Part shown: piece by piece, positions 1 through 64,000 of the stretch
Numbering within the stretch: the stretch's first letter is position 1
Layout of the letters: every line of letters starts with the position of its first letter
NCBI GenBank assembly: GCA_016875875.1
Contig: VGOP01000003.1
Span: 1 to 64,000 of the forward strand
DNA: 64,000 nt
Reading direction: 5' to 3'
DNA from: Chloroflexota bacterium
Lineage (GTDB): Bacteria > Chloroflexota > Dehalococcoidia > GIF9 > UBA5629
Position numbers and translations under genes: made by a program
The notes under the pieces: generated by a model
Told to the model about the DNA's origin: nothing
Databases searched by the model: none
What the model saw: only the letters and a program-made list of their open reading frames with translations

Positions 1-3000
1 CCAAATCGCTCCTGATGTCCGCTGGGATGTCCTCTCGGTCCATAAGCAACTGGGCATAGCCAGTGACTGCGGTGAGAGGATTATTTATCTCGTGGGCAAC
101 GCCGGCTGCCATCTCGCCCACAGAAGCCAGGCGGCTGGTAGCTTGAGCCTTTAGCTCCAGTTGTCTCCTGTCATCTTCAGCCTGCTGGCGCTCGGTAATA
201 TCACGACCGACGCCCCGAAAACCGATAATTCCCCCTACCTGGCTGCGCAAAAGAGAAACGGAGGCCTCGGCAAATCCTACGCTCCCATCCTTTCTGATGA
301 CTTTCCAGAGAAAGCCTTTATTCGGCTCGCCCGTTCTGAAGACCTGGTTAAAAGCCTCATACACGTGCTTGACATCATCTTCAGCCGTAAAGCCCCGATA
401 ATTCACCCCCAGTAGCTCCTCCATGGAATATCCCAGGTTGCGGCACGTAGCATCATTGACGAAGGTGATATTGCCGGCAAGGTCTACCTCAAAATAGCTA
501 TCCTCCATTTGTTTGAGTATAGTCCGGTATTTTCCCTCGGATTGCCGCAGCGCCTCCTCTGCCCGCTTGCGCTCGGTGATGTCACGGGAAATCCCTATTA
601 GCCCGATAGGACGACCATTCTCATCACGCAGGAAGGTCACTATCATTTCCACCCAGACCGTAGAGCCGTCTTTGCAGGTATGTTCAAGTTCTAGCATACG
701 CGATCTAGTCAAATCCTTCTGTTCCGTGCCTTCTATGGCTAGTTCCTCCTCAAAAGCCTTCATAACCACCTCAAGTGAGGACGGAGTAAAGATTTCCTCC
801 ACTGACTGAGACATAACTTCTTCAGCGGTATAGCCCCGGACCTGCAAAACAGATGGGCTCATATAGGTGAACTGCAAATTCATATCCATGGTCCAGATGA
901 TGTCTCTGGCATTCTCGGCGAGCAAGCGATATCTCTGTTCGCTCTTTTGCAGCATCTCCTCCGCCCGCTTGCGCTCGGTGAGGTCGCGGGCAATTCCCTG
1001 ACACGCGTAAAGTTTTCCCTCGCGGTAGATAGCAGATGCTGTGGCCTCCACATCCACATACCCACCATCCTTACGCCTCAGCCTGAACTCATATGCCTGT
1101 CTCTGAGTCCCAGTATCTCTCACCTCTTCGAGGGCGGCCAAAGCCTTAGGTAACTGGTCTTCGCTCAATAGGGAAGCAAAATTGAGACTAGGGATGTCTT
1201 TTCTGTCATAACCCATCAATTTCAAGGCTTCATCGTTGGCGTCGAGAAAATTGCCTTCAAAATCATGTAAGTAAACGCAATCAGGTGAGCGGTCGAACAA
1301 CGCCCGATACCGCTCCTCGCTCTCCCGCAGTGTCTTTTCCGCCTGCTTGCGCTCGGTGATATCCTGCGCGATCCCTCTGATGACTAATGGATTGCCTGCC
1401 TCGTCCAAGATGAGTTCACCCGCTTCGGCCCATACCACGCGCACCATCCCGTCGGGCCAGATGACGCGGTATTCCAGCGGCATCGGCTTCTTGTCTTGGG
1501 TTACCGAAAGGTTTGCCCGCTCGACTGCAGCGCGGTCATCAGGATGGATGGCGCGGGCAATAACATCGGCTAAATCGCCGATGAAGTCGTCTTTATCAAT
1601 GCCGAAGATACTATACATCTGCTCCGACCATTCCAACTGGTTGGATTGGATGTGCCATACCCAGTTTCCCACATTGGCGACTATCTGGGCTTTTTTCAGT
1701 TCGGTTTCAGATTCGCGAAGCCTCTCTTCCGCCCGCTTGCGCTCGGTGATATCACGGACGAATACAAACATCCGTCCACCGTCAGTTGACAAATAGTTGA
1801 CACTTATCTCAACGTCAACAATCTCGCCATCCTTACGTCGGTGACGGGTTTCAAAGCGGTCGTGGCCAACCTCCTTTATCTTTCGGATGCGTTGGGCTGT
1901 CTCCTCTGGTTTCTCTACAGCTTCAACATCAGGTATTGACATATTTAGAAGCTCTTCACGGCTGTAACCTGTCAGATGGCAGTAAGCCTCGTTCACATCT
2001 AAGAAGCGCCCCTGCATATCCACCAGCCAAAAACCATCTATGGTGGTGCGAATGATAGCCTGGTACTCCTGTTCCCGGGCTTTGCGCTCGGTGATGTCAC
2101 GGATGATTTCCTGGAGGTACGTTTTATTTTCTATCTTGATGCTCCGGCCGCTGACTTCCACAGGAAAAGTGGAGCCATCTTTGCGTTGATGTATGGCTTC
2201 TGCTATGATTGCGCCTTTTTGCTGGATTTTACGTAGCTGTGCCTGATATGTGGGTAGGCCTCCGGGTGATATGAGAGCCGCCAGCGGCAGGCCTAGCATT
2301 TCCCGTCGCGTGTAGCCGTATGCTTCAAGCGCCTGGTCATTAACTTCGACGATGTGTTGATCCTCAGCGATCAAGAGGATGATGTCATTGGCGTATTTCA
2401 CCAGATACTCAAAGTGGCGGCGCAGTGCCTGAGCCTCAATTTCTGCCTGATACAATGTCTGATACACCAGCCTTTGCCTCCGCTGCCAGATGAGCCCGAT
2501 GACGGCAATCGCAGCAGCCAGCAGTCCAGCGGAGAAAGCTATAATGAGACTAGACCCAAAGCGCCATGCCGAGAATGCCTCGCTGGTATCGATTTTGGCT
2601 ACCATATACCACGGAGAATCGGGGATATGCTTCAGGGCAGCTAATACCTCTACTTCGCGGTAATCCTTGCCCTCAACGACTCCCTCTTTACCCAGGACAG
2701 CCATGACAGCGGGGGCTTCCTGTTGGTTCAGAGGGATTCTCAGTTTAAGCGCGGTGTCTTTCTGGAAGCGTAAATCGTTCAAAAACAACACCTGGTCGCC
2801 ATCGCGTTCCACCAGCAAAATCTCGGCGGTCTCGCTTGGTACGGGCTGGGACTGTATCAGCGGATAAAGGTATTGAGAGGGGTCGATACAGAAAACCACG
2901 GCGCCTAATGCCGACTGCGAATCTTGCCCCCAGGGAAAGAGCGGCGCAATCACATCCAGATGTGGGGAATTGCTGTCCGGAGGATAATGGAAATCGACCA

Positions 3001-3508
3001 TGACGGCTTTATGCTCTTTGATGGCAACTGCCAGTTGTGACAATGTCACATCGCTGAGGCGATGCACATTATCATTGAGGCTTAGAAGCACCTTACCATT
3101 CACGTCAACCAGCAGTATATCCTGGTATGGATATGATTTCGCTATGATTGCTAACCTGGCAAGAATTTTATTTTTAATCTCAGTGTCAGTCGGCGAAGCC
3201 ACATACCTTTCGACCCCTTCTGTGAAGAATGGGCTTTCCACGAGCATATCGGCATCCATCAACCTTTCAGCACGCCACTCCACAATCTGCTCCGCCTTCA
3301 ATTGAGCCACGATTGACAGTCCACTCTCAATACGCTGGCGCATCTGTTGCTCCTGGAAATAGTAAAATACATATCCTCCAAGCAAAATGACCACTGCCAC
3401 CAGTGCTATCATCAGGTGGAACCTGTAAGGTGAAAGGGGACTTGTGCTTTTAGGGGTGCCGTTTAGCGGAGCTTTAAATTTTTCCTTACCCAGTGGTTTT
3501 CTTGCCAC
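1..3508 (-). CDS. Multi-PAS sensor histidine kinase (C-terminus cut by window edge)
   Basis: About 1169 residues are visible. The start is a GTG at 3508 preceded by AAGGAGGA (3513-3520). In order: a short cytoplasmic tail, a membrane helix (about residues 34-50), an extracytoplasmic Cache-like sensor region, a second helix ending before WQRRQR, then six PAS/PAC modules, each closing with a DITERK- or LTERK-like sequence, and finally the phospho-acceptor H-box (VGEMAAGVAHEINNPL) near the left edge. The ATPase domain lies outside the window. The family autophosphorylates the H-box histidine in response to ligand or redox cues and passes phosphate to a response regulator; the ligand cannot be read from sequence. 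The repeated PAC ends make recurrent near-identical DNA segments inside the gene (about 560-600, 960-990, 1345-1370, 1730-1760, 2080-2110). Its partner regulator is not in view. Confidence 0.93.
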   Translation of the reverse strand, partial: MARKPLGKEKFKAPLNGTPKSTSPLSPYRFHLMIALVAVVILLGGYVFYYFQEQQMRQRIESGLSIVAQLKAEQIVEWRAERLMDADMLVESPFFTEGVERYVASPTDTEIKNKILARLAIIAKSYPYQDILLVDVNGKVLLSLNDNVHRLSDVTLSQLAVAIKEHKAVMVDFHYPPDSNSPHLDVIAPLFPWGQDSQSALGAVVFCIDPSQYLYPLIQSQPVPSETAEILLVERDGDQVLFLNDLRFQKDTALKLRIPLNQQEAPAVMAVLGKEGVVEGKDYREVEVLAALKHIPDSPWYMVAKIDTSEAFSAWRFGSSLIIAFSAGLLAAAIAVIGLIWQRRQRLVYQTLYQAEIEAQALRRHFEYLVKYANDIILLIAEDQHIVEVNDQALEAYGYTRREMLGLPLAALISPGGLPTYQAQLRKIQQKGAIIAEAIHQRKDGSTFPVEVSGRSIKIENKTYLQEIIRDITERKAREQEYQAIIRTTIDGFWLVDMQGRFLDVNEAYCHLTGYSREELLNMSIPDVEAVEKPEETAQRIRKIKEVGHDRFETRHRRKDGEIVDVEISVNYLSTDGGRMFVFVRDITERKRAEERLRESETELKKAQIVANVGNWVWHIQSNQLEWSEQMYSIFGIDKDDFIGDLADVIARAIHPDDRAAVERANLSVTQDKKPMPLEYRVIWPDGMVRVVWAEAGELILDEAGNPLVIRGIAQDITERKQAEKTLRESEERYRALFDRSPDCVYLHDFEGNFLDANDEALKLMGYDRKDIPSLNFASLLSEDQLPKALAALEEVRDTGTQRQAYEFRLRRKDGGYVDVEATASAIYREGKLYACQGIARDLTERKRAEEMLQKSEQRYRLLAENARDIIWTMDMNLQFTYMSPSVLQVRGYTAEEVMSQSVEEIFTPSSLEVVMKAFEEELAIEGTEQKDLTRSRMLELEHTCKDGSTVWVEMIVTFLRDENGRPIGLIGISRDITERKRAEEALRQSEGKYRTILKQMEDSYFEVDLAGNITFVNDATCRNLGYSMEELLGVNYRGFTAEDDVKHVYEAFNQVFRTGEPNKGFLWKVIRKDGSVGFAEASVSLLRSQVGGIIGFRGVGRDITERQQAEDDRRQLELKAQATSRLASVGEMAAGVAHEINNPLTAVTGYAQLLMDREDIPADIRSDL

Positions 3509-3917
3509 CGTCTCCTCCTTACAAGAGAAGTTGCAGGTTAAATACGCAATCTGTTGCCACAAACAAAAAGGGGCAGGCGAATACCATTTTGAAATCCGAC
3601 CATCGTGTATTCGCTTTGCCCTTCTCCATGCTCATGCCCACCTGCACGCCTTACAAAACGAGAGCCTATAGCTAAGCTATGTCATCGTCTCTCTTTATTC
3701 ATTCTATTGTGCTCGCATATAGTTGTCAACAGATAGAATGTACCAACACCCACGTGTCATCGCGAGCGGTTGTAGGGACACACCTTTAGATCTATCCGCT
3801 TTGGCTGATTGTCATGGCAAAGGGCTGGCAATGACAACGAATATTATAGGTGTATGACCTGTGCCAGATTATAGACACGCGGTTGCGGGGTTCTATGAGC
3901 TGATACTATTGCCTAAC
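3509..3917. other. Intergenic region with one copy of a dispersed repeat
   Basis: No convincing gene is seen. About 3753-3840 carries a segment (TCATCGCGAG near one end, GGCAATGACAACGAA at the other) that resembles segments near 14810-14910, 51930-52050 and 62750-62790. It looks like a non-coding dispersed repeat rather than a regulatory site of either neighbour. Confidence 0.45.
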
Positions 3918-3993
<76 letters not shown>

Positions 3994-4085
3994 GTATGCT
4001 AGTTCATTATACTAGCAAGCAGCTCGCCTTAACAAGCTCGGCTTGGCGTGTATTTTAGCTGGTGTTATACATATTAATGTGGTGG

Positions 4086-4091
4086 TATAAT
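4086..4091 (+). promoter_or_regulatory. Extended -10 box placed for a leaderless mRNA
   Basis: TATAAT preceded by TGG (extended -10, TGn) lies exactly 7 nt before the ATG at 4099. No Shine-Dalgarno fits between them, so transcription probably begins at the start codon. The -35 region is weak. Confidence 0.6.
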
Positions 4092-4098
4092 CTACCAA

Positions 4099-4785
4099 AT
4101 GCGTTTCACTGTGAGCGGCAGGCACGGGAAATTACTGACTACCCTCTTAGCGGGGGGCCTGGGGAATCTCCTCGCCCTTTTATCCACTTCGCTTATATCT
4201 ACACAACCACAAATCGCCTTCGATTTGTCACATCTGGCGACCTTTGCCATCGCCATACACTTCGGGCCGTATTACGGGTTGCTTGCCGGAGCTACGGTAG
4301 CCATATATCCCTATGTTAAATTTGGCGTTCTGGGCGCCTATGGCCCCGTGGTAGGACTTTCCATAATAGTCGGCAAAGCGATGACAGGGCTAGTCTGCGG
4401 AGTGCTGGCCCGCAGGATGCGTCCCTACCTTGCTGTGCCACTCTCCTTTATACCTGAATCTCTGTTTACCCTTGCTTTTCTAAAGGCGGTACAGGTATGG
4501 ATGCTGCCGGATGCACTGACGGGGAATACGATTTCAGACATACTGATCAAAGGCTGGGTTGAGGTTCTAATCATGTCGTTTATATTAGAGACGGTGACTC
4601 GCAGGCATGTTGTTGAGACTGCCGTACTACTGCTGGAGATATTTATCATAACACTTTTGGTGCATAAGGAGGGGACGCATACGCTGGCCCTTTTGCTGGT
4701 GACGGTCTTCGTTATCATGATTACCATCGATTTGATCGGGCAGTATCGAGGTAAAGACAAGAAGGGTGCCAATGGCTTCAAGTAG
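4099..4785 (+). CDS. Polytopic membrane protein, ECF-transporter S-component-like
   Basis: 228 residues with about six hydrophobic segments (roughly 11-33, 40-60, 62-80, 85-105, 115-135, 175-215) and a charged Lys-rich tail. The segment FGPYYGLLAGATVAIYPYVKFG resembles the Gly-rich helices of substrate-binding S components of energy-coupling-factor vitamin transporters, but no EcfA or EcfT gene is adjacent and the substrate is unknown. The start is the ATG 7 nt after an extended -10 box, so the mRNA is probably leaderless. It stands alone between tRNA-Ala (opposite strand) and rubrerythrin. An unclassified integral membrane protein is the alternative. Confidence 0.7.
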   Translation: MRFTVSGRHGKLLTTLLAGGLGNLLALLSTSLISTQPQIAFDLSHLATFAIAIHFGPYYGLLAGATVAIYPYVKFGVLGAYGPVVGLSIIVGKAMTGLVCGVLARRMRPYLAVPLSFIPESLFTLAFLKAVQVWMLPDALTGNTISDILIKGWVEVLIMSFILETVTRRHVVETAVLLLEIFIITLLVHKEGTHTLALLLVTVFVIMITIDLIGQYRGKDKKGANGFK

Positions 4786-4805
4786 CATGTGATTTAGATT
4801 AAAAT

Positions 4806-4822
4806 ATAGTTAATTAAACTAT
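4806..4822. promoter_or_regulatory. Palindrome upstream of rubrerythrin, possible operator
   Basis: ATAGTT-AATTA-AACTAT is a perfect 6-bp inverted repeat directly before the rubrerythrin Shine-Dalgarno (AGGAGGGGG). Its position suits a repressor site in the 5' leader. It does not match a classical PerR/Fur box, so the regulator is unknown. Confidence 0.35.
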
Positions 4823-4835
4823 CAGGAGGGGGATT

Positions 4836-5339
4836 ATGAGCAAAACCAATGAGAATCTGCAAGAAGCGTTTGCCGGAGAAAGCCAGGCCAGTCGCAAATA
4901 CCTGTATTTTGCTGAGAAAGCTGACGAAGAGGGGCATAAGCAGATAGCAAGATTATTTCGCGCTGCATCGGACGCTGAGACAGTCCATGCCCGGAACCAC
5001 TTAAAGGTCATGCAGGGGATAAAGTCAACCAAGGACAACCTGAATACGGCAATCGGTGGGGAGAACTACGAGTTCACCAAGATGTACCCCGAGTTCATGA
5101 AGCAGGCTGACGCCGAAGGTGATAAGAAGGCGAAAGACAGCTTCGACCTGGCGAATACGGTTGAGCAAATTCATCACCGCCTATATCAGGCTGCTCTATC
5201 TTTGTTAGAAAAAGGTCAGGATATGACTGAGCAGCCAATTTATGTTTGCCAATACTGCGGCAATACAGTCGAAGGTGAAGCTCCTGATAAATGCCCCGTC
5301 TGCGGAATGCCCAAGAAGATGTTCAAGCGAATCGACTAG
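4836..5339 (+). CDS. rbr: Rubrerythrin
   Basis: 167 residues, the normal length. Residues 1-130 form the ferritin-like four-helix domain with the expected carboxylate ligands (ESQASRKY near residue 14, AETVHARNH near 47, a further Glu in TVEQIHHR near 109). The C-terminus is a rubredoxin-like Fe(SCys)4 knot: CQYCG (about 138-142) and CPVCG (about 153-157). Rubrerythrins reduce hydrogen peroxide to water in the cytoplasm of anaerobes using electrons from rubredoxin or ferredoxin. A strong Shine-Dalgarno precedes the ATG; a palindrome sits just upstream. It marks an anaerobic, oxygen-defending lifestyle. Confidence 0.97.
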   Translation: MSKTNENLQEAFAGESQASRKYLYFAEKADEEGHKQIARLFRAASDAETVHARNHLKVMQGIKSTKDNLNTAIGGENYEFTKMYPEFMKQADAEGDKKAKDSFDLANTVEQIHHRLYQAALSLLEKGQDMTEQPIYVCQYCGNTVEGEAPDKCPVCGMPKKMFKRID

Positions 5340-5380
5340 ATGCTGCATCCCAACAGCAATTCAAATAAAGGAGGTGAGCT

Positions 5381-5668
5381 ATGTCGAAGAAGATGTCTGA
5401 AGAGGAAATCCGCGAAATAGCCACGCAGAGGGTGCGAAGAAGGAGGGGATTTTACTCCCATCTGACCGCATACGTCCTCGTCAATTTGATGCTTGTAGCC
5501 ATCTGGTACTTTACAGGCGCAGGTTATTTCTGGCCGATGTGGGTGATGCTGTTTTGGGGAATAGGGTTAGTGTTCAATGCCGTAGCCGTCTTTGTAAAAA
5601 GTGATATAGGGTCAGAGAGGGCAGCGGTAGAAAAAGAAATAGAAAAAATCAAAAAAAGCGGCACTTAG
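5381..5668 (+). CDS. 2TM-domain protein
   Basis: 95 residues. A basic amphipathic N-terminus (EEIREIATQRVRRRRGFYSHL) leads into two membrane helices (about 23-43 and 48-70), followed by a charged coiled tail (VEKEIEKIKK). This is the pattern of the 2TM family, small membrane proteins also found fused to histidine kinases; biochemical role unknown. AAAGGAGGTG ends 4 nt before the ATG. It lies 41 nt after rubrerythrin and could share its transcript. Confidence 0.85.
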   Translation: MSKKMSEEEIREIATQRVRRRRGFYSHLTAYVLVNLMLVAIWYFTGAGYFWPMWVMLFWGIGLVFNAVAVFVKSDIGSERAAVEKEIEKIKKSGT

Positions 5669-5821
5669 CTTTAGAACTCATCTGCCCAAATAGGCGAATA
5701 AGATTAGCCACCTGGCAGAGCAGTGTGGACAGTTACCGAACTTTGCTTTGAGAGGAAACTGTTGGCTACGGGTCTACAGCAGTCGCTCCGCTGAAATGTT
5801 AATTGCGCTGGCAGGTATATA

Positions 5822-6253
5822 TTAAAGTGAATAGATTTCTTTGCCAAAAGTATGGACCCAATTCTTATTTAGAGCCTCTATTGCCCCTTTGGTTTCGTCC
5901 ACTCCGATGATGACTATGGGCTGTCCGCTTTCGCCCCTGCCTAGATAGGTATAGAAATAGAGAACATTAATTTTAGAATCACGCAGTGGCTTTAGCACGG
6001 CCTGGAGACCTCCGGGATGATCAGGGACTTCCACTGCTATTACATCGGTTTCGTGTACAGAATAGCCTTGGCTTCTCAGCACGTTAGCCGTTTTCTCCGG
6101 GTTATCCGTTACAAATCTCACAGTACTAAAATCGGATGTATCAGCCACTGAAATAGCTCTGATGTTTATTCCCTCTCTTCCCAGACACTCGCTCACCGCC
6201 AAGAATTTACCGGGCACATTTTCCAAGGTTACTGAAATCTGCTTTACGGACAT
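5822..6253 (-). CDS. Tandem ACT-domain protein
   Basis: 143 residues with two consecutive ACT folds: residues 1-68 (QISVTLENVPGKFLAVSECL, then GINIRAISVADT) and 69-143 (DVIAVEVPDHPGGLQAVLKPL, then INVLYFYTYLG). ACT domains bind amino acids and control linked enzymes. It is the last gene of a 2-oxoacid:ferredoxin oxidoreductase operon, 34 nt after the gamma subunit; similar stand-alone tandem-ACT proteins commonly accompany branched-chain or aromatic 2-oxoacid oxidoreductases. It probably senses the amino acid linked to that enzyme. A GAGGAG Shine-Dalgarno supports the ATG at 6253. Confidence 0.88.
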   Translation of the reverse strand: MSVKQISVTLENVPGKFLAVSECLGREGINIRAISVADTSDFSTVRFVTDNPEKTANVLRSQGYSVHETDVIAVEVPDHPGGLQAVLKPLRDSKINVLYFYTYLGRGESGQPIVIIGVDETKGAIEALNKNWVHTFGKEIYSL

Positions 6254-6287
6254 TGATTACTCCTCGATTAAATATACTTAACTCATT

Positions 6288-6818
6288 TTAGAAAAGGCCA
6301 TATCCTGCCCTTAAGGCCTTTTCGTTAATAGCTAGTAATTTTTGTTTCATGCCTAGAATATCCTTCAGCGTTTCAATCACGCTAGACAGGGAAACCAGGC
6401 TGCTCCTTTTGGTGAATGCGCCCAGCATCACCATGTTGGCAGCTTTCGGATTACCCAACTCTTCGGCAATACTATTTGCTGGCACCCTAACGATATTAAT
6501 GTCACCTCTTGAGATTGCAGATTCTACCAAGGAGGAATTGATGAAAAACAAACCACCTGACTGAATTTGGTTCTGGAATCTAACTGCAGAGGGTTGATTC
6601 ATGGCAATAATAAATTCGGGTGATGAAGCCACCGGAGATGCGATCTCATCATCTGATATGACCACGGTGCAATTGGCAGTACCGCCACGGACCTCAGCGC
6701 CATAGGAGGGCAGATAGGTTACATTTTTGCCTTCGAGCATTGCTGCCTGGGCTAAATTTAGCCCCATGGACATAACACCCTGACCTCCAAAACCGGCAAT
6801 GACCGTTTTAATCAGCAT
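6288..6818 (-). CDS. 2-oxoacid:ferredoxin oxidoreductase, gamma subunit
   Basis: 176 residues, typical for a separate gamma subunit. The GFGGQGV motif near residue 10, the YGAEVRGG segment (about 40-47) and SPEFIIAMNQPSAVRF are hallmarks of the CoA-binding gamma domain of pyruvate/ketoisovalerate/ketoglutarate ferredoxin oxidoreductases. The complex oxidatively decarboxylates a 2-oxoacid with CoA, reducing ferredoxin. The ATG at 6818 follows GGAGAGAGG; a GTG one codon upstream is too close to it. The gene overlaps the 3' end of the beta subunit, indicating translational coupling. Confidence 0.93.
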   Translation of the reverse strand: MLIKTVIAGFGGQGVMSMGLNLAQAAMLEGKNVTYLPSYGAEVRGGTANCTVVISDDEIASPVASSPEFIIAMNQPSAVRFQNQIQSGGLFFINSSLVESAISRGDINIVRVPANSIAEELGNPKAANMVMLGAFTKRSSLVSLSSVIETLKDILGMKQKLLAINEKALRAGYGLF

Positions 6819-7563
6819 CACCTCTCTCCGTGATGTCTTTTATCACACCTAACGGAAATACCTTTGTCATTTCTTTGTCTATCCATTGCCATGCTTCATA
6901 GGGGCTCATCTTCCAATTGGTGGGGCAGGGGGATAGTATCTCCACCATGGCGAAACCAAGCTTGCCAAGTTGCACCTGGAAGGCCTTGTGGATTGCCTTT
7001 TTGGTTTTTCGGATATTGGCTGGGGAGTTTACCGCCACCCGCTCTATGTAAGCCGCACCCTCAACTAGGGCCAAAATTTCGCTCATCTTTATGGGATGAC
7101 CTTCCAAAATAGCATCCCGTCCGTAAGGCGTAGTGGTCGTCTTCTGCCCCGAAAGTGTAGTTGGGGCCATCTGCCCACCGGTCATACCATAGACGGCGTT
7201 ATTGATGAAAATGGAGGTTACATTTTCTCCTCTGTTGGCAGCGTGTATAGTCTCGGCGGTACCGATGCCAGCAAGGTCACCGTCACCCTGGTAAGTGAAG
7301 ACAACTGCTTCAGGGAAAGCCCGTTTGATGCCGGTAGCCACGGCAGCACCCCTCCCATGTGCTGATTCCGCCATATCCACGTCGAAATAGTAGTAAGCAA
7401 AAACAGAACAGCCTGGAGGTGGGATGCCGATGACTTTATCCTGAAGGTTCATTTCGTCAATAACTTCACAGATAAGTCTATGGATAATAGAGTGCCCACA
7501 CCCCGGGCAATAGTGGAAGGTATTTCTCTTCAGCGATTTAGGCCTGGTAAATACTTTCTTCAC
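6808..7563 (-). CDS. 2-oxoacid:ferredoxin oxidoreductase, beta (TPP-binding) subunit
   Basis: 251 residues. CPGCGH near residue 19 and GDGDLAGIGTAE (about 93-104) plus NNAVYGMTGGQ form the thiamine-pyrophosphate/Mg site of the beta chain. The start is GTG within the GTGA overlap with the alpha-subunit stop. The C-terminal part (EILSPCPTNW) is typical of VorA/KorB chains. It works with the gene products on both sides. Confidence 0.95.
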   Translation of the reverse strand: MKKVFTRPKSLKRNTFHYCPGCGHSIIHRLICEVIDEMNLQDKVIGIPPPGCSVFAYYYFDVDMAESAHGRGAAVATGIKRAFPEAVVFTYQGDGDLAGIGTAETIHAANRGENVTSIFINNAVYGMTGGQMAPTTLSGQKTTTTPYGRDAILEGHPIKMSEILALVEGAAYIERVAVNSPANIRKTKKAIHKAFQVQLGKLGFAMVEILSPCPTNWKMSPYEAWQWIDKEMTKVFPLGVIKDITERGDAD

Positions 7564-8630
7564 TTATTCAATCCCTTCTGATAATAAAGACGTGAGATCA
7601 CCCGAGCCACTTCGCTTGGTGTGGGAATTACCCCTCCCGGCCTTCCATAGAAGGAGACTTCCCCTTGTCCTTCCAGAGCCAATTGCACATCTTCCAACAT
7701 CTGCCCCATGTTCATCTCGAAGACCAAGAATTGCTTCACTCCCTTCGCCAATTCCTTCGCTGCTTCGTAAGGGAACGGCCATAGAGTGATCGGCCTCAGC
7801 AGTCCAACCTTTAAACCTTCCGTTCTTACCGTCCTGATAGCTCCTTTAGCAATACGGGCTGCTATGCCAAAAGCAACTACTATTAACTCAGCATCTTCTG
7901 CCAAAAATGTTTCATAGGCAGTCTCATCTCTTTTGATTAACTCGTATCTTCTGAATAAGCTCCAGTTGATCTCCTCCAGTTCGGCTGGATTTGAGGTAAA
8001 GGTCTTTATAAATTTGCTGGGACGTCCCCTTGCGCCCCTCAGTGCATCACTCCTGATTGGCAATTCTGCTGGGGCTTCATGTTTGAATTCCACCGGCTCC
8101 ATCATCTGGCCTAGAATGCCATCTCCGAGGATAATGACGGGAATCTTGTATTTGTCAGCGAGGTCAAAGGCTTTATGTGTGAGGTCTGCCAGCTCCTGGA
8201 CTGATGAAGGCGCTAAAACAATTGTCCTGTAATCTCCATGACCTCCACCTCGAGTGGCCTGAAAGTAGTCTGATTGAGCAGCAACTATGCTTCCTAATCC
8301 CGGACCACCTCTGGACATATTGGCAATGACTGCTGGAAGCTCGCAGGCTGCTAGATAAGAAATTCCCTCCTGTTTTAGACTGATACCAGGACTGGATGAA
8401 GAGGTCATTGTTCTGACCCCAACCAAGCTGGCTCCATAGACCATGTTTACAGCAGCAATTTCACTCTCTGCCTGAATGAAAGAGCAGCCCTTCCTTCGGC
8501 TCAGATGAGTAGCCATATACTCGGTCAGCTCGTTCTGAGGCGTTATGGGATATCCGAAGTAGCTTTGGCAGCCTGCTCTGATGGCTGCTTCTCCGATAGC
8601 TGCGTTCCCGGTCATGAGGACCTTAGCCAC
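7560..8630 (-). CDS. vorB: 2-oxoacid:ferredoxin oxidoreductase, alpha subunit (VorB type)
   Basis: 356 residues. FGYPITPQNELTEYM, QAESEIAAVNMVYGAS, MTSSSSPGISLKQEG and GGGHGDYRTIVLAPSSVQE follow the alpha chain called VorB in 2-ketoisovalerate (3-methyl-2-oxobutanoate) ferredoxin oxidoreductases. Substrate preference within the branched-chain/2-oxoglutarate group cannot be fixed from sequence. GTG start with GAGGTG upstream, overlapping the ferredoxin gene by 8 nt. Confidence 0.94.
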   Translation of the reverse strand: MAKVLMTGNAAIGEAAIRAGCQSYFGYPITPQNELTEYMATHLSRRKGCSFIQAESEIAAVNMVYGASLVGVRTMTSSSSPGISLKQEGISYLAACELPAVIANMSRGGPGLGSIVAAQSDYFQATRGGGHGDYRTIVLAPSSVQELADLTHKAFDLADKYKIPVIILGDGILGQMMEPVEFKHEAPAELPIRSDALRGARGRPSKFIKTFTSNPAELEEINWSLFRRYELIKRDETAYETFLAEDAELIVVAFGIAARIAKGAIRTVRTEGLKVGLLRPITLWPFPYEAAKELAKGVKQFLVFEMNMGQMLEDVQLALEGQGEVSFYGRPGGVIPTPSEVARVISRLYYQKGLNK

Positions 8631-8832
8631 GATACACCTCTATTGCTACTTCCGGGCAGACCAATGCACAAATAGCACACCCAGTACATTCGCCATTGTC
8701 ATTAAATACAGCCGGCAGATAGCCATTCATATTTAATTTATCAGAAAGAGCAATAATGCCCTTGGGGCAGAAAGAGATGCAAAGTTCACACCCTTTGCAC
8801 AGATCACGGGAAATTTCAATAGATCCTTTCAT
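8623..8832 (-). CDS. 2-oxoacid:ferredoxin oxidoreductase, delta (2[4Fe-4S] ferredoxin) subunit
   Basis: 69 residues with two CxxCxxCxxxCP clusters (CKGCELCISFCPKG and CTGCAICALVCPEV), the small ferredoxin chain that takes electrons from the TPP subunit to external ferredoxin. It is the promoter-proximal gene of the five-gene operon delta-alpha-beta-gamma-ACT. Confidence 0.94.
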   Translation of the reverse strand: MKGSIEISRDLCKGCELCISFCPKGIIALSDKLNMNGYLPAVFNDNGECTGCAICALVCPEVAIEVYRG

Positions 8833-8925
8833 TTTAGGCTCTATTCTTAGAAGTTAGCACAGATTCACTGAAAATCGGATGAGCCGCGCAAGATTCGTAT
8901 AGCTCTCTATTCCAGTTTTCCTATA

Positions 8926-8954
8926 ATTGTATGCACAAATGTCCGTAATGACAA
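8926..8954 (-). promoter_or_regulatory. Promoter of the vor-type operon
   Basis: On the minus strand TTGTCA (8949-8954), a 17-nt spacer and TACAAT (8926-8931) form a good sigma70-type promoter. Predicted transcription starts near 8919, leaving a leader of about 85 nt before the ferredoxin gene. Confidence 0.6.
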
Positions 8955-9016
8955 GTTTCTCGATATAACCAGTATCCAAAAAGGGCGCTGTCATGGCGCT
9001 AAAAGGAGAATTAACA

Positions 9017-9085
9017 ATGAAGCGGAGTGCACTCCTCAACCGAACAAATACATCATATTTGGACCATATCAGTAGTTTTGCCTGA
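9017..9085 (+). CDS. Possible 22-residue peptide
   Basis: A short frame MKRSALLNRTNTSYLDHISS... starts with ATG 8 nt after AAAGGAG in an otherwise empty intergenic region between two minus-strand operons. Only the good ribosome-binding site supports it. No family is recognised; chance is a real alternative. Confidence 0.2.
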   Translation: MKRSALLNRTNTSYLDHISSFA

Positions 9086-9113
9086 GAATATCGACCCCCT
9101 CTGATTTATCTGG

Positions 9114-10544
9114 CTATAGAGCTCCCTTTTTTTCACGGAGGGCCAAATTAAGAGCCAGAAGTACACCACCTAATCCAGCACCGAAAAGAAATATGGCGTG
9201 GAAACCAAGAACAAAAGCCTTCGGAGGCAATGAATGAGCGGTAATACCTGCAGGCAAAATGCCCTCACTCGCAATCACTGAAAGAAAGATGAGTGTAAAA
9301 ACTGCTATGCCCATCACTGCCCCGACATTCCTCATCGTGGTCACAAGACTGTTCATTACACCTTCACCGCCTTTGGCACTCATGCCCATGATGAGATTGA
9401 AGTTTGCCGGCATTATAAGCCCGATTCCAATTCCTTCAAGAGCTAGAGCTATGATTATGTAATACAGTTCTGTCTTGGTGCCCATTATGGCAAACATAAG
9501 GAAGGCCGTGATGAGCACCGCAGACCCGAGGATACAAATGGGACGAGAGCCAATTCGGTCAGAAAGGAAGCCAGCTATCGGACCGCAAACCATCATGAAA
9601 ATGGTAGGCACCAGCAGGATAAGCCCGGCGATGTTGGTGGCAAAACCTTTTTCAAGCTCAAAATAGAAGGGAAAGGCATACCACGAACCCTGGCCCACTA
9701 GAAGAATAAGGAGCGCAATAGTTACTGTCATAGCGAAGTTCTTATCCCGAAAAAAGTTAAGATCGATTAGAGGGAACTGAGTCCTTTTTTCGTTAAAAAT
9801 GAAACCAGCCCATGTCGCCACGGAAATGATGATGCTTATAAGGATGAGCCAGGATAACCATCCAACGTTGTTTCCCATATTCAAGAAGAAAATAAAGCTG
9901 ACAAGGGCAACAAGGAGAAGGCAGGCTCCGGACATATCGAATTGCCCTTTCCTGAATCCCCGGGTATCTCTGGGCAGTACGACAATGCCGAGTATGATAG
10001 CGATGATACCTACTGGGACATTTATAAAGAATATCCAGTGCCAGCTATAAAACTGGGAAATGAAACCGCCAAGAGGTGTACCAGCAGCGAGACCTACTGC
10101 GGCGAAGGTGGTAAGCACACCGAAGGCAGTGCCGCGAATTTTCCCTGGCAAGTATCTGACTATCATGGCTCCACCGATTGCCTGCAGCATTGCAGCTCCG
10201 ATCCCCTGAAGAACACGAAAGCCGATGAGTAGATATATTGTTGAAGACAAGCCACATAACAGCGAACCTAGTGTAAAGATGGCAAAACCTGCGACATAAA
10301 TCTTTTTGTAACCACGAATATCTGCAACTCTGCCGAAGGTGATGAGTGTACTCGAGAGAACAAGCAAGTATGCCATTGCCACCCAGGAAACAGTGGCTAC
10401 ATCACAATGGAAATATTTTGAAATGGTAGGAAGCGAGATATTAACGATAGTGGCGTCGAGAGCTCCCATGAATGAGGCAAGTGAGATTAAGAGTAAAATA
10501 AGCCATTGACGGGAGCTCCCTTTTGAATTATTAGAGTGACTCAT
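9114..10544 (-). CDS. MFS drug/metabolite exporter, DHA2 (EmrB/QacA) family
   Basis: 476 residues from the ATG at 10544, about 14 membrane helices. LDATIVNISLPTI in the first helix is the DHA2 signature, with motif A-like GRVADIRGYKKIY and motif C-like GLAAGTPLGGFISQFYSWHWIFFINVPVG. These are proton antiporters of the inner membrane exporting toxic compounds or metabolites; substrate unknown. An upstream in-frame TTG (10619) would add a non-hydrophobic stretch of 25 residues and is less likely. Monocistronic. Confidence 0.93.
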   Translation of the reverse strand: MSHSNNSKGSSRQWLILLLISLASFMGALDATIVNISLPTISKYFHCDVATVSWVAMAYLLVLSSTLITFGRVADIRGYKKIYVAGFAIFTLGSLLCGLSSTIYLLIGFRVLQGIGAAMLQAIGGAMIVRYLPGKIRGTAFGVLTTFAAVGLAAGTPLGGFISQFYSWHWIFFINVPVGIIAIILGIVVLPRDTRGFRKGQFDMSGACLLLVALVSFIFFLNMGNNVGWLSWLILISIIISVATWAGFIFNEKRTQFPLIDLNFFRDKNFAMTVTIALLILLVGQGSWYAFPFYFELEKGFATNIAGLILLVPTIFMMVCGPIAGFLSDRIGSRPICILGSAVLITAFLMFAIMGTKTELYYIIIALALEGIGIGLIMPANFNLIMGMSAKGGEGVMNSLVTTMRNVGAVMGIAVFTLIFLSVIASEGILPAGITAHSLPPKAFVLGFHAIFLFGAGLGGVLLALNLALREKKGAL

Positions 10545-10678
10545 TAAAAACAAGCCGCGAGGCAAGGAATGAGATGAGTGATATCTCTCTAAACCAAGAC
10601 AATATAAACTAATCAACAAAATTCCGCAATATCGTTGATAATCAGCCAGGGCATATATTGATACTGGACAATACTATC

Positions 10679-10708
10679 TTGACTCGGCTGCTCCCTTAAA
10701 TGTATGAT
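10679..10708 (+). promoter_or_regulatory. Promoter for the Cys-rich ferredoxin gene
   Basis: TTGACT (10679-10684), 18-nt spacer, TATGAT (10703-10708). It lies about 60 nt before the gene at 10771. Confidence 0.5.
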
Positions 10709-10770
10709 ATGGCAAGAAATATTGTGCACAAATTATATGAGCACCAAATATTATAAGGAGGAAATATAAT

Positions 10771-11820
10771 ATGACAGAAGAGGTCTATAAGAAACTGGCT
10801 GATGCGCTTAATGCCCGCAGCATGACGTATCCCTCCATACCTTGCGAAGAGTTCTACGTTTTGGCTAAAGAGCTCTTTAGCCCGGAGCAGGCCGAGATTG
10901 CCTCAAGCATGCCCCTCGATCCAGTGACAGATGAGGAACTTGCCAGTAAGATGAAATTGGGTGATGTCGGTCGACTAGGAAAGCAGCTAGAGGAAATGGC
11001 AGACAAAGGCCTGGTGCGGGTCAAAGAGAGCGATGGCAAAAGATTGTATGAGTTCATGCCCCTCGTGCCGGGCATTATTGAATTACAGTTTATACACGGC
11101 CGAGTTGACGAGCGCACCAAGCGTTTGGCGCAACTCTTTAGAAGCTATGCCAAGGCGCTGAAGAACCTGATGATGACAAGCGCACCACCTGCCAGCGTCG
11201 ATATGGCTGCGGCTAGAAAAGTCTCAGTGGAGGAGGAAATCCATGAACTTCCCACGATTTTGCCTTATGACGAGGTCATGAAGCTTATAGATACGACGGA
11301 GTATATCGCCGCAGGAACTTGCGTCTGCCGACATCAGGGTGACCTGATGGATAGGCCTTGTGACAGACCAAAGGATAACCTGTGCATGATCTTCGGTCCA
11401 TCGGCACAGTTCGCCAACAGTCATGGCTTCGTCCGTCTCCTTTCCAAGGAGGAAGCCCGACAGAGAATAGACGAGGCGGAAAAAGCCGGCCTCGTCCATA
11501 ATTATGCCAACAGTCACGATAGATATCTCGATCTACTGTGCAACTGCTGTGGCTGTCACTGCTTTATATTAAGGGGTGCCAAGCGGTCTCCCGTGCCCAG
11601 TCAGGCCTTCATCGCCAACTGGGTTATCGCCATAGAAAACGATGCCTGCGTTGGTTGCGGTGCCTGCATTGACAGGTGCTGGATGGAGGCCTTGAAAATG
11701 GAAGGCGATTTGGCACTGCGTGATGCCAACCGCTGCATCGGCTGCGGTATATGCAGATATGTATGCCCAACCGACGCTATGAAACTGGTGCGCAGAGAAA
11801 CAGTCGCTGCGAAGAGCTAA
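10771..11820 (+). CDS. Winged-helix/Cys-rich/2[4Fe-4S] redox protein
   Basis: 349 residues. The N-terminal 100 residues look like a winged-helix unit (EELASKMKLGDVGRLGKQLEEMADKGLVRV). The middle carries CVC (184-186), isolated Cys at 197 and 205, and CNCCGCHC (257-264). The C-terminus has two ferredoxin clusters (C293-303 and C322-332). A homologous protein is encoded at 52960-54039. The order DNA-binding-like domain, Cys nest, ferredoxin suggests redox sensing or electron transfer; the biochemical role is not known to me. AAGGAGG precedes the ATG. Confidence 0.85.
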   Translation: MTEEVYKKLADALNARSMTYPSIPCEEFYVLAKELFSPEQAEIASSMPLDPVTDEELASKMKLGDVGRLGKQLEEMADKGLVRVKESDGKRLYEFMPLVPGIIELQFIHGRVDERTKRLAQLFRSYAKALKNLMMTSAPPASVDMAAARKVSVEEEIHELPTILPYDEVMKLIDTTEYIAAGTCVCRHQGDLMDRPCDRPKDNLCMIFGPSAQFANSHGFVRLLSKEEARQRIDEAEKAGLVHNYANSHDRYLDLLCNCCGCHCFILRGAKRSPVPSQAFIANWVIAIENDACVGCGACIDRCWMEALKMEGDLALRDANRCIGCGICRYVCPTDAMKLVRRETVAAKS

Positions 11821-11989
11821 GATAGCTTCACTAAGAACAACTAGGGGAGATATATACCGTTCCATAATATCTTTCGTGCTGTTCCAAATGCTTGGCTTGC
11901 CATATCGATAGTTTTACACCATATAGCCCTTGACTCCCAAGACAATGCCCCGATAACCTTAGGCACTAGATGACAGATAGAGGTGGAGA

Positions 11990-13594
11990 ATGAATCTAGC
12001 AAGGCTAATGGAAGATAATACTGCAAGGTTTGGTGAATATGAGTTTGTCTACTTTGAAGGGCAGTGGCATACCAATGTTGAAATGAACCGCATTGCTAAC
12101 CGGTTAGGCAATGCCCTGAAGAGCCTGGGAGTTAGGAAAGGAGACCGGGTAGGTGTTCAGTTGCTGAACTGTCCCCAGCTAATACAGACATTTTTCGCTA
12201 CTTTCAAAGTTGGGGCGACATTAGTTCCGGTGAACCCGTCGCTGCGTGCACACGAACTTACCTACATGTATCAGGATGCTGGTATGGTAGCCTTAATCAG
12301 TAGCCTAGACTACATCGACATGATAAGAGAAGCTTGCCGCGAGGTGCCCCTGCTAAAGAATGTAATCTTGATCGGAGAGGAAATTCCGCAGGATGCCATA
12401 TCCTACGACAAAATCATTAAGCAGAGTTCAGATGAGCTGGTCACGGAGGACACTGATAACGACGACCTGGCTGTCATACTTTACACCGCCGGCACCACAG
12501 GAAGACCAAAAGGAGTCATGCTTACACATTATAACTGGTATACTAACATTTCCGGGTATTATGAATTGGTATTACTGGATAACAGGGGCATCACCCTAAA
12601 GGGGAGGATTAGAGAGAGGGATGTCAGACAGGGCAAAATAGTTAAGAAGGAAGTAGAAGTTTTTGGCGTAGACCGGAACCGCATCTGTCTAATAACTCTG
12701 CCTCTATTCCACGGGTACGGTATATTCGCGGTGAATCTTGAGTTCCTGACTGGAGGCAAGCTAGCCATACTTAGGCGGTGGGATGCCGAAGAAGCGATGA
12801 AGTGTATTGAGCAATTCAAGGTCACTGAATTCCGCGGCGTGCCCACCATGTATATCCAGATACTTAACCACCCCGGCGCCGGGAAATATGATTTGAGCTC
12901 CCTGCAGACCTGCGTCTGTGGTTCTGCGCCTATGCCTCTGGAGGTGGCTCGCAGGTGGAGGGAGAAATACGGTATTGATATCTGGGAAGGATATGGGCTG
13001 ACTGAAGCCACCATTGTCAATTGTAGTAATTTAGCCGGAAGACGATTGCCCAAATATGGCTCCATTGGCAAATGTTACCAGAAGTGTAATAGTATCAAGA
13101 TATTCGACCAGAATGACCAGGAGCTTCCCTCTGGAAAAATAGGAGAGATAGTTATCAAAGGTCCGGGAGTTATGAAGGGTTACTGGAATAAACCTGAGGA
13201 AACAGCAGAAGTGCTTCGGAACGGCTGGCTTTACACCGGTGATGTAGGGTATACCGACGAAGATGGCTACATTTATCTCACCGAGCGAAAGAAGGACCTT
13301 ATCATCCGTGGAGGCGAGAACGTTTACCCCAAGGAAGTAGAGGACGTCCTTCATAAGCATCCTCAGGTCCTGGAAGCTGGAGTTGTTGGCGTTCCCGACC
13401 CGGTTTACGGCGAGGAGGTAAAAGCATTCGTCGTCCTAAAGACTGCAGGGGCAGCCAGTGAGAAGGAGCTCGTAGACTTTTGCAAGAAGCATTTGCCCAC
13501 TTATAAGAGGCCGAAATCAATCCACCTCATGGACTCATTGCCAAAGAGTGCAGTTGGCAAGATATTAAGAAGAGAGCTAAGAACAATGGGGTGA
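11990..13594 (+). CDS. AMP-forming acyl-CoA synthetase
   Basis: 534 residues, usual length for class I adenylate-forming enzymes. The P-loop-like motif YTAGTTGRPKGV (about 166-177), the A5 motif GYGLTEAT, A7 YTGDVG, A8 LTERKKDLIIRGGENVYP and the C-terminal catalytic Lys in SAVGKILRREL are all present. It activates a fatty or aromatic acid to the acyl-CoA through an acyl-adenylate; the chain length cannot be read. It follows the ferredoxin gene by 169 nt and may be separately transcribed. AGGTGGAG gives the start. Confidence 0.93.
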   Translation: MNLARLMEDNTARFGEYEFVYFEGQWHTNVEMNRIANRLGNALKSLGVRKGDRVGVQLLNCPQLIQTFFATFKVGATLVPVNPSLRAHELTYMYQDAGMVALISSLDYIDMIREACREVPLLKNVILIGEEIPQDAISYDKIIKQSSDELVTEDTDNDDLAVILYTAGTTGRPKGVMLTHYNWYTNISGYYELVLLDNRGITLKGRIRERDVRQGKIVKKEVEVFGVDRNRICLITLPLFHGYGIFAVNLEFLTGGKLAILRRWDAEEAMKCIEQFKVTEFRGVPTMYIQILNHPGAGKYDLSSLQTCVCGSAPMPLEVARRWREKYGIDIWEGYGLTEATIVNCSNLAGRRLPKYGSIGKCYQKCNSIKIFDQNDQELPSGKIGEIVIKGPGVMKGYWNKPEETAEVLRNGWLYTGDVGYTDEDGYIYLTERKKDLIIRGGENVYPKEVEDVLHKHPQVLEAGVVGVPDPVYGEEVKAFVVLKTAGAASEKELVDFCKKHLPTYKRPKSIHLMDSLPKSAVGKILRRELRTMG

Positions 13595-13701
13595 GTATCA
13601 TCCTTGATAATCAACCAAGAAATACATCTCGATAGCTGCTGTCCGCTGCTTGACACCTATTGTTGAACTAAATACAATGTCGAATTTCAGGGGGTGATAT
13701 C

Positions 13702-14262
13702 ATGAGCGAAACTATTGGTTTGTTGTTCCCGATCGACAAAAAACACTGGTGGCAGGTGGCGGTGCGGGGGTTCATTGCCTTACTGTTTGGCATTTTGCTC
13801 CTTGCCTGGCCCGGAGTTAGCCTATTTATATTTGCCATTCTCTTCGGTGCCTTCGCTTTCGTAGATGGTATCTTCACACTGGTGGCTGCGGTTAACTACA
13901 CGGCTGGGGCAGGACAGCGCACCTGGCTATTTATCCGGGGCATTTGCGGTATCATCGTCGGCATCGTTACCTTTTTCTGGCCCGCAATTACAGAGGTGGC
14001 ATTAGTGCTCCTTATTGGCGCCTGGGCGCTGGTCACCGGCGTAATGGAACTCAATTTTGCCTTCAGGTCTGTCAGGGAAACAGGCGCCAGATGGCTATTT
14101 GCCATAAGCGGCATCCTTTCCATAATTCTAGGTATCCTGTTACTGATACGTCCTATAGCTGGCATCATTGCAGTAATATGGTTAATAGGGGCTTACGCCG
14201 TGATAGCCGGCATACTGCTTATCATCCTCGGGTTCAGGCTGCGCAGCCCAAAAGCTAGTTAA
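13702..14262 (+). CDS. HdeD-like membrane protein (DUF308)
   Basis: 186 residues with six hydrophobic helices arranged as three repeats of a Gly/Trp-rich pair (FRGFIALLFGILLLAWPGVS-like, RGICGIIVGIVTFFWPAITE, ISGILSIILGILLLIRPIAG). This is the HdeD/DUF308 pattern, inner-membrane proteins associated with acid stress in enterobacteria but of unknown mechanism. Shine-Dalgarno AGGGGGTGA precedes the ATG. Confidence 0.88.
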   Translation: MSETIGLLFPIDKKHWWQVAVRGFIALLFGILLLAWPGVSLFIFAILFGAFAFVDGIFTLVAAVNYTAGAGQRTWLFIRGICGIIVGIVTFFWPAITEVALVLLIGAWALVTGVMELNFAFRSVRETGARWLFAISGILSIILGILLLIRPIAGIIAVIWLIGAYAVIAGILLIILGFRLRSPKAS

Positions 14263-14431
14263 AAGATATTAAGAATAGGCGCGCATTAACCTCTTCGTTA
14301 GCTTAATCGGCGTTAAAGAGACTGGTAATCCAATGGGTTTGTTTAGTGGAATTTTACCTCAGGCTAACCATGCCATAAACGAAATTACAGCAATAAAACC
14401 CAAAAGCTAGACAATAGGTAACACGTACGAA

Positions 14432-14507
14432 TGGTGGGCGATAGTGGACTTGAACCACTGACCCCCTGCGTGTAAAGCAGGTGCTCTAACCACTGAGCTA
14501 ATCGCCC
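14432..14507 (-). tRNA. tRNA-Val (TAC)
   Basis: 76 nt including CCA (14432-14434). Acceptor GGGCGAT/ATCGCCC, anticodon loop TTTACAC, T-loop TTCAAGT. Last of four co-directional tRNAs. Confidence 0.96.
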
Positions 14508-14511
14508 AAAA

Positions 14512-14587
14512 TGGTACGCCTGGTGAGATTTGAACCCACGACCTCAGCCTCCGCAGGGCTGCGCTCTATCCGCTGAGCTACAGGCGC
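14512..14587 (-). tRNA. tRNA-Arg (GCG)
   Basis: 76 nt with CCA. Acceptor GCGCCTG/CAGGCGT, anticodon stem CAGCC/GGCTG, loop CTGCGGA, so the anticodon is GCG (reads CGC/CGU). Most bacteria instead use ACG edited to ICG. Confidence 0.94.
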
Positions 14588-14588
14588 A

Positions 14589-14674
14589 TGGTGCCGAAGG
14601 TGGGATTTGAACCCACATATCCTTTCGGACACTACGTCCTGAACGTAGCGCGTCTGCCATTCCGCCACTTCGGC
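14589..14674 (-). tRNA. tRNA-Leu (CAG)
   Basis: 86 nt with a long class II variable arm and encoded CCA. Acceptor GCCGAAG, anticodon loop TTCAGGA, T-loop TTCAAAT. Separated by one base from each neighbouring tRNA. Confidence 0.96.
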
Positions 14675-14675
14675 C

Positions 14676-14748
14676 TGGGCAGTACTGGATTTGAACCAGT
14701 GACCTCTTGCGTGTGAAGCAAGCGCTCTAACCGCTGAGCTAACCGCCC
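14676..14748 (-). tRNA. tRNA-Val (CAC)
   Basis: 73 nt. Acceptor GGGCGGT/ACTGCCC, anticodon loop TTCACAC. Unlike the other tRNAs in the cluster no CCA is encoded (the discriminator A is followed by GG), so it must be added by nucleotidyltransferase. Confidence 0.95.
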
Positions 14749-14809
14749 GAAACATACCTATTTTAGTCGGAAAACGGAGCTTTGTAAACTAAGGCTTTAT
14801 GGGGTAATC

Positions 14810-14910
14810 ATCTTGGGCGGCACGAGATTCTTCGGTCGCTCCGCTCCCTCAGAATGACAACAGCGAAGCGCTTAGAATAACAGAAGGCGAAGGGCTGGCA
14901 ATGAAACGGC
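14810..14910. repeat. Dispersed non-coding repeat copy
   Basis: Segment with GGTCGCTCCGCTCCCTCAG, AATGACAAC and AGGGCTGGCAATGA resembles the segments near 3753-3840 and 51930-52050. It lies between the tRNA cluster and the 3' end of the large minus-strand operon. Confidence 0.45.
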
Positions 14911-14913
14911 GAT

Positions 14914-15309
14914 TTACCTATTGCGCCAGATGATAATGACCCCAAAGGCCACACACCAGGCATTTATGAAAGCGTTCAAAACCAGGTCCAAAACAGAGGC
15001 GAGGTAAATACCGTTCTGAAGGTTAAAGCTGAAGTCCAACAGCCCGAGGAAGATAAGCCCGCCGGCAGCAATGAGTGAGAGAGTCCTTCCCAGCGGATTT
15101 TGCCTCAGCAAGAGGATTCCCGAGACGAGGAGCAGAAAAGCGAGACAGATATCGGGCAAGGGAAAGGCATGCTCGTAGGCAAAATAGCACTGGGGAGGGT
15201 TTTCTGGGGCTAGGCCGACGGTAAAGAACGCTATCCAGAAGAGTATGAGCCCGGCTGCGGTGACTATCTCTAATATCGGTATTACTCTGTCCTTATTAGT
15301 ATTGCTCAT
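14914..15309 (-). CDS. Small four-helix membrane protein, unknown function
   Basis: 131 residues. Four hydrophobic segments (about 11-32, 50-66, 74-95, 103-128), with a PENPPQCYFAYEHAFPLPD loop facing one side. No family recognised. It is 24 nt downstream of the SDR gene and is probably the last cistron of the long Kor/Hdr operon. Confidence 0.7.
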   Translation of the reverse strand: MSNTNKDRVIPILEIVTAAGLILFWIAFFTVGLAPENPPQCYFAYEHAFPLPDICLAFLLLVSGILLLRQNPLGRTLSLIAAGGLIFLGLLDFSFNLQNGIYLASVLDLVLNAFINAWCVAFGVIIIWRNR

Positions 15310-15333
15310 TCTGTTCTCCTACACCTATTGGTG

Positions 15334-16155
15334 CTAAAGCTTCTTTGCCTGCACCTTCTTTATGCTGCTGTCTATCACGAACTCAACCAGCCCAGGGAGC
15401 AGGCGCTTCAGCAGGAATATCGACTTCCCATCAAAGCCGGGAATAATATACTTTTCCTCTTTTCTCATACCTTTAAGCAGGGCATGGGCCACTTCATCCG
15501 GCTGCCTAAGCTTGGCACCAGCAGAGATGGCTTTGGTCTCCTCTGGTTTCGTCTTGTTTTCCTCGTGGAAGCCCGGGGTATCCGTATCTGGCGGACAGAG
15601 CACAGACACCCTTATGCCGTATCGCTTCAGCTCGCTCCTCAAGGCCTCAGAAAAACCGATGATGGCGAACTTGGAAGCACTGTAATCGGTATAGCCGAAA
15701 AGGCCGATGAAACCCGCTATAGAAGACACATTCACGATGTAGCCGCCACGTTGCTTCATATAAGGCACGAGCGCGGAAGTGGTGTGCCATATCCCGTAGA
15801 AGTTTATCTTCATGGTCTCGTCGAACTGTTCATAGGTTACTTTTTCGAAGACAAAAGGGTAAGCTCGCCCGGCGCAGTTGATAAGCACATCAGGCACGCC
15901 GAATTCAGCTACAGCCCTGGACATGACCACCTTAACCTCATCCCAATTAGAAACATCCGTTTGCCTGCAGGCAAACTGCTGCGAATTGGAAACCTTATTG
16001 CCCTGTATTTCCTTAAGGGCTTGTTCGAGGTGGTCTTTTCTCCGGGCAAAAATGATGATGTGGGCACCTTCTGCCGCCAGTACTTTCGCTGTGGCCAGGC
16101 CGATGCCACTGGAGCCACCGACAATATAAACTATCTTCCCACTAAAGTCCTTCAT
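15334..16155 (-). CDS. SDR oxidoreductase, 3-ketodihydrosphingosine-reductase-like
   Basis: 273 residues. Cofactor motif GGSSGIG (13-19), NCAG (about 91-94), catalytic YxxxK in YSASK with Ser in NVSSIAG. PPDTDTPGF followed by EENKTKPEE is the signature of the 3-ketodihydrosphingosine reductase (KDSR) subgroup, which reduces 3-ketosphinganine with NADPH. The C-terminus has a hydrophobic/basic segment compatible with membrane association. No serine palmitoyltransferase is in this window, so the lipid substrate is inference. It lies 14 nt after the epimerase gene in the Kor/Hdr operon. Confidence 0.85.
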   Translation of the reverse strand: MKDFSGKIVYIVGGSSGIGLATAKVLAAEGAHIIIFARRKDHLEQALKEIQGNKVSNSQQFACRQTDVSNWDEVKVVMSRAVAEFGVPDVLINCAGRAYPFVFEKVTYEQFDETMKINFYGIWHTTSALVPYMKQRGGYIVNVSSIAGFIGLFGYTDYSASKFAIIGFSEALRSELKRYGIRVSVLCPPDTDTPGFHEENKTKPEETKAISAGAKLRQPDEVAHALLKGMRKEEKYIIPGFDGKSIFLLKRLLPGLVEFVIDSSIKKVQAKKL

Positions 16156-16169
16156 ATTACTTCTGTTTC

Positions 16170-17177
16170 TTACTTCTGTTTCAGCGTTGTGAGGTCAAGG
16201 GTCTTCAGCCAGGCCATCGTCTTATTGAATCCCTCGCTGTAAGAAATTTTTGGCTTCCAGCCTAGCTCGCGCTCAGCCTTGGCTATAGAGAACCTGAGCC
16301 TGGAACCGAGATTCTTCACCGTGTAGGTGGTAAGAAGAGGCCTGGTCTTCCTCCGCAGCAGTTTCCACATGAATTCCATCACCATCGCCGCCCCATAAGC
16401 CACGGAATATGGAATGTAGGTAGCGGTGGGAGGAACACCCAGCGATTTGGCGATTCCAGCACAAAAGCTCTCCAGCGTGGTATATTCACCATCATGCACC
16501 AGGTAAGCGTTGCCCACAGCACGTTTATCCTCAGCAATCAGCATCAAAAGGTCCACCAGATTTTCGATGTACGTGGGCCAGACGATGACATCCTTGCGCC
16601 AGAAGATGAGTTCCCGCTTCACTATGGCGTCGGCAAGGAGCGGCACAAAGGTCCTATCACCCTCACCGAAAACCCAGCAAGGATAGACCATAGTCACAGG
16701 AAGCCCATGCTCTCTGTAGTATCGCCAGCAAATCTTCTCGGCTTCGATCTTGGAGTCGGAATAAGGCTCATGCCAGGGCTGCAGCGGGAAGATTTCGTCC
16801 ATTACTTGAGACTCATCCAGACCGAAGACATCGTTGGTGCTCATATCTACAAGTCGCGAGACTCCAGCCTCCAGACTGGCTTTGCAGATGTTCTCCGTAC
16901 CGCCAACTGTGACTTCTTGAAATAGTCTCTTAGGTGCCCAGTCTGTAACCACTGCGGCGCAGTGGAAGATTATGTCCACTCCAGATGCCGCCCTTCTCAC
17001 CGCTTCGTAGTCACGGATATCGCCGGTTACAATCTCCACGCCCTTGGATTTAAGCAGCGAAGCCTCTGGGTCGTCGGGGAGCACCAAGGCACGGACTTGA
17101 TGCCCTTTGGAAAGATTGGCCTTAACCAGATGGCCACCAATGAATCCTGTAGCTCCAGTAACTAATACCCTCTTCAC
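16170..17177 (-). CDS. NAD-dependent epimerase / 3beta-HSD-like extended SDR
   Basis: 335 residues. GATGFIGGHL (8-17) binds NAD(P); the catalytic Tyr-Lys appears as YSDSK (139-143). Sequence style (DIIFHCAAVVTDW, STNDVFG, MVYPCWVFGEGD) is that of extended SDRs related to dihydroflavonol reductases and 3beta-hydroxysteroid dehydrogenases. Substrate unknown; adjacency to the KDSR-like SDR suggests the two act on one lipid-like or long-chain intermediate. It is 30 nt downstream of the zinc-ribbon gene. Confidence 0.88.
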   Translation of the reverse strand: MKRVLVTGATGFIGGHLVKANLSKGHQVRALVLPDDPEASLLKSKGVEIVTGDIRDYEAVRRAASGVDIIFHCAAVVTDWAPKRLFQEVTVGGTENICKASLEAGVSRLVDMSTNDVFGLDESQVMDEIFPLQPWHEPYSDSKIEAEKICWRYYREHGLPVTMVYPCWVFGEGDRTFVPLLADAIVKRELIFWRKDVIVWPTYIENLVDLLMLIAEDKRAVGNAYLVHDGEYTTLESFCAGIAKSLGVPPTATYIPYSVAYGAAMVMEFMWKLLRRKTRPLLTTYTVKNLGSRLRFSIAKAERELGWKPKISYSEGFNKTMAWLKTLDLTTLKQK

Positions 17178-17207
17178 CTTATTCCCCCTAAAAGAGCTGT
17201 CATTTAG

Positions 17208-17345
17208 CTATTCTTTCTTAGCTGGTAACCGGCGTACGCTGTTCGATTTGCACCTGGGGCAGACCCGCTCCTGAAGCCCCTTTTTGTCATCGGTAGTCAT
17301 TTTATATTCGAAGCCGCAGTGGAGGCATCTGAGTTGCTCTTCCAT
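17208..17345 (-). CDS. 45-residue zinc-ribbon protein
   Basis: MEEQLRCLHCGFEYKM at the start, then CPRCKSNSVRR: two CxxC knuckles 21 residues apart, a rubredoxin/zinc-ribbon fold. The ATG lies 5 nt after the HdrA stop. A metal-binding accessory or electron-transfer role beside HdrA is inference. Confidence 0.7.
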   Translation of the reverse strand: MEEQLRCLHCGFEYKMTTDDKKGLQERVCPRCKSNSVRRLPAKKE

Positions 17346-17350
17346 CTTAC

Positions 17351-19807
17351 TCACACCTTCGCTGTATCGCCGAGCTCTTCCTCGACTTCCAACTCCTCTG
17401 CTGCCAGCTTCCGTTCGGAAAGCACCTTTCGGGCATAGGATATCTCCTCAGGCGTGACTTTCTGGCGCATCTCCTCAAGCTGGCGCATTATCTGAGCAAA
17501 CCGGGGCCCTTCAGCAGCGCTTATCCATTCCAGTTGCAGCCGTTCAGGACGAATACCTAGTTTTTCCAGCTTGTCCCACAGCTTATCAGCCCGGCGCATA
17601 GTCCAGTGATTAGCATTGATATAATGGCAGTCACCTAAGTGACATCCGGAGAGTAGCACCACGGGGGCACCTTTTTTGAAAGCATGGAGAATGAAGCTCT
17701 CATCTACCCTCCCGCTGCACATGGTACGGATGAAGCGGTTATTTGGTGGGAATTGCATCCTGGATACTCCGGCCAGGTCGCTGGCGGCATAGCTGCACCA
17801 GTTGCACAAGAAAGTAATAATCTTTTGCTCAGAGTCTGTCTCCAGGGCAGCATCTATCTGAGCAAGCACCTGGGCATCACTGAAGTGTTGCATGGTTACG
17901 GCATCGAAGCGGCATTCAGCAGCACAGGTGCCACAGCCGGCACAGGCGGCAGCTATCAATTGAGCTCCAGACTTAGCCTTGACATCTACCTTTATTGCCC
18001 CATAAGGACAGACGCGGGCACAGACACCGCACGAGGTGCAGTTGTTAAGGTCTACTATCGCTTTGATAGCCTCACCTTTGATGACACCGGCATTGAGGAG
18101 GATGGAACTACGGGCAGCGGCAGCCCCGGCTTGAGTAACACTATCCTTTATGTCCTTGGGCGCTTCGACGCAGCCGGCGAAGAAGATGCCTGGCGTCGGT
18201 GCATCTACCGGCTTGAGCTTGGGATGAGCTTCCATTAAGAACCCATCGCTGGTTTGAGACAGGTTCAGAACACCGATGAGCCGCTTCAGGTCAGCCTTTG
18301 GCTCAAGTCCCACCGAGAGTATCACCATATCCAGCTCGTACTCCTCCACCCGTGCCGTTGTGGTATTCTCCACCTTGACGAGGAGATTTCTGGCCTTCGG
18401 GTCTTCCTTAATTTCGCCAGGTATGCCTCGGATGTAGCGTACACCAACCTCTCTGGAGCGGCGAACCAGGTCTTCAAATCCCTTACCGAAGGCGCGAATA
18501 TCCATATAGAAGACGAAAATCTCGGCGTCCGGGTCATGCTCCTTGATGAGCAAACTGTCCTTCACTGTGTTCATACAGCACACGTTGGAGCAGTAGGGAT
18601 AACCGCGGTTCTCCGTTCGTGAGCCTACGCACTGTATAAAGCCAATGCGCTTAGGGGTTTTGTGGTCAGTGGGACGTACCAGATGACCTTCAGTAGGTCC
18701 GCCTCCGCATATCAGCCTCTCAAATTCCATGCTGGTGATGACATTCTCAAAACGAGTATAGCCGTACTCATCAAGCTGAGTCGGGTCATAAACATCCATG
18801 CCGGTGGCTACGATTATGGTACCAACTTCAAGCTCTATTATCTTGTCCTGCATGTTCAAATCTATACACTTCTTCTCGCAGGCATCCACGCATTTGACGC
18901 AGGCGACAGGTTTGTTTCCCAGACAGTGCTCCATGTCGATGAGGAAAGCTGAGGGCACTGCTTGAGGGAAGTCGATATAGGCTGCCTTGCGCGAGGAAAA
19001 GCCCTGCTGAAATTCATCGGGTAGCACTACAGGGCAGACCTCAGCACACTTGCCACAGGCGCTGCATGAGTTCTCATCCACGTATCGGGCTTTCTTACGG
19101 ACTCTGACTTTGAAGTTACCCACGTAGCCAGATACATCTTCCACGCTACTGTAGGCAAGCAGCCTGATTCTGGGATGGCGACCCACATCCATCATTTTGG
19201 GCCCGAGCACACATATAGAACAGTCCATTGTGGGGAATGTTTTGTCAAGCTGAGCCATAATGCCACCAATAGATGGCCTCTCCTCCACCAGATACACCTG
19301 ATGTCCAGCATCAGCGAGGTCCAACGCCGCCTGAATCCCAGCCACACCACCACCGATAACCAAAGCAGCATCAGTCACCGGGATTTCCATCTCCTGCTGC
19401 GGCTGGAGAAGTCGAGCCCGGGCTACCGCCATTTTAACAATATCTGCAGCTTTTTTAGTAGCCGACTCGCGGTCATAGAGGTGCACCCAACTACAATGTT
19501 CCCTGATGTTAGCCATTTCCAGCAAATAAGGGTTAAGCCCAACCTCAGCTACGCACTTACGGAAGGTGGACTCATGAAGTCGTGGGGTGCAAGAAGCTAT
19601 GACTACGCGGTTCAGTCTGTGTTCATTGATATGTCTGTTAATTTCTACCTGGCCGGGGTCAGCGCAGGTATACCGATTTCTCACCGCAACTACCACGCCA
19701 GGAAGCTCTTCTGCCGACCGCCGTACCTCTTCTGTATCCACAGATCCGGCAATGTTAAGCCCGCAATCACAAATAAAAACGCCTATCCTGAGTTCTTCTT
19801 CAGCCAA
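17351..19807 (-). CDS. hdrA: HdrA fused to MvhD domain (CoB-CoM heterodisulfide reductase A-like)
   Basis: 818 residues. Residues 1-135 are the HdrA N-terminal domain (GVFICDCGLNI, ASCTPRLHE). FAD is bound through GGGVAG (152-157) and the Cys motif PTMDCSIC (192-199) is intact. Ferredoxin clusters lie at C248-258, C590-600 and C622-632. From about 662 an MvhD-type domain follows (C668, C671, C697, C722, C727), normally the [2Fe-2S] subunit linking HdrA to a hydrogenase or dehydrogenase. HdrA is the flavin site of electron bifurcation/confurcation in Hdr complexes. TTG start directly abutting the HdrCB stop, with AGGAGG upstream. Confidence 0.93.
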   Translation of the reverse strand: MAEEELRIGVFICDCGLNIAGSVDTEEVRRSAEELPGVVVAVRNRYTCADPGQVEINRHINEHRLNRVVIASCTPRLHESTFRKCVAEVGLNPYLLEMANIREHCSWVHLYDRESATKKAADIVKMAVARARLLQPQQEMEIPVTDAALVIGGGVAGIQAALDLADAGHQVYLVEERPSIGGIMAQLDKTFPTMDCSICVLGPKMMDVGRHPRIRLLAYSSVEDVSGYVGNFKVRVRKKARYVDENSCSACGKCAEVCPVVLPDEFQQGFSSRKAAYIDFPQAVPSAFLIDMEHCLGNKPVACVKCVDACEKKCIDLNMQDKIIELEVGTIIVATGMDVYDPTQLDEYGYTRFENVITSMEFERLICGGGPTEGHLVRPTDHKTPKRIGFIQCVGSRTENRGYPYCSNVCCMNTVKDSLLIKEHDPDAEIFVFYMDIRAFGKGFEDLVRRSREVGVRYIRGIPGEIKEDPKARNLLVKVENTTTARVEEYELDMVILSVGLEPKADLKRLIGVLNLSQTSDGFLMEAHPKLKPVDAPTPGIFFAGCVEAPKDIKDSVTQAGAAAARSSILLNAGVIKGEAIKAIVDLNNCTSCGVCARVCPYGAIKVDVKAKSGAQLIAAACAGCGTCAAECRFDAVTMQHFSDAQVLAQIDAALETDSEQKIITFLCNWCSYAASDLAGVSRMQFPPNNRFIRTMCSGRVDESFILHAFKKGAPVVLLSGCHLGDCHYINANHWTMRRADKLWDKLEKLGIRPERLQLEWISAAEGPRFAQIMRQLEEMRQKVTPEEISYARKVLSERKLAAEELEVEEELGDTAKV

Positions 19808-20956
19808 TTAGCCTGCCTCCTGGTCCAGGGATCGGGCTGCCAAACTAGCCAGGTCCTGTATATCAATTTTGGGCATTTTCCCGTTTCGGCTTCGCTGGGT
19901 ACATTTCAAGTGAATTTGGCACTTTGGACAAGAAGTCACCAGCATCCCAGCTCCGGTAGCCTCTGCCTGGGTAAGGCGCTCATCCTGTATCTGTCGGTTT
20001 GTTGTTCCACAATGTACCCAAGAGCTTGCCCCACAACACAGTGCTCTCTCCCGGCTCTGCTCCATTTCCACCAAACTCAGGCCGTCCACTGCGCTTAATA
20101 TCAGGCGAGGTGAATCAAAAATCCTCAAGCCTCTCCCCAAGGTGCAAGGGTCCTGATAAGTAGCCTTTTCCTGTAGTTTACCAAGATGTAGCTCGCCGCT
20201 CTGTAGCAACGGAGCTACAGCCTCTGTCCAATATACCACTTCAGCGACTGTGCTGCCCAGCAATTTTGGATAGTCAACCTTCAACGAATAGTAACATTCA
20301 GGGCAGGTGGTGATGATTCTTTTGACGCCGAGGCGGTTAAATTCATCCACATTGGCCTGTGCCAGAGACACAAAGCTTTCTTTATCTCCCTGGAGGAGCA
20401 GGTCACGTCCGCAGCAACGCTCGTTAGCCAGAAGATTAAAGGATATTTTAGCGCGGTTAAGCAACCGCAGTGCTGCCTTCACACCCTTCAGCGTATTCAC
20501 TCCTAGGTCTCTGAACATAATGTCGAAATAGGGCGCGCAGCCCACGAAAAATATGGTGTCATATTGTGCAGATAGCTTGATATCCGGCGTTAGCCAGCCC
20601 AGACGTTCCTGGTGCACGTTTTCTCCGTTCATCAGATGCATCATTGACTGTAATGCCCCGCCATGACTGCACTGCGCCTGAGTTCCCTTAATAAGTGCCT
20701 CAGTTCTCAAAATACGAATGAACTCCGGAAATTCTACGCGATAATTGCAACGCTCCAGGCACATATAGCAATTAACACAGGACCAGATTGTCTCATCCTG
20801 AAAATTCCGGTCTTTCTGCTCCATGTTTCTCTGGACTATAAGTCGTGGGTTGAACTCTGGATTATACCGAGCAACCGGACAGACCACCGTACATTTGCCG
20901 CAATCAAGGCAAAGATGTATTCGTGTATCCTTTATTTCCTGCTTGTCTTTAAACAT
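19808..20956 (-). CDS. HdrC-HdrB fusion (heterodisulfide reductase-like, two CCG domains)
   Basis: 382 residues. N-terminal HdrC part with two [4Fe-4S] sites (C16-26 and C60-70). C-terminal HdrB part with two CCG modules: C140/C181-C182/C218-C221 and C271/C307-C308/C343-C346, which in HdrB hold the noncubane clusters that reduce heterodisulfide. In an organism without obvious methanogenic genes the substrate may be another disulfide or the unit may serve only electron transfer. It sits between MvhD and HdrA-MvhD in the operon. Confidence 0.92.
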   Translation of the reverse strand: MFKDKQEIKDTRIHLCLDCGKCTVVCPVARYNPEFNPRLIVQRNMEQKDRNFQDETIWSCVNCYMCLERCNYRVEFPEFIRILRTEALIKGTQAQCSHGGALQSMMHLMNGENVHQERLGWLTPDIKLSAQYDTIFFVGCAPYFDIMFRDLGVNTLKGVKAALRLLNRAKISFNLLANERCCGRDLLLQGDKESFVSLAQANVDEFNRLGVKRIITTCPECYYSLKVDYPKLLGSTVAEVVYWTEAVAPLLQSGELHLGKLQEKATYQDPCTLGRGLRIFDSPRLILSAVDGLSLVEMEQSRERALCCGASSWVHCGTTNRQIQDERLTQAEATGAGMLVTSCPKCQIHLKCTQRSRNGKMPKIDIQDLASLAARSLDQEAG

Positions 20957-20974
20957 TGCTGCTTGTATATCCTA

Positions 20975-21367
20975 TCATTGAGCCTGCTCTATTTCGGCTA
21001 TAAAGTTCTTCACCTGTTTCACAAAGCCAGCACCGTCACCTCGGGGTAAACGGGTAAGTTTGAGCTTTTTCAACCCCAAGCCCAACAACCCTAATACTCC
21101 GCGCGTCCTTTCATACTCTTTGACATTAAACTTGTCATCCTTCTCGTAGTAACAACCATCCGATTCACATCCTAAGAGCATCACCCCACCCGCTCCCAGC
21201 TCAAAAGCCTTAAGGATCAGACCTGAGTGCACACGAGAAAGACAACTCACCCTAACCACCTTTACCAATGGCGGATAGTTAAGACGGCTTTTTGCCGCTG
21301 CCTCAATGCAGCTAAGGCCGTCCCAGTTACAAGTAAAAACCACGATGTCGGCGTTGGTTCGGCTCAT
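20975..21367 (-). CDS. MvhD/FrhD-type iron-sulfur subunit
   Basis: 130 residues. CNWDGLSC (13-20), C42 and LGCESDGCYY (C67, C72) match the [2Fe-2S] delta subunit of MvhADG/HdrABC complexes. The start overlaps the stop of the HdrA/GltD gene by 4 nt. It is a second MvhD module in the same operon, in addition to the one fused to HdrA. Confidence 0.9.
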   Translation of the reverse strand: MSRTNADIVVFTCNWDGLSCIEAAAKSRLNYPPLVKVVRVSCLSRVHSGLILKAFELGAGGVMLLGCESDGCYYEKDDKFNVKEYERTRGVLGLLGLGLKKLKLTRLPRGDGAGFVKQVKNFIAEIEQAQ

Positions 21368-24300
21368 GTTGCCACACCAACCTTGCTAGATTTTTTCAAC
21401 TGGGCTTCGAGCGTACTAATTATGCTTAAATCGTTTTGCACAAGCTGAGTTATAGCACCGGTAGGACATGAGGTGATACAAGCTCCGCAACCCAGGCACA
21501 GCATCGGGTTAATAACAGCATAAGCAGTGCCTAAGTCACAAATTTTCATCTCTATATAAGGACACACCGCAGCACAATCACCACAGCCACGGCACAGCTG
21601 TCTATCGATATCAACCGCAGTAACCCGCGGTCTTAGCATGCCCTGGCTCAAATAACTTGAGACTCTAGCTGCCATTGCCCGTCCCATAATAACCTGTTTC
21701 TCAGGTGACTCCAATGCGCTTGACGACACGATAAATATACCGGTGGGGTCTCCGATAGCGAATTCTCGTAAGGTAAAACCTAAAATTACCCTATTGTCCA
21801 GGTGAGTATTCCACGCCAGAATACGGCCGACGAGACTTGTCTTGAAAGTGGCATCAGCCTGAGCAAGTATTTTATCCAACGCTCCAGTATCCACTATCAC
21901 TGCACCGGCTTTGATATTAGCTGTCTCCGATGGGTACTCAAGGATAGCTTCATAGTTTCCGGGCACACCATCAAGCCTTAATGTTCGGGGCCATGTCATG
22001 ACAGATATGCCCAGTTTTACAAGCTCCTTTAACAGACTAGCTTCTTTTTCGAGGTATTCGTTGGGTTGCTTTCCCTTTTTTCTCTTTAATTCTGACTTGT
22101 ATATGAGGGCTACCGAATAAGCCTGAGATGCCAGGCCTATTGCGGTTGCCAGACCGGAAAGCCCGGTGCTTATCACCAACGCGCCTTCGGTAATAGGGCG
22201 TCCCTTCAGTATCACCGGCAAGGTGTCTTGAGCCCGAACAACCCCTGAGCTGACTATCTCTATAGCCTTATGAGTAGCCTCCGCTGGATTGTCGCTATGC
22301 ACCCAGGCGCATTGCTCGCGAATATTAACAAATTCCACAACTGTACTGTGATCTGCACCCAAGTATCGGCTCAAATATCCTTGACACCTTACTCGCTGTT
22401 CAGTGCAACTGAAGCAGACCTGTTCCAGATTGCAACACCGACAAGCGGCTACGACCAGCCTGCTTAGTTGCTCTTCTGCGGCCAAAGTCTTAATCTCTTG
22501 TGCTCCATATTCAGTGCATATCTGAGATAACTCCTGGACACAAGAAACGCCAGGAAGGCGTTGTATTTCACTGACCACCTCAGAAAGGTTAATTATAGAA
22601 CTGATGCTGCCGCCACAGCGACACAGGACTACACCAGTACGCTCATCGCCAACACCGACCAGCCCCATCGTTTCTGGCTCGAAATTCAAGCGGCCGTCAT
22701 GATTCCCCTCGGCATCTGCACCAGTTGGGACAGTCTTCTCTCTTAGCTTCAACTCTTGTGCTATATCCAGTGCAATTGCTGAAGCACGACTAAGTTCATC
22801 CCATAAATCTCCGTCGCTTTCAGCTTCTACAACGAATATACCTGGGTCGGAAATCTGAAGAGTTCTGCCTTGCCCAGCCTCAGACTGAGACAGGTCAGCC
22901 GTGCCACTGTTAGAAATAAAATTAACTACAGCTCCAGCTTCTATTTTCACCGACTCGATAGTATCCTTATGGGAGACTGCACTTACCTGGCATACACGCT
23001 CACATTCCAGACAACCACTACAGAAGGCACAGCTAAGACAGCGTTCAGCCTCCAGCTTTGATACCTCCGCAGACAGCCCTCTGTTAGTTTCCTCGAAACT
23101 GCCCATCCTATCAGCATGGGGAAGCGTGGGCATCTTAGTACGCTTTTGGGGCGAGACATATCTCTCCTTAATATCGACCTCAACCGGCTCAGGGCTCTCT
23201 AGGCTGCGGTCTTTCCTCAGGTCACGTCCGCCGAGATACCTGTCTATTGACTCCGCAGCTCGGAGACCGGCAGCCATAGCTTCAACAACAGTGTTAGGGC
23301 CGGTGATACAATCACCACCGGCAAAGATATCAGGTATGTTGGTCTGAAGTGTTAATGGATCCACACTTATAGTTGCATCGTCATTGAGCTTGATATCCTT
23401 TAATCTTAGTAGCCCTGTACTTGGTCGCTGTCCTATAGCCACAACCACATGGTCAGCATCAATGGTAAACTCCGAGCCCTCAATGGGCACAGGTTGGCGT
23501 CGGCCGGTAGCATCGACCTTCCCCAGTTTCATCCGCTGGCAGCGTATGCCTGTAACCTTGGCCCCATCTCCGATGATTTCAACAGGGACAGTAAGATAAT
23601 CAATCAGCACGCCTTCTTCAAGAGCTTCCTCGACATGATCTTTTATGGCGGTCATTTCTTCTGACGTACGCCGATAAAGTATTCGCACAGTGCCTTTACT
23701 CCGTCTCTTCACTGCCCTTGCTGAATCCACAGCACTGTTGCCACCACCAATTACCACCACATTAGAACCGACAGTAGCACCTACCTTCAAATTGAGCGCA
23801 AAGAGCATTGAGATTACGTCGACAACACCTTCGAGGTCTTCACCGGGGATATTCAGTTTATTATTTAAACCAGCACCTATAGCCAAATAAAAAGCCCGGT
23901 AACCTTGTTCCCTCAGGTCGGAGAGCGTTATGTCTCGACCTACGATTACACCTGTCTTTATATCCACGCCCATAGCCTTAACTGCCTCTACCTCCCTCTC
24001 TCGCACCTCGCGGGGAAGACGGAACCGAGGAATACCTGTAGCCAGCATGCCACCAACCACCGCATGGGACTCAAATATAGTGGGCATATATCCTCGTCTG
24101 GCCAGTTCCCAGGCTGCTGCCAGCCCAGATGGCCCGCTGCCAACAATGGCTATTTTTTCTTCTCTGGGTTTGACTTGGCTTCTGCGGTTGTAATTAATGC
24201 TGCCAGATGCATTATCCGCAGCATAGCGATGCAGGGCCTGAATGAACACGGGGCTATCGACTTTAGCCCGCTGACAATCATCTTCGCATGGATGACTGCA

Positions 24301-24924
24301 TACCCGTCCGAGTATCCCAGCTAACGGTGCAGCTTCGTTGATGAGATTTAGAGCTTCGTCCGCCTTACCTTTAGCCAAAAGACAGATGAAACCGGGCACA
24401 TTGATACCGAGGGGACAAGCTGCCCGGCAAGGGGCGGTGTCGTTTTTATCTATGGAGTAAGCTGCCGGTATTGACTGAATCCCTACCAGTGGTGCATGGA
24501 TAGCGCCGTGTGCAAGGGTCAAACTACCGTGGGAAAACGGTATTTTGACTGGGCATGCTTCCTGACATTGGCCACAACTAGTGCACAATTTCTCATCAAC
24601 ATATCGGGGCAGTTTTTTCACCTTTAGATTAAATTGTCCCCGCTTCTTGGTTACAGCTTCCACACAAGAGTTAGTGTAAAGCTTAACCCCGGGATGAGTG
24701 GCTGCCCTGAGTAACAGTGGCCAAATGCGGAATTGTTCATTAGCAGAAGCATCTTGCGAGCGGCTACTTCCATTACCGTCTAAACTCAATGCCTTGGTAG
24801 AGACAATGAGGCTAACCTCAGCGCCCATTTGGACTAGATTCAAAGCACACTGGGCTGCACCAACGCTATTACCAATTACTGCAACACCCCTTGCCATCGA
24901 TACTATGCCTAGCTTTTCTTTCAA
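21364..24924 (-). CDS. 1186-residue composite HdrA-like / GltD-like (NADPH) flavoprotein
   Basis: Domain order: degenerate HdrA-type Rossmann unit (VIGNSVGAAQ, 16-25) without the PTxDCSIC Cys motif; ferredoxin cluster C114-124; GltD-type N-terminal Fe-S domain (C166, C170, C209, C213, C217); FAD site GSGPSG (262-267); NADPH site GGGNSA (393-398); GltD C-terminal IFAGGDCITGPN (about 533-544); a Cys nest C629-C645; an HdrA N-terminal domain (VVLCRCGGS at 765, CRCC at 828); a second degenerate Rossmann unit (STGLSGLATA); and two ferredoxin clusters C1111-1121 and C1143-1153. GltD modules exchange electrons between NADPH and Fe-S/flavin centres, so this looks like the NADPH port of an Hdr-based complex. 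It overlaps KorC by 4 nt. Confidence 0.9.
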   Translation of the reverse strand: MKEKLGIVSMARGVAVIGNSVGAAQCALNLVQMGAEVSLIVSTKALSLDGNGSSRSQDASANEQFRIWPLLLRAATHPGVKLYTNSCVEAVTKKRGQFNLKVKKLPRYVDEKLCTSCGQCQEACPVKIPFSHGSLTLAHGAIHAPLVGIQSIPAAYSIDKNDTAPCRAACPLGINVPGFICLLAKGKADEALNLINEAAPLAGILGRVCSHPCEDDCQRAKVDSPVFIQALHRYAADNASGSINYNRRSQVKPREEKIAIVGSGPSGLAAAWELARRGYMPTIFESHAVVGGMLATGIPRFRLPREVREREVEAVKAMGVDIKTGVIVGRDITLSDLREQGYRAFYLAIGAGLNNKLNIPGEDLEGVVDVISMLFALNLKVGATVGSNVVVIGGGNSAVDSARAVKRRSKGTVRILYRRTSEEMTAIKDHVEEALEEGVLIDYLTVPVEIIGDGAKVTGIRCQRMKLGKVDATGRRQPVPIEGSEFTIDADHVVVAIGQRPSTGLLRLKDIKLNDDATISVDPLTLQTNIPDIFAGGDCITGPNTVVEAMAAGLRAAESIDRYLGGRDLRKDRSLESPEPVEVDIKERYVSPQKRTKMPTLPHADRMGSFEETNRGLSAEVSKLEAERCLSCAFCSGCLECERVCQVSAVSHKDTIESVKIEAGAVVNFISNSGTADLSQSEAGQGRTLQISDPGIFVVEAESDGDLWDELSRASAIALDIAQELKLREKTVPTGADAEGNHDGRLNFEPETMGLVGVGDERTGVVLCRCGGSISSIINLSEVVSEIQRLPGVSCVQELSQICTEYGAQEIKTLAAEEQLSRLVVAACRCCNLEQVCFSCTEQRVRCQGYLSRYLGADHSTVVEFVNIREQCAWVHSDNPAEATHKAIEIVSSGVVRAQDTLPVILKGRPITEGALVISTGLSGLATAIGLASQAYSVALIYKSELKRKKGKQPNEYLEKEASLLKELVKLGISVMTWPRTLRLDGVPGNYEAILEYPSETANIKAGAVIVDTGALDKILAQADATFKTSLVGRILAWNTHLDNRVILGFTLREFAIGDPTGIFIVSSSALESPEKQVIMGRAMAARVSSYLSQGMLRPRVTAVDIDRQLCRGCGDCAAVCPYIEMKICDLGTAYAVINPMLCLGCGACITSCPTGAITQLVQNDLSIISTLEAQLKKSSKVGVAT

Positions 24925-25493
24925 TGCTTCAGTTTGTATTCATACCCCAGCGTGAAAGCTTTGATGTTAAATTCTCCCGTGCCTTTGGGCACAGTCGCCA
25001 GAATTGATTTTTTTAATGCTTCAGAAGAAACTACATCGCTGACTGCTGCGAGGAATCCAAGCATGATGATATTGGCTACTACCACCCTTCCCATCTCGCG
25101 GGCGAGATTGGTGGCCGGTATAGAAAGTATCTTAAAGTTCCGGGAGGTGTTTGGTTTTACCATGTCTGGGTCTATAATAACCAGTGCCTCTGGCCCGAGA
25201 TTTGGCGTGTACTTGTTATAGGCCTCTTGTGACATAATAACCAGCACCTGTGGGCTTGCCACGTATGGATAGCCTACAGGCTCATCAGAGACCACCACTT
25301 CAGCACTGCAGGAGCCACCCCGTGCTTCTGGGCCGTAGCTTTGAGTAAGGGTGGCAAATCTCTCTTTCTCGTATAATGAAACCGCCTGCCCCAGAATTTG
25401 ACCGGCAAGCACTATCCCCTGTCCGCCAGTACCGCTTAATCTTACTTCTATTCTGCTCAAGTCCCTTTCTCCAAGCAATCCCTCCCGAATCAT
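24921..25493 (-). CDS. korC: 2-oxoacid:ferredoxin oxidoreductase, gamma subunit (KorC-like)
   Basis: 190 residues from the ATG at 25493, 14 nt after the KorB stop. RLSGTGGQGIVLAG, QSYGPEARGGSCSAEVVVSDEP and MSQEAYNKY are the CoA-binding gamma-domain signatures. A frame continuing upstream to 25562 would overlap KorB by 55 nt and lacks the conserved start position, so it is less likely. The 3' end overlaps the HdrA/GltD gene (ATGA), tying the two enzymes into one translational unit. Confidence 0.92.
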   Translation of the reverse strand: MIREGLLGERDLSRIEVRLSGTGGQGIVLAGQILGQAVSLYEKERFATLTQSYGPEARGGSCSAEVVVSDEPVGYPYVASPQVLVIMSQEAYNKYTPNLGPEALVIIDPDMVKPNTSRNFKILSIPATNLAREMGRVVVANIIMLGFLAAVSDVVSSEALKKSILATVPKGTGEFNIKAFTLGYEYKLKH

Positions 25494-25507
25494 CCGCCTC
25501 GCGCCCG

Positions 25508-26356
25508 CTATCGTTTTTTCGGCTTGCTTGCTCTGCCAAGCATCTGCTGGTAGCAATCCCACAAAGTAGGCCGTTCTATATCAACAAATTTACCTACCAC
25601 AATGGGGCCATTTAGAGATAGCTCAACGTCTTTTGGGTCAGCCCCATCGCGGATGATACTTCTCTCTTGATAGCTGCGCATTTCATCTAGGCCACGTGGC
25701 AATTTATTTTGACGCCCGTAGACAGTAGGGCAGGGGCTGAGCACCTCTATAAAGCTAAAACCTGGTTTGGCCAAAGCTTCAGCGATTGACCTTTCCAGTT
25801 CTCGCAAATGCAACACTGTCCATCTGGCAACATATGTAGCACCACTGGCAGCAACCAGGTAAGGCAAGTTAAAAGGATACTCGAAGTTGCCATATGGTGA
25901 AGTGGCACTTCGAGCCTCGAGTGGCGTCGTCGGCCCCACCTGGCCACCGGTCATACCGTAATTGAAATTATTTATACAAATGACAGTCATATCGATATTA
26001 CGGCGGGCAGAATGAATAAGATGGTTACCTCCAATGGCCACAATGTCACCATCTCCTGAAAAGACCACTACATTCAATTCCGGATTTGCCAGTTTGAGGC
26101 CGGTAGCGAAGGGGAGAGCCCGACCGTGTGTGGTATGAAAAGAGTCCAGCTTAATGTAGCCGGCTACTCTACCCGAGCAGCCGATTCCGGAAACCACAGA
26201 TACTTTATCTGGATTCAGCCCAGCACGGTCAATAGCCCTGATAAAACATCCGGTCGCTGGTCCAATGCCACAGCCAGCACACCAAATGTGCGGTATCCTG
26301 TCTATTCTCAGATAGCAGTCTATAGGATTTGTATCTACTGTCAGCATCTTCATCAT
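25508..26356 (-). CDS. korB: 2-oxoacid:ferredoxin oxidoreductase, beta (TPP) subunit (KorB-like)
   Basis: 282 residues. IWCAGCGIG (24-32), FSGDGDIVAIGGNH and NNFNYGMTGGQVGPTTP form the TPP site; EVLSPCPTVYGRQNK near the C-terminal third is typical of KorB-like chains. The ATG overlaps the alpha-subunit stop by 4 nt. Likely substrates are 2-oxoglutarate or a related 2-oxoacid. Confidence 0.94.
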   Translation of the reverse strand: MMKMLTVDTNPIDCYLRIDRIPHIWCAGCGIGPATGCFIRAIDRAGLNPDKVSVVSGIGCSGRVAGYIKLDSFHTTHGRALPFATGLKLANPELNVVVFSGDGDIVAIGGNHLIHSARRNIDMTVICINNFNYGMTGGQVGPTTPLEARSATSPYGNFEYPFNLPYLVAASGATYVARWTVLHLRELERSIAEALAKPGFSFIEVLSPCPTVYGRQNKLPRGLDEMRSYQERSIIRDGADPKDVELSLNGPIVVGKFVDIERPTLWDCYQQMLGRASKPKKR

Positions 26357-27504
26357 CTGGCTTCCTCTCGTATAGCCTCTAGAATCGTCTCGGGAAGGTG
26401 CACGCCGCCACCCATATGGGGCACCAGCCTAGCCTTAGCTTTGCCTGCAGCACACCGCTCCACTTCCCTAACTATTTGCCCATAGTTTATCTCTGGGACG
26501 ACAAAGGCTTTAACTTTGGGTGCTAGCTTTCTAATGCGGTCTTCAACAAAAGGCCAAACTGTTATCAGCCGTAGCAAGCCAGCCTTTATCCCTTGGTCTC
26601 TTGCCTTCTGAACCGCATATCTAGCAATACGGGCGGATATGCCATAGCTAACCACGATGACCTCAGCATCATCAACATTTACCTCTTCATACCTTATTAT
26701 GTCTTTGGCATTTAGCCGTATTTTATCCACGAGCCGTCGCACCAATCTGTCCTGAGCCTCTGCGGTCATTACCGGATAGCCTCTTTCGTCATGGGTCAGG
26801 CCGGTAACATGGAAGCGATACCCCTCACCGGCTATAGCCATCGGAGGCACAAGCCCCTCCTTGGAATCATATGGCAAGTACTCTTCCGGGGCTACCTTAG
26901 GGCGTGGTCTGTTGACCAACTCTTTTTGGCTGATCCGTTGCATGACAACCTTTTCACTCATATGACCCACCGCCTCATCAGCCATGAGCAGTACAGGTAC
27001 CCGGTATTTCTCAGATAAATTAAATGCCGTAATGGTGAAGTCGAACATCTCCTGTGGAGAATCAGGAACAAGAGCGATGATTTCGTAGTGTCCGTGAGCA
27101 CCCCACCTGGCCTGCATCATGTCCCCCTGTGCGACAAGGGTAGGTAATCCCGTAGACGGGCCTGCTCTCTGAACATTGACTACGACACAGGGCGTTTCCA
27201 GCATCACACCTAGGCCCAAATTCTCCATCATCAAGCTGAATCCCGGGCCTGAGGTAGCAGTCATCGCCTTTACTCCCCCCCAGGAAGCCCCAAGCACGGC
27301 GTTCATGGAAGCTATCTCATCTTCCATCTGCATGAAGACACCGCCTACCTGAGGAAGCCGTTCGCTCATCCTCTCGGCCACCTCGGTTGCCGGTGTGATA
27401 GGATAGCCGGCAAAAAAACGGCAACCGGCACTTATAGCCCCTTCGGCGCAAGCCAAATCGCCATTCATGAAGAATTCACCGCAGAGTACATTCTCCTTAG
27501 GCAT
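26353..27504 (-). CDS. korA: 2-oxoacid:ferredoxin oxidoreductase, alpha subunit (KorA-like)
   Basis: 383 residues starting MPKENVLCGEFF at 27504, 7 nt after the ferredoxin stop. FFAGYPITPATEVAERM, QMEDEIASMNAVLGASWGG and TATSGPGFSLMMENLG are alpha-chain signatures; the AEGAI and GGGVHLPETI segments fit KorA. A longer in-frame extension to 27651 runs antiparallel to good sense only by overlapping the ferredoxin gene and has a non-protein-like Arg/Lys-rich sequence. Confidence 0.94.
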   Translation of the reverse strand: MPKENVLCGEFFMNGDLACAEGAISAGCRFFAGYPITPATEVAERMSERLPQVGGVFMQMEDEIASMNAVLGASWGGVKAMTATSGPGFSLMMENLGLGVMLETPCVVVNVQRAGPSTGLPTLVAQGDMMQARWGAHGHYEIIALVPDSPQEMFDFTITAFNLSEKYRVPVLLMADEAVGHMSEKVVMQRISQKELVNRPRPKVAPEEYLPYDSKEGLVPPMAIAGEGYRFHVTGLTHDERGYPVMTAEAQDRLVRRLVDKIRLNAKDIIRYEEVNVDDAEVIVVSYGISARIARYAVQKARDQGIKAGLLRLITVWPFVEDRIRKLAPKVKAFVVPEINYGQIVREVERCAAGKAKARLVPHMGGGVHLPETILEAIREEAR

Positions 27505-27511
27505 GTGTTGC

Positions 27512-27787
27512 CTACACTTCTTTTTCTTCTTTCTCTTCCGTAGTTGGGTAAATCCCGAACTCGGGACATATTGCCTCGCAGAGACCGCAACCCAGGCATT
27601 TACTCTCGTCGACCACCTTGACCATGTCATAGCCCTTGGGACTGAGCTCATCAGTCATCTTCAAGACTCCGCGAGGACAAAATTCCGCGCAATAGCCACA
27701 TCCTTTGCATCTGTCTATGTCAATGTGCACCTTGACTGGCCTAGGGGCCTTATCGGCTATATCGAAAGGCTTTCTCCACAATTTCAT
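27512..27787 (-). CDS. korD: 2-oxoacid:ferredoxin oxidoreductase, delta ferredoxin subunit (KorD-like)
   Basis: 91 residues; CKGCGYCAEFCPRG and CLGCGLCEAICPEF bind two [4Fe-4S] clusters. First cistron of the Kor/Hdr operon. The C-terminus is Glu/Lys-rich (EEKEEKEV). Confidence 0.93.
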   Translation of the reverse strand: MKLWRKPFDIADKAPRPVKVHIDIDRCKGCGYCAEFCPRGVLKMTDELSPKGYDMVKVVDESKCLGCGLCEAICPEFGIYPTTEEKEEKEV

Positions 27788-27848
27788 ATCAGCACCGCTT
27801 GTAACTGTTATCTGGGGGTAGTATCCGCCCAGTTATAAAGAAATAACA

Positions 27849-27863
27849 GCCAGCACCGCTGGC
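27849..27863 (-). promoter_or_regulatory. Hairpin in the leader of the Kor/Hdr operon
   Basis: GCCAGC-ACC-GCTGGC is a perfect 6-bp hairpin between the promoter and korD. The core CAGCACCGCT recurs at 27790-27799 just before the start codon, and CTGTTAT/ATAACAG (27805-27811 and 27843-27849) forms a wider inverted repeat, so the leader can fold more than one way. Confidence 0.35.
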
Positions 27864-27883
27864 CATAACCACGTTAAGAAAAA

Positions 27884-27912
27884 AGTATAGCAAATCTGTA
27901 TCTACTTAACAA
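27884..27912 (-). promoter_or_regulatory. Promoter of the Kor/Hdr operon
   Basis: Minus strand TTGTTA (27907-27912), 17-nt spacer, TATACT (27884-27889). It is divergent from, and immediately next to, the promoter at 27917-27945. Confidence 0.65.
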
Positions 27913-27916
27913 ATAG

Positions 27917-27945
27917 TTGAGATTCAGCGATATTAAAGCTAAAAT
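27917..27945 (+). promoter_or_regulatory. Leaderless promoter of the PKD/OB lipoprotein gene
   Basis: TTGAGA (27917-27922), 17-nt spacer, TAAAAT (27940-27945), then exactly 7 nt to the ATG at 27953. No Shine-Dalgarno. Both hexamers and spacing fit, making this the clearest leaderless case in the window. Confidence 0.65.
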
Positions 27946-27952
27946 TCAGACA

Positions 27953-28621
27953 ATGCGTAAGCTTTTTCTATTAGCTTTGTTATTACTTGCGCCTATGATA
28001 AGCTGCGCTCGAGAGTCTGAGCCTGTCCTTATACCACCTCCCACAGCGGATTTTGCCGCCAGTCCGGAAGAGGGGCTAGCTCCTTTGGCAGTTACCTTTA
28101 CTGACTTATCAACAGGTGATGTTACCCGCCGGCATTGGGACTTCGGCGATAGGCAGTTCAGCAATGGGGCGGGGCCTAGCCATACTTATACTACAGCCGG
28201 AAACTACACCGTTTCGCTGGCAATAATGGGGCCAGGGGGAAGTGACGTAGAAACAAAAGTCGAATACATAAAAGTGGGCAGTGGGGTCATAAGCTGGAAG
28301 GAAGCAGGCAGCTATATCGGTCAGCACAGAGTGGTCGAGGGAATAGTCGCTGGAACTTATTATGCAGCGGACACAAAAAGCCAGCTTACCTTCCTCGATT
28401 TCCATAAGCCTTATCAGGGCTATTTCAAATGCATAATTTGGGGTCGTGACAGGGGGAAGTTCGTAAAAGAGTTCCCACCTAATCCCGAAACTTACTTCTT
28501 AAATAAGCGTGTTCAGGTCACCGGCTTAATCGAAGAATATCCCAAAGGCTCAGGTGTCCCGGAGATAGTCCTCAGAGACCCATCTCAGATCAAGGTCGTC
28601 GTAGAACAGCTTACTCCATGA
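27953..28621 (+). CDS. Lipoprotein with PKD domain and OB-fold
   Basis: 222 residues from ATG 27953. Lipoprotein signal peptide MRKLFLLALLLLAPMISC (Cys at 18). Residues about 30-105 are a PKD domain (ADFAASPEEGLAPLAVTFTD, HWDFGD, HTYTTAGNYTVSL). The C-terminal half (SWKEAGSYIGQHRVVEG, TFLDFHKPYQGYF, IIWGRDRGKF, LNKRVQVTGLIEEY) resembles an OB-fold of the type found in small nucleic-acid-binding or exported proteins. Extracytoplasmic, lipid-anchored. Function unknown. Confidence 0.85.
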   Translation: MRKLFLLALLLLAPMISCARESEPVLIPPPTADFAASPEEGLAPLAVTFTDLSTGDVTRRHWDFGDRQFSNGAGPSHTYTTAGNYTVSLAIMGPGGSDVETKVEYIKVGSGVISWKEAGSYIGQHRVVEGIVAGTYYAADTKSQLTFLDFHKPYQGYFKCIIWGRDRGKFVKEFPPNPETYFLNKRVQVTGLIEEYPKGSGVPEIVLRDPSQIKVVVEQLTP

Positions 28622-28761
28622 GCAGGCCGATTAGAAGGCAGAGCTCTATACCCAGTTACTCCCACCAAAATTACGTCCACTTGTGCCATGAGGCTGTAAT
28701 TAGCCTGTAGCAAGATGCAATCTTAAGTACTAAAGTCCTAGCTATTTACCTAACTGATTAA

Positions 28762-28791
28762 TTGATGTAAAGCAGCGCTCTAACGTATACT
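28762..28791 (+). promoter_or_regulatory. Promoter of the LTD-caspase-LTD operon
   Basis: TTGATG (28762-28767), 18-nt spacer, TATACT (28786-28791), about 57 nt before the first ATG. Confidence 0.5.
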
Positions 28792-28848
28792 ATTTGTAAG
28801 AACAACGTGGAATGAAGGTTATTTTACGAACAAAGATAACAAGCTATT

Positions 28849-29766
28849 ATGAAAAACGCAGCTATTAGGTGCTTAATCTCATTTGCAGTGCTGCTCTTGT
28901 TAACACTCACTTTGGTTGTGGCTTGCGCTCAGCCAGTGCCAGCTCCGTCATCTCCTGCACCACCCCAAGTACAACCACCAACTACTACTGAAAATAAGCC
29001 GCCAGAAGAAACGCCTCCGTTCAACGAAGCCACTAATGAACATGGAGAGGAATGGCGCACAATTGAGACTTTCAGCGGCAAGGGAAACTACACTACACCT
29101 ACATTCCATATAGATGGCACAGAATGGCGCATCACCTGGGCAATAGATGCTGAAGACCCTGGAACAGCCATCTTTAAACTGGTTATTTACCAAAAAGATG
29201 CGCCCTATGCGATATGGCAGACCGTTTCCAACCCAGGTAGCAGTAGCAGCGAAGTCAATTATTTTTTATCTCCGGAAGATAAACGCGATTTCTTCATTAA
29301 TGTCACAGCTCAGAATCTGCGCTCCTGGACTGTTATAATAGAAGACAACGCCCTTACGGCACCCTCTTCCCCTGTCCAAATAACTTATATTCGTTACAAG
29401 GGTATGGTGTATCCACGAGATTCGGCAAAAGGCATATGCTACGAAAGGGTCGAGCCTGATGAATATGTGGTTATCAAAAACATCAGCGAGTGCTATGTGG
29501 ATATTAGTGGCTGGGTACTAAAGAACAGGAACAAGATATATCCCTCGTTCACTTTCCCGTCCTGCGTACTGATCCCGGGGGAAATCATACGAGTTTATAC
29601 AGACGAGTTCAATCCCGAAACTGGAGGTTTTAGTTTTTACTATGGCCCTGGCGATATCTGGAGTAACAATAAGCCCGATATAGCTGTTTTGTACGATGCC
29701 CAAGGCAATGAGGTCTCCAGAAAAAGCTACACGGTCCCCACAAAAATAAATGAGGCCAGCCAGTGA
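28849..29766 (+). CDS. Lipoprotein with C-terminal lamin-tail domain (LTD), copy 1
   Basis: 305 residues. Lipobox LTLVVAC (Cys near 26), a Pro/Thr-rich linker (about 28-60), a middle beta-rich domain (GTEWRITWAIDAEDPG ... LRSWTVIIED) and a C-terminal LTD-like Ig fold (EPDEYVVIKNISECYVDISGWVLKN ... GDIWSNNKPDIAVLYDAQGNEVSRKSY). LTDs occur on bacterial surface and secreted proteins as binding modules. The gene shares the same architecture with the one at 31191-32180, and the caspase-like gene lies between them, starting inside this gene's stop codon (GTGA). Confidence 0.83.
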   Translation: MKNAAIRCLISFAVLLLLTLTLVVACAQPVPAPSSPAPPQVQPPTTTENKPPEETPPFNEATNEHGEEWRTIETFSGKGNYTTPTFHIDGTEWRITWAIDAEDPGTAIFKLVIYQKDAPYAIWQTVSNPGSSSSEVNYFLSPEDKRDFFINVTAQNLRSWTVIIEDNALTAPSSPVQITYIRYKGMVYPRDSAKGICYERVEPDEYVVIKNISECYVDISGWVLKNRNKIYPSFTFPSCVLIPGEIIRVYTDEFNPETGGFSFYYGPGDIWSNNKPDIAVLYDAQGNEVSRKSYTVPTKINEASQ

Positions 29767-31181
29767 ACAGCGAAGTAAATTGGGATAGGACGATGTTCAA
29801 GAAAACTCTTTTTATTTTCTCATTAAGCCTGCTTCTGGCAATACTAGTAATGCAGATTCAAGCCTTCTACATGCCGGCACTTGCCGAAGAGCCTAAACCA
29901 GAATGCTGGGCCGCTATCATAGGTGTAACAGAGTACCGATGTCCATTCTGTGTATTTGACAAGGAATGGAACGTATATCCAGTAGGAGTAAAACATCCTG
30001 ATGACGATGCACGAGACTTGGCCGCTCAATTATCCCCTATCATTGGTAAAGACCACATTAAGCTATTGCTAAATAGTGAGGCAACTAATGTGGGCATCTA
30101 TTATGCAATCCAGTGGCTGGCTGAAAGGTCCGGTGCTGATGACACCGCGTTGTTTTATTTCTGTGGACACAGTGCTCCCCAAAATCTAGGGTCCTACGAT
30201 TATTTCATTTCAGATTGGCAACTAGCTAACTGGCTAGACAAACTAAATTCACAAAAGGTCGTCGTCATCTTGGACACTTGCTATGCTGGCTCCTTCAGCA
30301 AGGAACTTGGCCGGAATGGCCGAGTAGTCCTGATGGGCTGTCAACCAACTGAAAGCTCTCTCGAAGACCGTGAGCTTGAGCACGGTGTTTTCACACACTA
30401 CATCCTGCAAACGTTCAGTAATTTCGATGCCGCCGACACGAACCGCGATTATGAACTCTCTGCTGAGGAGATATTTGAGTATGCCAATCCTAAGACCATA
30501 GAAGAAATTGTATCACCTTTTGCTAATCTGCCAGCTTTCTCAAAGGGAAATGTGCAACACCCTGCACTTTACACACCCCCTTATCGCTCTGGTCAAATCA
30601 ATCTGTTTATGAATGTCATCTTCCATACCGACGCTAACTTTCCATCTGACGCCACAGTCTTAACCGCAGACGGGGAACCATACTTAATAGGAGAGTTGCC
30701 CACGTCGTTCACTTGGCTATCCGGCTCAGCCCATCGCTTCGATATTCCCCTACAAGTGAGCACCACGGAGGGAACGAGGCTCATGTTCACCTCGTGGAAT
30801 GATGGCGATAAATCCATTTCGAGAACGATTTCACAAGGCGGCGAATACACGGCCAATTACAAAACTCAGTATACGCTCGAACTCGAATCACCCTACGGTA
30901 GCCCTAAGGGGGAGGGCTGGTATGATTCAGGCTCAAGAGCTACCATCTCAACAAGTTCTACCGAAGGAAAGATAATCCAGCATATCTTCACCGGCTGGAG
31001 CGGAGATTTTACCGGACAAGAAGCTACCGCATTGGTGACCATGGATAAGCCAAAAACGATCAAAGCTAACTGGAAAACTGATTACCTGAGGCTCTACTTA
31101 CTCATATTCGGCCTCATAGCCCTGACTGGAATCACCGCAACCATTATGGTATATATACACAATAAAAAGAAATCACTCTAG
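29763..31181 (+). CDS. Membrane-anchored caspase-like peptidase with EF-hand
   Basis: 472 residues from the GTG overlapping the previous stop; an ATG at 29793 (MFKKTLFIFSLSLL) is an equally plausible start that gives a cleaner signal peptide. The caspase/metacaspase fold spans about 48-270 with His136 in FYFCGHS and Cys173 in ILDTCYAGSF, the catalytic dyad of clan CD peptidases. Residues 225-236 (DTNRDYELSAEE) fit a canonical EF-hand calcium loop. About 330-438 is a beta-rich repeat region (FTSWNDGD, FTGWSGDFTG) and a C-terminal helix (441-464) ends in KKK. Topology suggests an extracytoplasmic, membrane-tethered protease, possibly calcium-dependent. Substrates unknown; the flanking LTD lipoproteins are the obvious candidates. 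Confidence 0.87.
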   Translation: MNSEVNWDRTMFKKTLFIFSLSLLLAILVMQIQAFYMPALAEEPKPECWAAIIGVTEYRCPFCVFDKEWNVYPVGVKHPDDDARDLAAQLSPIIGKDHIKLLLNSEATNVGIYYAIQWLAERSGADDTALFYFCGHSAPQNLGSYDYFISDWQLANWLDKLNSQKVVVILDTCYAGSFSKELGRNGRVVLMGCQPTESSLEDRELEHGVFTHYILQTFSNFDAADTNRDYELSAEEIFEYANPKTIEEIVSPFANLPAFSKGNVQHPALYTPPYRSGQINLFMNVIFHTDANFPSDATVLTADGEPYLIGELPTSFTWLSGSAHRFDIPLQVSTTEGTRLMFTSWNDGDKSISRTISQGGEYTANYKTQYTLELESPYGSPKGEGWYDSGSRATISTSSTEGKIIQHIFTGWSGDFTGQEATALVTMDKPKTIKANWKTDYLRLYLLIFGLIALTGITATIMVYIHNKKKSL

Positions 31182-31190
31182 GAGTCCGTC

Positions 31191-32180
31191 ATCTATTCAG
31201 CACCATCATCAGCGCGTGTTTCACTTCTATACATTGGATTGGCACTTTTGCTGGCCAGTCTGATTATGGCGTGCGGACTAACGAAGCCAACCCCACCGGC
31301 TTCCAAGCCCAAGACGCAACCACCCACCAATACTGAAAATCAAACGCCGACAGAAACATCCCCACCTGAAGAGACCAAAAATGAAGCCGAATGGAGCACC
31401 ATTCAGACTTTTACTGGCAAAGATAGTAAGGATACAACCCCATTTCACGTTTCTGGCACAGAATGGCGCATTATCTGGGCAGCAAATGCTGAGCGCCCTG
31501 AATACGCCGTTTTCGACATCCTTGTATATCCACAGGACAAACCAGGCGTGCTTACGAAGAGGATTTCATACTCAAAAGGTACTTCTAGCGACACTGCCTA
31601 CATCTATGAAGGCGGCCGTGACTACTATTTGAAAGTTACTGCAGCCAATTTGAGTAGTTGGACTATAACAGTGGAAGAACCAGCGTCAGACTACACAAAC
31701 CAGAAGTTGACCTCCCCTGTGCAGATAACTAAGATCAACTACAAAGGCCAGGATTATATCAAGAGCCATGAAGCGGGATATGACATAATTGAATTCGATG
31801 AATATGTAGAAATCAAAAACCTGAGCGATTCTCGGCAGAATATAGCCGGGTGGGTGCTGAAGAATCTAACAAAGGGGGGACCTGCGTTTGTCTTCCCCAC
31901 CTTCATGCCGTGCTCATGTCAATGGTACGGCAACTTTGAAGATTGTATTAAATACTGCTCTCCCCCACGCCCATGTGCCATAGACCCCCATAGGAGCATT
32001 CGAGTTTATACTGGCGAAATCCATCATGAATCGGGAGGTTTCTGCTTCTGCTTGTTCCCAGGCGATATCTGGAACAACGAGATACCTGATACAGCCGTTC
32101 TATATAATCTTGAAGGTCAGGAGGTATCCAGAAAAAGCTATATAATAACAGCTAAGAACAGTGTTACCTCAGGTGAGTAG
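31191..32180 (+). CDS. Lipoprotein with C-terminal lamin-tail domain (LTD), copy 2; unusual start
   Basis: The mature part matches copy 1: Pro-rich linker, GTEWRIIWAANAERP middle domain, LTD (FDEYVEIKNLSDSRQNIAGWVLKN ... GDIWNNEIPDTAVLYNLEGQEVSRKSY) plus an inserted Cys-rich loop (CSCQWYGNFEDC, CSPPRPC). Lipobox ASLIMAC. The only standard start is TTG at 31239, which leaves a signal peptide with no basic n-region. Further upstream the frame stays open back to the caspase stop (TAG, 31179-31181) and encodes SSARVSLLYIGLALLLA. AGGAG (31180-31184) stands 6 nt before an ATC (31191), so a rare ATC start is proposed; the TTG is the conservative alternative. Confidence 0.75.
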   Translation: MYSAPSSARVSLLYIGLALLLASLIMACGLTKPTPPASKPKTQPPTNTENQTPTETSPPEETKNEAEWSTIQTFTGKDSKDTTPFHVSGTEWRIIWAANAERPEYAVFDILVYPQDKPGVLTKRISYSKGTSSDTAYIYEGGRDYYLKVTAANLSSWTITVEEPASDYTNQKLTSPVQITKINYKGQDYIKSHEAGYDIIEFDEYVEIKNLSDSRQNIAGWVLKNLTKGGPAFVFPTFMPCSCQWYGNFEDCIKYCSPPRPCAIDPHRSIRVYTGEIHHESGGFCFCLFPGDIWNNEIPDTAVLYNLEGQEVSRKSYIITAKNSVTSGE

Positions 32181-32380
32181 CTTGGTCAGTTCGGATAAGG
32201 CACCAAACAAAATTAGCCTGAAGGTCAATGCGGCTCACTTTATAATCCTAAAAATTGACGGTTTGACTATTGCTTTCTCCAAACCATCAGATGTATAATC
32301 ATGATAATACAATGTGGCAATGGAAACAGACAGGCAGCTGAGGTTTGGAGCAGGAACAGAAATAGGTAGGGAAGTAAAGT

Positions 32381-33181
32381 ATGCAACAAAGGTGTCCTAA
32401 TTGTGGTTCGCCAATTGCGCCGGGTCAGCGATTTTGTGGTGGCTGTGGTGCTCAGTTAAGCCTCGCTTGCCCCTATTGCAGGATCACGGTCAGCCCTGGA
32501 ACTAAGTTTTGCCCGAGCTGTGGTGCCTCATTAGGCGGAGGCACGCCCCAGCAACCGGGATGGGGACCACAGCCAGGTGGAATGCCACCGCAACAACCAG
32601 GTTGGGGACCACAGCCAGGTGGAATGCCACCGCAACAACCAGGTTGGGGACCACAGCCAGGATGGGGACAGCAACAAGCATGGGCACCACCAGCGCCAAA
32701 GAGGCAATCATCGTCATCGTCGAGACCGTTTCTAGTGCTATTGTTATTTGTCCTCCTTATCGGCCTTGGAGCTCTCACTTATTTGTACACACCAATCGGT
32801 GATACAATAAAAGACCTACTCCAATCTTACACTGGTGGCACCACCACAACGCCTACCGTAGATACCACAAAGCCAGTATTATCAGATTACAATGCAAATG
32901 TAGGCCCAACCAGTGCTGCTATCACCTGGAAAACTGATGAGTTCTCTAGCACCCAGGTTGAGTATGGTGAGACCGTGGCTTATGGTTCAGTTATGCCAGC
33001 CATACCAGATCACGACCCAACTGGTGGCCAGTCGCTCGGAGTTGTCGACCATGCTGTAACTTTGACCGGCCTTAAGCCAAACACTATTTACCATTATAGA
33101 GTCAAGTCCAAAAACGCGGCCAACCTTGAAGCAGTATCAGCCGATCAGACTTTTACCACCACTACTGCGTCCGAAGAGTAG
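32381..33181 (+). CDS. Double zinc-ribbon, Pro/Gly/Gln-repeat, single-TM protein with FnIII domain
   Basis: 266 residues. Two zinc ribbons (CPNCG...CGGCG at 5-23 and CPYC...CPSCG at 30-48) are cytoplasmic, followed by a low-complexity linker built from a 14-residue repeat (QQPGWGPQPGGMPP), a membrane helix (about 117-138) and an extracytoplasmic fibronectin-III-like domain (about 167-258: AITWKTDEFSSTQVEYG, LTGLKPNTIYHYRVKSK). The same FnIII-type domain recurs in the lipoprotein at 36159. Function unknown. TTGCTT-18-TATAAT upstream (about 32270-32299) is a possible promoter. Confidence 0.82.
   Translation: MQQRCPNCGSPIAPGQRFCGGCGAQLSLACPYCRITVSPGTKFCPSCGASLGGGTPQQPGWGPQPGGMPPQQPGWGPQPGGMPPQQPGWGPQPGWGQQQAWAPPAPKRQSSSSSRPFLVLLLFVLLIGLGALTYLYTPIGDTIKDLLQSYTGGTTTTPTVDTTKPVLSDYNANVGPTSAAITWKTDEFSSTQVEYGETVAYGSVMPAIPDHDPTGGQSLGVVDHAVTLTGLKPNTIYHYRVKSKNAANLEAVSADQTFTTTTASEE
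32549..32663 (+). repeat. 42-bp in-frame tandem repeat
   Basis: Two full copies (32549-32590, 32591-32632) and one partial (32633-32663) differing at only a few bases, encoding the Pro/Gly/Gln linker. Likely length-variable. Confidence 0.9.
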
Positions 33182-33338
33182 CTTTAGCTTCATTTACACC
33201 TAACCCCAGGTTAAGCTTTAGCTTCGCTCTCACCTTAATTTATGCGACCCTAAAGTGTCGCAACTACATTTTTATCGCCACAAGTTGTATAATCAACCCA
33301 GTCGGGCTATATAGCCTCAAAACACAAGGGAGGTGACG

Positions 33339-33665
33339 ATGAAGTATATATATCTACTAGCCATCATTGTTCTTCTACTTTTGTCCGGAGGTTGTACTCT
33401 AATAAATGAAGCACCTCGTCATACAGCCGAAGAGGTGACAACGATAGCCAAGAGCTTCAGTCCAGATTGCCGGGTACAGCTACCGGCCGAGCCGTCGCAC
33501 GGCTGAGGTTGTGCCGCTCCTCAGTATGAGGAGGCTGACTCAATTTTCACTACTGAGTACTTAGGGAATGGAACATGGAGCATAACCAAGACCTGCCCCA
33601 TAAACTCAGAATATGACCGTGTCTGGAATTTCTACGACAATACCAATGAATTAGTGTGGAAGTAA
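33339..33665 (+). CDS. Small lipoprotein with in-frame TGA: candidate selenoprotein or nonsense-mutated gene
   Basis: Starts at ATG 33339 after GGGAGGTG. Signal peptide MKYIYLLAIIVLLLLSGGC, lipid Cys at 19. The frame meets TGA at codon 56 (33504-33506) and then continues open for 52 sense codons to TAA (33663-33665) with protein-like sequence (GCAAPQYEEADS, YLGNGTWSITKTCP, DRVWNFYDNTNELVWK). The TGA context reads HG-U-GCAA. A CTCCTC/GAGGAG hairpin begins 10 nt after it. If Sec is inserted the product is 108 residues; otherwise this is a recent nonsense pseudogene. No Sec machinery genes are in the window. Confidence 0.5.
33517..33533 (+). promoter_or_regulatory. Hairpin downstream of in-frame TGA, bacterial-SECIS-like
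   Basis: CTCCTC-AGTAT-GAGGAG: perfect 6-bp stem, 5-nt loop with G at the second position followed by U. The loop begins 17 nt after the TGA (16 nt intervene), at the short end of the spacing known for bacterial SECIS elements. The lower stem is poor. Confidence 0.35.
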
Positions 33666-33704
33666 AAACTATGCCAAATGAATTAAAAGAGAGCCGATGT
33701 CCCT

Positions 33705-34028
33705 ATGAGTGATGTTCTGGATGAAGCCCAAGCATTAGTGCAATGCAAAGCCTGCCCCTGGTATAAGAGCTGCGTCTTGCCCATGCGGCTAACAGAGGAT
33801 GACCTAAGAAGGCAGCTGGAGTCTTCCATACCCGGAGCCAACACCCCCGGGGCAGCCCAATACGGCATGCAGCAGTTGTTATCCGGCCTGGCAGCCGCTG
33901 CCGAAAACTCCATCCTTGAAGGTTGCCCGATATTCATCAACAGACTTCGCTCAAACCCCAAGCTCGCCGAGCAAATAAAGAAATTAATGCGGGAATGGTC
34001 AAGGGAGAACCAGGAACAAACCCCCTAA
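33705..34028 (+). CDS. Small Cys-motif protein, unknown function
   Basis: 107 residues, no signal peptide. CKACPWYKSC (14-23) near the N-terminus and a further Cys at about 76 suggest metal or Fe-S binding; the rest is helical (LRRQLESSIPG, LAEQIKKLMREW). No family recognised. Starts 40 nt after the candidate selenoprotein and 63 nt before DUF4389. Confidence 0.65.
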   Translation: MSDVLDEAQALVQCKACPWYKSCVLPMRLTEDDLRRQLESSIPGANTPGAAQYGMQQLLSGLAAAAENSILEGCPIFINRLRSNPKLAEQIKKLMREWSRENQEQTP

Positions 34029-34090
34029 AAAATAAACCAATTCTCGTGCTCTGATTTAACAGCTAAAATCGTAAATAAGGAGGTTATATT

Positions 34091-34720
34091 ATGGCGAAGG
34101 CTTCGCCTGCCTACCCGATGAGCCTTACTATAGATTACCCGGACAAGAAACTAAACAGGCTAACTACCTTCTTCAGGCCGTTCGTGGCAATTCCAATCGC
34201 CATCATCTTAGCCTTAATGATCGGCGCTGTTTTTGGCTGGGAAGATGGTGAATGGAGCTACCAATATGGCACGGCTGGACTCGTAGTCCTGCCAATCGTG
34301 CTAATGCTCCTTTTCCGGCAGAAATATCCTAAATGGTGGTTCGACTGGAATCTAGCCTTAACCCGGTTTAGTACTCGTGTTTCCGCCTACTTCGCTTTAT
34401 TAAGAGATGAATACCCTTCAACCGACGAAGAGCAAGCAGTCCATCTTGATATCCCATACCCCAACGCCAAGGAGCTTAACCGCTGGCTGCCCCTGGTAAA
34501 ATGGATTATGGCTATCCCACACTACATTGTTCTCCTTTTCCTCTACATCGCCGCCTCTGTGGCTGTAATAATTGCCTGGTTTGCTATCTTGTTTACCGGT
34601 CGTTATCCGAAGTCCCTGTTTGATTTCGTAGTGGGTGTATATCGGTGGTCATTGAGGGTATCTGTCTACGCTTTCCTGTTGACCACCGACCGCTACCCGC
34701 CTTTCAGCTTCAGTGACTGA
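34091..34720 (+). CDS. DUF4389 membrane protein
   Basis: 209 residues. YPMSLTIDYPDKKLNRLTTFFRPFVAIP at the N-terminus and RYPKSLFDFVVGVYRWSLRVSVYAFLLTTDRYPPFS at the C-terminus are the conserved ends of the DUF4389 family, with four membrane helices (about 27-47, 60-77, 135-165). Role unknown. AAGGAGG precedes the ATG. Confidence 0.9.
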   Translation: MAKASPAYPMSLTIDYPDKKLNRLTTFFRPFVAIPIAIILALMIGAVFGWEDGEWSYQYGTAGLVVLPIVLMLLFRQKYPKWWFDWNLALTRFSTRVSAYFALLRDEYPSTDEEQAVHLDIPYPNAKELNRWLPLVKWIMAIPHYIVLLFLYIAASVAVIIAWFAILFTGRYPKSLFDFVVGVYRWSLRVSVYAFLLTTDRYPPFSFSD

Positions 34721-34830
34721 AAGGACAAGATATTATTACCGCACAAAAGTCCAAGCTCGAGGGACAGTGTAGGGGATTCCTAGATGACATGAAGGGTGAG
34801 AGGCGGAAGATTATTCATCAATATAGTATC

Positions 34831-34867
34831 GAGGCTTTAGCCTCGCACAGAGCGACACTAAAGCCTC
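34831..34867. repeat. Inverted repeat between convergent genes
   Basis: GAGGCTTTAG (34831-34840) and CTAAAGCCTC (34858-34867) form a 10-bp stem with a 17-nt loop. No U-tract follows, so it may be a repeat element or a weak bidirectional terminator. Confidence 0.45.
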
Positions 34868-34890
34868 GCGCCCACAATAGAACTGATTTA

Positions 34891-35118
34891 TTAGCTAAAC
34901 GAGTTACCTATTGCAATTTGGATAGCAGCTAGTTCACCTAATCGTTTTGCTGCCTTAGCAGGGATCCAATTAGTAGGTTTCCAAGATCCTTTGTAACTTG
35001 GCAACAAGACTAAATAATAACCATCATCACTTGTTATCCCTATTCTGCGGCCATTACCCAAATCAACTATTTCCTTTGGTTGCCATATTACTGGCTGTTC
35101 ACATACAATATTATCCAT
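34891..35118 (-). CDS. Small soluble protein, unknown function
   Basis: 75 residues. Beta-rich start (VIWQPKEIVDLGNGRRIGITSDDGYYLVLLP), then a helical end (AKAAKRLGELAAIQIAIGNS). GGGGGGTAATG lies before the ATG. No family recognised. Confidence 0.55.
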   Translation of the reverse strand: MDNIVCEQPVIWQPKEIVDLGNGRRIGITSDDGYYLVLLPSYKGSWKPTNWIPAKAAKRLGELAAIQIAIGNSFS

Positions 35119-35177
35119 GCTACATTACCCCCCATAAAAAGATACAGTTATACATACAGTCAAGAGATACTCTCTAT

Positions 35178-35267
35178 CTAAAATAGATACCAGGCACAGA
35201 AAAAGAAAACCAGACACACAAACAGGAAACTGCCAAGTATAGCGATAAGCTCTTTGTTCATGGTCAT
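35178..35267 (-). CDS. 29-residue single-TM peptide
   Basis: MTMNKELIAILGSFLFVCL... forms one membrane helix ending in WYLF. GGGGGTGG precedes the first ATG. It is divergent from the lipoprotein at 35359. Plausible small membrane protein; a second in-frame ATG at 35261 is an alternative start. Confidence 0.35.
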   Translation of the reverse strand: MTMNKELIAILGSFLFVCLVFFFCAWYLF

Positions 35268-35358
35268 GTGCCACCCCCACTTTTGATTTCTAAATATAGA
35301 ACGAAATAGAGCAGGCATTGGTTTAGGCCTCAGCGCCTAAAATGGTAGAATTATAAAG

Positions 35359-36087
35359 ATGCAACCTAAGTGGTATCCTATCTTAGCTGGTACCCTGATT
35401 GTTCTGTCATTCATGGCTTGCAATCAGCGTGAGGGTCAGGCAGAGAAAGAGTTCTTTGACCTCTGCCACAAGATAAATAAATACATCGAGCAAGCACAGG
35501 CCATCGCTTCAGACCTTGAGGATTTCAAGTGGAATGAATTCTCCAATGTCGGTATAGTATGTCCCACAACAGGAGTGTGTCCGGTGGGGAGCCTGCCCAT
35601 AGCTGAGAAAAACTCGCTCATTGGGGAAGCTACGGGACGCTGGGTCTCTCTGGTCGAACGATTGCCATCCCCGCAGGTAGCCAAGACGTATTCGCTACAA
35701 TGTAATAATTGTTTGAAGCTCGCCACAGAGGTTTGTTCACGCAGCCCCTATAATGAATCACAAGCATTTAAGCCACAGGCGGAACAACTTACACTAACCC
35801 AGTGGCAAGATTTGTGTGGTCAACTGCAATCAGCATTACTAGGAGCTGAATATCTGGTCTTGAGGAATGAGACCATTGCCGCAGATTATACCTTCCCTCA
35901 ACTGCTGACCTATCTCACCGATTCCGATGAAAAGATAAAACAAAAGTATCTTAATAAGTTCCTGGCTAAATCTGATAAATATACCCAACTACATGCTGAA
36001 CTGATCCATAATATACAGCAGGCCGAACAGGTGGCAATCGAGTTAGCCAACTGGCAATTAAGTTCGCAAAGTCCCGAAGAGCAGTAA
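35359..36087 (+). CDS. Lipoprotein with helical, Cys-containing mature part
   Basis: 242 residues. MQPKWYPILAGTLIVLSFMAC signal peptide (lipid Cys 21). The mature part is helical with six further Cys (CH, CPTTGVCP, CNNC, C near 125 and 148). No known domain recognised. TAGAAT with an upstream TGG (extended -10) ends 7 nt before the ATG, so the transcript is probably leaderless. Confidence 0.75.
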   Translation: MQPKWYPILAGTLIVLSFMACNQREGQAEKEFFDLCHKINKYIEQAQAIASDLEDFKWNEFSNVGIVCPTTGVCPVGSLPIAEKNSLIGEATGRWVSLVERLPSPQVAKTYSLQCNNCLKLATEVCSRSPYNESQAFKPQAEQLTLTQWQDLCGQLQSALLGAEYLVLRNETIAADYTFPQLLTYLTDSDEKIKQKYLNKFLAKSDKYTQLHAELIHNIQQAEQVAIELANWQLSSQSPEEQ

Positions 36088-36131
36088 GGTATGGAAACCC
36101 ATAGACATTACCTTTTGCTTTAATTTAAGTG

Positions 36132-36137
36132 TATAAT
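36132..36137 (+). promoter_or_regulatory. -10 box for the Ig/FnIII lipoprotein gene
   Basis: TATAAT 21 nt before the GTG start; the predicted short leader contains GGAG at a suitable distance from the GTG at 36159, which decides the start over an upstream GTG at 36129 that overlaps the -10. Confidence 0.5.
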
Positions 36138-36158
36138 CAAACAAATTGGAGTTTACGG

Positions 36159-37127
36159 GTGGCTAGGGCGAAAATTAAGCCCATCTGGTATTTCTCTTCA
36201 CTTTGTAGCTTGGCTCTCTTATCAGCTTGCGCCATTATCCCAATTCGACCAGAGCCACCAGCTATTACTCTCTTCAATGCCAACCCATCAGAGATCAATC
36301 CCGGCCAGTCAACCACCTTACAATGGGACATTAAAGATGCTGCCAGCATAACTATAGACAAAGGTATAGGGGCAGTTGCTGCTACTGGGTCAAAGGAGTT
36401 ATCACCAACCAAAACCATCGCTTGTACTTTGACTGCCACCAATGCCGGGGGTACTGTCAGCAAGTCCGTGGTTGTTTATGTCAATCCTCCACCACCCCCA
36501 GCCCCCGATACCGCACCACCAGTAATCAAAAACGTATCGACGTCATCTGAAACTGAGGCGGGGGCTGTCATTACCTGGGTAACAAATAAGCCGAGCAGCA
36601 GCCAGGTTGAGTATGGCAAGACCACAGAATACAGCTTAACCGCCACTTCTGATGAGCTGACCACCAACCATAGCATCACCTTGAGCGGCCTCGAGCCCAA
36701 TACCATCTATCACTATCGGGTAAAGTCGAAGGACAAGGCTGGAAATGAAGCCTCGTCAACGGACAATACTTTCATCACACTCCAAGAAAAATCGCCATAT
36801 TCACTGAAACTGCAATCGCTTGAATGGGGAAGAAGGACTGAAAACGTGGACCTCGGCCTAGGGCCAGTAACCGACGAAAAACATCTCTTCATCAAAGGCA
36901 CGGTACAAAATAACAGCCGCGGAAGCTTGAGAGGCATGATATGCACCATGAACTGTTGGAACGACAACACCCTTGTGAAATACGCGGTATATGTATATCA
37001 TGGCCCAGCCTTGCCAGGGCAAGTCTTTAACGTTGATATTCAAACCACCGATGACCCAACGGTTAACAATGTGACCATAGAGTTCGCAGATTCTCTAGGT
37101 AGGGAAATCGAGGTTATTAAGAAATAG
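36159..37127 (+). CDS. Lipoprotein with Ig-like and FnIII domains
   Basis: 322 residues. Signal peptide MARAKIKPIWYFSSLCSLALLSAC. Residues about 30-110 are an Ig-like fold (FNANPSEINPGQSTTLQWDI ... CTLTATNAGG), a Pro linker, then an FnIII-like domain (about 118-208: AVITWVTNKPSSSQVEYGKT, LSGLEPNTIYHYRVKSKDKAGN) closely related to the one at 32381. The C-terminal 110 residues (LFIKGTVQNNSRGSLRGMICTMNCW) resemble an FxLYD-like beta domain. Extracytoplasmic; binding function inferred only. Confidence 0.82.
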   Translation: MARAKIKPIWYFSSLCSLALLSACAIIPIRPEPPAITLFNANPSEINPGQSTTLQWDIKDAASITIDKGIGAVAATGSKELSPTKTIACTLTATNAGGTVSKSVVVYVNPPPPPAPDTAPPVIKNVSTSSETEAGAVITWVTNKPSSSQVEYGKTTEYSLTATSDELTTNHSITLSGLEPNTIYHYRVKSKDKAGNEASSTDNTFITLQEKSPYSLKLQSLEWGRRTENVDLGLGPVTDEKHLFIKGTVQNNSRGSLRGMICTMNCWNDNTLVKYAVYVYHGPALPGQVFNVDIQTTDDPTVNNVTIEFADSLGREIEVIKK

Positions 37128-37268
37128 CAAAGAGGTCTTGCCTTGCCGGTTGAGCTCTTTGCAGAGCAGCTTTCTTTGAATCGCCGGTATAACTCCAGCC
37201 TTGTAGTCCATTTCCCCATTTTCATTGAAGAATGCCCCCTTTAGTAATTCAGGTATAATACTGTCATC

Positions 37269-37661
37269 ATGCAGCAAAATTTGACCAATACTAAAAGCGA
37301 TCCGGCTACTGAAAATACATCCGGGCAGGGTCTTTCAGCCGCCGTGCCGCCGGAAATCACAGGCTGGAACTGGGGCGCTTTCTTTCTCACCTGGATATGG
37401 GGCATAGGTAACCGGGTATGGCTGTCATTTCTGGCCTTAATACCTATTCCACTTGTGGGACTGGCCATGATGGTCATCCTTGGAATTAAAGGCAACGAAT
37501 GGGCGTGGCAGTGCAAAAAATGGGACAGCATAGAACAGTTTCGCCGCAGACAGCGCATCTGGATGTACTGGGGTATCGCCGGCTTTCTGGCGCCGTTTGT
37601 ATTCATTCTCGGATGGGTGCTGATTATAGTAGGACTGCTAGGTTACTACGGTTATATTTGA
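37269..37661 (+). CDS. Small membrane protein, conserved type
   Basis: 130 residues. A polar N-terminus leads to PPEITGWNWGAFFLTWIWGIGNRVWLSFLALIP, then GIKGNEWAWQCKKWDSIEQFRRRQRIW and two further hydrophobic segments. The NWGAF/GIGN and KGNEWAW motifs mark a conserved small membrane family of unknown function, often mis-named in databases. TATAAT 9 nt upstream implies a leader of two or three nucleotides. Confidence 0.72.
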   Translation: MQQNLTNTKSDPATENTSGQGLSAAVPPEITGWNWGAFFLTWIWGIGNRVWLSFLALIPIPLVGLAMMVILGIKGNEWAWQCKKWDSIEQFRRRQRIWMYWGIAGFLAPFVFILGWVLIIVGLLGYYGYI

Positions 37662-37663
37662 CG

Positions 37664-38107
37664 ATGGAAAAAGTAAAGATATTTGATAGCCGCCAAAACA
37701 AAGTACTGTACGTCGATAAGATTCGCAAGACGAATGCAGAGTGGAAACAGATATTGACGCCCGAGCAATATCAAATCACCACCAATAAGGGTACGGAGCA
37801 ACCGTTCACCTGCACCTTCGATAACATCAAGGAGCCCGGCATATATCAGTGTGTGCGCTGCGACACAGACCTTTTCAGGACAACAACCAAATTTAATTCC
37901 GGAACGGGGTGGCCCAGCTACTACGAGCCTGTTTCGGATTTTAATATCACACTGGAAGAAGATAAGAGCTTCGGTATGCGCAGAAGCGAAGTGCTCTGCG
38001 TCAGGTGCGATGCCCACCTGGGTCATGTTTTCGATGACGGCCCACCACCAACAGGCAAGCGCTACTGCATTAACTCGGCAGCCCTCAACTTCGCCAAAGA
38101 AAAGTAG
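37664..38107 (+). CDS. msrB: Peptide-methionine (R)-S-oxide reductase MsrB
   Basis: 147 residues from ATG 37664, which starts 2 nt after the previous stop. Zinc ligands CVRC (about 64-67) and CVRC (about 113-116), substrate motif FNSGTGWPSYY, the GHVFDDGPPPTGKRYCINS active-site region with catalytic Cys. Reduces methionine-R-sulfoxide in proteins. No signal peptide, so cytoplasmic. Coupled to msrA 2 nt downstream. Confidence 0.97.
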   Translation: MEKVKIFDSRQNKVLYVDKIRKTNAEWKQILTPEQYQITTNKGTEQPFTCTFDNIKEPGIYQCVRCDTDLFRTTTKFNSGTGWPSYYEPVSDFNITLEEDKSFGMRRSEVLCVRCDAHLGHVFDDGPPPTGKRYCINSAALNFAKEK

Positions 38108-38109
38108 CC

Positions 38110-38682
38110 ATGGGCATAGAGCCAGAACGAATCAATCAGACTGCTGGCAAGGAAGTGGCAACGCTCGCCGGAGGCTGTTTCTGGTGTATGGAGGCAGTTT
38201 TCAATGAAATTGAAGGTATAGAGAATGTGGTATCCGGATATTCCGGCGGCACGACTATAAACCCCTCTTACGGCCAAGTCTGTACCGGAACAACAGGACA
38301 CGCCGAAGCAGTGCAATTAACATTCGACCCCGACAAAATCTCCTTCCAGCAAATCCTGCAGATTTTCTTTGCCATACATGACCCCACTACACTAAACAGG
38401 CAAGGAGCCGATGTCGGCACTCAGTATCGCTCAGCAATCTTTTATCACAACGAGGAACAAAAAGCTGTAGCCGAGCAAGTTATTCAGGAACTAAATACTG
38501 CGCATGTCTGGAAATCGCCTATCGTAACCGAGGTCACACCATTTCAGACATTCTATCCGGCTGAGGATTATCACCAGGAATACTTCAATCGAAACCCGGC
38601 ACAATCATATTGCCGCATGGTGATTATTCCCAAACTGGATAAATTCAGCAAACAGTTCCCCGAAAAAATAAAAGGACAATAG
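38110..38682 (+). CDS. msrA: Peptide-methionine (S)-S-oxide reductase MsrA
   Basis: 190 residues. GCFWCMEAVF (22-31) holds the catalytic Cys; GYSGG, GHAEAV, DPTTLNRQGADVGTQYRSAIFY and AEDYHQEYF are family signatures. Repairs methionine-S-sulfoxide, complementing MsrB. Confidence 0.97.
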   Translation: MGIEPERINQTAGKEVATLAGGCFWCMEAVFNEIEGIENVVSGYSGGTTINPSYGQVCTGTTGHAEAVQLTFDPDKISFQQILQIFFAIHDPTTLNRQGADVGTQYRSAIFYHNEEQKAVAEQVIQELNTAHVWKSPIVTEVTPFQTFYPAEDYHQEYFNRNPAQSYCRMVIIPKLDKFSKQFPEKIKGQ

Positions 38683-38738
38683 ATGCTTTTCAGCACATCA
38701 ACAGCCTGAATGAATCCCCTACTAAAGCTGTGCTTTCA

Positions 38739-38762
38739 CCACCCCAAACGGTGGCTATTTTA
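38739..38762 (+). terminator. Terminator-like hairpin after msrBA
   Basis: CCACC-CCAAAC-GGTGG followed by CTATTTTAT. The stem is only 5 bp. Confidence 0.35.
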
Positions 38763-38830
38763 TTATTCATATTGGCCAGGTATAATGTCTCGATACATTT
38801 TAACCAAACTACGTCAGGAGCAAATAAAGC

Positions 38831-39820
38831 ATGATAAATAAGTCCATCGGAGTTCTACTTGCTTGCGCTATTCTATTGCTGCTCGCCGCTTGCCTCAGGA
38901 TGCCAGAGCCAGATAATACCGCAGACCAGGCAGCGCAGCTAGTCCAGAAAGGTGATGCGCTTAGCAACGAGGGACGCTATGATGAAGCCATCAGTGAATA
39001 TACCGCGGCCATAGAGTTAGACCCCAATCTTGCTAACGCTTACCTGGCTCGCGGTCAAGCTTATTACTTCAAGGATAAAAGCCTTATGGCAGTAGCCGAC
39101 TATACCAAGGCAGTCAAGTTGGACCCCGAATATACCGCCGCGTATTACAGTCGAGGTTGGGCACAGTTGTCTAACGGAGCCTACGATGCAGCCATTTCAG
39201 ATTTCAGCAAGGCCGCTGAGCTCGACCCCAGCCTGGTCAGGGCATATAACGGCCGTGGCTGGGCTTATATCATTAAGGCACAATGGAATTTTGAGTCTTA
39301 CAACCGTATGTTCGTTCTCTTCGAGAGCGACGTTGGCCTGGCAATGGCATTCAAAGGTAGAGGTTGGCTTTATGTCAAGCAGCCGCAATGGGAGCTGGCA
39401 GTCATTCCTGACCTGACAAAAGCAATGACGCAAGACCCAGACCCGGCAGAGGCATATTGCAACGTGGGCTTTGCTCATGCCAAAAAGGCACAGTGGGCAC
39501 ATGCGATCGCAGATTACGAGACAGCAATCGCTATAGACCCAAAGCTTGACAGGTCGCGTTACAACAAAAGCTGGGCCTTGGGCATGAAAGCAAAATGGGA
39601 CCCCGCTATCGCAGACTACAGTAAAATAATAGAGCTCGGCACGGCACAGGCTCCACCATCCGCTGATTCAGGCAGCCTCTCTACGGAGGAAAAAGAATGG
39701 GGCCTGGCTATCGCTAGCTACAATAAAGCCACGGAGTTGTCAAAAGACCCTGCCTTGATTCAAAAGGCTAAAGAGACAATAAAACGCATAGACGAGATAC
39801 GCCAGGATATAAACAGATAG
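38831..39820 (+). CDS. TPR-repeat lipoprotein
   Basis: 329 residues. Lipobox LLLAAC, then at least six tetratricopeptide repeats from about residue 35 (GDALSNEGRYDEAISEYTAAIELDPNLANAY and similar, each ending in ELDP/AIDP-like turns). TPR arrays are protein-protein scaffolds; here lipid-anchored outside the membrane. CAGGAG supports the start. Confidence 0.9.
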   Translation: MINKSIGVLLACAILLLLAACLRMPEPDNTADQAAQLVQKGDALSNEGRYDEAISEYTAAIELDPNLANAYLARGQAYYFKDKSLMAVADYTKAVKLDPEYTAAYYSRGWAQLSNGAYDAAISDFSKAAELDPSLVRAYNGRGWAYIIKAQWNFESYNRMFVLFESDVGLAMAFKGRGWLYVKQPQWELAVIPDLTKAMTQDPDPAEAYCNVGFAHAKKAQWAHAIADYETAIAIDPKLDRSRYNKSWALGMKAKWDPAIADYSKIIELGTAQAPPSADSGSLSTEEKEWGLAIASYNKATELSKDPALIQKAKETIKRIDEIRQDINR

Positions 39821-39856
39821 CTTACCCTCACCAAAAAACGAAAAGGAGGTAAAATT

Positions 39857-40870
39857 ATGAAAGTAAAATTATTGTCCATTTCGATATTCACGGTTATCGG
39901 GCTTTTTCTGCTCAGCGGGTGCGCTGCCGAAAATACTGGTGCGCCTGCCACCCAACCTGCTGCGAAACCGCCTCCTGCTAAACGCCCTGTCGTTGAATAT
40001 CCCAATATCGACAGGGAAAGCAAAATACCTGCGAGCCAGGCAAAAATGACACCAGAAACCGACATTTATCCACCAGTATTGCATTCCGACGAGTACGAAC
40101 AACCTGTCCCTATGCCTTATCCCATAAACACGGCAGGTGCCGAAGATTCCGGATTTATGATGCCGGATGGAAACACATTCTATGTATGGTTTACTCCGGA
40201 CCCACAGATACCACCGCAAAAACAGGTTATCGACGACGTCACCGGTATTTATGTGTCTAAAAAAGTTAACGGGCAATGGCAAAAACCCACAAGAGTATGG
40301 CTCCAGGACACGGGCAAGCTAGCCCTTGATGGATGTGAGTTTGTGCAAGATAATAAAATGTGGTTTTGCACCGCCAGAGAGGGGTACACAGGTTTACACT
40401 GGTTCACAGCCGATTATATAGACGGGAAATGGAAAAACTGGACAAACGCAGATTTTGACCCTGATTATGAAGTTGGAGAACTTCATATTACCGCGGACGG
40501 CAATGAGCTTTATTTCCATTCCCCAAGAGCCGGAGGCAAAGGACAATACGATATCTGGGTCTCGAAGAAAGAAAATGGCGAATGGCTTCCCCCACAGAAT
40601 ATAGGCATAGTCAACAGCCCTGAAACGGATGGCTGGCCGTCTTTAACACAGGATGGCAATGAACTCTGGTTCACGAGAACCTACATGGGCTCACCGGCTA
40701 TCTTCAGGTCAAAGAGAGTAAATAACGAATGGCAGGAGCCGGAATTAATCGTTTCACAGTTTGCCGGCGAATCATCCGTTGACAATGAAGGAAATATCTA
40801 TTTCAGCCATCACTTTTACAAAGATGGAGCAATGCTGGAGGCGGACATTTACGTTATACATAAAAAATAA
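39857..40870 (+). CDS. Lipoprotein with PD40/TolB-like beta-propeller
   Basis: 337 residues. Lipobox FLLSGC (Cys near 22), Pro-rich linker, then propeller blades with DG/GNELYFHSPRAGG, SLTQDGNELWFTR and NEGNIYFSHHF turns, as in WD40-like PD40 repeats. Likely an extracytoplasmic binding protein. AAAAGGAGG upstream. It follows the TPR lipoprotein by 36 nt, probably co-transcribed. Confidence 0.85.
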   Translation: MKVKLLSISIFTVIGLFLLSGCAAENTGAPATQPAAKPPPAKRPVVEYPNIDRESKIPASQAKMTPETDIYPPVLHSDEYEQPVPMPYPINTAGAEDSGFMMPDGNTFYVWFTPDPQIPPQKQVIDDVTGIYVSKKVNGQWQKPTRVWLQDTGKLALDGCEFVQDNKMWFCTAREGYTGLHWFTADYIDGKWKNWTNADFDPDYEVGELHITADGNELYFHSPRAGGKGQYDIWVSKKENGEWLPPQNIGIVNSPETDGWPSLTQDGNELWFTRTYMGSPAIFRSKRVNNEWQEPELIVSQFAGESSVDNEGNIYFSHHFYKDGAMLEADIYVIHKK

Positions 40871-40962
40871 AAGAACCTTTGGTAACGATAAATTTGAAAG
40901 TGGTACAATAGCCCGGGGCGGGGCACAGACCTGACTATTAAGAAAGGGCAAGAGCAAAAGGC

Positions 40963-41076
40963 ATGAGATGGTTCGGCTGCGCACTAACTATTTTAGGTAT
41001 AATACTCGTGATTTTTATCCTCACGCACCTCTCCGAAATCTGGCATTTCCTGGAAGACCTGCTAAACAGGTTTTAA
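40963..41076 (+). CDS. 37-residue membrane peptide
   Basis: MRWFGCALTILGIILVIFI... gives one membrane helix followed by an amphipathic end (EIWHFLEDLLNRF). AAAGG-type ribosome-binding sequence upstream. Clean intergenic placement between two lipoprotein genes supports a real small protein; function unknown. Confidence 0.5.
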   Translation: MRWFGCALTILGIILVIFILTHLSEIWHFLEDLLNRF

Positions 41077-41185
41077 ACCGAAAGCTCTGCCTGTTATAGC
41101 CAGCCCACCAGCACACTACCCCCTGTAATACTTCTCCGGGTTATCCGTATATTACTATAGAAAAACGGATAAAAGGAGGTTCGCC

Positions 41186-42961
41186 ATGAAAGGCTCACAT
41201 TCACTTACTAATCGGATTTTGCCGGTTATTCTGATCCTCATGCTACTGGCGACGGCGCTTGTTTCAGCCTGCGCCACAAAAGAAGCAGAAGCTCCGGACA
41301 CGTCGCAAGAAATCGCCCCGCCTGCGGCGCAAATACCAACTACCCCATTTGAATCCGCTCCCGCGCCATTGCTGGCACCACCCTCATTCGCCCCACCCTG
41401 GGCTAAAGGAGCACAGAAACCAAACGTCGCGGAATCATGGCGCGATTCAGACACCATAGGCCTGGCGGTAGGCGGCGCCAAGGGCATTGATAACTTCCGA
41501 GCCAACATCAAGAATGGCTACCTGCCACTGCCCACAGACATGACCTATGAAGGACTATTCTACGAGTACTACTTCGATACCGGCCAGACAAAATCATGTA
41601 ACAAGCTTTTTTGCCCCTCGTACAGCTACGCAGTTACCAGAGACCCCTTCTCTAACAAGACAGAGTACTACCTCTCCGTAGGCCTGAACTCGGGAATGGA
41701 GGAACGTGACTTCGAGCGCAAGAAGCTGAACCTCGTCATCGTCCTCGATATCTCCGGTTCCATGTCATCCCCATTCAATCAATATTACTATGACCAGTTC
41801 GGAAATCAGGTGGAACTCGATTGGAAGGAACGGAACACACAAAAAATCGAGGTCGCCAAGGATGCCGTCATCGATGTTCTCGACCAGCTTAACAATGATG
41901 ACCGTTTCGGTATAGTGCTTTATAATCAGCGGGCGCACCTGCTTCAGCGAATGACGCAGGTACGACATACAGACATGGACGAAGTCGAGGACAACATATT
42001 TGAAATAAGGGCTGATGGCAGCACCAATCTCGCCGACGGGATGAAACTCGCCACCGACCTTCTGGAAAAATACAGCGATTATGACCCCTACGAGTATGAA
42101 AACCGCATCATCTTTCTGACCGATGCCATGCCCAACACAGGAGAAACGGGAGCCTACAGCCTGCTCCGTCTGCTTAAGAATAATGCCGGCAACAATATCT
42201 ACACCACGTTCATCGGCATCGGCGTCGATTTCAATACCGAACTCATCGAGTCCATCACCAAGACCAGAGGTGCCAACTACTATTCCGTGCATTCACCCGG
42301 CGATTTCATGGAACGGATGGGCGAGGAGTTCGACTATATGGTAACGCCACTCGTCTTTGACCTGCGGCTCACACTGGAAGCCAAAGACTGGGATATTGAA
42401 ATGGTCTACGGCAGCCCCGAAGCTGATAAGGCAACCGGTGAGCTGATGAAGGTGAATACCCTCTTCCCCTCCAAAAAGGAGGACGGTGAGACCAAAGGCG
42501 GCCTGATACTATTGAAACTAAAGAATAGAGGGGATGACAGTGGCAGCATCAGGCTCAGCGTAAGCTATGAAGATAGAGCTGGCAAAGAAGATGACAGCAC
42601 AGCCAAGGTCTATCTAGATGATGAGCGGCCGGAATACTTCGAAAACAGCGGCATACGCAAGGGCATACTGCTTGCCAGGTACGCAGACCTGATGAAAGAC
42701 TGGCTCATCGATGAGCGGGAACATGCCCACTGGAGCCGTCCCTGGGAGCCGATGGTCAATCCGGAACGTGGCATCGTCGTGCCGCCGTCACCACTGGGCA
42801 ACTGGGAACGCCAGTCACTACCGTTAATGGTATCAAGAGAGTATCGTGCCCTGTTCCAGGAGTTCAGCGACTACTTTGCCGATGAGATGGACGAAATCGG
42901 CGATACCACGCTGGAGCAAGAACTCGATATAATCGAATCGTTGATTGGATACGGGGACTAA
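41186..42961 (+). CDS. VWA-domain lipoprotein (YfbK-like)
   Basis: 591 residues. Signal peptide with lipobox LVSAC (Cys near 29); Pro/Ala-rich linker; a von Willebrand-associated N-terminal domain (FRANIKNGYLPLPTDMTYEGLFYEYYFDTG region); VWA domain about 170-390 with MIDAS DISGSMSS and the later Thr/Asp elements (GSTNLADG, FLTDAMPN); a C-terminal beta-rich region. VWA domains bind metal and partner proteins. Extracytoplasmic. It directly precedes the ECF sigma factor and putative anti-sigma genes and may be the sensor or a target of that system. Confidence 0.88.
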   Translation: MKGSHSLTNRILPVILILMLLATALVSACATKEAEAPDTSQEIAPPAAQIPTTPFESAPAPLLAPPSFAPPWAKGAQKPNVAESWRDSDTIGLAVGGAKGIDNFRANIKNGYLPLPTDMTYEGLFYEYYFDTGQTKSCNKLFCPSYSYAVTRDPFSNKTEYYLSVGLNSGMEERDFERKKLNLVIVLDISGSMSSPFNQYYYDQFGNQVELDWKERNTQKIEVAKDAVIDVLDQLNNDDRFGIVLYNQRAHLLQRMTQVRHTDMDEVEDNIFEIRADGSTNLADGMKLATDLLEKYSDYDPYEYENRIIFLTDAMPNTGETGAYSLLRLLKNNAGNNIYTTFIGIGVDFNTELIESITKTRGANYYSVHSPGDFMERMGEEFDYMVTPLVFDLRLTLEAKDWDIEMVYGSPEADKATGELMKVNTLFPSKKEDGETKGGLILLKLKNRGDDSGSIRLSVSYEDRAGKEDDSTAKVYLDDERPEYFENSGIRKGILLARYADLMKDWLIDEREHAHWSRPWEPMVNPERGIVVPPSPLGNWERQSLPLMVSREYRALFQEFSDYFADEMDEIGDTTLEQELDIIESLIGYGD

Positions 42962-42975
42962 GTCCTCCATTCGTA

Positions 42976-43021
42976 AGCTCCTGCCCGCCCTGTTTCTCGG
43001 AATAAGGGGTGGGCAGGAGCT
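42976..43021 (+). terminator. Inverted repeat after the VWA gene
   Basis: AGCTCCTGCCC (42976-42986) and GGGCAGGAGCT (43011-43021) form an 11-bp stem; no U-tract follows, so it may stop transcription poorly or act as a processing site. Confidence 0.5.
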
Positions 43022-43070
43022 GGATAATACGATTAACAGGAGAAGTCATGTTGTAAATAGGAAAAATGGG

Positions 43071-43098
43071 TTGATTGAAATACCGAACATGCTACAAT
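43071..43098 (+). promoter_or_regulatory. Promoter of the sigma factor gene
   Basis: TTGATT (43071-43076), 16-nt spacer, TACAAT (43093-43098). It places the transcript start near 43105 and excludes the in-frame upstream ATGs at 42945 and 43089. Confidence 0.5.
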
Positions 43099-43130
43099 GT
43101 TACAACGGAATCCTGAATCGAGAAAACACC

Positions 43131-43673
43131 TTGGCAAAGAACAATCTTGCCCATCATGGCACCGCCATAAGCTTTACCGCGCTTTACGAAGAGCACATGA
43201 CTTACGTTTTTCGCTATATAAACTATCGAGTAGGCAATCGAAATGAGGCAGAGGACTTGACATCACTTGTCTTTGAAAAAGCCCTGGCTGCCTTCCACAG
43301 GTATGACAGAGAGAAGGCGGCACCGCAGACTTGGCTGCTGACCATCGCCAGAAATACGGTCACGGACTACTTCCGAAAATCATCCAAAAGGAATACCATG
43401 CCGCTGGAGTACGCCGTTGGGATTGAGTCCGCAGACCCTCCTCCGCAGGAAGAGGCAGAGAGGAGAGAGGAGTATGAGCGGCTGCGGGTCTGCCTGGCGA
43501 TACTGCCTCAGCGAGAGCAGGAAATCATATCGCTCAAGTTCGGTGCTGAGCTAAACAATCGCCAGATTGCCTCTGTGCTCGGGCTATCCGAGAATAATGT
43601 CGGCACCATACTCTTCCGTGCCATCTGCAAGCTGAGGAATTGCTTTAAGGACTGGTCGAATGAAAAAAGCTAA
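43131..43673 (+). CDS. ECF-type RNA polymerase sigma factor
   Basis: About 180 residues from a TTG at 43131; other in-frame starts upstream overlap the promoter or terminator. Region 2: FTALYEEHMTYVFRYINYRVGNRNEAEDLTSLVFEKAL, with WLLTIARNTVTDYFRKSSKR for -10 recognition. Region 4: LPQREQEIISLKFGAELNNRQIASVLGLSENNVGTILFRAICKLR. It directs RNA polymerase to a stress or envelope regulon. It overlaps the next gene by 14 nt, the usual arrangement with an anti-sigma factor. Confidence 0.9.
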   Translation: MAKNNLAHHGTAISFTALYEEHMTYVFRYINYRVGNRNEAEDLTSLVFEKALAAFHRYDREKAAPQTWLLTIARNTVTDYFRKSSKRNTMPLEYAVGIESADPPPQEEAERREEYERLRVCLAILPQREQEIISLKFGAELNNRQIASVLGLSENNVGTILFRAICKLRNCFKDWSNEKS

Positions 43674-45012
43674 ATACACCGAGAAACAGTTCATCGAATA
43701 TCTGGACAAATTGCTGGCGGGAGAGGAGATAAGCCTCGGCGACGACGTCAGCGATGACCTGCGCTCAGCCCTCGAGCTCGCCCGGAAGATGCTTGCTTAC
43801 CGCGATGAGCCTTCAGCCGATTTCAGGGCTGACCTCAGGGACAGATTGCTCCATAAAATAGCCGAGGCAGAAGCAGCAGCCACCCCGGCAAAGAGACAGG
43901 GATTCCGAGAATGGACGGCAAACCTGTTTCCTCAGAGGCCAGCCTTAATCGCTGTTACCAGCACTGTGCTGGTGGTGCTGCTCATATTCGTCGGCACTGT
44001 CTGGTACACCGGCAGATATGGTCAGGCGCCGGTCTCCGCACCCACACCCTCGCTGACTGAGCGTGATTACTCAGTTAACTTGCCTTCAAATGTCACTCCG
44101 GAATATATGGCGTTCATCGCCAAAACGTCGCTGTCAACCAAACCCGGCCAGGTACCGGTCTATAAGGTACAAAGCACCGATGTAACAACTGAGTCCGTTA
44201 CCGAGCTGGGCAGAAGGCTTGGATTCAGCGGAGAAGCCAGATTTATTGACGGTGGAGACAAGATTGCCATGTTCGACGGCGAAGGCGACGAGATGAGAAA
44301 GTTTATCGTCTGGACTGCTTCCGGAGCTATCGAGTACGGCTACGTGGAGCCCGATAAGCTGTATCCATCCCACGCAGTTGAACTTCCGTCGCAGCCAGAA
44401 GCGGAGCAGATAGCCTATGACTTCCTGGAGCAGGCGGACTTGCTGCCATCCGGCTACCAGAGTCTGGCTAAGATAAAGGACGAGACAACCGTAATCGCCG
44501 GCGGCTATTCCGTCAGCCGGGAATATGCCGCAGAAGCACCACCCGCCGCAGCACCGTCCGCACCATCCTGGCCATGGAAATCACCGGCACCATCCGCACC
44601 AACCGCGCCTCTGGCTCCTGCCTACTGGCTAATCAGTTTCCCGTACCAGATTGACCACACCTGGACTACAGGTCCCGGCTCGAAGATCGAGGTCAGCGTC
44701 GGCGATAACGGCGAGGTTGTCGGGCTTATCTGGTCGTGGCGGCAGATGACTCCGCGCACCACAGAAAACATCATATCCGAGAAGCAAGCCTACCAGGAAC
44801 TTATCCAGGGCAAAGGCAGCCTGGACATTCCTCTCGACTGCCAGCAGGTGGTCGTTGAGGACGTTCAGCTCAAATACTGGCTAGACCCGCCCTCTGAAAA
44901 ACAGGCCTACGCCGTGCCCGTGTACGAGTTCACAGGCCAATGCCTGGATAAAAGCGGCAGGCATCTCGAGGACTTCACCGCCTGGACACCTGCCCTGTCC
45001 AGTACCTATTGA
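43660..45012 (+). CDS. Single-TM putative anti-sigma factor with large extracytoplasmic domain
   Basis: 450 residues. Residues 1-90 are cytoplasmic and helical (FIEYLDKLLAGEEI ... LRDRLLHKIAEAEA), one membrane helix at about 96-117, then a 330-residue exterior part with a Pro/Ala linker near 290-325. It overlaps the sigma gene start-to-stop, the classic organisation for a membrane anti-sigma that releases sigma upon a surface signal. No zinc anti-sigma motif is visible, so the role is inferred from position. Its last 12 codons are echoed twice downstream (46773-46810, 47612-47650). Confidence 0.75.
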   Translation: MKKAKYTEKQFIEYLDKLLAGEEISLGDDVSDDLRSALELARKMLAYRDEPSADFRADLRDRLLHKIAEAEAAATPAKRQGFREWTANLFPQRPALIAVTSTVLVVLLIFVGTVWYTGRYGQAPVSAPTPSLTERDYSVNLPSNVTPEYMAFIAKTSLSTKPGQVPVYKVQSTDVTTESVTELGRRLGFSGEARFIDGGDKIAMFDGEGDEMRKFIVWTASGAIEYGYVEPDKLYPSHAVELPSQPEAEQIAYDFLEQADLLPSGYQSLAKIKDETTVIAGGYSVSREYAAEAPPAAAPSAPSWPWKSPAPSAPTAPLAPAYWLISFPYQIDHTWTTGPGSKIEVSVGDNGEVVGLIWSWRQMTPRTTENIISEKQAYQELIQGKGSLDIPLDCQQVVVEDVQLKYWLDPPSEKQAYAVPVYEFTGQCLDKSGRHLEDFTAWTPALSSTY

Positions 45013-45020
45013 ACGCAGGC
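44982..45020 (+). repeat. Copy A of a gene-3'-end repeat
   Basis: End of the putative anti-sigma gene (CTGGACACCTGCCCTGTCC, then AGTACCTATTGAACGCAGG). Two diverged copies lie downstream. Confidence 0.6.
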
Positions 45021-45068
45021 AGCAGGTATGTTGAAAATGGTCACTAATAAATAAAGGAGCTTAGAGGG

Positions 45069-46052
45069 ATGAAGCTAAACATAATCATTCTTGCCACATC
45101 CTTTATCCCGGTTATCGTATTCAAAGTTATCGCCAGGGTAGGCGAAGCTAATTTAGCCCAAGCCAGACTGGCTACGGTTGTGGGTCTGACCCTTGCCGTA
45201 ATTCACTTTATTCTGGCGAAAAGACTTGTCAAGCATACGAGCTATCTTGAATGGGCTTTCCTTGGATATCTTGCCTTTGGGACGGCATGGGTTTATTTAG
45301 CCCCGACTGATATCTCCTCTTTCTTCGTTGATAATTCAATAGCGATTCTCTATTTTATTCTCTTTTTGACAGCGCTTATACCGCAGCTTTTTGGCTACGA
45401 CCCCTTTACCTACGCTGTTGCCAAGCGGATTATCGCAGAGCGGGCCTGGGAAACACCCCAGTTTAGGACAATTAATGTCCATCTCACGTATTTTTGGAGT
45501 GGCATCTTGTTCCTCTGTTTCCTGTCAAGCTGGCTTGGACATGGAAAGCCGCTGTTTTCCATAATCATTCCACTGGCCATCGTTTTGAGCATCGCTATTC
45601 CGGTTAGCCGGTTTTATCCCGGTTATTACCTGAAACGACAGTACATGTCACAGCCGCTTGACCAATCGCTATTCCCTGCCACGGCCAAAGAACTCATTGA
45701 GCGGATGCCTTTGGGCTTCGACCCCGTAGTAGCCGGAGGTCTCGAAGCAGATATACAATTCGACCTTTCTGGAGAGGGTGGAGGAAAAATGGTGCTGTCC
45801 GTTTCAAAGGGGCAATGCACGGCACGTGAAGGTGAAGCTGCTTCTCCAACCCTGACCATCTACTCTCCGGCCGATGTGTGGCTGAAGGTGGCGCGGCGGG
45901 AGATAAATCCGGGCATGGCTTTTATAAATGGACTTTACCGGGCTGAAGGAGATATGAACCTGCTTGTAAAAATCAGAGAGATATTTCATTCGCCCGGTGA
46001 AGCAAAACAGGTGAACGCTACCGAGGAAGGCAAGAAAAAAAGGAATGCCTAA
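45069..46052 (+). CDS. Membrane protein with C-terminal SCP2 sterol-carrier-like domain
   Basis: 327 residues. Six or seven membrane helices in residues 1-190, then an SCP2 fold (about 205-310: GGLEADIQFDLSGEGGGKMVLSVSKGQCTAREGEAASPTLTIYSPADVWLKVARREINPG region) that binds lipids. Fusion of a helical membrane part with SCP2 suggests lipid handling at the membrane. It overlaps the next gene by 8 nt. AAGGAG before the ATG. Confidence 0.85.
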   Translation: MKLNIIILATSFIPVIVFKVIARVGEANLAQARLATVVGLTLAVIHFILAKRLVKHTSYLEWAFLGYLAFGTAWVYLAPTDISSFFVDNSIAILYFILFLTALIPQLFGYDPFTYAVAKRIIAERAWETPQFRTINVHLTYFWSGILFLCFLSSWLGHGKPLFSIIIPLAIVLSIAIPVSRFYPGYYLKRQYMSQPLDQSLFPATAKELIERMPLGFDPVVAGGLEADIQFDLSGEGGGKMVLSVSKGQCTAREGEAASPTLTIYSPADVWLKVARREINPGMAFINGLYRAEGDMNLLVKIREIFHSPGEAKQVNATEEGKKKRNA

Positions 46053-46737
46053 AATTTCCAACAGCGATTACAAAAGAATGATCAACGCCGCCGTTCTTCG
46101 GTACTTACTGGCAATTATTGTCTTCGGTCTGCTGTTTTTCCTCCCCGCGGGCACAATCCGGTACTGGGAAGCTTGGGTTTACTGTGGAATAACCTTTATC
46201 CCAATTCTTTTCGTCTTCATATATTTACTTAAGAACAATCCAGAGCTGCTGGAACGCCGCACGAGAATGCGAGAAAAGGAGCAGCCCCAGAAGTTAATCG
46301 TTAAACTGTCGATATTCGTCTTCGTTCTGGCTTTCATTATTCCCGGATTAGACCATCGCTTTAACTGGTCATACGTGCCGCTGCCTGTCGTTATCATCGC
46401 CGACATTATAGTTCTGGCGGGATATTTTATTTTCTTTCTCGTAATGAAAGAAAACACCTATGCTTCCCGAATTATCGAAGTGGAAAAGGGCCAGAAAGTG
46501 ATATCCACCGGCCCTTATTCCATTGTTCGCCATCCGATGTACCTGGGGGCATTATTGATGTATCTTCTCAGCCCGATTGCGCTTGGCTCTTTCTGGGCAA
46601 TCATTGCCTTCATACCACTACCTGTTTTAATCATTCTCAGAATATTCAATGAGGAACAGGTGCTGGCGAAAGAACTGCCAGGTTATAAAGATTACATGCA
46701 GAAAGTAAAATATCGGCTAATACCGTTTGTCTGGTAA
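46045..46737 (+). CDS. ICMT/PEMT-like integral membrane methyltransferase
   Basis: 230 residues, five membrane helices. The C-terminal GPYSIVRHPMYLGALLMYL with RIFNEEQVLAKELPGYKDYMQKVKYRLIPFVW matches the SAM-binding part of the isoprenylcysteine methyltransferase / phospholipid methyltransferase superfamily. Bacterial members methylate lipids or small molecules; substrate unknown. Translationally coupled to the SCP2 protein, which supports a lipid substrate. Confidence 0.88.
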   Translation: MPKISNSDYKRMINAAVLRYLLAIIVFGLLFFLPAGTIRYWEAWVYCGITFIPILFVFIYLLKNNPELLERRTRMREKEQPQKLIVKLSIFVFVLAFIIPGLDHRFNWSYVPLPVVIIADIIVLAGYFIFFLVMKENTYASRIIEVEKGQKVISTGPYSIVRHPMYLGALLMYLLSPIALGSFWAIIAFIPLPVLIILRIFNEEQVLAKELPGYKDYMQKVKYRLIPFVW

Positions 46738-46772
46738 GGATTTTCACAACCGCGCCCAGCAGGTCAATGTCT

Positions 46773-46810
46773 TGACACCTGCCCTATCCAGCAACTACCG
46801 AACAAAGACC
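46773..46810 (+). repeat. Copy B of the gene-3'-end repeat
   Basis: TGACACCTGCCCTATCCAGC then AACTACCGAACAAAGACC; it begins 35 nt after the ICMT-like gene and precedes the HigBA cassette. Confidence 0.55.
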
Positions 46811-46867
46811 TTGCCCCGGTAAAGCTAACCGGCATCGTCTGGAGACGCTCTCAAAATATAGATATTG

Positions 46868-46873
46868 TATAAT
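46868..46873 (+). promoter_or_regulatory. -10 box for leaderless higB
   Basis: TATAAT ends 7 nt before the ATG at 46881. An upstream ATG (46872) lies inside the -10 itself and cannot be the start. Confidence 0.5.
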
Positions 46874-46880
46874 GCGCAGT

Positions 46881-47228
46881 ATGGATTGGCAGATTGTTTT
46901 CTATATTGATGAGAAAGGCAATGAACCTGTAAAAGATTTCATTTTAGAGCAATCTGACGGTGCAATAGCAGAAATTTTGCACGTATTCAAATTATTGAGG
47001 CAATTTAACGTCACGCTTGGCATGCCTTATGTAAGAAAGATAGGTAGGTCTGGTATCAGGGAACTTAGAATTAAACACGGTTCGGACATATATCGTATTT
47101 TCTTCTTTGCCCATCCAGGACGCAAGTTCATACTGCTACACGGTGTTGTAAAAAAAGAAGACAAAATATCAGAAGCCGACAAAAATTTAGCTATTCAGAG
47201 AATGAATAACTACAAATTGCAGTCTTGA
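46881..47228 (+). CDS. higB: HigB/Gp49-type toxin (RelE superfamily)
   Basis: 115 residues from ATG 46881. WQIVFYIDEKGNEPVKDFI, LGMPYVRKIGRSGIRELRIKHGSDIYRIFFFAHPGRKFILLHGVVKKE is the phage-derived Gp49-like RelE fold: small mRNA-cleaving toxins that cut at the ribosome. The adjoining HTH antitoxin supports this. Its stop codon overlaps the -35 of the antitoxin promoter. Confidence 0.92.
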   Translation: MDWQIVFYIDEKGNEPVKDFILEQSDGAIAEILHVFKLLRQFNVTLGMPYVRKIGRSGIRELRIKHGSDIYRIFFFAHPGRKFILLHGVVKKEDKISEADKNLAIQRMNNYKLQS

Positions 47229-47253
47229 CAATATAACATATGTGTTATATAAT
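47225..47253 (+). promoter_or_regulatory. Consensus promoter of higA containing an operator palindrome
   Basis: TTGACA (47225-47230), 17-nt spacer, TATAAT (47248-47253): a perfect consensus. TATAACA-TATG-TGTTATA (47232-47249) is a 7-bp inverted repeat filling the spacer and touching the -10, the expected position of a HigA autorepression site. Confidence 0.75.
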
Positions 47254-47282
47254 ACGAACAATCCAAATTAGAAGGCAGTAAA

Positions 47283-47606
47283 ATGGCAAACAAAAAAGCT
47301 ACAAGATATGAAGAATTCGAGGCGGAGTTACTTAAAAAGCCAGGAATTCGCCAAGAATACGAAGCTTTGCAGCCTAAATATGACATGATACGGAGCTTGA
47401 TAGAACGCAGAAACCAACTGCAAATTAGCCAAAAACAACTTGCTGAGATTGTTGGGACAAAACAACCTGCCATATCCAGATTGGAAAAGGGTGATTACAA
47501 TACTACACTCAGCACACTTTTCAAAGTAGCTGACGCTCTTGACTTAGATATTTCTCTCCGGGCCCGAACAAAAACCGAGCCGGCTTGTGATAAAGTCCCT
47601 GCCTAA
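47283..47606 (+). CDS. higA: HigA-type HTH antitoxin
   Basis: 107 residues. HTH_3 (Xre) domain about 40-95: IRSLIERRNQLQISQKQLAEIVGTKQPAISRLEKGDYNTTLSTLFKVADALDLDI region. Neutralises HigB and represses its own promoter. It has its own strong promoter, so antitoxin can be made without toxin. Confidence 0.92.
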   Translation: MANKKATRYEEFEAELLKKPGIRQEYEALQPKYDMIRSLIERRNQLQISQKQLAEIVGTKQPAISRLEKGDYNTTLSTLFKVADALDLDISLRARTKTEPACDKVPA

Positions 47607-47611
47607 ACCAC

Positions 47612-47650
47612 CTGGACACCCGCCCTATCCAGCACCTATTGAACGAAGAC
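47612..47650 (+). repeat. Copy C of the gene-3'-end repeat
   Basis: CTGGACACCCGCCCTATCC then AGCACCTATTGAACGAAG; close to copies A and B, directly after higA. Confidence 0.55.
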
Positions 47651-47776
47651 CTGGCTTCCCCCGTTTGACCTGTTCCACAGAAATTGCCAAAATTTTCGCT
47701 CGGGGTATTCCATTCCGAGATATGTAGATGTATAATCGTAACCAGACCAACTCTCTTGAAGTCGGAGGCTAATGCC

Positions 47777-48532
47777 ATGGGCGCAAAGCATCGAAGTCAA
47801 AAGCTACTTCAGAGCCGGTTTGATATTGTCTGGCAGCGCCTGGATGATGCCGGCGAACAGCAGATGGTAACGCCAGACGGCCACAAGTTTATTGCGCTGG
47901 CTTCCCGGCGTAAAAGGACTCCGGAAGGCCAGGACCCGAGGTTCATTGCAGTCAAACAACGCGGGCAGGAGTTTGCCCGTATTTATCCGTGCTGCTGGGG
48001 ACACACGACTAATTGCAATGGCACGCGAATAGGTGGCTACAGTGACGGGCTGGATGCCTGGGTTAAAGGCTTGATGATAAGCAAGGAGAGCCTGACTTTA
48101 AAACCCGGTGACGAGGTCATTCACCTGCTCGGCAGGTTGCTCAAGTCGGAGGAGTTAGACTACGACCATGCTTGCCTGCATCTTCCCAACAAACCGGGAG
48201 TCTATCTGGTCTACGATAGGAAGCAAAAGAAATACATCTATGCCGGTAAATCTCTGGACATACAGAAAAAAATCCGGCAGCATGCCCAGCGCCAAAACAG
48301 GCTGTTCGGCTCCAGCATCCCACCGATTCAGAAAGGGCTGATTGACAGCAAGCATTGTGCCGACTGGAATGAAGCCCAGAAATACCTATCCGCCAACTGC
48401 ACTGTAAGGCACCTGGTCGTGCTCGATGAAAAACAAAGAAAGCAGCCCTGGAAAAGGCGCGCGCTTCTGGAACATTACGCTATCTGCGTTCTCGAACCCG
48501 AATACAATATTTCAAGCGAACTCGAGCATTAG
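47777..48532 (+). CDS. GIY-YIG-domain protein
   Basis: 251 residues from ATG 47777 (CGGAGG upstream, TATAAT near 47730). Residues about 135-225 carry a GIY-YIG fold: GVYLVYDRKQKKYIYAGKS with GKSLDIQKKIRQHAQ, the nuclease core of UvrC and homing endonucleases. The N-terminal 130 residues (Cys/Gly-rich PCCWGHTTNCNGTRIGGY) are not recognised. Possible DNA nuclease of a mobile or defence element; no partner obvious. Confidence 0.8.
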   Translation: MGAKHRSQKLLQSRFDIVWQRLDDAGEQQMVTPDGHKFIALASRRKRTPEGQDPRFIAVKQRGQEFARIYPCCWGHTTNCNGTRIGGYSDGLDAWVKGLMISKESLTLKPGDEVIHLLGRLLKSEELDYDHACLHLPNKPGVYLVYDRKQKKYIYAGKSLDIQKKIRQHAQRQNRLFGSSIPPIQKGLIDSKHCADWNEAQKYLSANCTVRHLVVLDEKQRKQPWKRRALLEHYAICVLEPEYNISSELEH

Positions 48533-48728
48533 CCACAAGCCAATACTCTAATAATCATAGTCCAGGTTAATGAAATTCCTGCCCCTGCCGGCAAAGCTTT
48601 GCGGCATCATCTAGAGCTGCCCTTCCCCTGAAACTATGCCGCTTATAACATAAGAAGTGGTACAATAACTCAGGGAATGGGTATATAATTAAAGCTAACT
48701 AGAATCACTGCGTTGAGGAGGGAAGGGT

Positions 48729-49022
48729 ATGAGAGATGATATTCAAGAACGAATTATATGGGTGGCAAAGCATCGGGGTTTGATTACCTATGGGGAGATA
48801 ATGGGCGATTTTCATGTTGCTCGCGGAAAACAAATGGGACGAGTGCTTGAGGAGATATCCGAGTATGAGCATGCCCAAGGTCGTGGTTTCCTGACGTCAA
48901 TCGTTGTAAACAAAAATACACTAGAACCATCAGAAAATTTTTGGAGTTTACCTAGTATTTCGAGAGATCGGGGTCTGAAGTACTATCAAAACCAAGTTTG
49001 GGACTACTGGTGGAACTGCTAA
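48729..49022 (+). CDS. Small winged-helix-like protein, unknown function
   Basis: 97 residues. IIWVAKHRGLITYGEIMGDFHVARGKQMGRVLEEISEYEH looks like the DNA-binding part of MGMT/AGT-type winged helices but lacks the PCHR Cys motif. The Trp-rich end (QVWDYWWNC) is odd. It precedes the DUF262 gene and may be part of the same accessory unit. GAGGAGGGAAGG upstream. Confidence 0.6.
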   Translation: MRDDIQERIIWVAKHRGLITYGEIMGDFHVARGKQMGRVLEEISEYEHAQGRGFLTSIVVNKNTLEPSENFWSLPSISRDRGLKYYQNQVWDYWWNC

Positions 49023-49048
49023 ACAGAACGATATAGCGGAGTGAACCC

Positions 49049-49234
49049 TAGGGCTGGACCAGTTTTCGTGGGGCAGGTCAACCTAGAGCGGGGGTGAAAC
49101 TGCTGGCAAAACATATTCTGCTTTGAGAAGAAGAGACGGCGAGGATAGGCGTTGATCCTGGAGAAATGAGCACAGTAGTAGGTCCAGAGATCTCGAAAAT
49201 TATTACTTGGTTGGGCGAACAAGCGGCCAAATAA
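49049..49234 (+). pseudogene. Degenerate coding remnant before the DUF262 gene
   Basis: Between 49045 and 49234 protein-like stretches occur in two frames: PRAGPVFVGQVNLERG, then after a shift VKLLAKHILL, a TGA, and EEETARIGVDPGEMSTVVG... ending with WLGEQAAK and TAA. They read as the tail of a broken gene. No family is recognised. Confidence 0.3.
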
Positions 49235-49253
49235 CTAACAGGAGGCACTTTAG

Positions 49254-50870
49254 ATGAGAGAGGTTGAAGTACAAGATTTAGTACGCGAAGTGGCAGCTGG
49301 GGACTACAATATACCAGAGTTTCAGCGGCAGTTTGAGTGGAAATACGAACAAGTAGCTATGCTTTGTGACTCCCTGTTGAAGGATTTGCCAATCGGAATC
49401 CTTTCAGCCTGGAAGACGAGCCAGTATAACGAACCCAAGGGTATTACTCCTACAGGCAGTAAACCTCAGTGGATGGTAGACGGTCAGCAACGAATAACAA
49501 GTCTCTGTATCTTAGCAGGAAAGAAACCATATTGGATGAACAACCGTGAATGGGGTGAGATATTTCACGCAAGACGTATATATCTTAATATTCAAGAAAA
49601 TGGTGAGGCCTTGATTGGTCGCCTTGTTAAGAAGGCAAGGGTGCGGATACCGTTGGATGAACTACTATATAAGAGTGCAAGTGAAACTCACGACTATGTC
49701 GAGGAAAGGTGCCAAGAGTTTAACATCAGACAAAGTAAGCCTGCGTGTGACCTCGCAGTTGATGCCTTACCATTAATGAAACGAAGCATTCCAGTTGCAG
49801 AAATAGGGGACGACAAAAAAGTAGAAGATGTTGCGGAACTCTATAGGCGCATTAACCAAAAAGGCACGAAAATAAAAGAACCTCAAATTATGCTTTCCTA
49901 TGTTGCACAATATAATCGTACGTGGGTACGTGATAAATTCTACGCCTTTCTAGACGCGTTGAAAGAAGATTGGGAATTGGATCCGGCTCAAGTGCTGCAA
50001 GTGGCGACAATCCTTGCCGAGGGTAAGGCTAGAGTAGGACAGGCTACCATACCCGAAATGTGGAAGGAAAAGGTTGTACAAATTTGGCCAGCAATGAAGG
50101 ACGCCATCCAAGATTGCATACTACGTCTTTGGGAAGAAGGTATTACTGACGTAGATATGATTCCATCTACCTACACAATGATAATGCTACTTTCTATACA
50201 TTCTAAATTCATGCGTACTTCTAACTATGACTTCAAGCGTGTGTTAAGATGGTTCATTCTTGCAAATCTAGCCGCCCGTTATAGCGATGCACCACTTGAA
50301 CAGCTTACGTATGACGGTCGCAATGTCTACGAAGCTTCCAGCCTTAACGAAGTCCTCCAAAACCTACTGATAGACATTGATTGGACCGAAGAAGAACTTC
50401 GGAAAAAGCTTGATGATCCTTTTAGGGACAATTCACCGCAAGCACTGTTACTACATATTCTTCTTTGGTCGTCCGGGGCAAGAGATTGGCTACAGAATAT
50501 TAGTCTTCCTGCACTGACACAAACATCAGGCACTCTTGAATCCCAGTGGCACCATATTCTTCCTAAAGATTGGGGCAAGAGGCATGGATTTGAGGACTGT
50601 GAAAAGACAGGCAACCTGACTCGCCTATGTGGCGAGACAAATGTTCGAAAACTCAAGAAAATGCCACCTTGGGAATACGTGCCACAGTTTAATATTACTG
50701 AGGATGCACTGAGCGATCACCTGATTCCTAAAATATATTCAGAAAAATTCATCAGAGGTCAGCCGCTTAGCCATGATGAGTTCAAGCAATTTGTAAGGGA
50801 ACGTCAAGAGATAATAACTAAACAAGGAGCTTCTTATCTAGACCTAAAGTCGCTTAAAAATCAAGGGTGA
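49254..50870 (+). CDS. DUF262/DUF1524 protein (SspE/GmrSD-like defence candidate)
   Basis: 538 residues. N-terminal ParB/Srx-like DUF262: IPEFQRQFEWKYEQVAMLCDSLLKDLPIG and VDGQQRITSLCIL (the DGQQR NTPase motif). Helical middle. C-terminal HNH-type DUF1524 core HHILPKDWGKRHGFEDCEKTGNLTRL. This arrangement is that of GmrSD type IV restriction enzymes, SspE and BrxU, which attack modified or phage DNA. No ssp, brx or gmr partner is beside it. AGGAGG before the ATG. AT-richer than its left neighbours, suggesting transfer. Confidence 0.9.
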   Translation: MREVEVQDLVREVAAGDYNIPEFQRQFEWKYEQVAMLCDSLLKDLPIGILSAWKTSQYNEPKGITPTGSKPQWMVDGQQRITSLCILAGKKPYWMNNREWGEIFHARRIYLNIQENGEALIGRLVKKARVRIPLDELLYKSASETHDYVEERCQEFNIRQSKPACDLAVDALPLMKRSIPVAEIGDDKKVEDVAELYRRINQKGTKIKEPQIMLSYVAQYNRTWVRDKFYAFLDALKEDWELDPAQVLQVATILAEGKARVGQATIPEMWKEKVVQIWPAMKDAIQDCILRLWEEGITDVDMIPSTYTMIMLLSIHSKFMRTSNYDFKRVLRWFILANLAARYSDAPLEQLTYDGRNVYEASSLNEVLQNLLIDIDWTEEELRKKLDDPFRDNSPQALLLHILLWSSGARDWLQNISLPALTQTSGTLESQWHHILPKDWGKRHGFEDCEKTGNLTRLCGETNVRKLKKMPPWEYVPQFNITEDALSDHLIPKIYSEKFIRGQPLSHDEFKQFVRERQEIITKQGASYLDLKSLKNQG

Positions 50871-50929
50871 GATACCCAGCTTTGATGGATTACAGGGGCA
50901 AGGTTTGAAATAATTTTAATGGCAAAATA

Positions 50930-51112
50930 AACAACCAGAGTCACCCAATGAGCTTTTGCTGCTCTTCTGTTTAGGTGGTTTCTGGCTATTTAAATACAAC
51001 AACTACAACTCAGCCTAGACTGCTGTCTGATTATGCACCTCCACCGCATCAGAGCAATCCGCTGCCTAGCAATACCTATTCGCCCTCATCAGCGCAGCAT
51101 ACCCACTAGTTC
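50930..51112 (+). pseudogene. Coding-like remnant
   Basis: Two frames show protein-like sequence: SPNELLLLFCLGGFWLFKY (a membrane helix) followed in another frame by TTTTTQPRLLSDYAPPPHQS... ending in SSAQHTH and TAG at 51110-51112. This looks like the membrane segment and Pro/Ser-rich tail of a broken gene after a frameshift. The rest of 50871-51201 holds the tRNA-like fragment and nothing else I can support. Confidence 0.35.
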
Positions 51113-51120
51113 CTGACATT

Positions 51121-51196
51121 ATTACAACGGTAGCTCAATTGGAGAGTGGTTGTCTGATACACAATCGGTTGAGGGTTTGAGCCACTCTGCCAAGGC
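51121..51196 (+). pseudogene. Decayed tRNA-like sequence
   Basis: TAGCTCAATTGG-AGAGT forms a D-arm, GTTGT-CTGATAC-ACAAT an anticodon arm with GAT, and GAGGG-TTTGAGC-CACTC a near-perfect T-arm. The acceptor strands do not pair, so it cannot be a working tRNA. It lies between the DUF262 gene and a toxin-antitoxin pair, a position typical of integration scars. Confidence 0.5.
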
Positions 51197-51201
51197 TGTG
51201 A

Positions 51202-51495
51202 CTAAGGGTGAGAAGTAATGGCAAAAATCGTGATTACATCCTTAGAAGGACCGTAATACCAGAAGACTCTATAGGCTGCGGGCGTGCTCTGCTCGGCATA
51301 GGCTTCAAAAACCTTCTCCCCGTTCGGGCCCTTTAAGCTCATATATTCATGGGTCTGGAGGCTAGGATGCCGAGGATTCATTGCCAGGAACTTGATGGTC
51401 TTTTTGACAGCTTGGTAACGTTTTCTCTGGGAAGCAGCACTTTTTAGCAAATTGTAGGCTTTACTTGCCTCCGCTGTCCATTGTAATTCAAACAA
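51202..51495 (-). CDS. RelE/ParE-superfamily toxin
   Basis: 97 residues. MFELQWTAEASKAYNLLK at the start, KFLAMNPRHPSL, and the end AYRVFWYYGPSKDVITIFAITSHP have the RelE-fold layout (mRNA interferase or gyrase toxin). It follows the putative antitoxin by 12 nt. Target not predictable. Confidence 0.75.
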   Translation of the reverse strand: MFELQWTAEASKAYNLLKSAASQRKRYQAVKKTIKFLAMNPRHPSLQTHEYMSLKGPNGEKVFEAYAEQSTPAAYRVFWYYGPSKDVITIFAITSHP

Positions 51496-51507
51496 AAGCG
51501 CGTGACC

Positions 51508-51789
51508 TTATAGAGATTTAAGGTCGACTTTTGACACCCTGCCTTCTGCAGCATCGGAAAGTCCCCGCCTGACCGATGCCAGAGCCTTCGGATTGTTGAA
51601 TAGCCATATTTCTGAAGCAGGGATGGTTACCTGCGGGTCCAGTAAAATTTGCCCCAGGCTGTTGCGGTATATATGATAGCTGACGCCTTCCTGTACTTGA
51701 ACCTTTTGCAGGACTACGCGCCTTTTAGCATCCGGTTTCACGCTATCAGCTACCTTTTCGAAATCTGTATCTCTTATTATTGTAGCCAT
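51508..51789 (-). CDS. Antitoxin-like protein with AbrB-like region
   Basis: 93 residues from ATG 51789. DAKRRVVLQKVQVQEGVSYHIYRNSLGQILLDPQVTIPASEIWLF reads like a swapped-hairpin AbrB antitoxin, followed by a helix ALASVRRGLSDAAEGRV that likely binds the toxin. The promoter at 51799-51827 leaves a 2-nt leader, excluding a longer start at 51819. Confidence 0.75.
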   Translation of the reverse strand: MATIIRDTDFEKVADSVKPDAKRRVVLQKVQVQEGVSYHIYRNSLGQILLDPQVTIPASEIWLFNNPKALASVRRGLSDAAEGRVSKVDLKSL

Positions 51790-51798
51790 CGCAGCAAT

Positions 51799-51827
51799 AT
51801 CGTACCATAAGTGGGACAATATGTCAA
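51799..51827 (-). promoter_or_regulatory. Promoter of the second toxin-antitoxin operon
   Basis: Minus strand TTGACA (51822-51827), 17-nt spacer, TACGAT (51799-51804), then 9 nt to the ATG. Near-leaderless. Confidence 0.6.
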
Positions 51828-52119
51828 GTGGGATATTCCCACCAACGAAAGTTAAAAGTTAAAAGCCAAAAGTCAAAAGTACAAGTAAAAAATTAAAAAT
51901 AGGTTTTCGATTACGGTGATTTTCTACGATTACGGCGACATGGCTGAGATCGCCACGGGGCTGCGCCCCTCGCGATGACGGAGTATTCTTCGACAGGCTC
52001 AGAATGAGCGGAGGGAAAAGCTGGAGGGACTCCTCGCGATGACAGAAAAGACAGAGTTCAAACGGTCACCCGTAGGTGGGTGGCACTTAATTAGAGGTTA
52101 CCCCCAATTCAAAAATTGA

Positions 52120-52125
52120 TATAAT
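52120..52125 (+). promoter_or_regulatory. Extended -10 of the methyltransferase gene
   Basis: TGA-TATAAT, 8 nt before GTG at 52134; leaderless or nearly so. Confidence 0.5.
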
Positions 52126-52133
52126 CCGTACTT

Positions 52134-52736
52134 GTGCTTCTATTCAACTACTCGACACTGTTCGACCCCATAGTTAAAGACGTCAGGGTTTGTGTAATCG
52201 AGCTTTCAGGCGTGAAGGCTGGCGACAGGGTGCTCGATGTCTGCTGCGGTACGGGCGACCAGGCCTTCCACTACGAGCAGAGGGGCGCCATTGCCACCGG
52301 CATAGACCAGAACCCCAACATGATTGAGCTGGCGGAAAGGAACAAGAAAAGACGGGGATTGCAGGCCACCTTCCGCATAGCCAGCGCCACCGAGCTGCCG
52401 TTCCCGGACGGTTACTTCGATGGCGCCTCCATATCACTTGCCCTGCACGAGATGGAAAGAGACGAGCGAAATAGGACGGTTTCCGAGATGAAAAGGGTGG
52501 TGAAAAAGAAAGGCGTCTTGATGTTCATTGACTACCATGCCCCTTTACCTAAAAACTCCATCGCTTATCTCATCAGGGCTATGGAATTCGTTGCCGGAAG
52601 GGATAATCATAAGTGTTTCAGGGACTATCTGGCTCAGGGTGGATTAAAACAGATATTGAAGGAAGCCCGACTTACCCCGCAAGAGGAAGCCCTTCTTAAG
52701 TGCGTAAATTTGCAGGTGATAAAAGTTAAAAGTTGA
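52134..52736 (+). CDS. Class I SAM-dependent methyltransferase (UbiE-like)
   Basis: 200 residues. Motif I VLDVCCGTGDQA (about 33-44), acidic loop GIDQNPNMIELAERN, motif II-like FDGASISLALHEM and FIDYHAPLP. Methylates a small molecule; UbiE-like order but the substrate is unknown. GTG start 8 nt after a -10. Bracketed by AAAAGT-rich repeats on both sides. Confidence 0.88.
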   Translation: MLLFNYSTLFDPIVKDVRVCVIELSGVKAGDRVLDVCCGTGDQAFHYEQRGAIATGIDQNPNMIELAERNKKRRGLQATFRIASATELPFPDGYFDGASISLALHEMERDERNRTVSEMKRVVKKKGVLMFIDYHAPLPKNSIAYLIRAMEFVAGRDNHKCFRDYLAQGGLKQILKEARLTPQEEALLKCVNLQVIKVKS

Positions 52737-52845
52737 AAATCAAAAGTACAGATAAAGATGTAAAAATTCACCCTCACCTTAATCCTCTCCCGTCAAGGGA
52801 GAGGTTGGGTAGAGAAATTCCTCTCCAATCGAGGGAGAGGGAGAA
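52727..52845. repeat. AT-rich repeat plus inverted GGGAGAGG element
   Basis: 52727-52772 repeats the AAAAGT pattern found at 51850-51900. 52770-52845 contains CCCTCACCTTAATCCTCTCC and two GGGAGAGG blocks in a hairpin-prone arrangement, a kind of intergenic repeat not coding for protein. Confidence 0.5.
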
Positions 52846-52959
52846 ATGTGCTGGACGAGTACAGAGCCAGGCAACTCCAGGCCAGAAAGTGATACAATAA
52901 ATGGCGCCGGTTTATCAATTGGTTGCAGAATATCAGAACGATTTCTAAAGGAGACCGCT

Positions 52960-54039
52960 ATGTCTGACGTTTATGAGAGACTTCGCGAGAGACTGGACAT
53001 GTTTCCCCAGGGGTTCCCTAAAACCGAAAGCGGCGTGGACCTGGAAGTACTACAGCATCTGTTTACTCCGGAGGAGGCCGAGATTATGCTGCGCCTGGGA
53101 CCCCGCCCGGAAAAGTTACCGACTATAGCACAGCGGGCGGGTAAGGATGAAACTGAACTGGGAGAAACACTGTACGGCATGTCGAGAAGGGGATTGATAA
53201 TGCGCTATAGAGCGCCTGACCAAGAAATGTACTACTTTCTGATGCCGTGGATGGTCGGAATCTGGGAGTTCCAGTTGAATAGGCTGAATAAAGAAAACAT
53301 CGAGCTGTACGAAAGATTTTACCGGGAGGGCATGGTGCCTTCATGGCAAAAGACAAAAACCGGTGGATTCCGCGTCATTCCTGTTCAGCAAGAGATACAA
53401 GGGAATACCGAGATTCAGCCCTATGAACAGGTGTCGCAGATTATCGAATCACATACCAGGTTTGCCGTTGCCGACTGCATTTGCCGGAAAGAAAGCCGAA
53501 TGGTGGGAAAGGGGTGCGACAAGCTACTGGAAGCCTGTATGAGCTTCGGGCCGGCAGCGGATTTCTACATTGAAAATGAACTCGGCAGGGAGATTTCAAA
53601 GGAGGAGGCAAAAAAGATACTTCTGAAAGCCGAGGAGTCTGGCCTGATTCATTTCTCCACAAACCAGGCCGGCAACAAGATATTTATATGCAACTGCTGC
53701 GGCTGCTGCTGTAAGGCTTTAGCCAGCATAACCAAATACGATAGTCCGGGATTCATAGTCAGGTCAAACTACTATGCCACAAAAGACGACGACACCTGTA
53801 CCACCTGTGGTACCTGCATCGACCGATGTAATGTAAATGCCATCCGAATTGAAAATGAACGTACCGTCATAAATAGAGCGAAATGCATCGGCTGCGGGCT
53901 TTGTGTATCCACGTGTCCCACAGGGTCAATTTCCATGGTTAGCAAAACACCTGATGAAGCTTCTGCCATCTTCTCCAACGAACTAGAGATGCTGCAGGCT
54001 ATAGGGAAGGAAAAAGGGAAAGAATACCCCTTCAAATAA
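52960..54039 (+). CDS. Winged-helix/Cys-rich/2[4Fe-4S] redox protein, paralogue
   Basis: 359 residues from ATG 52960 (AAAGGAG upstream). Same order as the protein at 10771: helical N-terminus with a winged-helix-like segment (LPTIAQRAGKDETELGETLYGMSRRGLIMRY), CICRKES, C near 182 and 189, the nest CNCCGCCC, then ferredoxin clusters CTTCGTCIDRC and CIGCGLCVSTCP. The inserted residues differ but the Cys framework is kept, so both belong to one family. Function not assigned. Confidence 0.85.
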   Translation: MSDVYERLRERLDMFPQGFPKTESGVDLEVLQHLFTPEEAEIMLRLGPRPEKLPTIAQRAGKDETELGETLYGMSRRGLIMRYRAPDQEMYYFLMPWMVGIWEFQLNRLNKENIELYERFYREGMVPSWQKTKTGGFRVIPVQQEIQGNTEIQPYEQVSQIIESHTRFAVADCICRKESRMVGKGCDKLLEACMSFGPAADFYIENELGREISKEEAKKILLKAEESGLIHFSTNQAGNKIFICNCCGCCCKALASITKYDSPGFIVRSNYYATKDDDTCTTCGTCIDRCNVNAIRIENERTVINRAKCIGCGLCVSTCPTGSISMVSKTPDEASAIFSNELEMLQAIGKEKGKEYPFK

Positions 54040-54113
54040 ATTAGAGACCTGCCCCCAAAACACGCCCCGCCCGGCAATGCCTGCCATCAAGTATGTCCAT
54101 TAAACTCCGAAAA

Positions 54114-55274
54114 TTAAATACGGGAGAATAATCTAGCCAGTAGTGGACTCTCCAGCATAATAGCTCCCTCGGGGCATGTTTCCTGGCAGCAGTAACAGCG
54201 GATGCAGAGGTCGTATTTGTGTGTGGGCTGCCTGGATTTATCACCTGTGTGCCAGTTAACAGCTTTTGGGTTGACGGGGCACATCTCAACACAGGTGCCA
54301 CAATTGGTGCATTTTGCTTTGTCGATAACCGGCCTGTCGCATATTTGATTCTTAACGAAGGTTCTCAATCGGCTACTGGTGCAAGGCATTGGAGGAGTCC
54401 GAATTACGTCGAACTTGTTATCGAAGAACTGCTCCATATTTTCTCCGACTATTTCGATGTTCTCAGCATGGTATGTTCCCAGGCCGGACTGTTCCCCCGG
54501 TTTCGATGTCGGCACCACTGCGGGGTCGAGGTCGATTATCCTGCAAGCAGTTGCATCCAGCGCAATGGGGTCAGTGGACAATAGCAGTACGTTCATATTT
54601 CTCGGCTTGCCGCTTCGCGGTCCATTGCCTTCCATTGCCATAATGCCATCCATAACACAAAGACGCGGTTTGACCAGAGTATTCAAGTCAACAAGCATAG
54701 TGGCAAAATCGTACGGGTCGGGCAACTTAACATGGTACTGGCTCTTCAGCAAGCCGGGCACACAGCCAAACTGGTTCTTAACCGCTCCGGTAAACCGGAC
54801 AAGAGGGTGCGTTTTTAGCTTCGGCAGGCTCACCAACCCGTCACAGCCCAGAACTCCGTTAGCAATCACGAAGCTCTTCACCAGTAAACCATCGGGGTGA
54901 CTGACCGGCCTGCCGGCATCAAAATCAGCCAGGTGAAACCCAGACTCATCCGCGACCCGCTTCAGTCCGGCTATTCTCATATTAAACTCAGCCTTGCCGA
55001 ACGCCGGTGAGTCGCCATAGTAGACACTGGCACCCGCTTCCATGAGCAATTGCCCCACCGCTTTGAACACTGCCGGATGCGTAGTTACGCAGTTCTCAGG
55101 ATTGGCGCCAATGAGCACATTCGGTTTCATTACGATTTTTTCGTTGCCTTTTGCGAAAATGGAAACCCCACCGAGAAGGCCAAGCCCTTCCTGGACCGAC
55201 TTAAAGACCTTGTCCTCTTCGTATGTATCGCATCTTACCAGGGCAACTTTTGTCTTATTCAGAATTTTCGCCAT
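54114..55274 (-). CDS. DUF362 protein with C-terminal ferredoxin domain
   Basis: 386 residues. DUF362 core (VALVRCDTYEED, KIVMKPNVLIG, THPAVFKAVGQLLMEAG, YYGDSPAFG, LPKLKTHPLVRFTGAVKNQFG) followed by two [4Fe-4S] clusters (CTNCGTCVEMCP at about 322, CIRCYCCQETCP at about 357). DUF362 proteins are linked to iron-sulfur or radical chemistry in anaerobes; substrate unknown. It is convergent with the Cys-rich ferredoxin gene. Confidence 0.92.
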   Translation of the reverse strand: MAKILNKTKVALVRCDTYEEDKVFKSVQEGLGLLGGVSIFAKGNEKIVMKPNVLIGANPENCVTTHPAVFKAVGQLLMEAGASVYYGDSPAFGKAEFNMRIAGLKRVADESGFHLADFDAGRPVSHPDGLLVKSFVIANGVLGCDGLVSLPKLKTHPLVRFTGAVKNQFGCVPGLLKSQYHVKLPDPYDFATMLVDLNTLVKPRLCVMDGIMAMEGNGPRSGKPRNMNVLLLSTDPIALDATACRIIDLDPAVVPTSKPGEQSGLGTYHAENIEIVGENMEQFFDNKFDVIRTPPMPCTSSRLRTFVKNQICDRPVIDKAKCTNCGTCVEMCPVNPKAVNWHTGDKSRQPTHKYDLCIRCYCCQETCPEGAIMLESPLLARLFSRI

Positions 55275-55314
55275 TAGAGTATTACAGGAAGATATGGATA
55301 TGGGGTTGGTATGT

Positions 55315-55530
55315 CTATTTCTTCTTGTACTTGCGATACAGCTCGATAAAGGTGATATTCAGGGCAATCGATAAAAACAGAGGCACCAGCAGCAGCCACA
55401 AGTTCTTGTATATATCGATGCCGAAATACTGGCAGGCATAAACCATAATAAAGGTTATTACTATTCCTAATGCGGCACAACCTACCGCGAAATAAATAAG
55501 TTCCAATATGAAACTATCTCGTCCGCTCAT
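55315..55530 (-). CDS. Small two-TM protein
   Basis: 71 residues. Two hydrophobic segments (about 10-33 and 43-62) and a basic tail YRKYKKK. No family recognised. It lies 40 nt upstream of the DUF362 gene on the same strand and could be co-transcribed. Confidence 0.6.
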   Translation of the reverse strand: MSGRDSFILELIYFAVGCAALGIVITFIMVYACQYFGIDIYKNLWLLLVPLFLSIALNITFIELYRKYKKK

Positions 55531-55695
55531 CTCAAGCTATGACTCCCGAATCGGTACCATAGCTCTACGATAAGCGACGGCGTGACGAAAGTCAAGACGC
55601 TATCATGTTGACTAAGCAGAGCGCCTGAAGTAAAATCCAAACATAATAAGGTGATCAGAAACCAATATAGAGAAAAAGCAAGGAGGGTAAAGAAA

Positions 55696-57156
55696 ATGCC
55701 ACGATTATTGCCGGTTACCTTAGTTTCAATTATTTCCTTAGTCCTCATATCCGTAGCAATATCCTGTGCTCCATCGGGAAGTGCCACCACTGTATCCAGC
55801 GGTGACATTGACACTTTCCGCTCGTCATTAGAGAAGAGCGGCTTTACTTTGAAACTGGCGCCATTTGTCCATGTGGATTTGATTAAAATATATGAAGCGG
55901 GGAAATTAGCCAATGCTGCTGGCAATAACGCTGGTGCACCTTATAGAGGGGTATTTGGTGCTATTCCAGATAATGTGAACATAACAGACCTGAAGGACAT
56001 ATCTAACGCCCAAGAGAAGATAGAAAACGTGTTATATGGTACTCCCGGGCTGATACAGGGATGGCAGTTAAATCCCGATGAGGCGCTTGTTATCGTCACC
56101 AAGACCCCTCCGGAATGCGCCTACTTCAGCTACTGCGGTTTTATCTTCTATAAATACTATGAGAAAGAAAAACAGCGTAAATGGGTCTGGACCAGCTTTA
56201 ATGACCCGCTAAATAACCTCACCATCAAGACTTCCGGTACCCCTGATGGGGCAAAGGGAAATCCTTTTAACAAAGATACTATCATCATCATCACGGCTGA
56301 TAAGGACACTGACCAGCGCATACGCAGCGTTGCCACAGCCGCAGGGTATTCCGAGGATATCATAAACACTTACGTAATTCCGAGCTCAATGGTCAAACTG
56401 GGCACAGGCCCCGAGTTTGACACAATTGTCTTTGGTCAACGCATGGCGCTCTTTGCCGACGAAAAAGCGGGGCAGGAATATGTAAATGCCGTGTCGTTAG
56501 CCTATCGGGTCATACCTGAATCATCGACAAAACTCGACCCGTTTCCGGCACCTGAGTTGCGCGTCAGGGGTACCGGCAAAACGGAGGTGGATTTACAGCC
56601 GGCACTAGATGAGCTGCGCCTGGCTATACTGGCAAAGTACAGCAACCTTTCAGCGAACGAGCTGGAAACTTCTCTCTGGCTTCCTGAGTCTTATGAAGCG
56701 GTACAGACAGAGACGTATGTGGCCGGAGAAAGCCGCGACACGGTTTACCTGCGCAGCGATACCTTTACACTGGGCGATGACCCTGATGAGTTTATTATTG
56801 TGTATGGCGTTAACCATGCTGCCAGCGGAAAGGCTACGTACTCAAACTGCTCCTTTTACGGCCAAGCTGGCTGGAACGGGGTAACCGGTATATTTAGCAC
56901 CGAGTATACAGGGAGCGCTGAGGAATATTTACCCGGCAACCCGCTGGCTAAATATCTTTACGTGTGTAAGTTTGCGCGTAGCTGTAGCTCCGAAAAGAAC
57001 TGTGTGGCAGTGCCAACTGGGCCCAAAGCACATGGAGTCGAACTTGATGAGCCCGCTTTCGTGGCGATTCGTGCCTATTTAGAGCCAGCTACCAGGGTGG
57101 GGCCGGCCTACACGGAACTACTTTACGACCGGGCTATCAAATTCAGCAGCCGCTAA
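55696..57156 (+). CDS. Large lipoprotein, unknown function
   Basis: 486 residues from ATG 55696 (AAGGAGGG upstream). Signal peptide MPRLLPVTLVSIISLVLISV... with lipid Cys in AISC. The mature part is mixed alpha/beta with YGTPGLIQGWQLNPDEALVI, several Cys (CAYFSYCGF, CKFARSCSSEKNC) and no recognised catalytic motif. An upstream in-frame extension to 55651 is not supported by a ribosome-binding site. Confidence 0.75.
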   Translation: MPRLLPVTLVSIISLVLISVAISCAPSGSATTVSSGDIDTFRSSLEKSGFTLKLAPFVHVDLIKIYEAGKLANAAGNNAGAPYRGVFGAIPDNVNITDLKDISNAQEKIENVLYGTPGLIQGWQLNPDEALVIVTKTPPECAYFSYCGFIFYKYYEKEKQRKWVWTSFNDPLNNLTIKTSGTPDGAKGNPFNKDTIIIITADKDTDQRIRSVATAAGYSEDIINTYVIPSSMVKLGTGPEFDTIVFGQRMALFADEKAGQEYVNAVSLAYRVIPESSTKLDPFPAPELRVRGTGKTEVDLQPALDELRLAILAKYSNLSANELETSLWLPESYEAVQTETYVAGESRDTVYLRSDTFTLGDDPDEFIIVYGVNHAASGKATYSNCSFYGQAGWNGVTGIFSTEYTGSAEEYLPGNPLAKYLYVCKFARSCSSEKNCVAVPTGPKAHGVELDEPAFVAIRAYLEPATRVGPAYTELLYDRAIKFSSR

Positions 57157-57201
57157 TACTGACACCTAAAGGCGGCTCTAAGTTAAGACTAAGGCTCTCC
57201 G

Positions 57202-58341
57202 TTAAGCGAGCATGGCACGCGAGATGACCACCCTTTGGACCTGGTTGGTGCCCTCGTAAATCTGAGTTATCTTGGCATCCCGCATCATCCTCTCCACCGG
57301 GTGGTCCTTTATATAACCATAGCCGCCCATAACCTGCACGGCGTCGGTGGTTACCCTCATGGCTACATCAGAAGCAAATGTCTTCGATATCGCCGAGATA
57401 TAGCTAAGATTAGGAACTTTGTTGTCGATGGCTGATGCCGCCCGGTAGACAATGGCGCGCGCTGCCTCGACCTGAATAGCCATATCGGCGAGCATAAACT
57501 GGACTCCCTGCAGATTGGCGATGGGTGCATTGAACTGGACTCTTTCCTTGGCATATTTGGTCACATAGTCCAGCACCCCCTGTGCAATGCCTACTGCTTG
57601 TGCACCTATCACCGGCCGTGTGCGGTCCAGCGTCATCATGGCATATGTGAAGCCTCTGCCCGCCTCACCCAGCAGGTTCTCGGCGGGCACGGGGCAGTTC
57701 TCGAAGATGAGTTCAGACACCTGCGAACCTCTAATCCCCATCTTGTCCTCCAACTTTCCAATGGACAAGCCGGGGGTTTTTCTGGGGACGATGAAGGCCG
57801 AGATGCCGCGCACACCTTTATCCGGGTCTGTTTTAGCGAAGATAGTATAGGTGATGGCCACGTTACCATTGGTGATGAAGCATTTGGAACCGTTAAGTAT
57901 GTATTTGCTTCCCTCTAATCTGGCCACGCTCTCCATGGCAGCGGCGTCGGAGCCGGCTTTGCGCTCGGTGAGCCCGAAAGCAAATGTCCCTTCACCCTTG
58001 GCCAAAGGAGTCAGGTGTTTTAACTTTTGCTCCGGACTTCCGGCGATGAGTATCGGTTCAGCGGCAAGCCAGCTCGAACCAACGATGTTGGAACAACTGG
58101 GGTCAACGCGGGATATCTCTTCGCTGAAGATGCAGCAGGTTAACATATCTTTATCCGTGCCACCGCACTCCTTGGGTAGATGCAAGCTGAACAGGTTGTT
58201 AGCCTTGAACAGCTCAAAAATATCCCAGGGGAACTCTCCCGTGCGGTCGATCTCTGCAGAGCGCGGGGCTATCTTTTCCTCTGCTAGCTTACGTATGCTC
58301 TGGCGGAATTTCTCCTGCTCCGGGGTGGTTATATATTGCAT
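57202..58341 (-). CDS. Acyl-CoA dehydrogenase
   Basis: 379 residues, standard length. FGLTERKAGSDAAAM and ITNGNVAITYTIFAKT bind FAD; IYEGTNQVQRVVISRAML at the C-terminus holds the usual catalytic Glu. It dehydrogenates an acyl-CoA at the alpha-beta bond, passing electrons to ETF (not in window). With the acyl-CoA synthetase at 11990 it suggests fatty or aromatic acid use. AGGAGAAGCG before the ATG. Confidence 0.95.
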   Translation of the reverse strand: MQYITTPEQEKFRQSIRKLAEEKIAPRSAEIDRTGEFPWDIFELFKANNLFSLHLPKECGGTDKDMLTCCIFSEEISRVDPSCSNIVGSSWLAAEPILIAGSPEQKLKHLTPLAKGEGTFAFGLTERKAGSDAAAMESVARLEGSKYILNGSKCFITNGNVAITYTIFAKTDPDKGVRGISAFIVPRKTPGLSIGKLEDKMGIRGSQVSELIFENCPVPAENLLGEAGRGFTYAMMTLDRTRPVIGAQAVGIAQGVLDYVTKYAKERVQFNAPIANLQGVQFMLADMAIQVEAARAIVYRAASAIDNKVPNLSYISAISKTFASDVAMRVTTDAVQVMGGYGYIKDHPVERMMRDAKITQIYEGTNQVQRVVISRAMLA

Positions 58342-58442
58342 TCGCTTCTCCTTTCTGGGATATTTTATTCTATTGACTTCCCCCGCTTCCAGTCAATATT
58401 AACTTAGCTCCAGGACGCACGAAACTCCATCTATAGCAATTC

Positions 58443-58485
58443 ATAAACAAAGGGCACGGGAATAAACCCCCTGCCCTTTGTTTAT
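58443..58485 (-). terminator. Intrinsic terminator after the phosphotriesterase-family gene
   Basis: ATAAACAAAGGGCA (58443-58456) pairs perfectly over 14 bp with TGCCCTTTGTTTAT (58472-58485); the A/T-rich stem ends supply U-tracts in both directions. Confidence 0.75.
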
Positions 58486-58505
58486 CAGCAACTGGAGCCT
58501 ATTTA

Positions 58506-59615
58506 TTATTTCCCAAGAAACAGGTTCTTCGGATTCTCGACCATCATGGTCTTAATCTGGTCATCGGTCACGCCCTGTGCCTTAAGCGCCGGTATAATAT
58601 CTTCTGATATGTGGTCGACCCTCCAATTGGCGAGCATCTTCATAATTGCATCCGATACTTGGATGGGGCGGCTCAGCCAGAAATTCATAGTATCGTGAGA
58701 CAGCATAATCTTATTAGCATACCCCTCTTTGCACAGCGTGGCGATATTCTGGACGCTGACGTCGTCAGGGGCACCGCCCAATAAACCAGCTATTCCAAAT
58801 CGGTCAAAGGCAATGTTGACACTCTTTTGAAGTATTGACCTATGATAGTTGACGTCCTTGGAATTATTGACATGCCCTATCATGACTTTCTTGGGGTCAG
58901 CGCCCTGGTTTACTAGAAACTCGGCCTGCTCCACGCCGCCGGTGGGACCCTGGGTGTGGGTGATAATGGGCACGCCGGTGGCCTTCTGGGCAATAGCCGC
59001 CGCTTTATGCACCGCCTTTTCATAGTCCGTCATTTCCGGGCCGGATGCCACCTTTATAACACCGGCCTTGATGCCAGTTGTGCCGACGCCTTCCGTTATC
59101 TCTTTTATCATCATCTCGGATATCATCTTAGAGATGTCCGTACCGAATGCCGTCCTCATCCTCCAGTAGGCCGGGGCACCTTCCTCTTCAGTATAAAGCC
59201 CGGTGGCAAAGATTATGTTTATACCGGTCTTCTGAGAAAGTTCCTTGTACAGCAAGGGGTCACGACCGCCCATGTCGTTGGCGGTGGCATCAATGATTGT
59301 CTGGATGCCTGCTGCCTTGGCCGCCTCACATGCCTTTAGACACGCCTGTAGAGCAGCCTCTCGGTCATAGGGCGCCATGCTGGCATCGGCATACCAGCCA
59401 GTATATGCCGATTGCAAATGCTCGTGTACTAGTGTCCAACCAAGCTTGTCGGGAGAAATCGGCCCCAGGGCGGAGTTTATCATCCCTGGTGGTGTGGGTT
59501 GTGGTTTGGGTGGAGATTCGGGTTGCGCCGCGGGTGCGCAGGCAAAAGCCATGGAAGTTAGGACTAACAGCAGGGAAAAAAGGGTTGCCAGAAAAATCTT
59601 GGAAAACCTGTGCAT
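58506..59615 (-). CDS. Phosphotriesterase-family amidohydrolase, lipoprotein
   Basis: 369 residues from ATG 59615 (AGGAGGTGG upstream). Signal peptide MHRFSKIFLATLFSLLL... with lipobox AFAC. Metal ligands: HEH in LVHEHL, the carbamylated-Lys position in AGVIKVASG, His in THTQG and GHVNN, and Asp in SHDT. Zinc-dependent hydrolases of this family act as lactonases or esterases. An exported, lipid-anchored member is unusual; most are cytoplasmic. Substrate unknown. Confidence 0.9.
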   Translation of the reverse strand: MHRFSKIFLATLFSLLLVLTSMAFACAPAAQPESPPKPQPTPPGMINSALGPISPDKLGWTLVHEHLQSAYTGWYADASMAPYDREAALQACLKACEAAKAAGIQTIIDATANDMGGRDPLLYKELSQKTGINIIFATGLYTEEEGAPAYWRMRTAFGTDISKMISEMMIKEITEGVGTTGIKAGVIKVASGPEMTDYEKAVHKAAAIAQKATGVPIITHTQGPTGGVEQAEFLVNQGADPKKVMIGHVNNSKDVNYHRSILQKSVNIAFDRFGIAGLLGGAPDDVSVQNIATLCKEGYANKIMLSHDTMNFWLSRPIQVSDAIMKMLANWRVDHISEDIIPALKAQGVTDDQIKTMMVENPKNLFLGK

Positions 59616-59749
59616 AAACCACCTCCTGAAACAAATTTTTTTATAGCTTAATTTAAACAGCTTGGAAGCATTCTTGTCAAGAGGTAAAAGCATAGGACGT
59701 CCATGATATTACACGGACTGTTGAATTTCCACGGAAACACTACCCGCTA

Positions 59750-59778
59750 TTGACAAAATAACCTATGTGAATGATAAT
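59750..59778 (+). promoter_or_regulatory. Promoter of the membrane protein at 59791
   Basis: TTGACA (59750-59755), 17-nt spacer, GATAAT (59773-59778), 12 nt before the ATG. It excludes the upstream GTG at 59767, which lies inside the promoter. Confidence 0.55.
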
Positions 59779-59790
59779 TATTACGTTGTT

Positions 59791-60339
59791 ATGTATCACC
59801 CCCTGAACTCAATACCTCAAGGGAAGCGACTTGCTACCTTTCTTCCCTTGCTAGTTGCAACTGTTGCACTATCGGTAATGTTCCGTGTCATCGGACCATC
59901 CACTCCCAATATTGTGGCCTTCGAGCTTGCCGGCAGCATCGAGAGAGCAACCAATATTATCAATGCCTGGGATATTGCCGCTCAGTTAAGAGCCAGCTTT
60001 GGACTTGGCTTGGATTACCTTTATATGCCGGTTTATGCCACCACCATCGCTCTGGCCTGCGTATGGGGTGCCAGTGTCCTGTCAGGGAGGAAGTGGCGCG
60101 CTCTGGGCATGTTGCTTGCCTGGGGTCTGTGGCTGGCCGCCGTATTTGACGCTATTGAAAACTGGGCACTGATAGTTATGCTATTCGGCACAGTTGCGGA
60201 GCCCTACCCACAGATGGCTTATATATGCGCTACATGTAAATTCAGTTTAATCATACTGGGCTTGGTTTATATTTTCATTGCGGGTGTTATTTACCTCATA
60301 GCGCGCATCATGTCGGCCTCGGGAACACACAGGCGCTGA
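59791..60339 (+). CDS. Four-TM membrane protein, unknown function
   Basis: 182 residues from ATG 59791. Hydrophobic segments about 14-32, 72-94, 100-122, 148-172. The end AGVIYLIARIMSASGTHRR is cytoplasmic-like. No family recognised. Confidence 0.65.
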   Translation: MYHPLNSIPQGKRLATFLPLLVATVALSVMFRVIGPSTPNIVAFELAGSIERATNIINAWDIAAQLRASFGLGLDYLYMPVYATTIALACVWGASVLSGRKWRALGMLLAWGLWLAAVFDAIENWALIVMLFGTVAEPYPQMAYICATCKFSLIILGLVYIFIAGVIYLIARIMSASGTHRR

Positions 60340-60421
60340 ACTCAGGTTCAGAATGCGTAAATAACTCGTGGACTTCAAGGGATATCTTGACCAAGGTTGG
60401 CATGTAAAACAGTAGAGGCCA

Positions 60422-61168
60422 CTACCTCCCCAAAATGACGTCCCAAATGGGCACTACTTCGGTTTTCGTTACAGTTCTCTGCTTCTCTACCTGGTATGGT
60501 ACTTGATAGGGGACTTGCCTCTCCTTGGTTACGGTCTCCTGTACGACGACATCGTCTGACCACACCAATAGGACACTTGTGATGGCATATGCGTGCCATG
60601 TCGTGGCAAGTATGGCGAATTCTCTTACCCCCTCAGCATCAAAGACAATATAGTCGTCCAGCTCTATGCCCGTGCGCAGCTCGCCAAGGACGCGTGCCGA
60701 CGTCAGCACAGCATTAAAGGCATCGAGCCAATACAATTCTTCTGGCTGTAACCCCAATTTCTGAAACGGTGTAGGCCTAGGTGGAATCTGCCCTATGCCA
60801 GTAAGGTCATACACCCGTATCAAGCCTTCCTGGAGCTGTGCACCCGGTGAAACACGAACTTTGACCTGGCTTCTAGAATGTCCCGAAGGAGCTAGCTCAT
60901 AACCATAATAGTAGCTACCCCTTATGCCCTCAAAGCCTGCGACACTCACATCGGTATACCACTGAACCGTGTGGTTAAGGAACGTTTTGCCTTCGGCGGA
61001 GTGTATCACGGTTTCCACGGTATCCGAGTAGGACTCCGTCTTGTACTCAGTCCTGTATTCAGTCTCATAATACGTCTCGACTACCGGAACTTCTCTGGTG
61101 ACACAGGATGTCGCCAACAGAAGTAAAGCCAGCATCAGCATGGAGCAAAGCATACCCAACCTTCTCAT
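60422..61168 (-). CDS. Lipoprotein with Tyr/Glu/Thr repeat and VPYQVPYQV motif
   Basis: 248 residues from ATG 61168, placed 7 nt after AAAGGAG; the ATG two codons upstream is too close. Lipobox LLLATSC. After the Cys a repetitive stretch (VVETYYETEYRTEYKTES) and near the end VTKERQVPYQVPYQVEKQRT form two low-complexity ends around a beta-rich core. Function unknown. Confidence 0.7.
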   Translation of the reverse strand: MRRLGMLCSMLMLALLLLATSCVTREVPVVETYYETEYRTEYKTESYSDTVETVIHSAEGKTFLNHTVQWYTDVSVAGFEGIRGSYYYGYELAPSGHSRSQVKVRVSPGAQLQEGLIRVYDLTGIGQIPPRPTPFQKLGLQPEELYWLDAFNAVLTSARVLGELRTGIELDDYIVFDAEGVREFAILATTWHAYAITSVLLVWSDDVVVQETVTKERQVPYQVPYQVEKQRTVTKTEVVPIWDVILGR

Positions 61169-61211
61169 CCGCATACTCCTTTAATACTGTCTCCTCTGTA
61201 GAATACGGCGA

Positions 61212-61400
61212 TTGCAGGCTGTTGTCAACTTGGGAAATGAAGCGGAGTTAAGCAATTTCAGTAAGTCCTACATTTCTCAGGTTAAGCAAGGTAAAAGGCC
61301 GCCTTCAGCAAAACTAATAGAAGCTCTTAAGGTATTTTACAACAGCCAGACAGAGATAGGAATTGACTATCTCCCCCTATTCCTGCAATCTAGGCAATAA
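61212..61400 (+). pseudogene. Integrase remnant (N-terminal part of a tyrosine recombinase)
   Basis: About 62 residues without a good start: LSNFSKSYISQVKQGKRPPSAKLIEALKVFY is an HTH-like segment, and the end DYLPLFLQSRQ matches the beginning of a SAM-like core-binding domain, at which point the frame stops. The catalytic domain is absent. It fits a truncated phage-type integrase near the tRNA-Met scar. Confidence 0.5.
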
Positions 61401-61631
61401 AGGAAGCTGTATGGAATTTACAGGGTCGCCCCAAACGCAGTCCCTTTTGGCCCTGATAAATCACGCTAGTATGTTCTGCCATATTGCTTTTACACTAGAG
61501 GACTCTTTACTAATAAATCCGGAGGTTCGAGTCTTTAGCAAACTGGAGACTACAACCGAGCCCCAAACCCCTAAAACCATTCACTACTAACTATATCTAT
61601 CTTAGTATCAATAGTGAATAGTTTTTCGAGG

Positions 61632-62114
61632 CTATTTGCTATTGCTTCTGGACGAATCTTTTTTCCTTTCTAGTATATTTTTCAGGTTTTCCCCCTCTTC
61701 TTTCATATGCTGTTTCGTAGCCTCAATCCTGTTTTTGGCGAGTTTCTTAAATAGCGGACCGCCTCTGAAACTAACTGTAGCGGTGAAAATACAACTTCTT
61801 TCCCCCTTTGGCTCTATGAGAAATGTGTTCCCTGGAGCAAAAATTGACCATGGGAATAAAAACCTATATTCCACCTCTTTGTTAGGAACTATTTTAGTAG
61901 TAACAAATTTTAGTTTATGCAGTTGCCCATGAAGATACTCCTCAGCATACATGATTGAGCCTTCCTGGAGAGGTCCGCCCTTAATCCAGCTAACGTCTAC
62001 ATGGTCAGGATGCCAAGCTTGATAGGCTTCCTTGTCTTTAAAACGCTGAACGAGCCATTCAAATACTTTTTCTGGTGCTGCTTCTATTTCTATTGAATCT
62101 GTTAGAGTTATCAT
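61632..62114 (-). CDS. SRPBCC-family (START/PYL-like) protein
   Basis: 160 residues. DSIEIEAAPEKVFEWLV at the N-terminus, beta strands around GGPLQEGSIMYAEEYLHGQ, and the C-terminal helix IEATKQHMKEEGENLKNILE complete the SRPBCC helix-grip fold, which binds hydrophobic ligands. It ends in a basic Ser-rich tail. Ligand unknown. Confidence 0.85.
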   Translation of the reverse strand: MITLTDSIEIEAAPEKVFEWLVQRFKDKEAYQAWHPDHVDVSWIKGGPLQEGSIMYAEEYLHGQLHKLKFVTTKIVPNKEVEYRFLFPWSIFAPGNTFLIEPKGERSCIFTATVSFRGGPLFKKLAKNRIEATKQHMKEEGENLKNILERKKDSSRSNSK

Positions 62115-62257
62115 ATTCTGCTATCCTCCACCTGATGGTCTAACCCAAATGGTAACATCTGCCTATCCCTATTTCAATAGCCATTTTTATTGACTGTGTG
62201 GATAGCTTTGAGGATTTTGATGAGTCCCTTGTTCTAATGAGGTGGATGTATACTTCG

Positions 62258-62293
62258 TGGTGGCAGCGGCTGGATTTGAACCAACGACCAAGC
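62258..62293 (-). repeat. Displaced copy of the tRNA-Met 3' end
   Basis: Reverse complement reads TTGGTCGTTGGTTCAAATCC then AGCCGCTGCCACCA: the T-arm, acceptor 3' strand and CCA of the tRNA-Met at 62798, 540 bp away, with a few changes. It lacks the 5' half. This is the pattern of an attachment-site scar. Confidence 0.6.
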
Positions 62294-62313
62294 AATTGAA
62301 AGCTCTTATATCT

Positions 62314-62727
62314 TTATTTGATAAATCTAGCGTAAATTAACCCGGCAACTATCGCCTGAATTAATATGCTGATACTCCAGGTTATGATCATGAGCAATGA
62401 TACTGGAAAGCTGCTATAAGACATCACCATGCCCGGAATAGTTATCACCCAGTAACATAGCCCGAAATATATTCCCTTTTTCCAGGCTTTTTCAGTTTTG
62501 AATAAGTCCTTTGTAACAGAAAATATCCAGGCAAGTATAATACCCAAAATGAAAGGTTCGACAAGCATAAGGTACATGATTGGATCAGACCATGGCCTGA
62601 ACAGATTCGTATTGTTATATTCTGCTGCTAACGATGGAAAAATAAGATTAAACAACGGGCCAAGCGCCAGGCTTACTATAAGCATAACCAACCCTGCCAG
62701 TAAACCGAAAAGTATAACCTTCTTCAT
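62314..62727 (-). CDS. Small four-TM membrane protein
   Basis: 137 residues from ATG 62727, preceded by AGGGGGTGA; a GTG three codons upstream is less likely. Helices about 5-27, 50-68, 83-103, 108-132. FNLIFPSLAAEYNNTNLFRPWSDP is a conserved loop of a small uncharacterised membrane family. It lies exactly between the intact tRNA-Met and its displaced 3' copy. Confidence 0.7.
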   Translation of the reverse strand: MKKVILFGLLAGLVMLIVSLALGPLFNLIFPSLAAEYNNTNLFRPWSDPIMYLMLVEPFILGIILAWIFSVTKDLFKTEKAWKKGIYFGLCYWVITIPGMVMSYSSFPVSLLMIITWSISILIQAIVAGLIYARFIK

Positions 62728-62797
62728 TTTAATCACCCCCTGATAATTTTACGAGATTGCCACGCCTTCGGCTTTAAATGACAATTTGATTGAGGAC

Positions 62798-62872
62798 TGG
62801 TGGCAGCGAGTGGATTTGAACCACTGACCAAGGGCTTATGAGTCCCCTGCTCTGCCACTGAGCTACGCTGCC
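62798..62872 (-). tRNA. tRNA-Met (CAT), elongator type
   Basis: 75 nt with CCA. Acceptor GGCAGCG/CGCTGCC, anticodon loop CTCATAA, T-stem AGTGG/CCACT. The first acceptor pair is intact, unlike initiator tRNA. A tRNA-Ile2 (lysidine) reading cannot be fully excluded. Confidence 0.93.
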
Positions 62873-62907
62873 ACGCGTTAAAAGTTAGCACAGTTTGACT
62901 TTGAGTG

Positions 62908-64000
62908 TCAAACCTTCCTGGACCTCTTCGGCCGTTTCCCTGAACCAGTTCTGAAATGCTGACCTAAAGCTGCATGGGCACGGTAGGCCTCAACCTGCCG
63001 CTGCTGCTCAGCCTTGCTCCACCCCAAAAGACGCCCCATCTCTTTTGACACCGTCTCCACACCATCCAACCCCTGACATGACTCCAGCCCCGCAGCACTG
63101 CGCCGGAGCAGAAAGTCGCTCACTGTAAGGGCACTTTCCTCTTTTACGCTGTACTCTATCTGTGCCAGAATATCCTTACAGTGCGGGCAGATGGGTTGCC
63201 CGCCTCGTTTATCACGTTTCACCAGCTTCAAGACCTGCGAGAAGCGGGAGCCATATAGGTCGGCAAGATGCGCCACCGTCTCAACGGGGAGGCCGTTTTC
63301 CTTAGCCGCCTTGGCCACCTTTTCTTGGGGTACAGCCGGTGCCCCGGGCAGAGGAACCTCAGCCGTGGTACATTTTGCCTCCATGCCCAGCTTGCGGCAG
63401 ACCACATCCACCGCATCCTTGGCTACAGCGCGGTAGGCGGTTATCTTGCCTCCCAGCACCGATATGAAGCCCCCTATGCCGTCCCTCTGTTTATGGTCAA
63501 GCACCTTGTGCTCACGCGTAATGTCCGATGGCTTTTCACCGCCGATGTGAGCCAGGGAACGCAACCCAGCGACAGTATAGATGATGTCCTCACTCCGCAA
63601 TTTCGGGAAGACCTGGTGGAGTCCATGCAGCATATACGCCACGTCAGATTCGTCAGCACAAACAGCATCAAGGTCACCGGAATAGTCGGTATCGGTGGTG
63701 CCTATAAAAGTATAGTCCAACCAGGGCATGACGAAGAAGAGACGACCATCTATGGGAGAAAAGAGAACTAAAGCCTCGTTTGTCAGCTTTGGAGTGAGCA
63801 GGTGTATGCCCTTGGTCCGGCGTACCGTGCTGGCCGGGCCGCCGTGAAGCAAATCCCTGACACAGTCAACCCAGTGCCCAGCGGCATTGACCACCAGCCG
63901 CGCTTTCACTTTATAGGTCTCTCCTGATAGGCAATCCAGCACTTTTATGCCGCAGACATCGTTACCATCTCTAAGGAACCCGGTAAGCTGAGCATGGTTT
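62908..64000 (-). CDS. glpD: Glycerol-3-phosphate dehydrogenase (GlpA/GlpD-type), 5' end beyond window
   Basis: The frame is open to the right edge, where NHAQLTGFLRDG continues into VCGIKVLDCLSGETYKVKARLVVNAAGHWVD, so the start lies outside. Visible signatures: NAAGHW, KGIHLL, FFVMPWLDYTFIGTTDTDYSGD, AGLRSLAH, and VLGGKITAYRAVAKDAVD. The C-terminal domain carries CPHC near KRGGQPICPHC, a BFD-like [2Fe-2S] or zinc site. The enzyme oxidises glycerol-3-phosphate to dihydroxyacetone phosphate at the membrane with FAD. Confidence 0.93.
   Translation of the reverse strand, partial: NHAQLTGFLRDGNDVCGIKVLDCLSGETYKVKARLVVNAAGHWVDCVRDLLHGGPASTVRRTKGIHLLTPKLTNEALVLFSPIDGRLFFVMPWLDYTFIGTTDTDYSGDLDAVCADESDVAYMLHGLHQVFPKLRSEDIIYTVAGLRSLAHIGGEKPSDITREHKVLDHKQRDGIGGFISVLGGKITAYRAVAKDAVDVVCRKLGMEAKCTTAEVPLPGAPAVPQEKVAKAAKENGLPVETVAHLADLYGSRFSQVLKLVKRDKRGGQPICPHCKDILAQIEYSVKEESALTVSDFLLRRSAAGLESCQGLDGVETVSKEMGRLLGWSKAEQQRQVEAYRAHAALGQHFRTGSGKRPKRSRKV

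Follow-up and report, generated by a model that had tools for sequence, protein, structure and literature searches.

Two departures from the ordinary HdrA plan have already been published, each separately and each in archaea. An insert of approximately 460–500 aa of GltD/NfnB type lies in the internal ferredoxin domain of the type III HdrA proteins (PMC12054007) and of HdrA9-11 from ANME-1 (PMC9012536), and two HdrA units, one without the N-terminal domain and one with it, are brought together in type II or tandem HdrA, as in the ANME HdrA3/4 fusions and HdrA5/6 pairs. In StnC, NADPH feeds electrons into a [4Fe-4S] chain through the FAD of a GltD domain, which does not bifurcate (PMC10482914). 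Within the window, by which we mean the whole 64,000-nucleotide stretch of Chloroflexota DNA analysed here, a single gene has both features: a GltD module interrupts the ferredoxin of one degenerate HdrA unit, and a second, eroded HdrA follows. The combination of GltD-in-HdrA with tandem HdrA, the loss of the two HdrA flavins and a bacterial Kor-Hdr cluster were not found in the literature searched.

Organization of the locus

The fusion gene is one minus-strand ORF of 1186 codons at 21364–24924, counted from a TTG that overlaps the korC stop codon; an earlier sequence-only reading had proposed an ORF of this length at this place without giving its strand. An alternative ATG at codon 10 (24897) is at the same position as the sole start in the nearest orthologue and is probably the true start. 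The gene belongs to a run of overlapping or closely spaced genes, korD-korA-korB-korC-fusion-mvhD-hdrCB-hdrA(MvhD), that extends from 27787 down to 17351:

27512..27787, minus strand, KorD-like 2[4Fe-4S] ferredoxin, 91 aa
26353..27504, minus strand, KorA, alpha subunit, 383 aa from an ATG at 27504
25508..26356, minus strand, KorB, beta subunit (thiamine diphosphate)
24921..25562, minus strand, KorC, 2-oxoacid:ferredoxin oxidoreductase gamma
21364..24924, minus strand, fusion protein, 1186 codons from TTG, 1177 aa from the probable ATG at 24897
20975..21367, minus strand, MvhD (FlpD), joined to the fusion C-terminus in G027 and G028
19808..20956, minus strand, HdrCB (HdrC ferredoxin and two CCG domains)
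17351..19807, minus strand, complete HdrA-MvhD, with PTMDCSIC, E363 and K416 (equivalent to E356/K409)

The HdrA-MvhD at the end of this run, with PTMDCSIC at residues 192–199, is by its motifs a bifurcation-competent HdrA. The intact partner HdrA contains selenocysteine in some cases. Neither an NfnA gene nor a gene for an NfnA-like [2Fe-2S]/FAD subunit is present among the operon neighbours of the fusion, and genes for a hydrogenase, formate dehydrogenase, MetFV or Flx module are absent from the operon.

The cluster kor-fusion-mvhD-hdrCB-hdrA recurs in other genomes. Where contigs allow, only G207 lacks korC upstream of the fusion, and only G218 and G207 lack mvhD-hdrCB-hdrA downstream; in these two that unit is located elsewhere in the genome. 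Among 393 genomes of the class, the partner HdrA is present in all 23 that carry the fusion, even where the two are unlinked, and in 3 of the 370 others (Fisher p = 3e-34, a value that overstates the significance as related genomes are not independent). The three that have a partner HdrA without the fusion (G016, G214 and G247) each have a contig end or an N-run beside hdrCB/hdrA.

Domain architecture of the fusion protein

All of the modules previously listed from the sequence were found in the one chain, with matches much stronger than chance would give. GltD-type NCBIfam models match it at E = 1.9e-137 and HdrA2 at 2e-72, and in profile–profile comparisons (hhalign) residues 3–159 align to HdrA 137–291 (E 2e-29), the start of the flavin domain and the first ferredoxin motif, while residues 755–1186 are collinear with HdrA 4–655 (E 2.4e-43) except that some 345 HdrA residues (about 190–535) are missing. 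The protein can thus be divided into part A (residues 1 to about 715) and part B (755–1186):

24610..24891, minus strand, A: degenerate HdrA Rossmann unit, residues 12–105, without a C197-type motif (hhalign)
24535..24609, minus strand, A: first half of the HdrA inserted ferredoxin, C114-x2-C-x2-C-x3-C124 (C114/117/120/124), invariant in 26 orthologues
23050..24438 (residues 163–625), minus strand, GltD module, residues 163 to about 633, with FAD motif GSGPSG and NADPH motif GGGNSA...YRR, in the permuted StnC-like form
22990..23040, minus strand, six-Cys nest, residues 629–645 (C629, C632, C635, C638, C641, C645)
22660..22962, minus strand, A: flavin-domain remnant and variable linker, residues 655–755
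22093..22659, minus strand, B: HdrA N-terminal domain, residues 756–944 (hhalign E 3e-33), nine invariant Cys
21640..22092, minus strand, B: eroded flavin domain, a second degenerate Rossmann region, residues 945 to about 1095, with about 345 HdrA residues missing
21430..21627, minus strand, B: C-terminal 2[4Fe-4S] ferredoxin, C1111–C1153 (hhalign E 1.1e-16)

Part A is an HdrA FAD/ferredoxin unit with GltD sitting between its two ferredoxin Cys motifs. The GltD module has the features of the GltD/NfnB superfamily, namely the FAD GxGxxG (262–267), the NAD(P) GxGxxA (393–398) and the Fer4_20 cysteines, and its best PDB matches include StnC; one fusion orthologue has GxGxxG at the second nucleotide motif. 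The segment at 596–633 (..EAxRCLxC) follows the GltD domain and aligns both with NfnB residues 9–46, which precede that domain in NfnB, and with the post-domain segment of PDB 9bov and 8oh5. Given this permuted position, C629 and C632 of the RCLSC motif probably join C166 and residue 232 as ligands of the flavin-proximal GltD cluster, and the following CxxCxxCxxxC (635–645) would supply the other half of the HdrA ferredoxin that GltD splits.

In part B, four of the invariant N-domain Cys (830, 831, 837 and 840) lie beyond the canonical HdrA set, and the two C-terminal [4Fe-4S] motifs are at 1111–1121 and 1143–1153. Across 26 orthologues no Fe-S-type Cys of any motif varies, those at the C-terminus being judged in the 25 alignment rows that reach them, and each HdrA Fe-S module occurs once in the chain. 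No equivalents of E356/K409 aligned in either half, the region holding them being missing. PTMDCSIC is, as had been noticed earlier, missing from both Rossmann units but present in the neighbouring HdrA-MvhD, and the C197 ligand is in neither half, with A59 and F65 standing at Cys positions. From these motifs we would expect one FAD and about seven [4Fe-4S] clusters, perhaps eight because of the four extra N-domain Cys. Single-sequence AlphaFold2 models had a mean pLDDT of 37 for the whole chain and 35 for part B and were discarded.

Conservation of the fusion

Relatives of the fusion are present in 34 genomes, representing several families of the class together with G454 from another class of the phylum. 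Complete ORFs range from 950 to 1331 aa, and in the shortest of these (L117) part B is shorter still. A scan of genome contigs with the whole fusion protein gave only ordinary HdrA and ferredoxin matches. Complete single-contig genomes of the class (1.4–1.5 Mb and 1.7 Mb) have 19–28 reductive-dehalogenase matches each, which makes the class very probably Dehalococcoidia (Chloroflexota); the genome containing the window (1.97 Mb) has none.

The sequence-only reading had considered that the chain might be an assembly join of two genes, betrayed by a stop or start in the linker. Twenty-nine ORFs from many families, that of the window included, are open through this linker, and the orthologues already refute the idea of an assembly chimera or decaying pseudogene, whose probability we regard as negligible. 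The one frameshift (G007) is in the variable linker, and its congener G006 is fused; the G003 gene ends at a run of 100 Ns, and its supposed truncation with loss of HdrA was an assembly gap and was left out. Every module is under purifying selection, with NG86 dN/dS values of 0.01–0.41 in five pairs, well under 1 even in the remnants.

Origin of the fusion

The same genome (C10) and its family also contain full type III HdrAs of about 1,100 aa in which the flavin residues are intact. Chains of 1,492–1,537 aa (L053-L055, L133 and L134) have the module order of the fusion together with both flavin domains; the same content is encoded by adjacent genes of 909/910 and 559 aa in L128 and L130, and L124 and L136 (1,023–1,026 aa) and L129 (1,090 aa) are tandems without GltD. 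The ~1,500-aa, 1,023-aa and 909+559-aa relatives have E356/K409 in each of their halves. In most tandem relatives C197 is confined to the first unit, which lacks an N-domain, and the N-domain to the second, which lacks C197, the same complementarity that is described for heterodimeric ANME HdrA (PMC9012536). With tandem relatives having intact flavin domains in the order of the fusion, the architecture suggests that the fusion derives from a GltD-carrying tandem HdrA after erosion of both flavin domains.

It had been proposed from the sequence that one HdrA gene was split by insertion of gltD and then remodelled. GltD does interrupt the HdrA ferredoxin between its Cys motifs and the pieces of HdrA have been remodelled, but a simple split of one gene is not supported, since part B alone is collinear with HdrA 4–655, part A corresponds to 137–291, and intact tandems exist. 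A variant in which the N-terminal half of the split HdrA was moved would fit the single occurrence of each HdrA Fe-S module, and the GltD tree shows no tie between the fusion and the ~1,500-aa tandem form; we nevertheless consider it unlikely, as Rossmann remnants in HdrA order are present in both halves and intact tandems and gene pairs of the same module order occur within the same order and class. The fusions form one clade (100/99) in the GltD tree and one side of the starred branch in the N-domain tree, where some partial fusions bear wrong group labels, and in neither are they placed beside the ~1,500-aa or 909/559 forms. The hypothesis that all HdrA-inserted GltD modules go back to one origin was not rejected (p-AU 0.29).

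Residue 232 and the nucleotide site

H232 occupies the position of the flavin-proximal cluster ligand, and the equivalent residue in NfnB is the cluster ligand Glu. His is found here in 24 of the 28 fusions; the remaining four, which are the most divergent, have Lys, as do all 33 of the type III, tandem and FDH-type GltD rows. His232 is predicted from this alignment to bind the flavin-proximal cluster; the ligand in StnC is Lys170, and Ala or Cys in its place causes severe loss of activity (PMC10482914).

The phosphate-binding signature YRR is replaced by SWT in nine of the 28 fusions, all in one GltD clade, and these have GDGN instead of GGGN where read. The nucleotide is predicted to be changed or lost in this sub-lineage, and with YRR lost in nine fusions the use of NADPH cannot be general. 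YRR and GGGN are intact in most fusions, the window copy among them, and the FAD-site motifs are kept in all 26.

Proposed function

The constant co-occurrence with a normal HdrA and the usual place between HdrA and a 2-oxoacid oxidoreductase indicate that the fusion is probably the electron wire of a coupling complex. Against a wire, we note that the fusion and hdrA are not linked in G218 and G207, and that the partner HdrA retains its own N-domain, so that C197 complementarity of the ANME heterodimer kind is imperfect. To the more specific reading, that it is a non-bifurcating NAD(P)H dehydrogenase combined with an iron–sulfur wire built on tandem HdrA, we would give about an even chance. 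What the data show directly is the set of modules, how they are conserved and which genes accompany them; electron order, direction and complex formation, like the cofactor content and descent discussed above, are what we infer for the fusion, the order being by analogy with StnC. NADPH would reduce the FAD of the GltD module, from which electrons would pass singly to the flavin-proximal cluster and the second GltD cluster. The inserted HdrA ferredoxin, with one motif on either side of GltD, would receive them next, and the C-terminal ferredoxin would hand them to MvhD. From MvhD they would reach the intact HdrA-MvhD, the flavin of which would couple HdrCB on the high-potential side with ferredoxin and Kor on the low-potential side. 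Flow the other way, with 2-oxoacid oxidation and an HdrCB donor yielding NADPH, would be equally possible.

Alternatively, the GltD FAD could itself bifurcate as in NfnB, giving two bifurcation sites in series, as was proposed for ANME-1 HdrA-NfnB by Chadwick et al. (PMC9012536). In favour of this, the module is a full homologue of NfnB (4.4e-81 to 5jca_L), and R302, corresponding to NfnB R201 at FAD N5, is invariant in the fusions; this residue is also kept in StnC, however, and thus does not discriminate between bifurcating and non-bifurcating forms. The permuted module is of the StnC type, whose FAD is non-bifurcating (PMC10482914), and the operon lacks the NfnA-like subunit, so that two bifurcation sites seem quite improbable. 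The fusion might also act mainly as a structural or heterodimer partner of HdrA, resembling QmoB or HdrA5/6, with nucleotide oxidation secondary or lost. This would suit the nine SWT copies and the pairing of degenerate HdrA halves with a complete HdrA, and the four extra N-domain Cys could stand in for the missing C197. The retention of the FAD-site motifs throughout and of YRR and GGGN in most copies argues against a mainly structural role, which we think rather unlikely.

Extending the wire reading to the whole cluster, we tentatively suggest, at somewhat less than even chances, that Kor, the fusion, MvhD, HdrCB and HdrA form a new flavin-based coupling complex. The tandem HdrA, once a bifurcating enzyme, would have become an Fe-S wire that is fed by NADPH and has His as a ligand of its flavin-proximal [4Fe-4S] cluster. 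The complex would connect 2-oxoacid metabolism directly with NADPH and with an acceptor of the disulfide type, and one sub-lineage would have a changed nucleotide.

Comparison with known systems

The fusion has the GltD insert of the type III pattern, although the type I domain pattern with an intact flavin domain that otherwise defines it is absent. Type III proteins keep a single HdrA pattern and the flavin domain, whereas in the fusion the flavin domain is gone and a second eroded HdrA follows; the nine published type III sequences are from ANME-1 and Bathyarchaeota, and the fusion hosts are bacteria. Compared with ANME HdrA3/4 the order of units is reversed, and where type II HdrA retains the FAD-site (FBEB) residues in its thioredoxin-reductase domains, the fusion has two Rossmann remnants without them. 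It shares with bifurcating HdrA the N-domain and the C-terminal 2[4Fe-4S] cysteines, invariant in its orthologues, and differs in lacking E356, K409, the FAD domain and C197. HdrA would here have shed its bifurcating flavins, with the Fe-S scaffold kept and coupled to a nucleotide dehydrogenase.

With respect to the GltD module, NfnB has Glu at the flavin-proximal cluster and an NfnA partner, whereas the fusion has His232 and no NfnA gene nearby. Sporomusa StnC (8oh5) and fused NfnA (9n5u) resemble it in their permuted GltD, the RCLxC that follows the domain and the feeding of a [4Fe-4S] chain, but StnC continues into NuoG/FdhF domains where the fusion continues into HdrA, and Lys170 is strictly conserved in StnC as opposed to the prevalent His. 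If the complex exists, this swap of His for Lys/Glu can be tested at a cluster ligand that tunes redox properties and that, in its Lys form, Stn cannot do without. The host lineage is uncultured and its energy metabolism is known from genomes only. Its operon shares MvhD, HdrCB and a complete HdrA-MvhD with the HdrA2-MvhD and HdrABC-MvhD systems, and in place of the hydrogenase, formate dehydrogenase, MetFV or Flx of HdrABC-MvhD complexes it has Kor and the fusion, which would, should the complex exist, add a 2-oxoacid/NADPH entry point to HdrABC chemistry.

GltD-HdrA fusions and related proteins

The fusions L040-L045, L118, L017 and L018, which form one nested clade, carry SWT in place of YRR at the NADPH phosphate site of the GltD module, with GDGN in place of GGGN where this motif was read, and these two replacements suggest a switch of nucleotide in this clade.

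One fusion, in genome G207, is solitary:

L116 6777-10184, solitary fusion

It has fdhD on one side and a PEP-synthase-like gene on the other; MvhD and a 993-aa glutamate-synthase-like protein come next, and Kor, the usual upstream neighbour, is absent beside the fusion.

Two further loci contain HdrA clusters:

L128 1982-11329, HdrA cluster
L130 296-11915, HdrA cluster

Both encode a type III HdrA (GltD inserted in HdrA), MvhD, HdrCB, a 909/910-aa HdrA-GltD that lacks the N-domain, and a 559-aa HdrA that has it; the L130 cluster includes one more ordinary HdrA. By their predicted gene content these are bacterial heterodimeric HdrA systems.

L003, L004 and similar proteins (973-996 aa) form a separate family of large GltD-containing proteins, with GltD at about residues 500-985 and two copies in the window genome; its position in the GltD tree places it as a putative relative of the StnC/FDH type.

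Also present in the window are:

29763-31181, 472-aa protein (ORF list only)
14435-14748 (-), four consecutive tRNA genes

The former has caspase-like motifs (FCGHSA, LDTCYAGS) and a hydrophobic C-terminal segment.

A probable selenocysteine form of the partner HdrA

At the C197 position of the partner HdrA-MvhD, the reading frame carries a TGA (PTMDCSI-U) in L108, L109, L112, L114, L117 and L123, and likewise in genomes G192, G202, G207, G218 and G247; the residues were read in five loci. The palindrome GATGTCGGTCGACATC lies 3′ of the TGA, and the hairpin there has an unexceptional fold energy (z −0.8 and −1.0). Since the TGA occupies the C197 position and is followed by this palindrome, these proteins are probably selenocysteine HdrAs, a form already known from other bacteria (PMC1794560).

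Follow-up and report, generated by a model that had tools for sequence, protein, structure and literature searches.

The window (the whole 64,000-nucleotide stretch of DNA analysed here) contains, between positions 28849 and 32180, a caspase-like gene flanked by two genes for lamin-tail-domain (LTD) lipoproteins, all on the forward strand (Table 1). Open reading frames confirm that the three genes are real, and all three products pass their Pfam cut-offs (34.3 bits for PF00932, 21.4 bits for Peptidase_C14), bearing out the co-directional LTD1-caspase-LTD2 trio described in a first-pass annotation of this DNA. The spacing proposed there stands only in part: the GTG start of the caspase gene does overlap the end of LTD1 by 4 nt (GTGA), with ATG 29793 as an alternative start, but the codon after the 9-nt gap at which LTD2 had been said to begin is ATC (31191), preceded by AGGAG. 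The LTD2 frame is open from 31182 to 32180, and neither ATG nor GTG is present in the proposed start region; TTG 31239 is the first canonical start, and between it and the lipobox Cys lie only 11 residues, none of them basic. In the window, LTD2 lies in the frame of the caspase gene, after its TAG. Readthrough of this TAG into LTD2 was considered and dropped: in the related genome G008 the two genes are in different frames, and LTD2 starts at an ATG of its own.

Table 1. Genes and features of the locus, in window coordinates.
Feature	Position	Strand	Basis or detail
PKD + OB-like lipoprotein-type gene, upstream	27917..28621	+	PKD_4 2.7e-14; homologues in seven LTD loci
LTD1 lipoprotein	28849..29766	+	ATG, 305 aa, PF00932 43.0 bits
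Caspase-like protein	29763..31181	+	GTG, 472 aa, PF00656 27.4 bits
Caspase export signal, hydrophobic core ending PALA-EE	29793..29888	+	Read by eye
Caspase domain	29889..30614	+	Pfam, alignment, fold
Catalytic His136	30168..30170 (CAC)	+	Alignment
Catalytic Cys173, in LDTCYAG	30279..30281 (TGC)	+	Alignment
EF-hand-type loop D-T-N-R-D-Y-E-L-S-A-E-E, residues 225-236	30435..30470	+	Alignment
InlB-like B-repeat stalk	30618..31082	+	PF18998 20.4 bits, under cut-off 23.6
C-terminal hydrophobic (putative membrane) helix, then KKK	31089..31160	+	Sequence; model helix 438-471
LTD2 lipoprotein	31191..32180	+	Proposed start ATC, PF00932 39.4 bits
Double zinc ribbon + membrane helix + fn3-type gene, downstream	32381..33181	+	Conserved neighbour

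The PKD-OB and zinc ribbon-fn3 genes also belong to the conserved neighbourhood; both lie outside the span first annotated. In the source genome (1.97 Mb, 20 contigs), the two LTD matches and the single C14 match all fall at this locus. Rfam recovered only tRNAs in the window, and promoter and terminator scans of it gave no decisive signal.

The middle protein appears, as read from its sequence, to be exported and membrane-anchored: its signal sequence, stalk and C-terminal helix support the earlier view of an extracytoplasmic, membrane-anchored protein of the caspase family. The stalk repeats, absent from that description, include an InlB-type B-repeat (residues 378-439, Pfam), and similar stalks are carried by other surface proteins of the same family of bacteria. 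Relevant to the topology is the orthologue L093, in which a zinc ribbon lies beyond the C-terminal helix. Besides Peptidase_C14, the protein scores just above the cut-off for Peptidase_C13 (24.4 against 22.8 bits). We built a structure model of the caspase from six sequences and one of LTD1 from five; with alignments this shallow, nothing follows from the failure of other folds to appear among the matches. Mean pLDDT of the caspase model is 55.0, with ten-residue means of 67-91 over residues 81-250 and values below 50 in the stalk; given so few sequences and such mean values (55.0, and 59.1 for LTD1), the stalk and linker are effectively unmodelled. As modelled, the middle protein has a caspase/legumain (clan CD) fold, its top structural matches being the clan CD proteins GSU0716, legumain, MALT1 and metacaspases. 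Foldseek gave 7.1e-9 against 3bij, with legumain, MALT1 and metacaspases next, and VIA-align Z scores were 21.0 for Arabidopsis metacaspase 4, 19.9 for legumain and 19.1 for the GPI transamidase catalytic subunit. A phmmer search for a solved caspase relative gave a best E of 0.55, the level of chance.

His136, Cys173 and the EF-hand-type loop lie where they were first placed, with the dyad intact and the loop conserved. EF-hand ligand positions 1, 3, 5, 9 and 12 are filled by D225, N227, D229, S233 and E236. In a seven-sequence alignment, D225, D229, S233 and E236 (positions 1, 5, 9 and 12) are identical in 7/7 sequences and account for 4 of the 20 invariant columns; the catalytic His and Cys are not invariant. 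We also compared eight stalked caspases: that of the window (G000), G003, two copies in G008 (A and B), L093, G095, G130 and G176. Of these, 6/8 retain both His and Cys. In G008 copy B, His is replaced by Arg and Cys by Gly; in L093, His is replaced by Tyr and Cys is missing. Loss of the dyad in homologues, which the first-pass annotation had held to weigh against its proposal, is therefore real in these two but does not extend to the other six. The EF-loop pattern is present in 8/8, both dyad-less copies included, with Asn at position 5 in L093. Among stalkless relatives the loop occurs in G022 and G072 and is lacking in G037, G044, G038 and G148. The loop is not new, since similar ones occur in the distant caspases L097 and L100, and an excerpt of PMC6426788 notes EF-hand motifs in seven archaeal orthocaspases.

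The two LTD proteins have, as first reported, the same multi-part layout: lipobox, Pro-rich linker, beta domain and LTD, with Cys26 as the lipoprotein cysteine of LTD1. The low-confidence LTD1 model (mean pLDDT 59.1) gave 14 matches with E ≤ 0.001, all of them nuclear lamin tail domains, so that a lamin Ig-like fold is indicated for LTD1 at that level of model confidence.

To analyze constraint on the locus quantitatively, we calculated dN/dS between the window and its counterpart in G003 (CP070642.1), whose caspase is 76% identical over the protein. The caspase domain (0.12) is the most constrained part measured, followed by LTD2 (0.16), the zinc ribbon gene (0.16), the stalk (0.19), the PKD-OB gene (0.20) and LTD1 (0.29). 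The ratios indicate that both genomes are maintaining the caspase rather than letting it decay.

The linkage between caspase and LTD genes is restricted to one lineage, a single family within the class Dehalococcoidia. The caspase domain occurs in 4/30 family genomes, stalked in the window genome, G003 and G008 and stalkless in G022 (a 35% relative), and LTD genes adjoin the stalked caspase in all three genomes that have it. In the G003 record, contigs are chained through 100-N spacers. The contig with the caspase gene breaks off at a spacer in the final codons of that gene, and the one with LTD2 begins, also against a spacer, inside the LTD2 signal peptide. We infer that the gene order across this assembly gap is that of the window. 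In G008 the order is contiguous (LTD1', with its middle domain doubled, then caspase A, LTD2, caspase B and the zinc ribbon gene). LTD1-like proteins were matched in 36/100 relatives, and LTD pairs occur without a caspase in G001, G006, G012 and G076. Caspase-less LTD genes adjoin homologues of the PKD-OB gene (seven loci fetched) and of the zinc ribbon gene. Because LTD genes, often paired, occupy the same neighbourhood without it, the caspase is an optional part of the locus. Single LTD genes, such as that of G007, seem to combine parts of LTD1 with parts of LTD2, consistent with recombination between tandem copies.

Beyond this lineage we found no such linkage. We scanned 71 caspase loci (flanks 1.5 kb to 10 kb; four of them, L091, L092, L094 and L120, repeat places counted as L064, L065, L077 and L132) with a home-made LTD profile: LTD matches were confined to the G003 and G008 loci, and a reversed-sequence control gave no match. 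We rejected a general LTD-caspase linkage. The stalked homologues L093, G095, G130 and G176 have no LTD neighbour in the loci scanned; G095, G130 and G176 are small genomes with 19 to 28 reductive dehalogenase matches each, and for this reason are probably Dehalococcoides. In a class sample, C14 was detected at E ≤ 1e-5 in 31/393 genomes, a count that omits weak members, since this threshold fails to recover the caspase of the window itself. LTD was also present in 14 of those 31; among the matches listed for these 14 genomes, only G008 carried both on one contig (one G121 LTD place was left out, and G125, G214 and G218 were checked separately). In a phylum sample (E ≤ 1e-12), C14 occurred in 61/400 and LTD in 123/400 genomes, and the 30 C14 loci fetched showed no LTD within flanks of at most 1.5 kb. 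Thus the co-occurrence search recovers the same linkage in G003 (across the gap) and in G008, but the general three-gene LTD-caspase-LTD system first envisaged is not supported: the stalked caspase is limited to 3/30 family genomes, and LTD pairs also occur where it is missing.

How the caspase comes and goes is suggested by its leader, here taken to begin at the stop codon of the preceding LTD gene and to include the gene's own first codons. The four caspase leaders of the window, G003 and G008 (both copies) resemble the LTD2 leaders of the caspase-less G001 and G006: in 8/8 caspase-LTD2 pairs, 0/500 shuffles reached the observed score (1/1000 for the window caspase against G006 LTD2 when the test was run in an earlier form). 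The LTD2 leaders of the window, G008 and G012 and the caspase leader of L093 matched this group no better than weakly (13/500 shuffles for G012 LTD2 and 30/500 for L093, each against the window caspase). In G001 there is no caspase match and the LTD1-LTD2 stretch is unbroken. The shared leader implies that presence and absence of the caspase were exchanged within the signal-peptide region, and that the caspase gene forms a cassette that can be removed; its loss probably occurred more than once. We tentatively favour deletion over gain: caspase B of G008, which follows LTD2 and not LTD1, also has the leader, and G001 branches next to the window genome and G003, in an LTD tree with several weak forks and mixed support. 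The leader of caspase B could instead be explained by tandem duplication, and the caspase may have captured an ancestral LTD2 leader. The shared leader illustrates clearly how a gene can enter or leave an operon by way of its signal-peptide region. It also allows a more speculative reading, a protease switch, which we consider quite improbable: the cassette would take the leader and start codon from which LTD2 is otherwise expressed, with caspase copies and dead copies tuning which protein dominates at the surface. If so, a surface caspase would be made in lineages that have the cassette, with LTD2 left (in the window) to start weakly at ATC, and full LTD2 would be made in lineages that lack the cassette.

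What, then, does the caspase do? Our leading interpretation, held tentatively and at somewhat short of even odds, is that of an accessory, membrane-anchored extracytoplasmic orthocaspase in a conserved surface locus. That locus comprises the PKD-OB gene, one or two lamin-tail lipoproteins and the zinc ribbon-fn3 gene, with the orthocaspase cassette fitting between two lipoproteins. The exported protein would be held by its C-terminal helix with the caspase domain outside the cytoplasmic membrane, and calcium at the EF-hand-type loop would stabilise it structurally. The Asp-x-Cys motif of metacaspases goes with cleavage after Arg or Lys; from this motif, the caspase probably cuts envelope or extracellular proteins after these residues, and the excerpted PMC6426788 gives Arg/Lys cleavage as the orthocaspase specificity. 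The LTD lipoproteins would be co-expressed with the caspase as surface ligand-binding partners rather than as demonstrated substrates. The cassette would be dispensable, lost in some relatives by deletion between similar signal-peptide regions, and some copies would have turned into pseudoenzymes. The caspase works elsewhere without LTD partners, as L093 and the Dehalococcoides-like homologues have no LTD neighbour.

A closer tie to the lipoproteins, in which the caspase processes both and so releases or activates their LTD domains, would suit the tight co-directional packing with its 4-nt overlap, the long, Pro-rich LTD linkers and the expectation that caspase and LTD proteins face the same side. 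We nevertheless think it unlikely: across the three caspase-bearing genomes the linkers hold 0 to 4 Lys/Arg with no conserved site, both G008 linkers hold none despite an intact caspase A, and LTD proteins persist in many caspase-less genomes. The earlier suggestion that the LTD proteins are substrates or inhibitors therefore finds no support. With two of eight stalked homologues lacking the dyad, the caspase family may partly work without proteolysis, and the loss of the dyad in G008 copy B and L093, together with the loop kept in both, could mean that the caspase is mainly a calcium-bound binding or scaffold module in which proteolysis is secondary or lost. This too has only a small chance of being right for the window, where the dyad is intact and the caspase domain is under strong purifying selection.

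The same constraint, and a gene order common to two genera, argue against a chance, transient association in which the caspase was inserted in a lipoprotein locus and is on its way out with no functional link. The rarity of the stalked caspase in the family, the missing normal start codon of the window's LTD2 and the repeated rearrangement of LTD genes are what such an association would leave, and we give it a similarly low probability. Least probable of these is a role in conflict or defence, with the caspase acting as an effector, as in caspase-linked bacterial immunity, and located here by chance. Presence is patchy, the PADLOC caspase model matches the protein (9.4e-9), and the NCBIfam model for EACC1-associated caspases scores 43.1 bits; but the last value is far under the cut-off of 140, and the signal sequence, stalk and C-terminal helix would place the domain extracytoplasmically. 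Among the four neighbours scanned, no known effector-adaptor pair was recognised; LTD1 gave the only candidate match, a weak one to SNc+LTD.

Few roles have been assigned to secreted bacterial caspase homologues, and Dehalococcoides is a cultivable genus. The role of an extracytoplasmic orthocaspase becomes testable here through three features: its neighbourhood is defined, G008 carries a natural duplicate that is inactive, and a probable Dehalococcoides has a stalked homologue.

It is instructive to compare the locus with known systems. The window caspase shares with orthocaspases (Peptidase_C14, clan CD) the fold, the His-Cys pair, the Asp-x-Cys motif and a passing Pfam score; the excerpt of PMC3501461 already describes orthocaspases that carry signal or membrane helices and lie in operons with varied neighbours. 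It differs from them by its InlB-like stalk with C-terminal helix and by its position between lamin-tail lipoproteins. Legumain and GPI transamidase (Peptidase_C13) are also close (C13 just over the cut-off, Z 19-20), but C14 fits better by sequence and the best structural match is a metacaspase. G008 copy B and L093 resemble pseudo-orthocaspases in lacking both His and Cys. According to the excerpted PMC6426788, 858 of 9,994 orthocaspases have one or both catalytic residues substituted, and those of Chloroflexi number only three, in Ktedonobacteria and Anaerolineae; in contrast to the three reported in that excerpt, G008 copy B and L093 sit in Dehalococcoidia and keep the EF loop. LTD1 and LTD2 are, like other bacterial lamin-tail-domain proteins, lipoproteins or surface proteins, with lamin structure matches for the LTD1 model, and lack the attached nuclease domain of the large LTD nuclease protein in the excerpt of PMC8289736. 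Among the matches listed from openly licensed PubMed Central papers, none describes a lamin-tail/caspase gene pair. The families, pseudo-orthocaspases and membrane-linked caspases are thus already known (PMC6426788, PMC3501461, as excerpted); what is new is the lineage-specific arrangement, the shared leader and the inactive copies in Dehalococcoidia. The locus is a lineage-specific variation on known parts, not a widespread new system.

The caspase gene that lies downstream of LTD2 in G008, a relative's genome, encodes a protein from which the catalytic dyad is absent, the His being replaced by Arg and the Cys by Gly; this protein carries an extra insertion and retains the EF loop, the stalk and the C-terminal helix. 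In the stalked caspase homologue at locus L093, a membrane helix is followed by a zinc ribbon, and the adjoining gene, read by eye, appears to encode a Ser/Thr kinase bearing a zinc ribbon. The coordinates are collected in the table.

Coordinates of features at the LTD/caspase locus and in related loci
Feature	Location	Strand	Remark
Second caspase gene, downstream of LTD2	L065 (G008:C5) 473-2107	minus	
Stalked caspase	L093:9896-11371		dyad lost
Stalk-plus-helix protein (example)	L078:6478-8643		
LTD2 start region	window 31179-31241	+	no ATG/GTG start present
Gene run directly upstream of the locus	window 24921-27787	minus	2-oxoacid:ferredoxin oxidoreductase operon-like (by eye)

In the window, the caspase and LTD2 share one reading frame, interrupted just by the TAG at 31179, and an ATC at 31191 is preceded by AGGAG.

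Contigs of G002, G003 and G007 end within or next to the LTD/caspase gene group and that of G008 ends near it (loci L064, L065, L072, L075), which suggests strain variation or repeats there. The LTD loci L068 and L069 are almost identical, though their genomes, G076 and G006, are assigned to different families; one of these two bins may be contaminated.

The stalk-plus-helix module was found repeatedly, in many proteins of the family (550-770 aa), and is apparently a common means by which these proteins are anchored at the surface.
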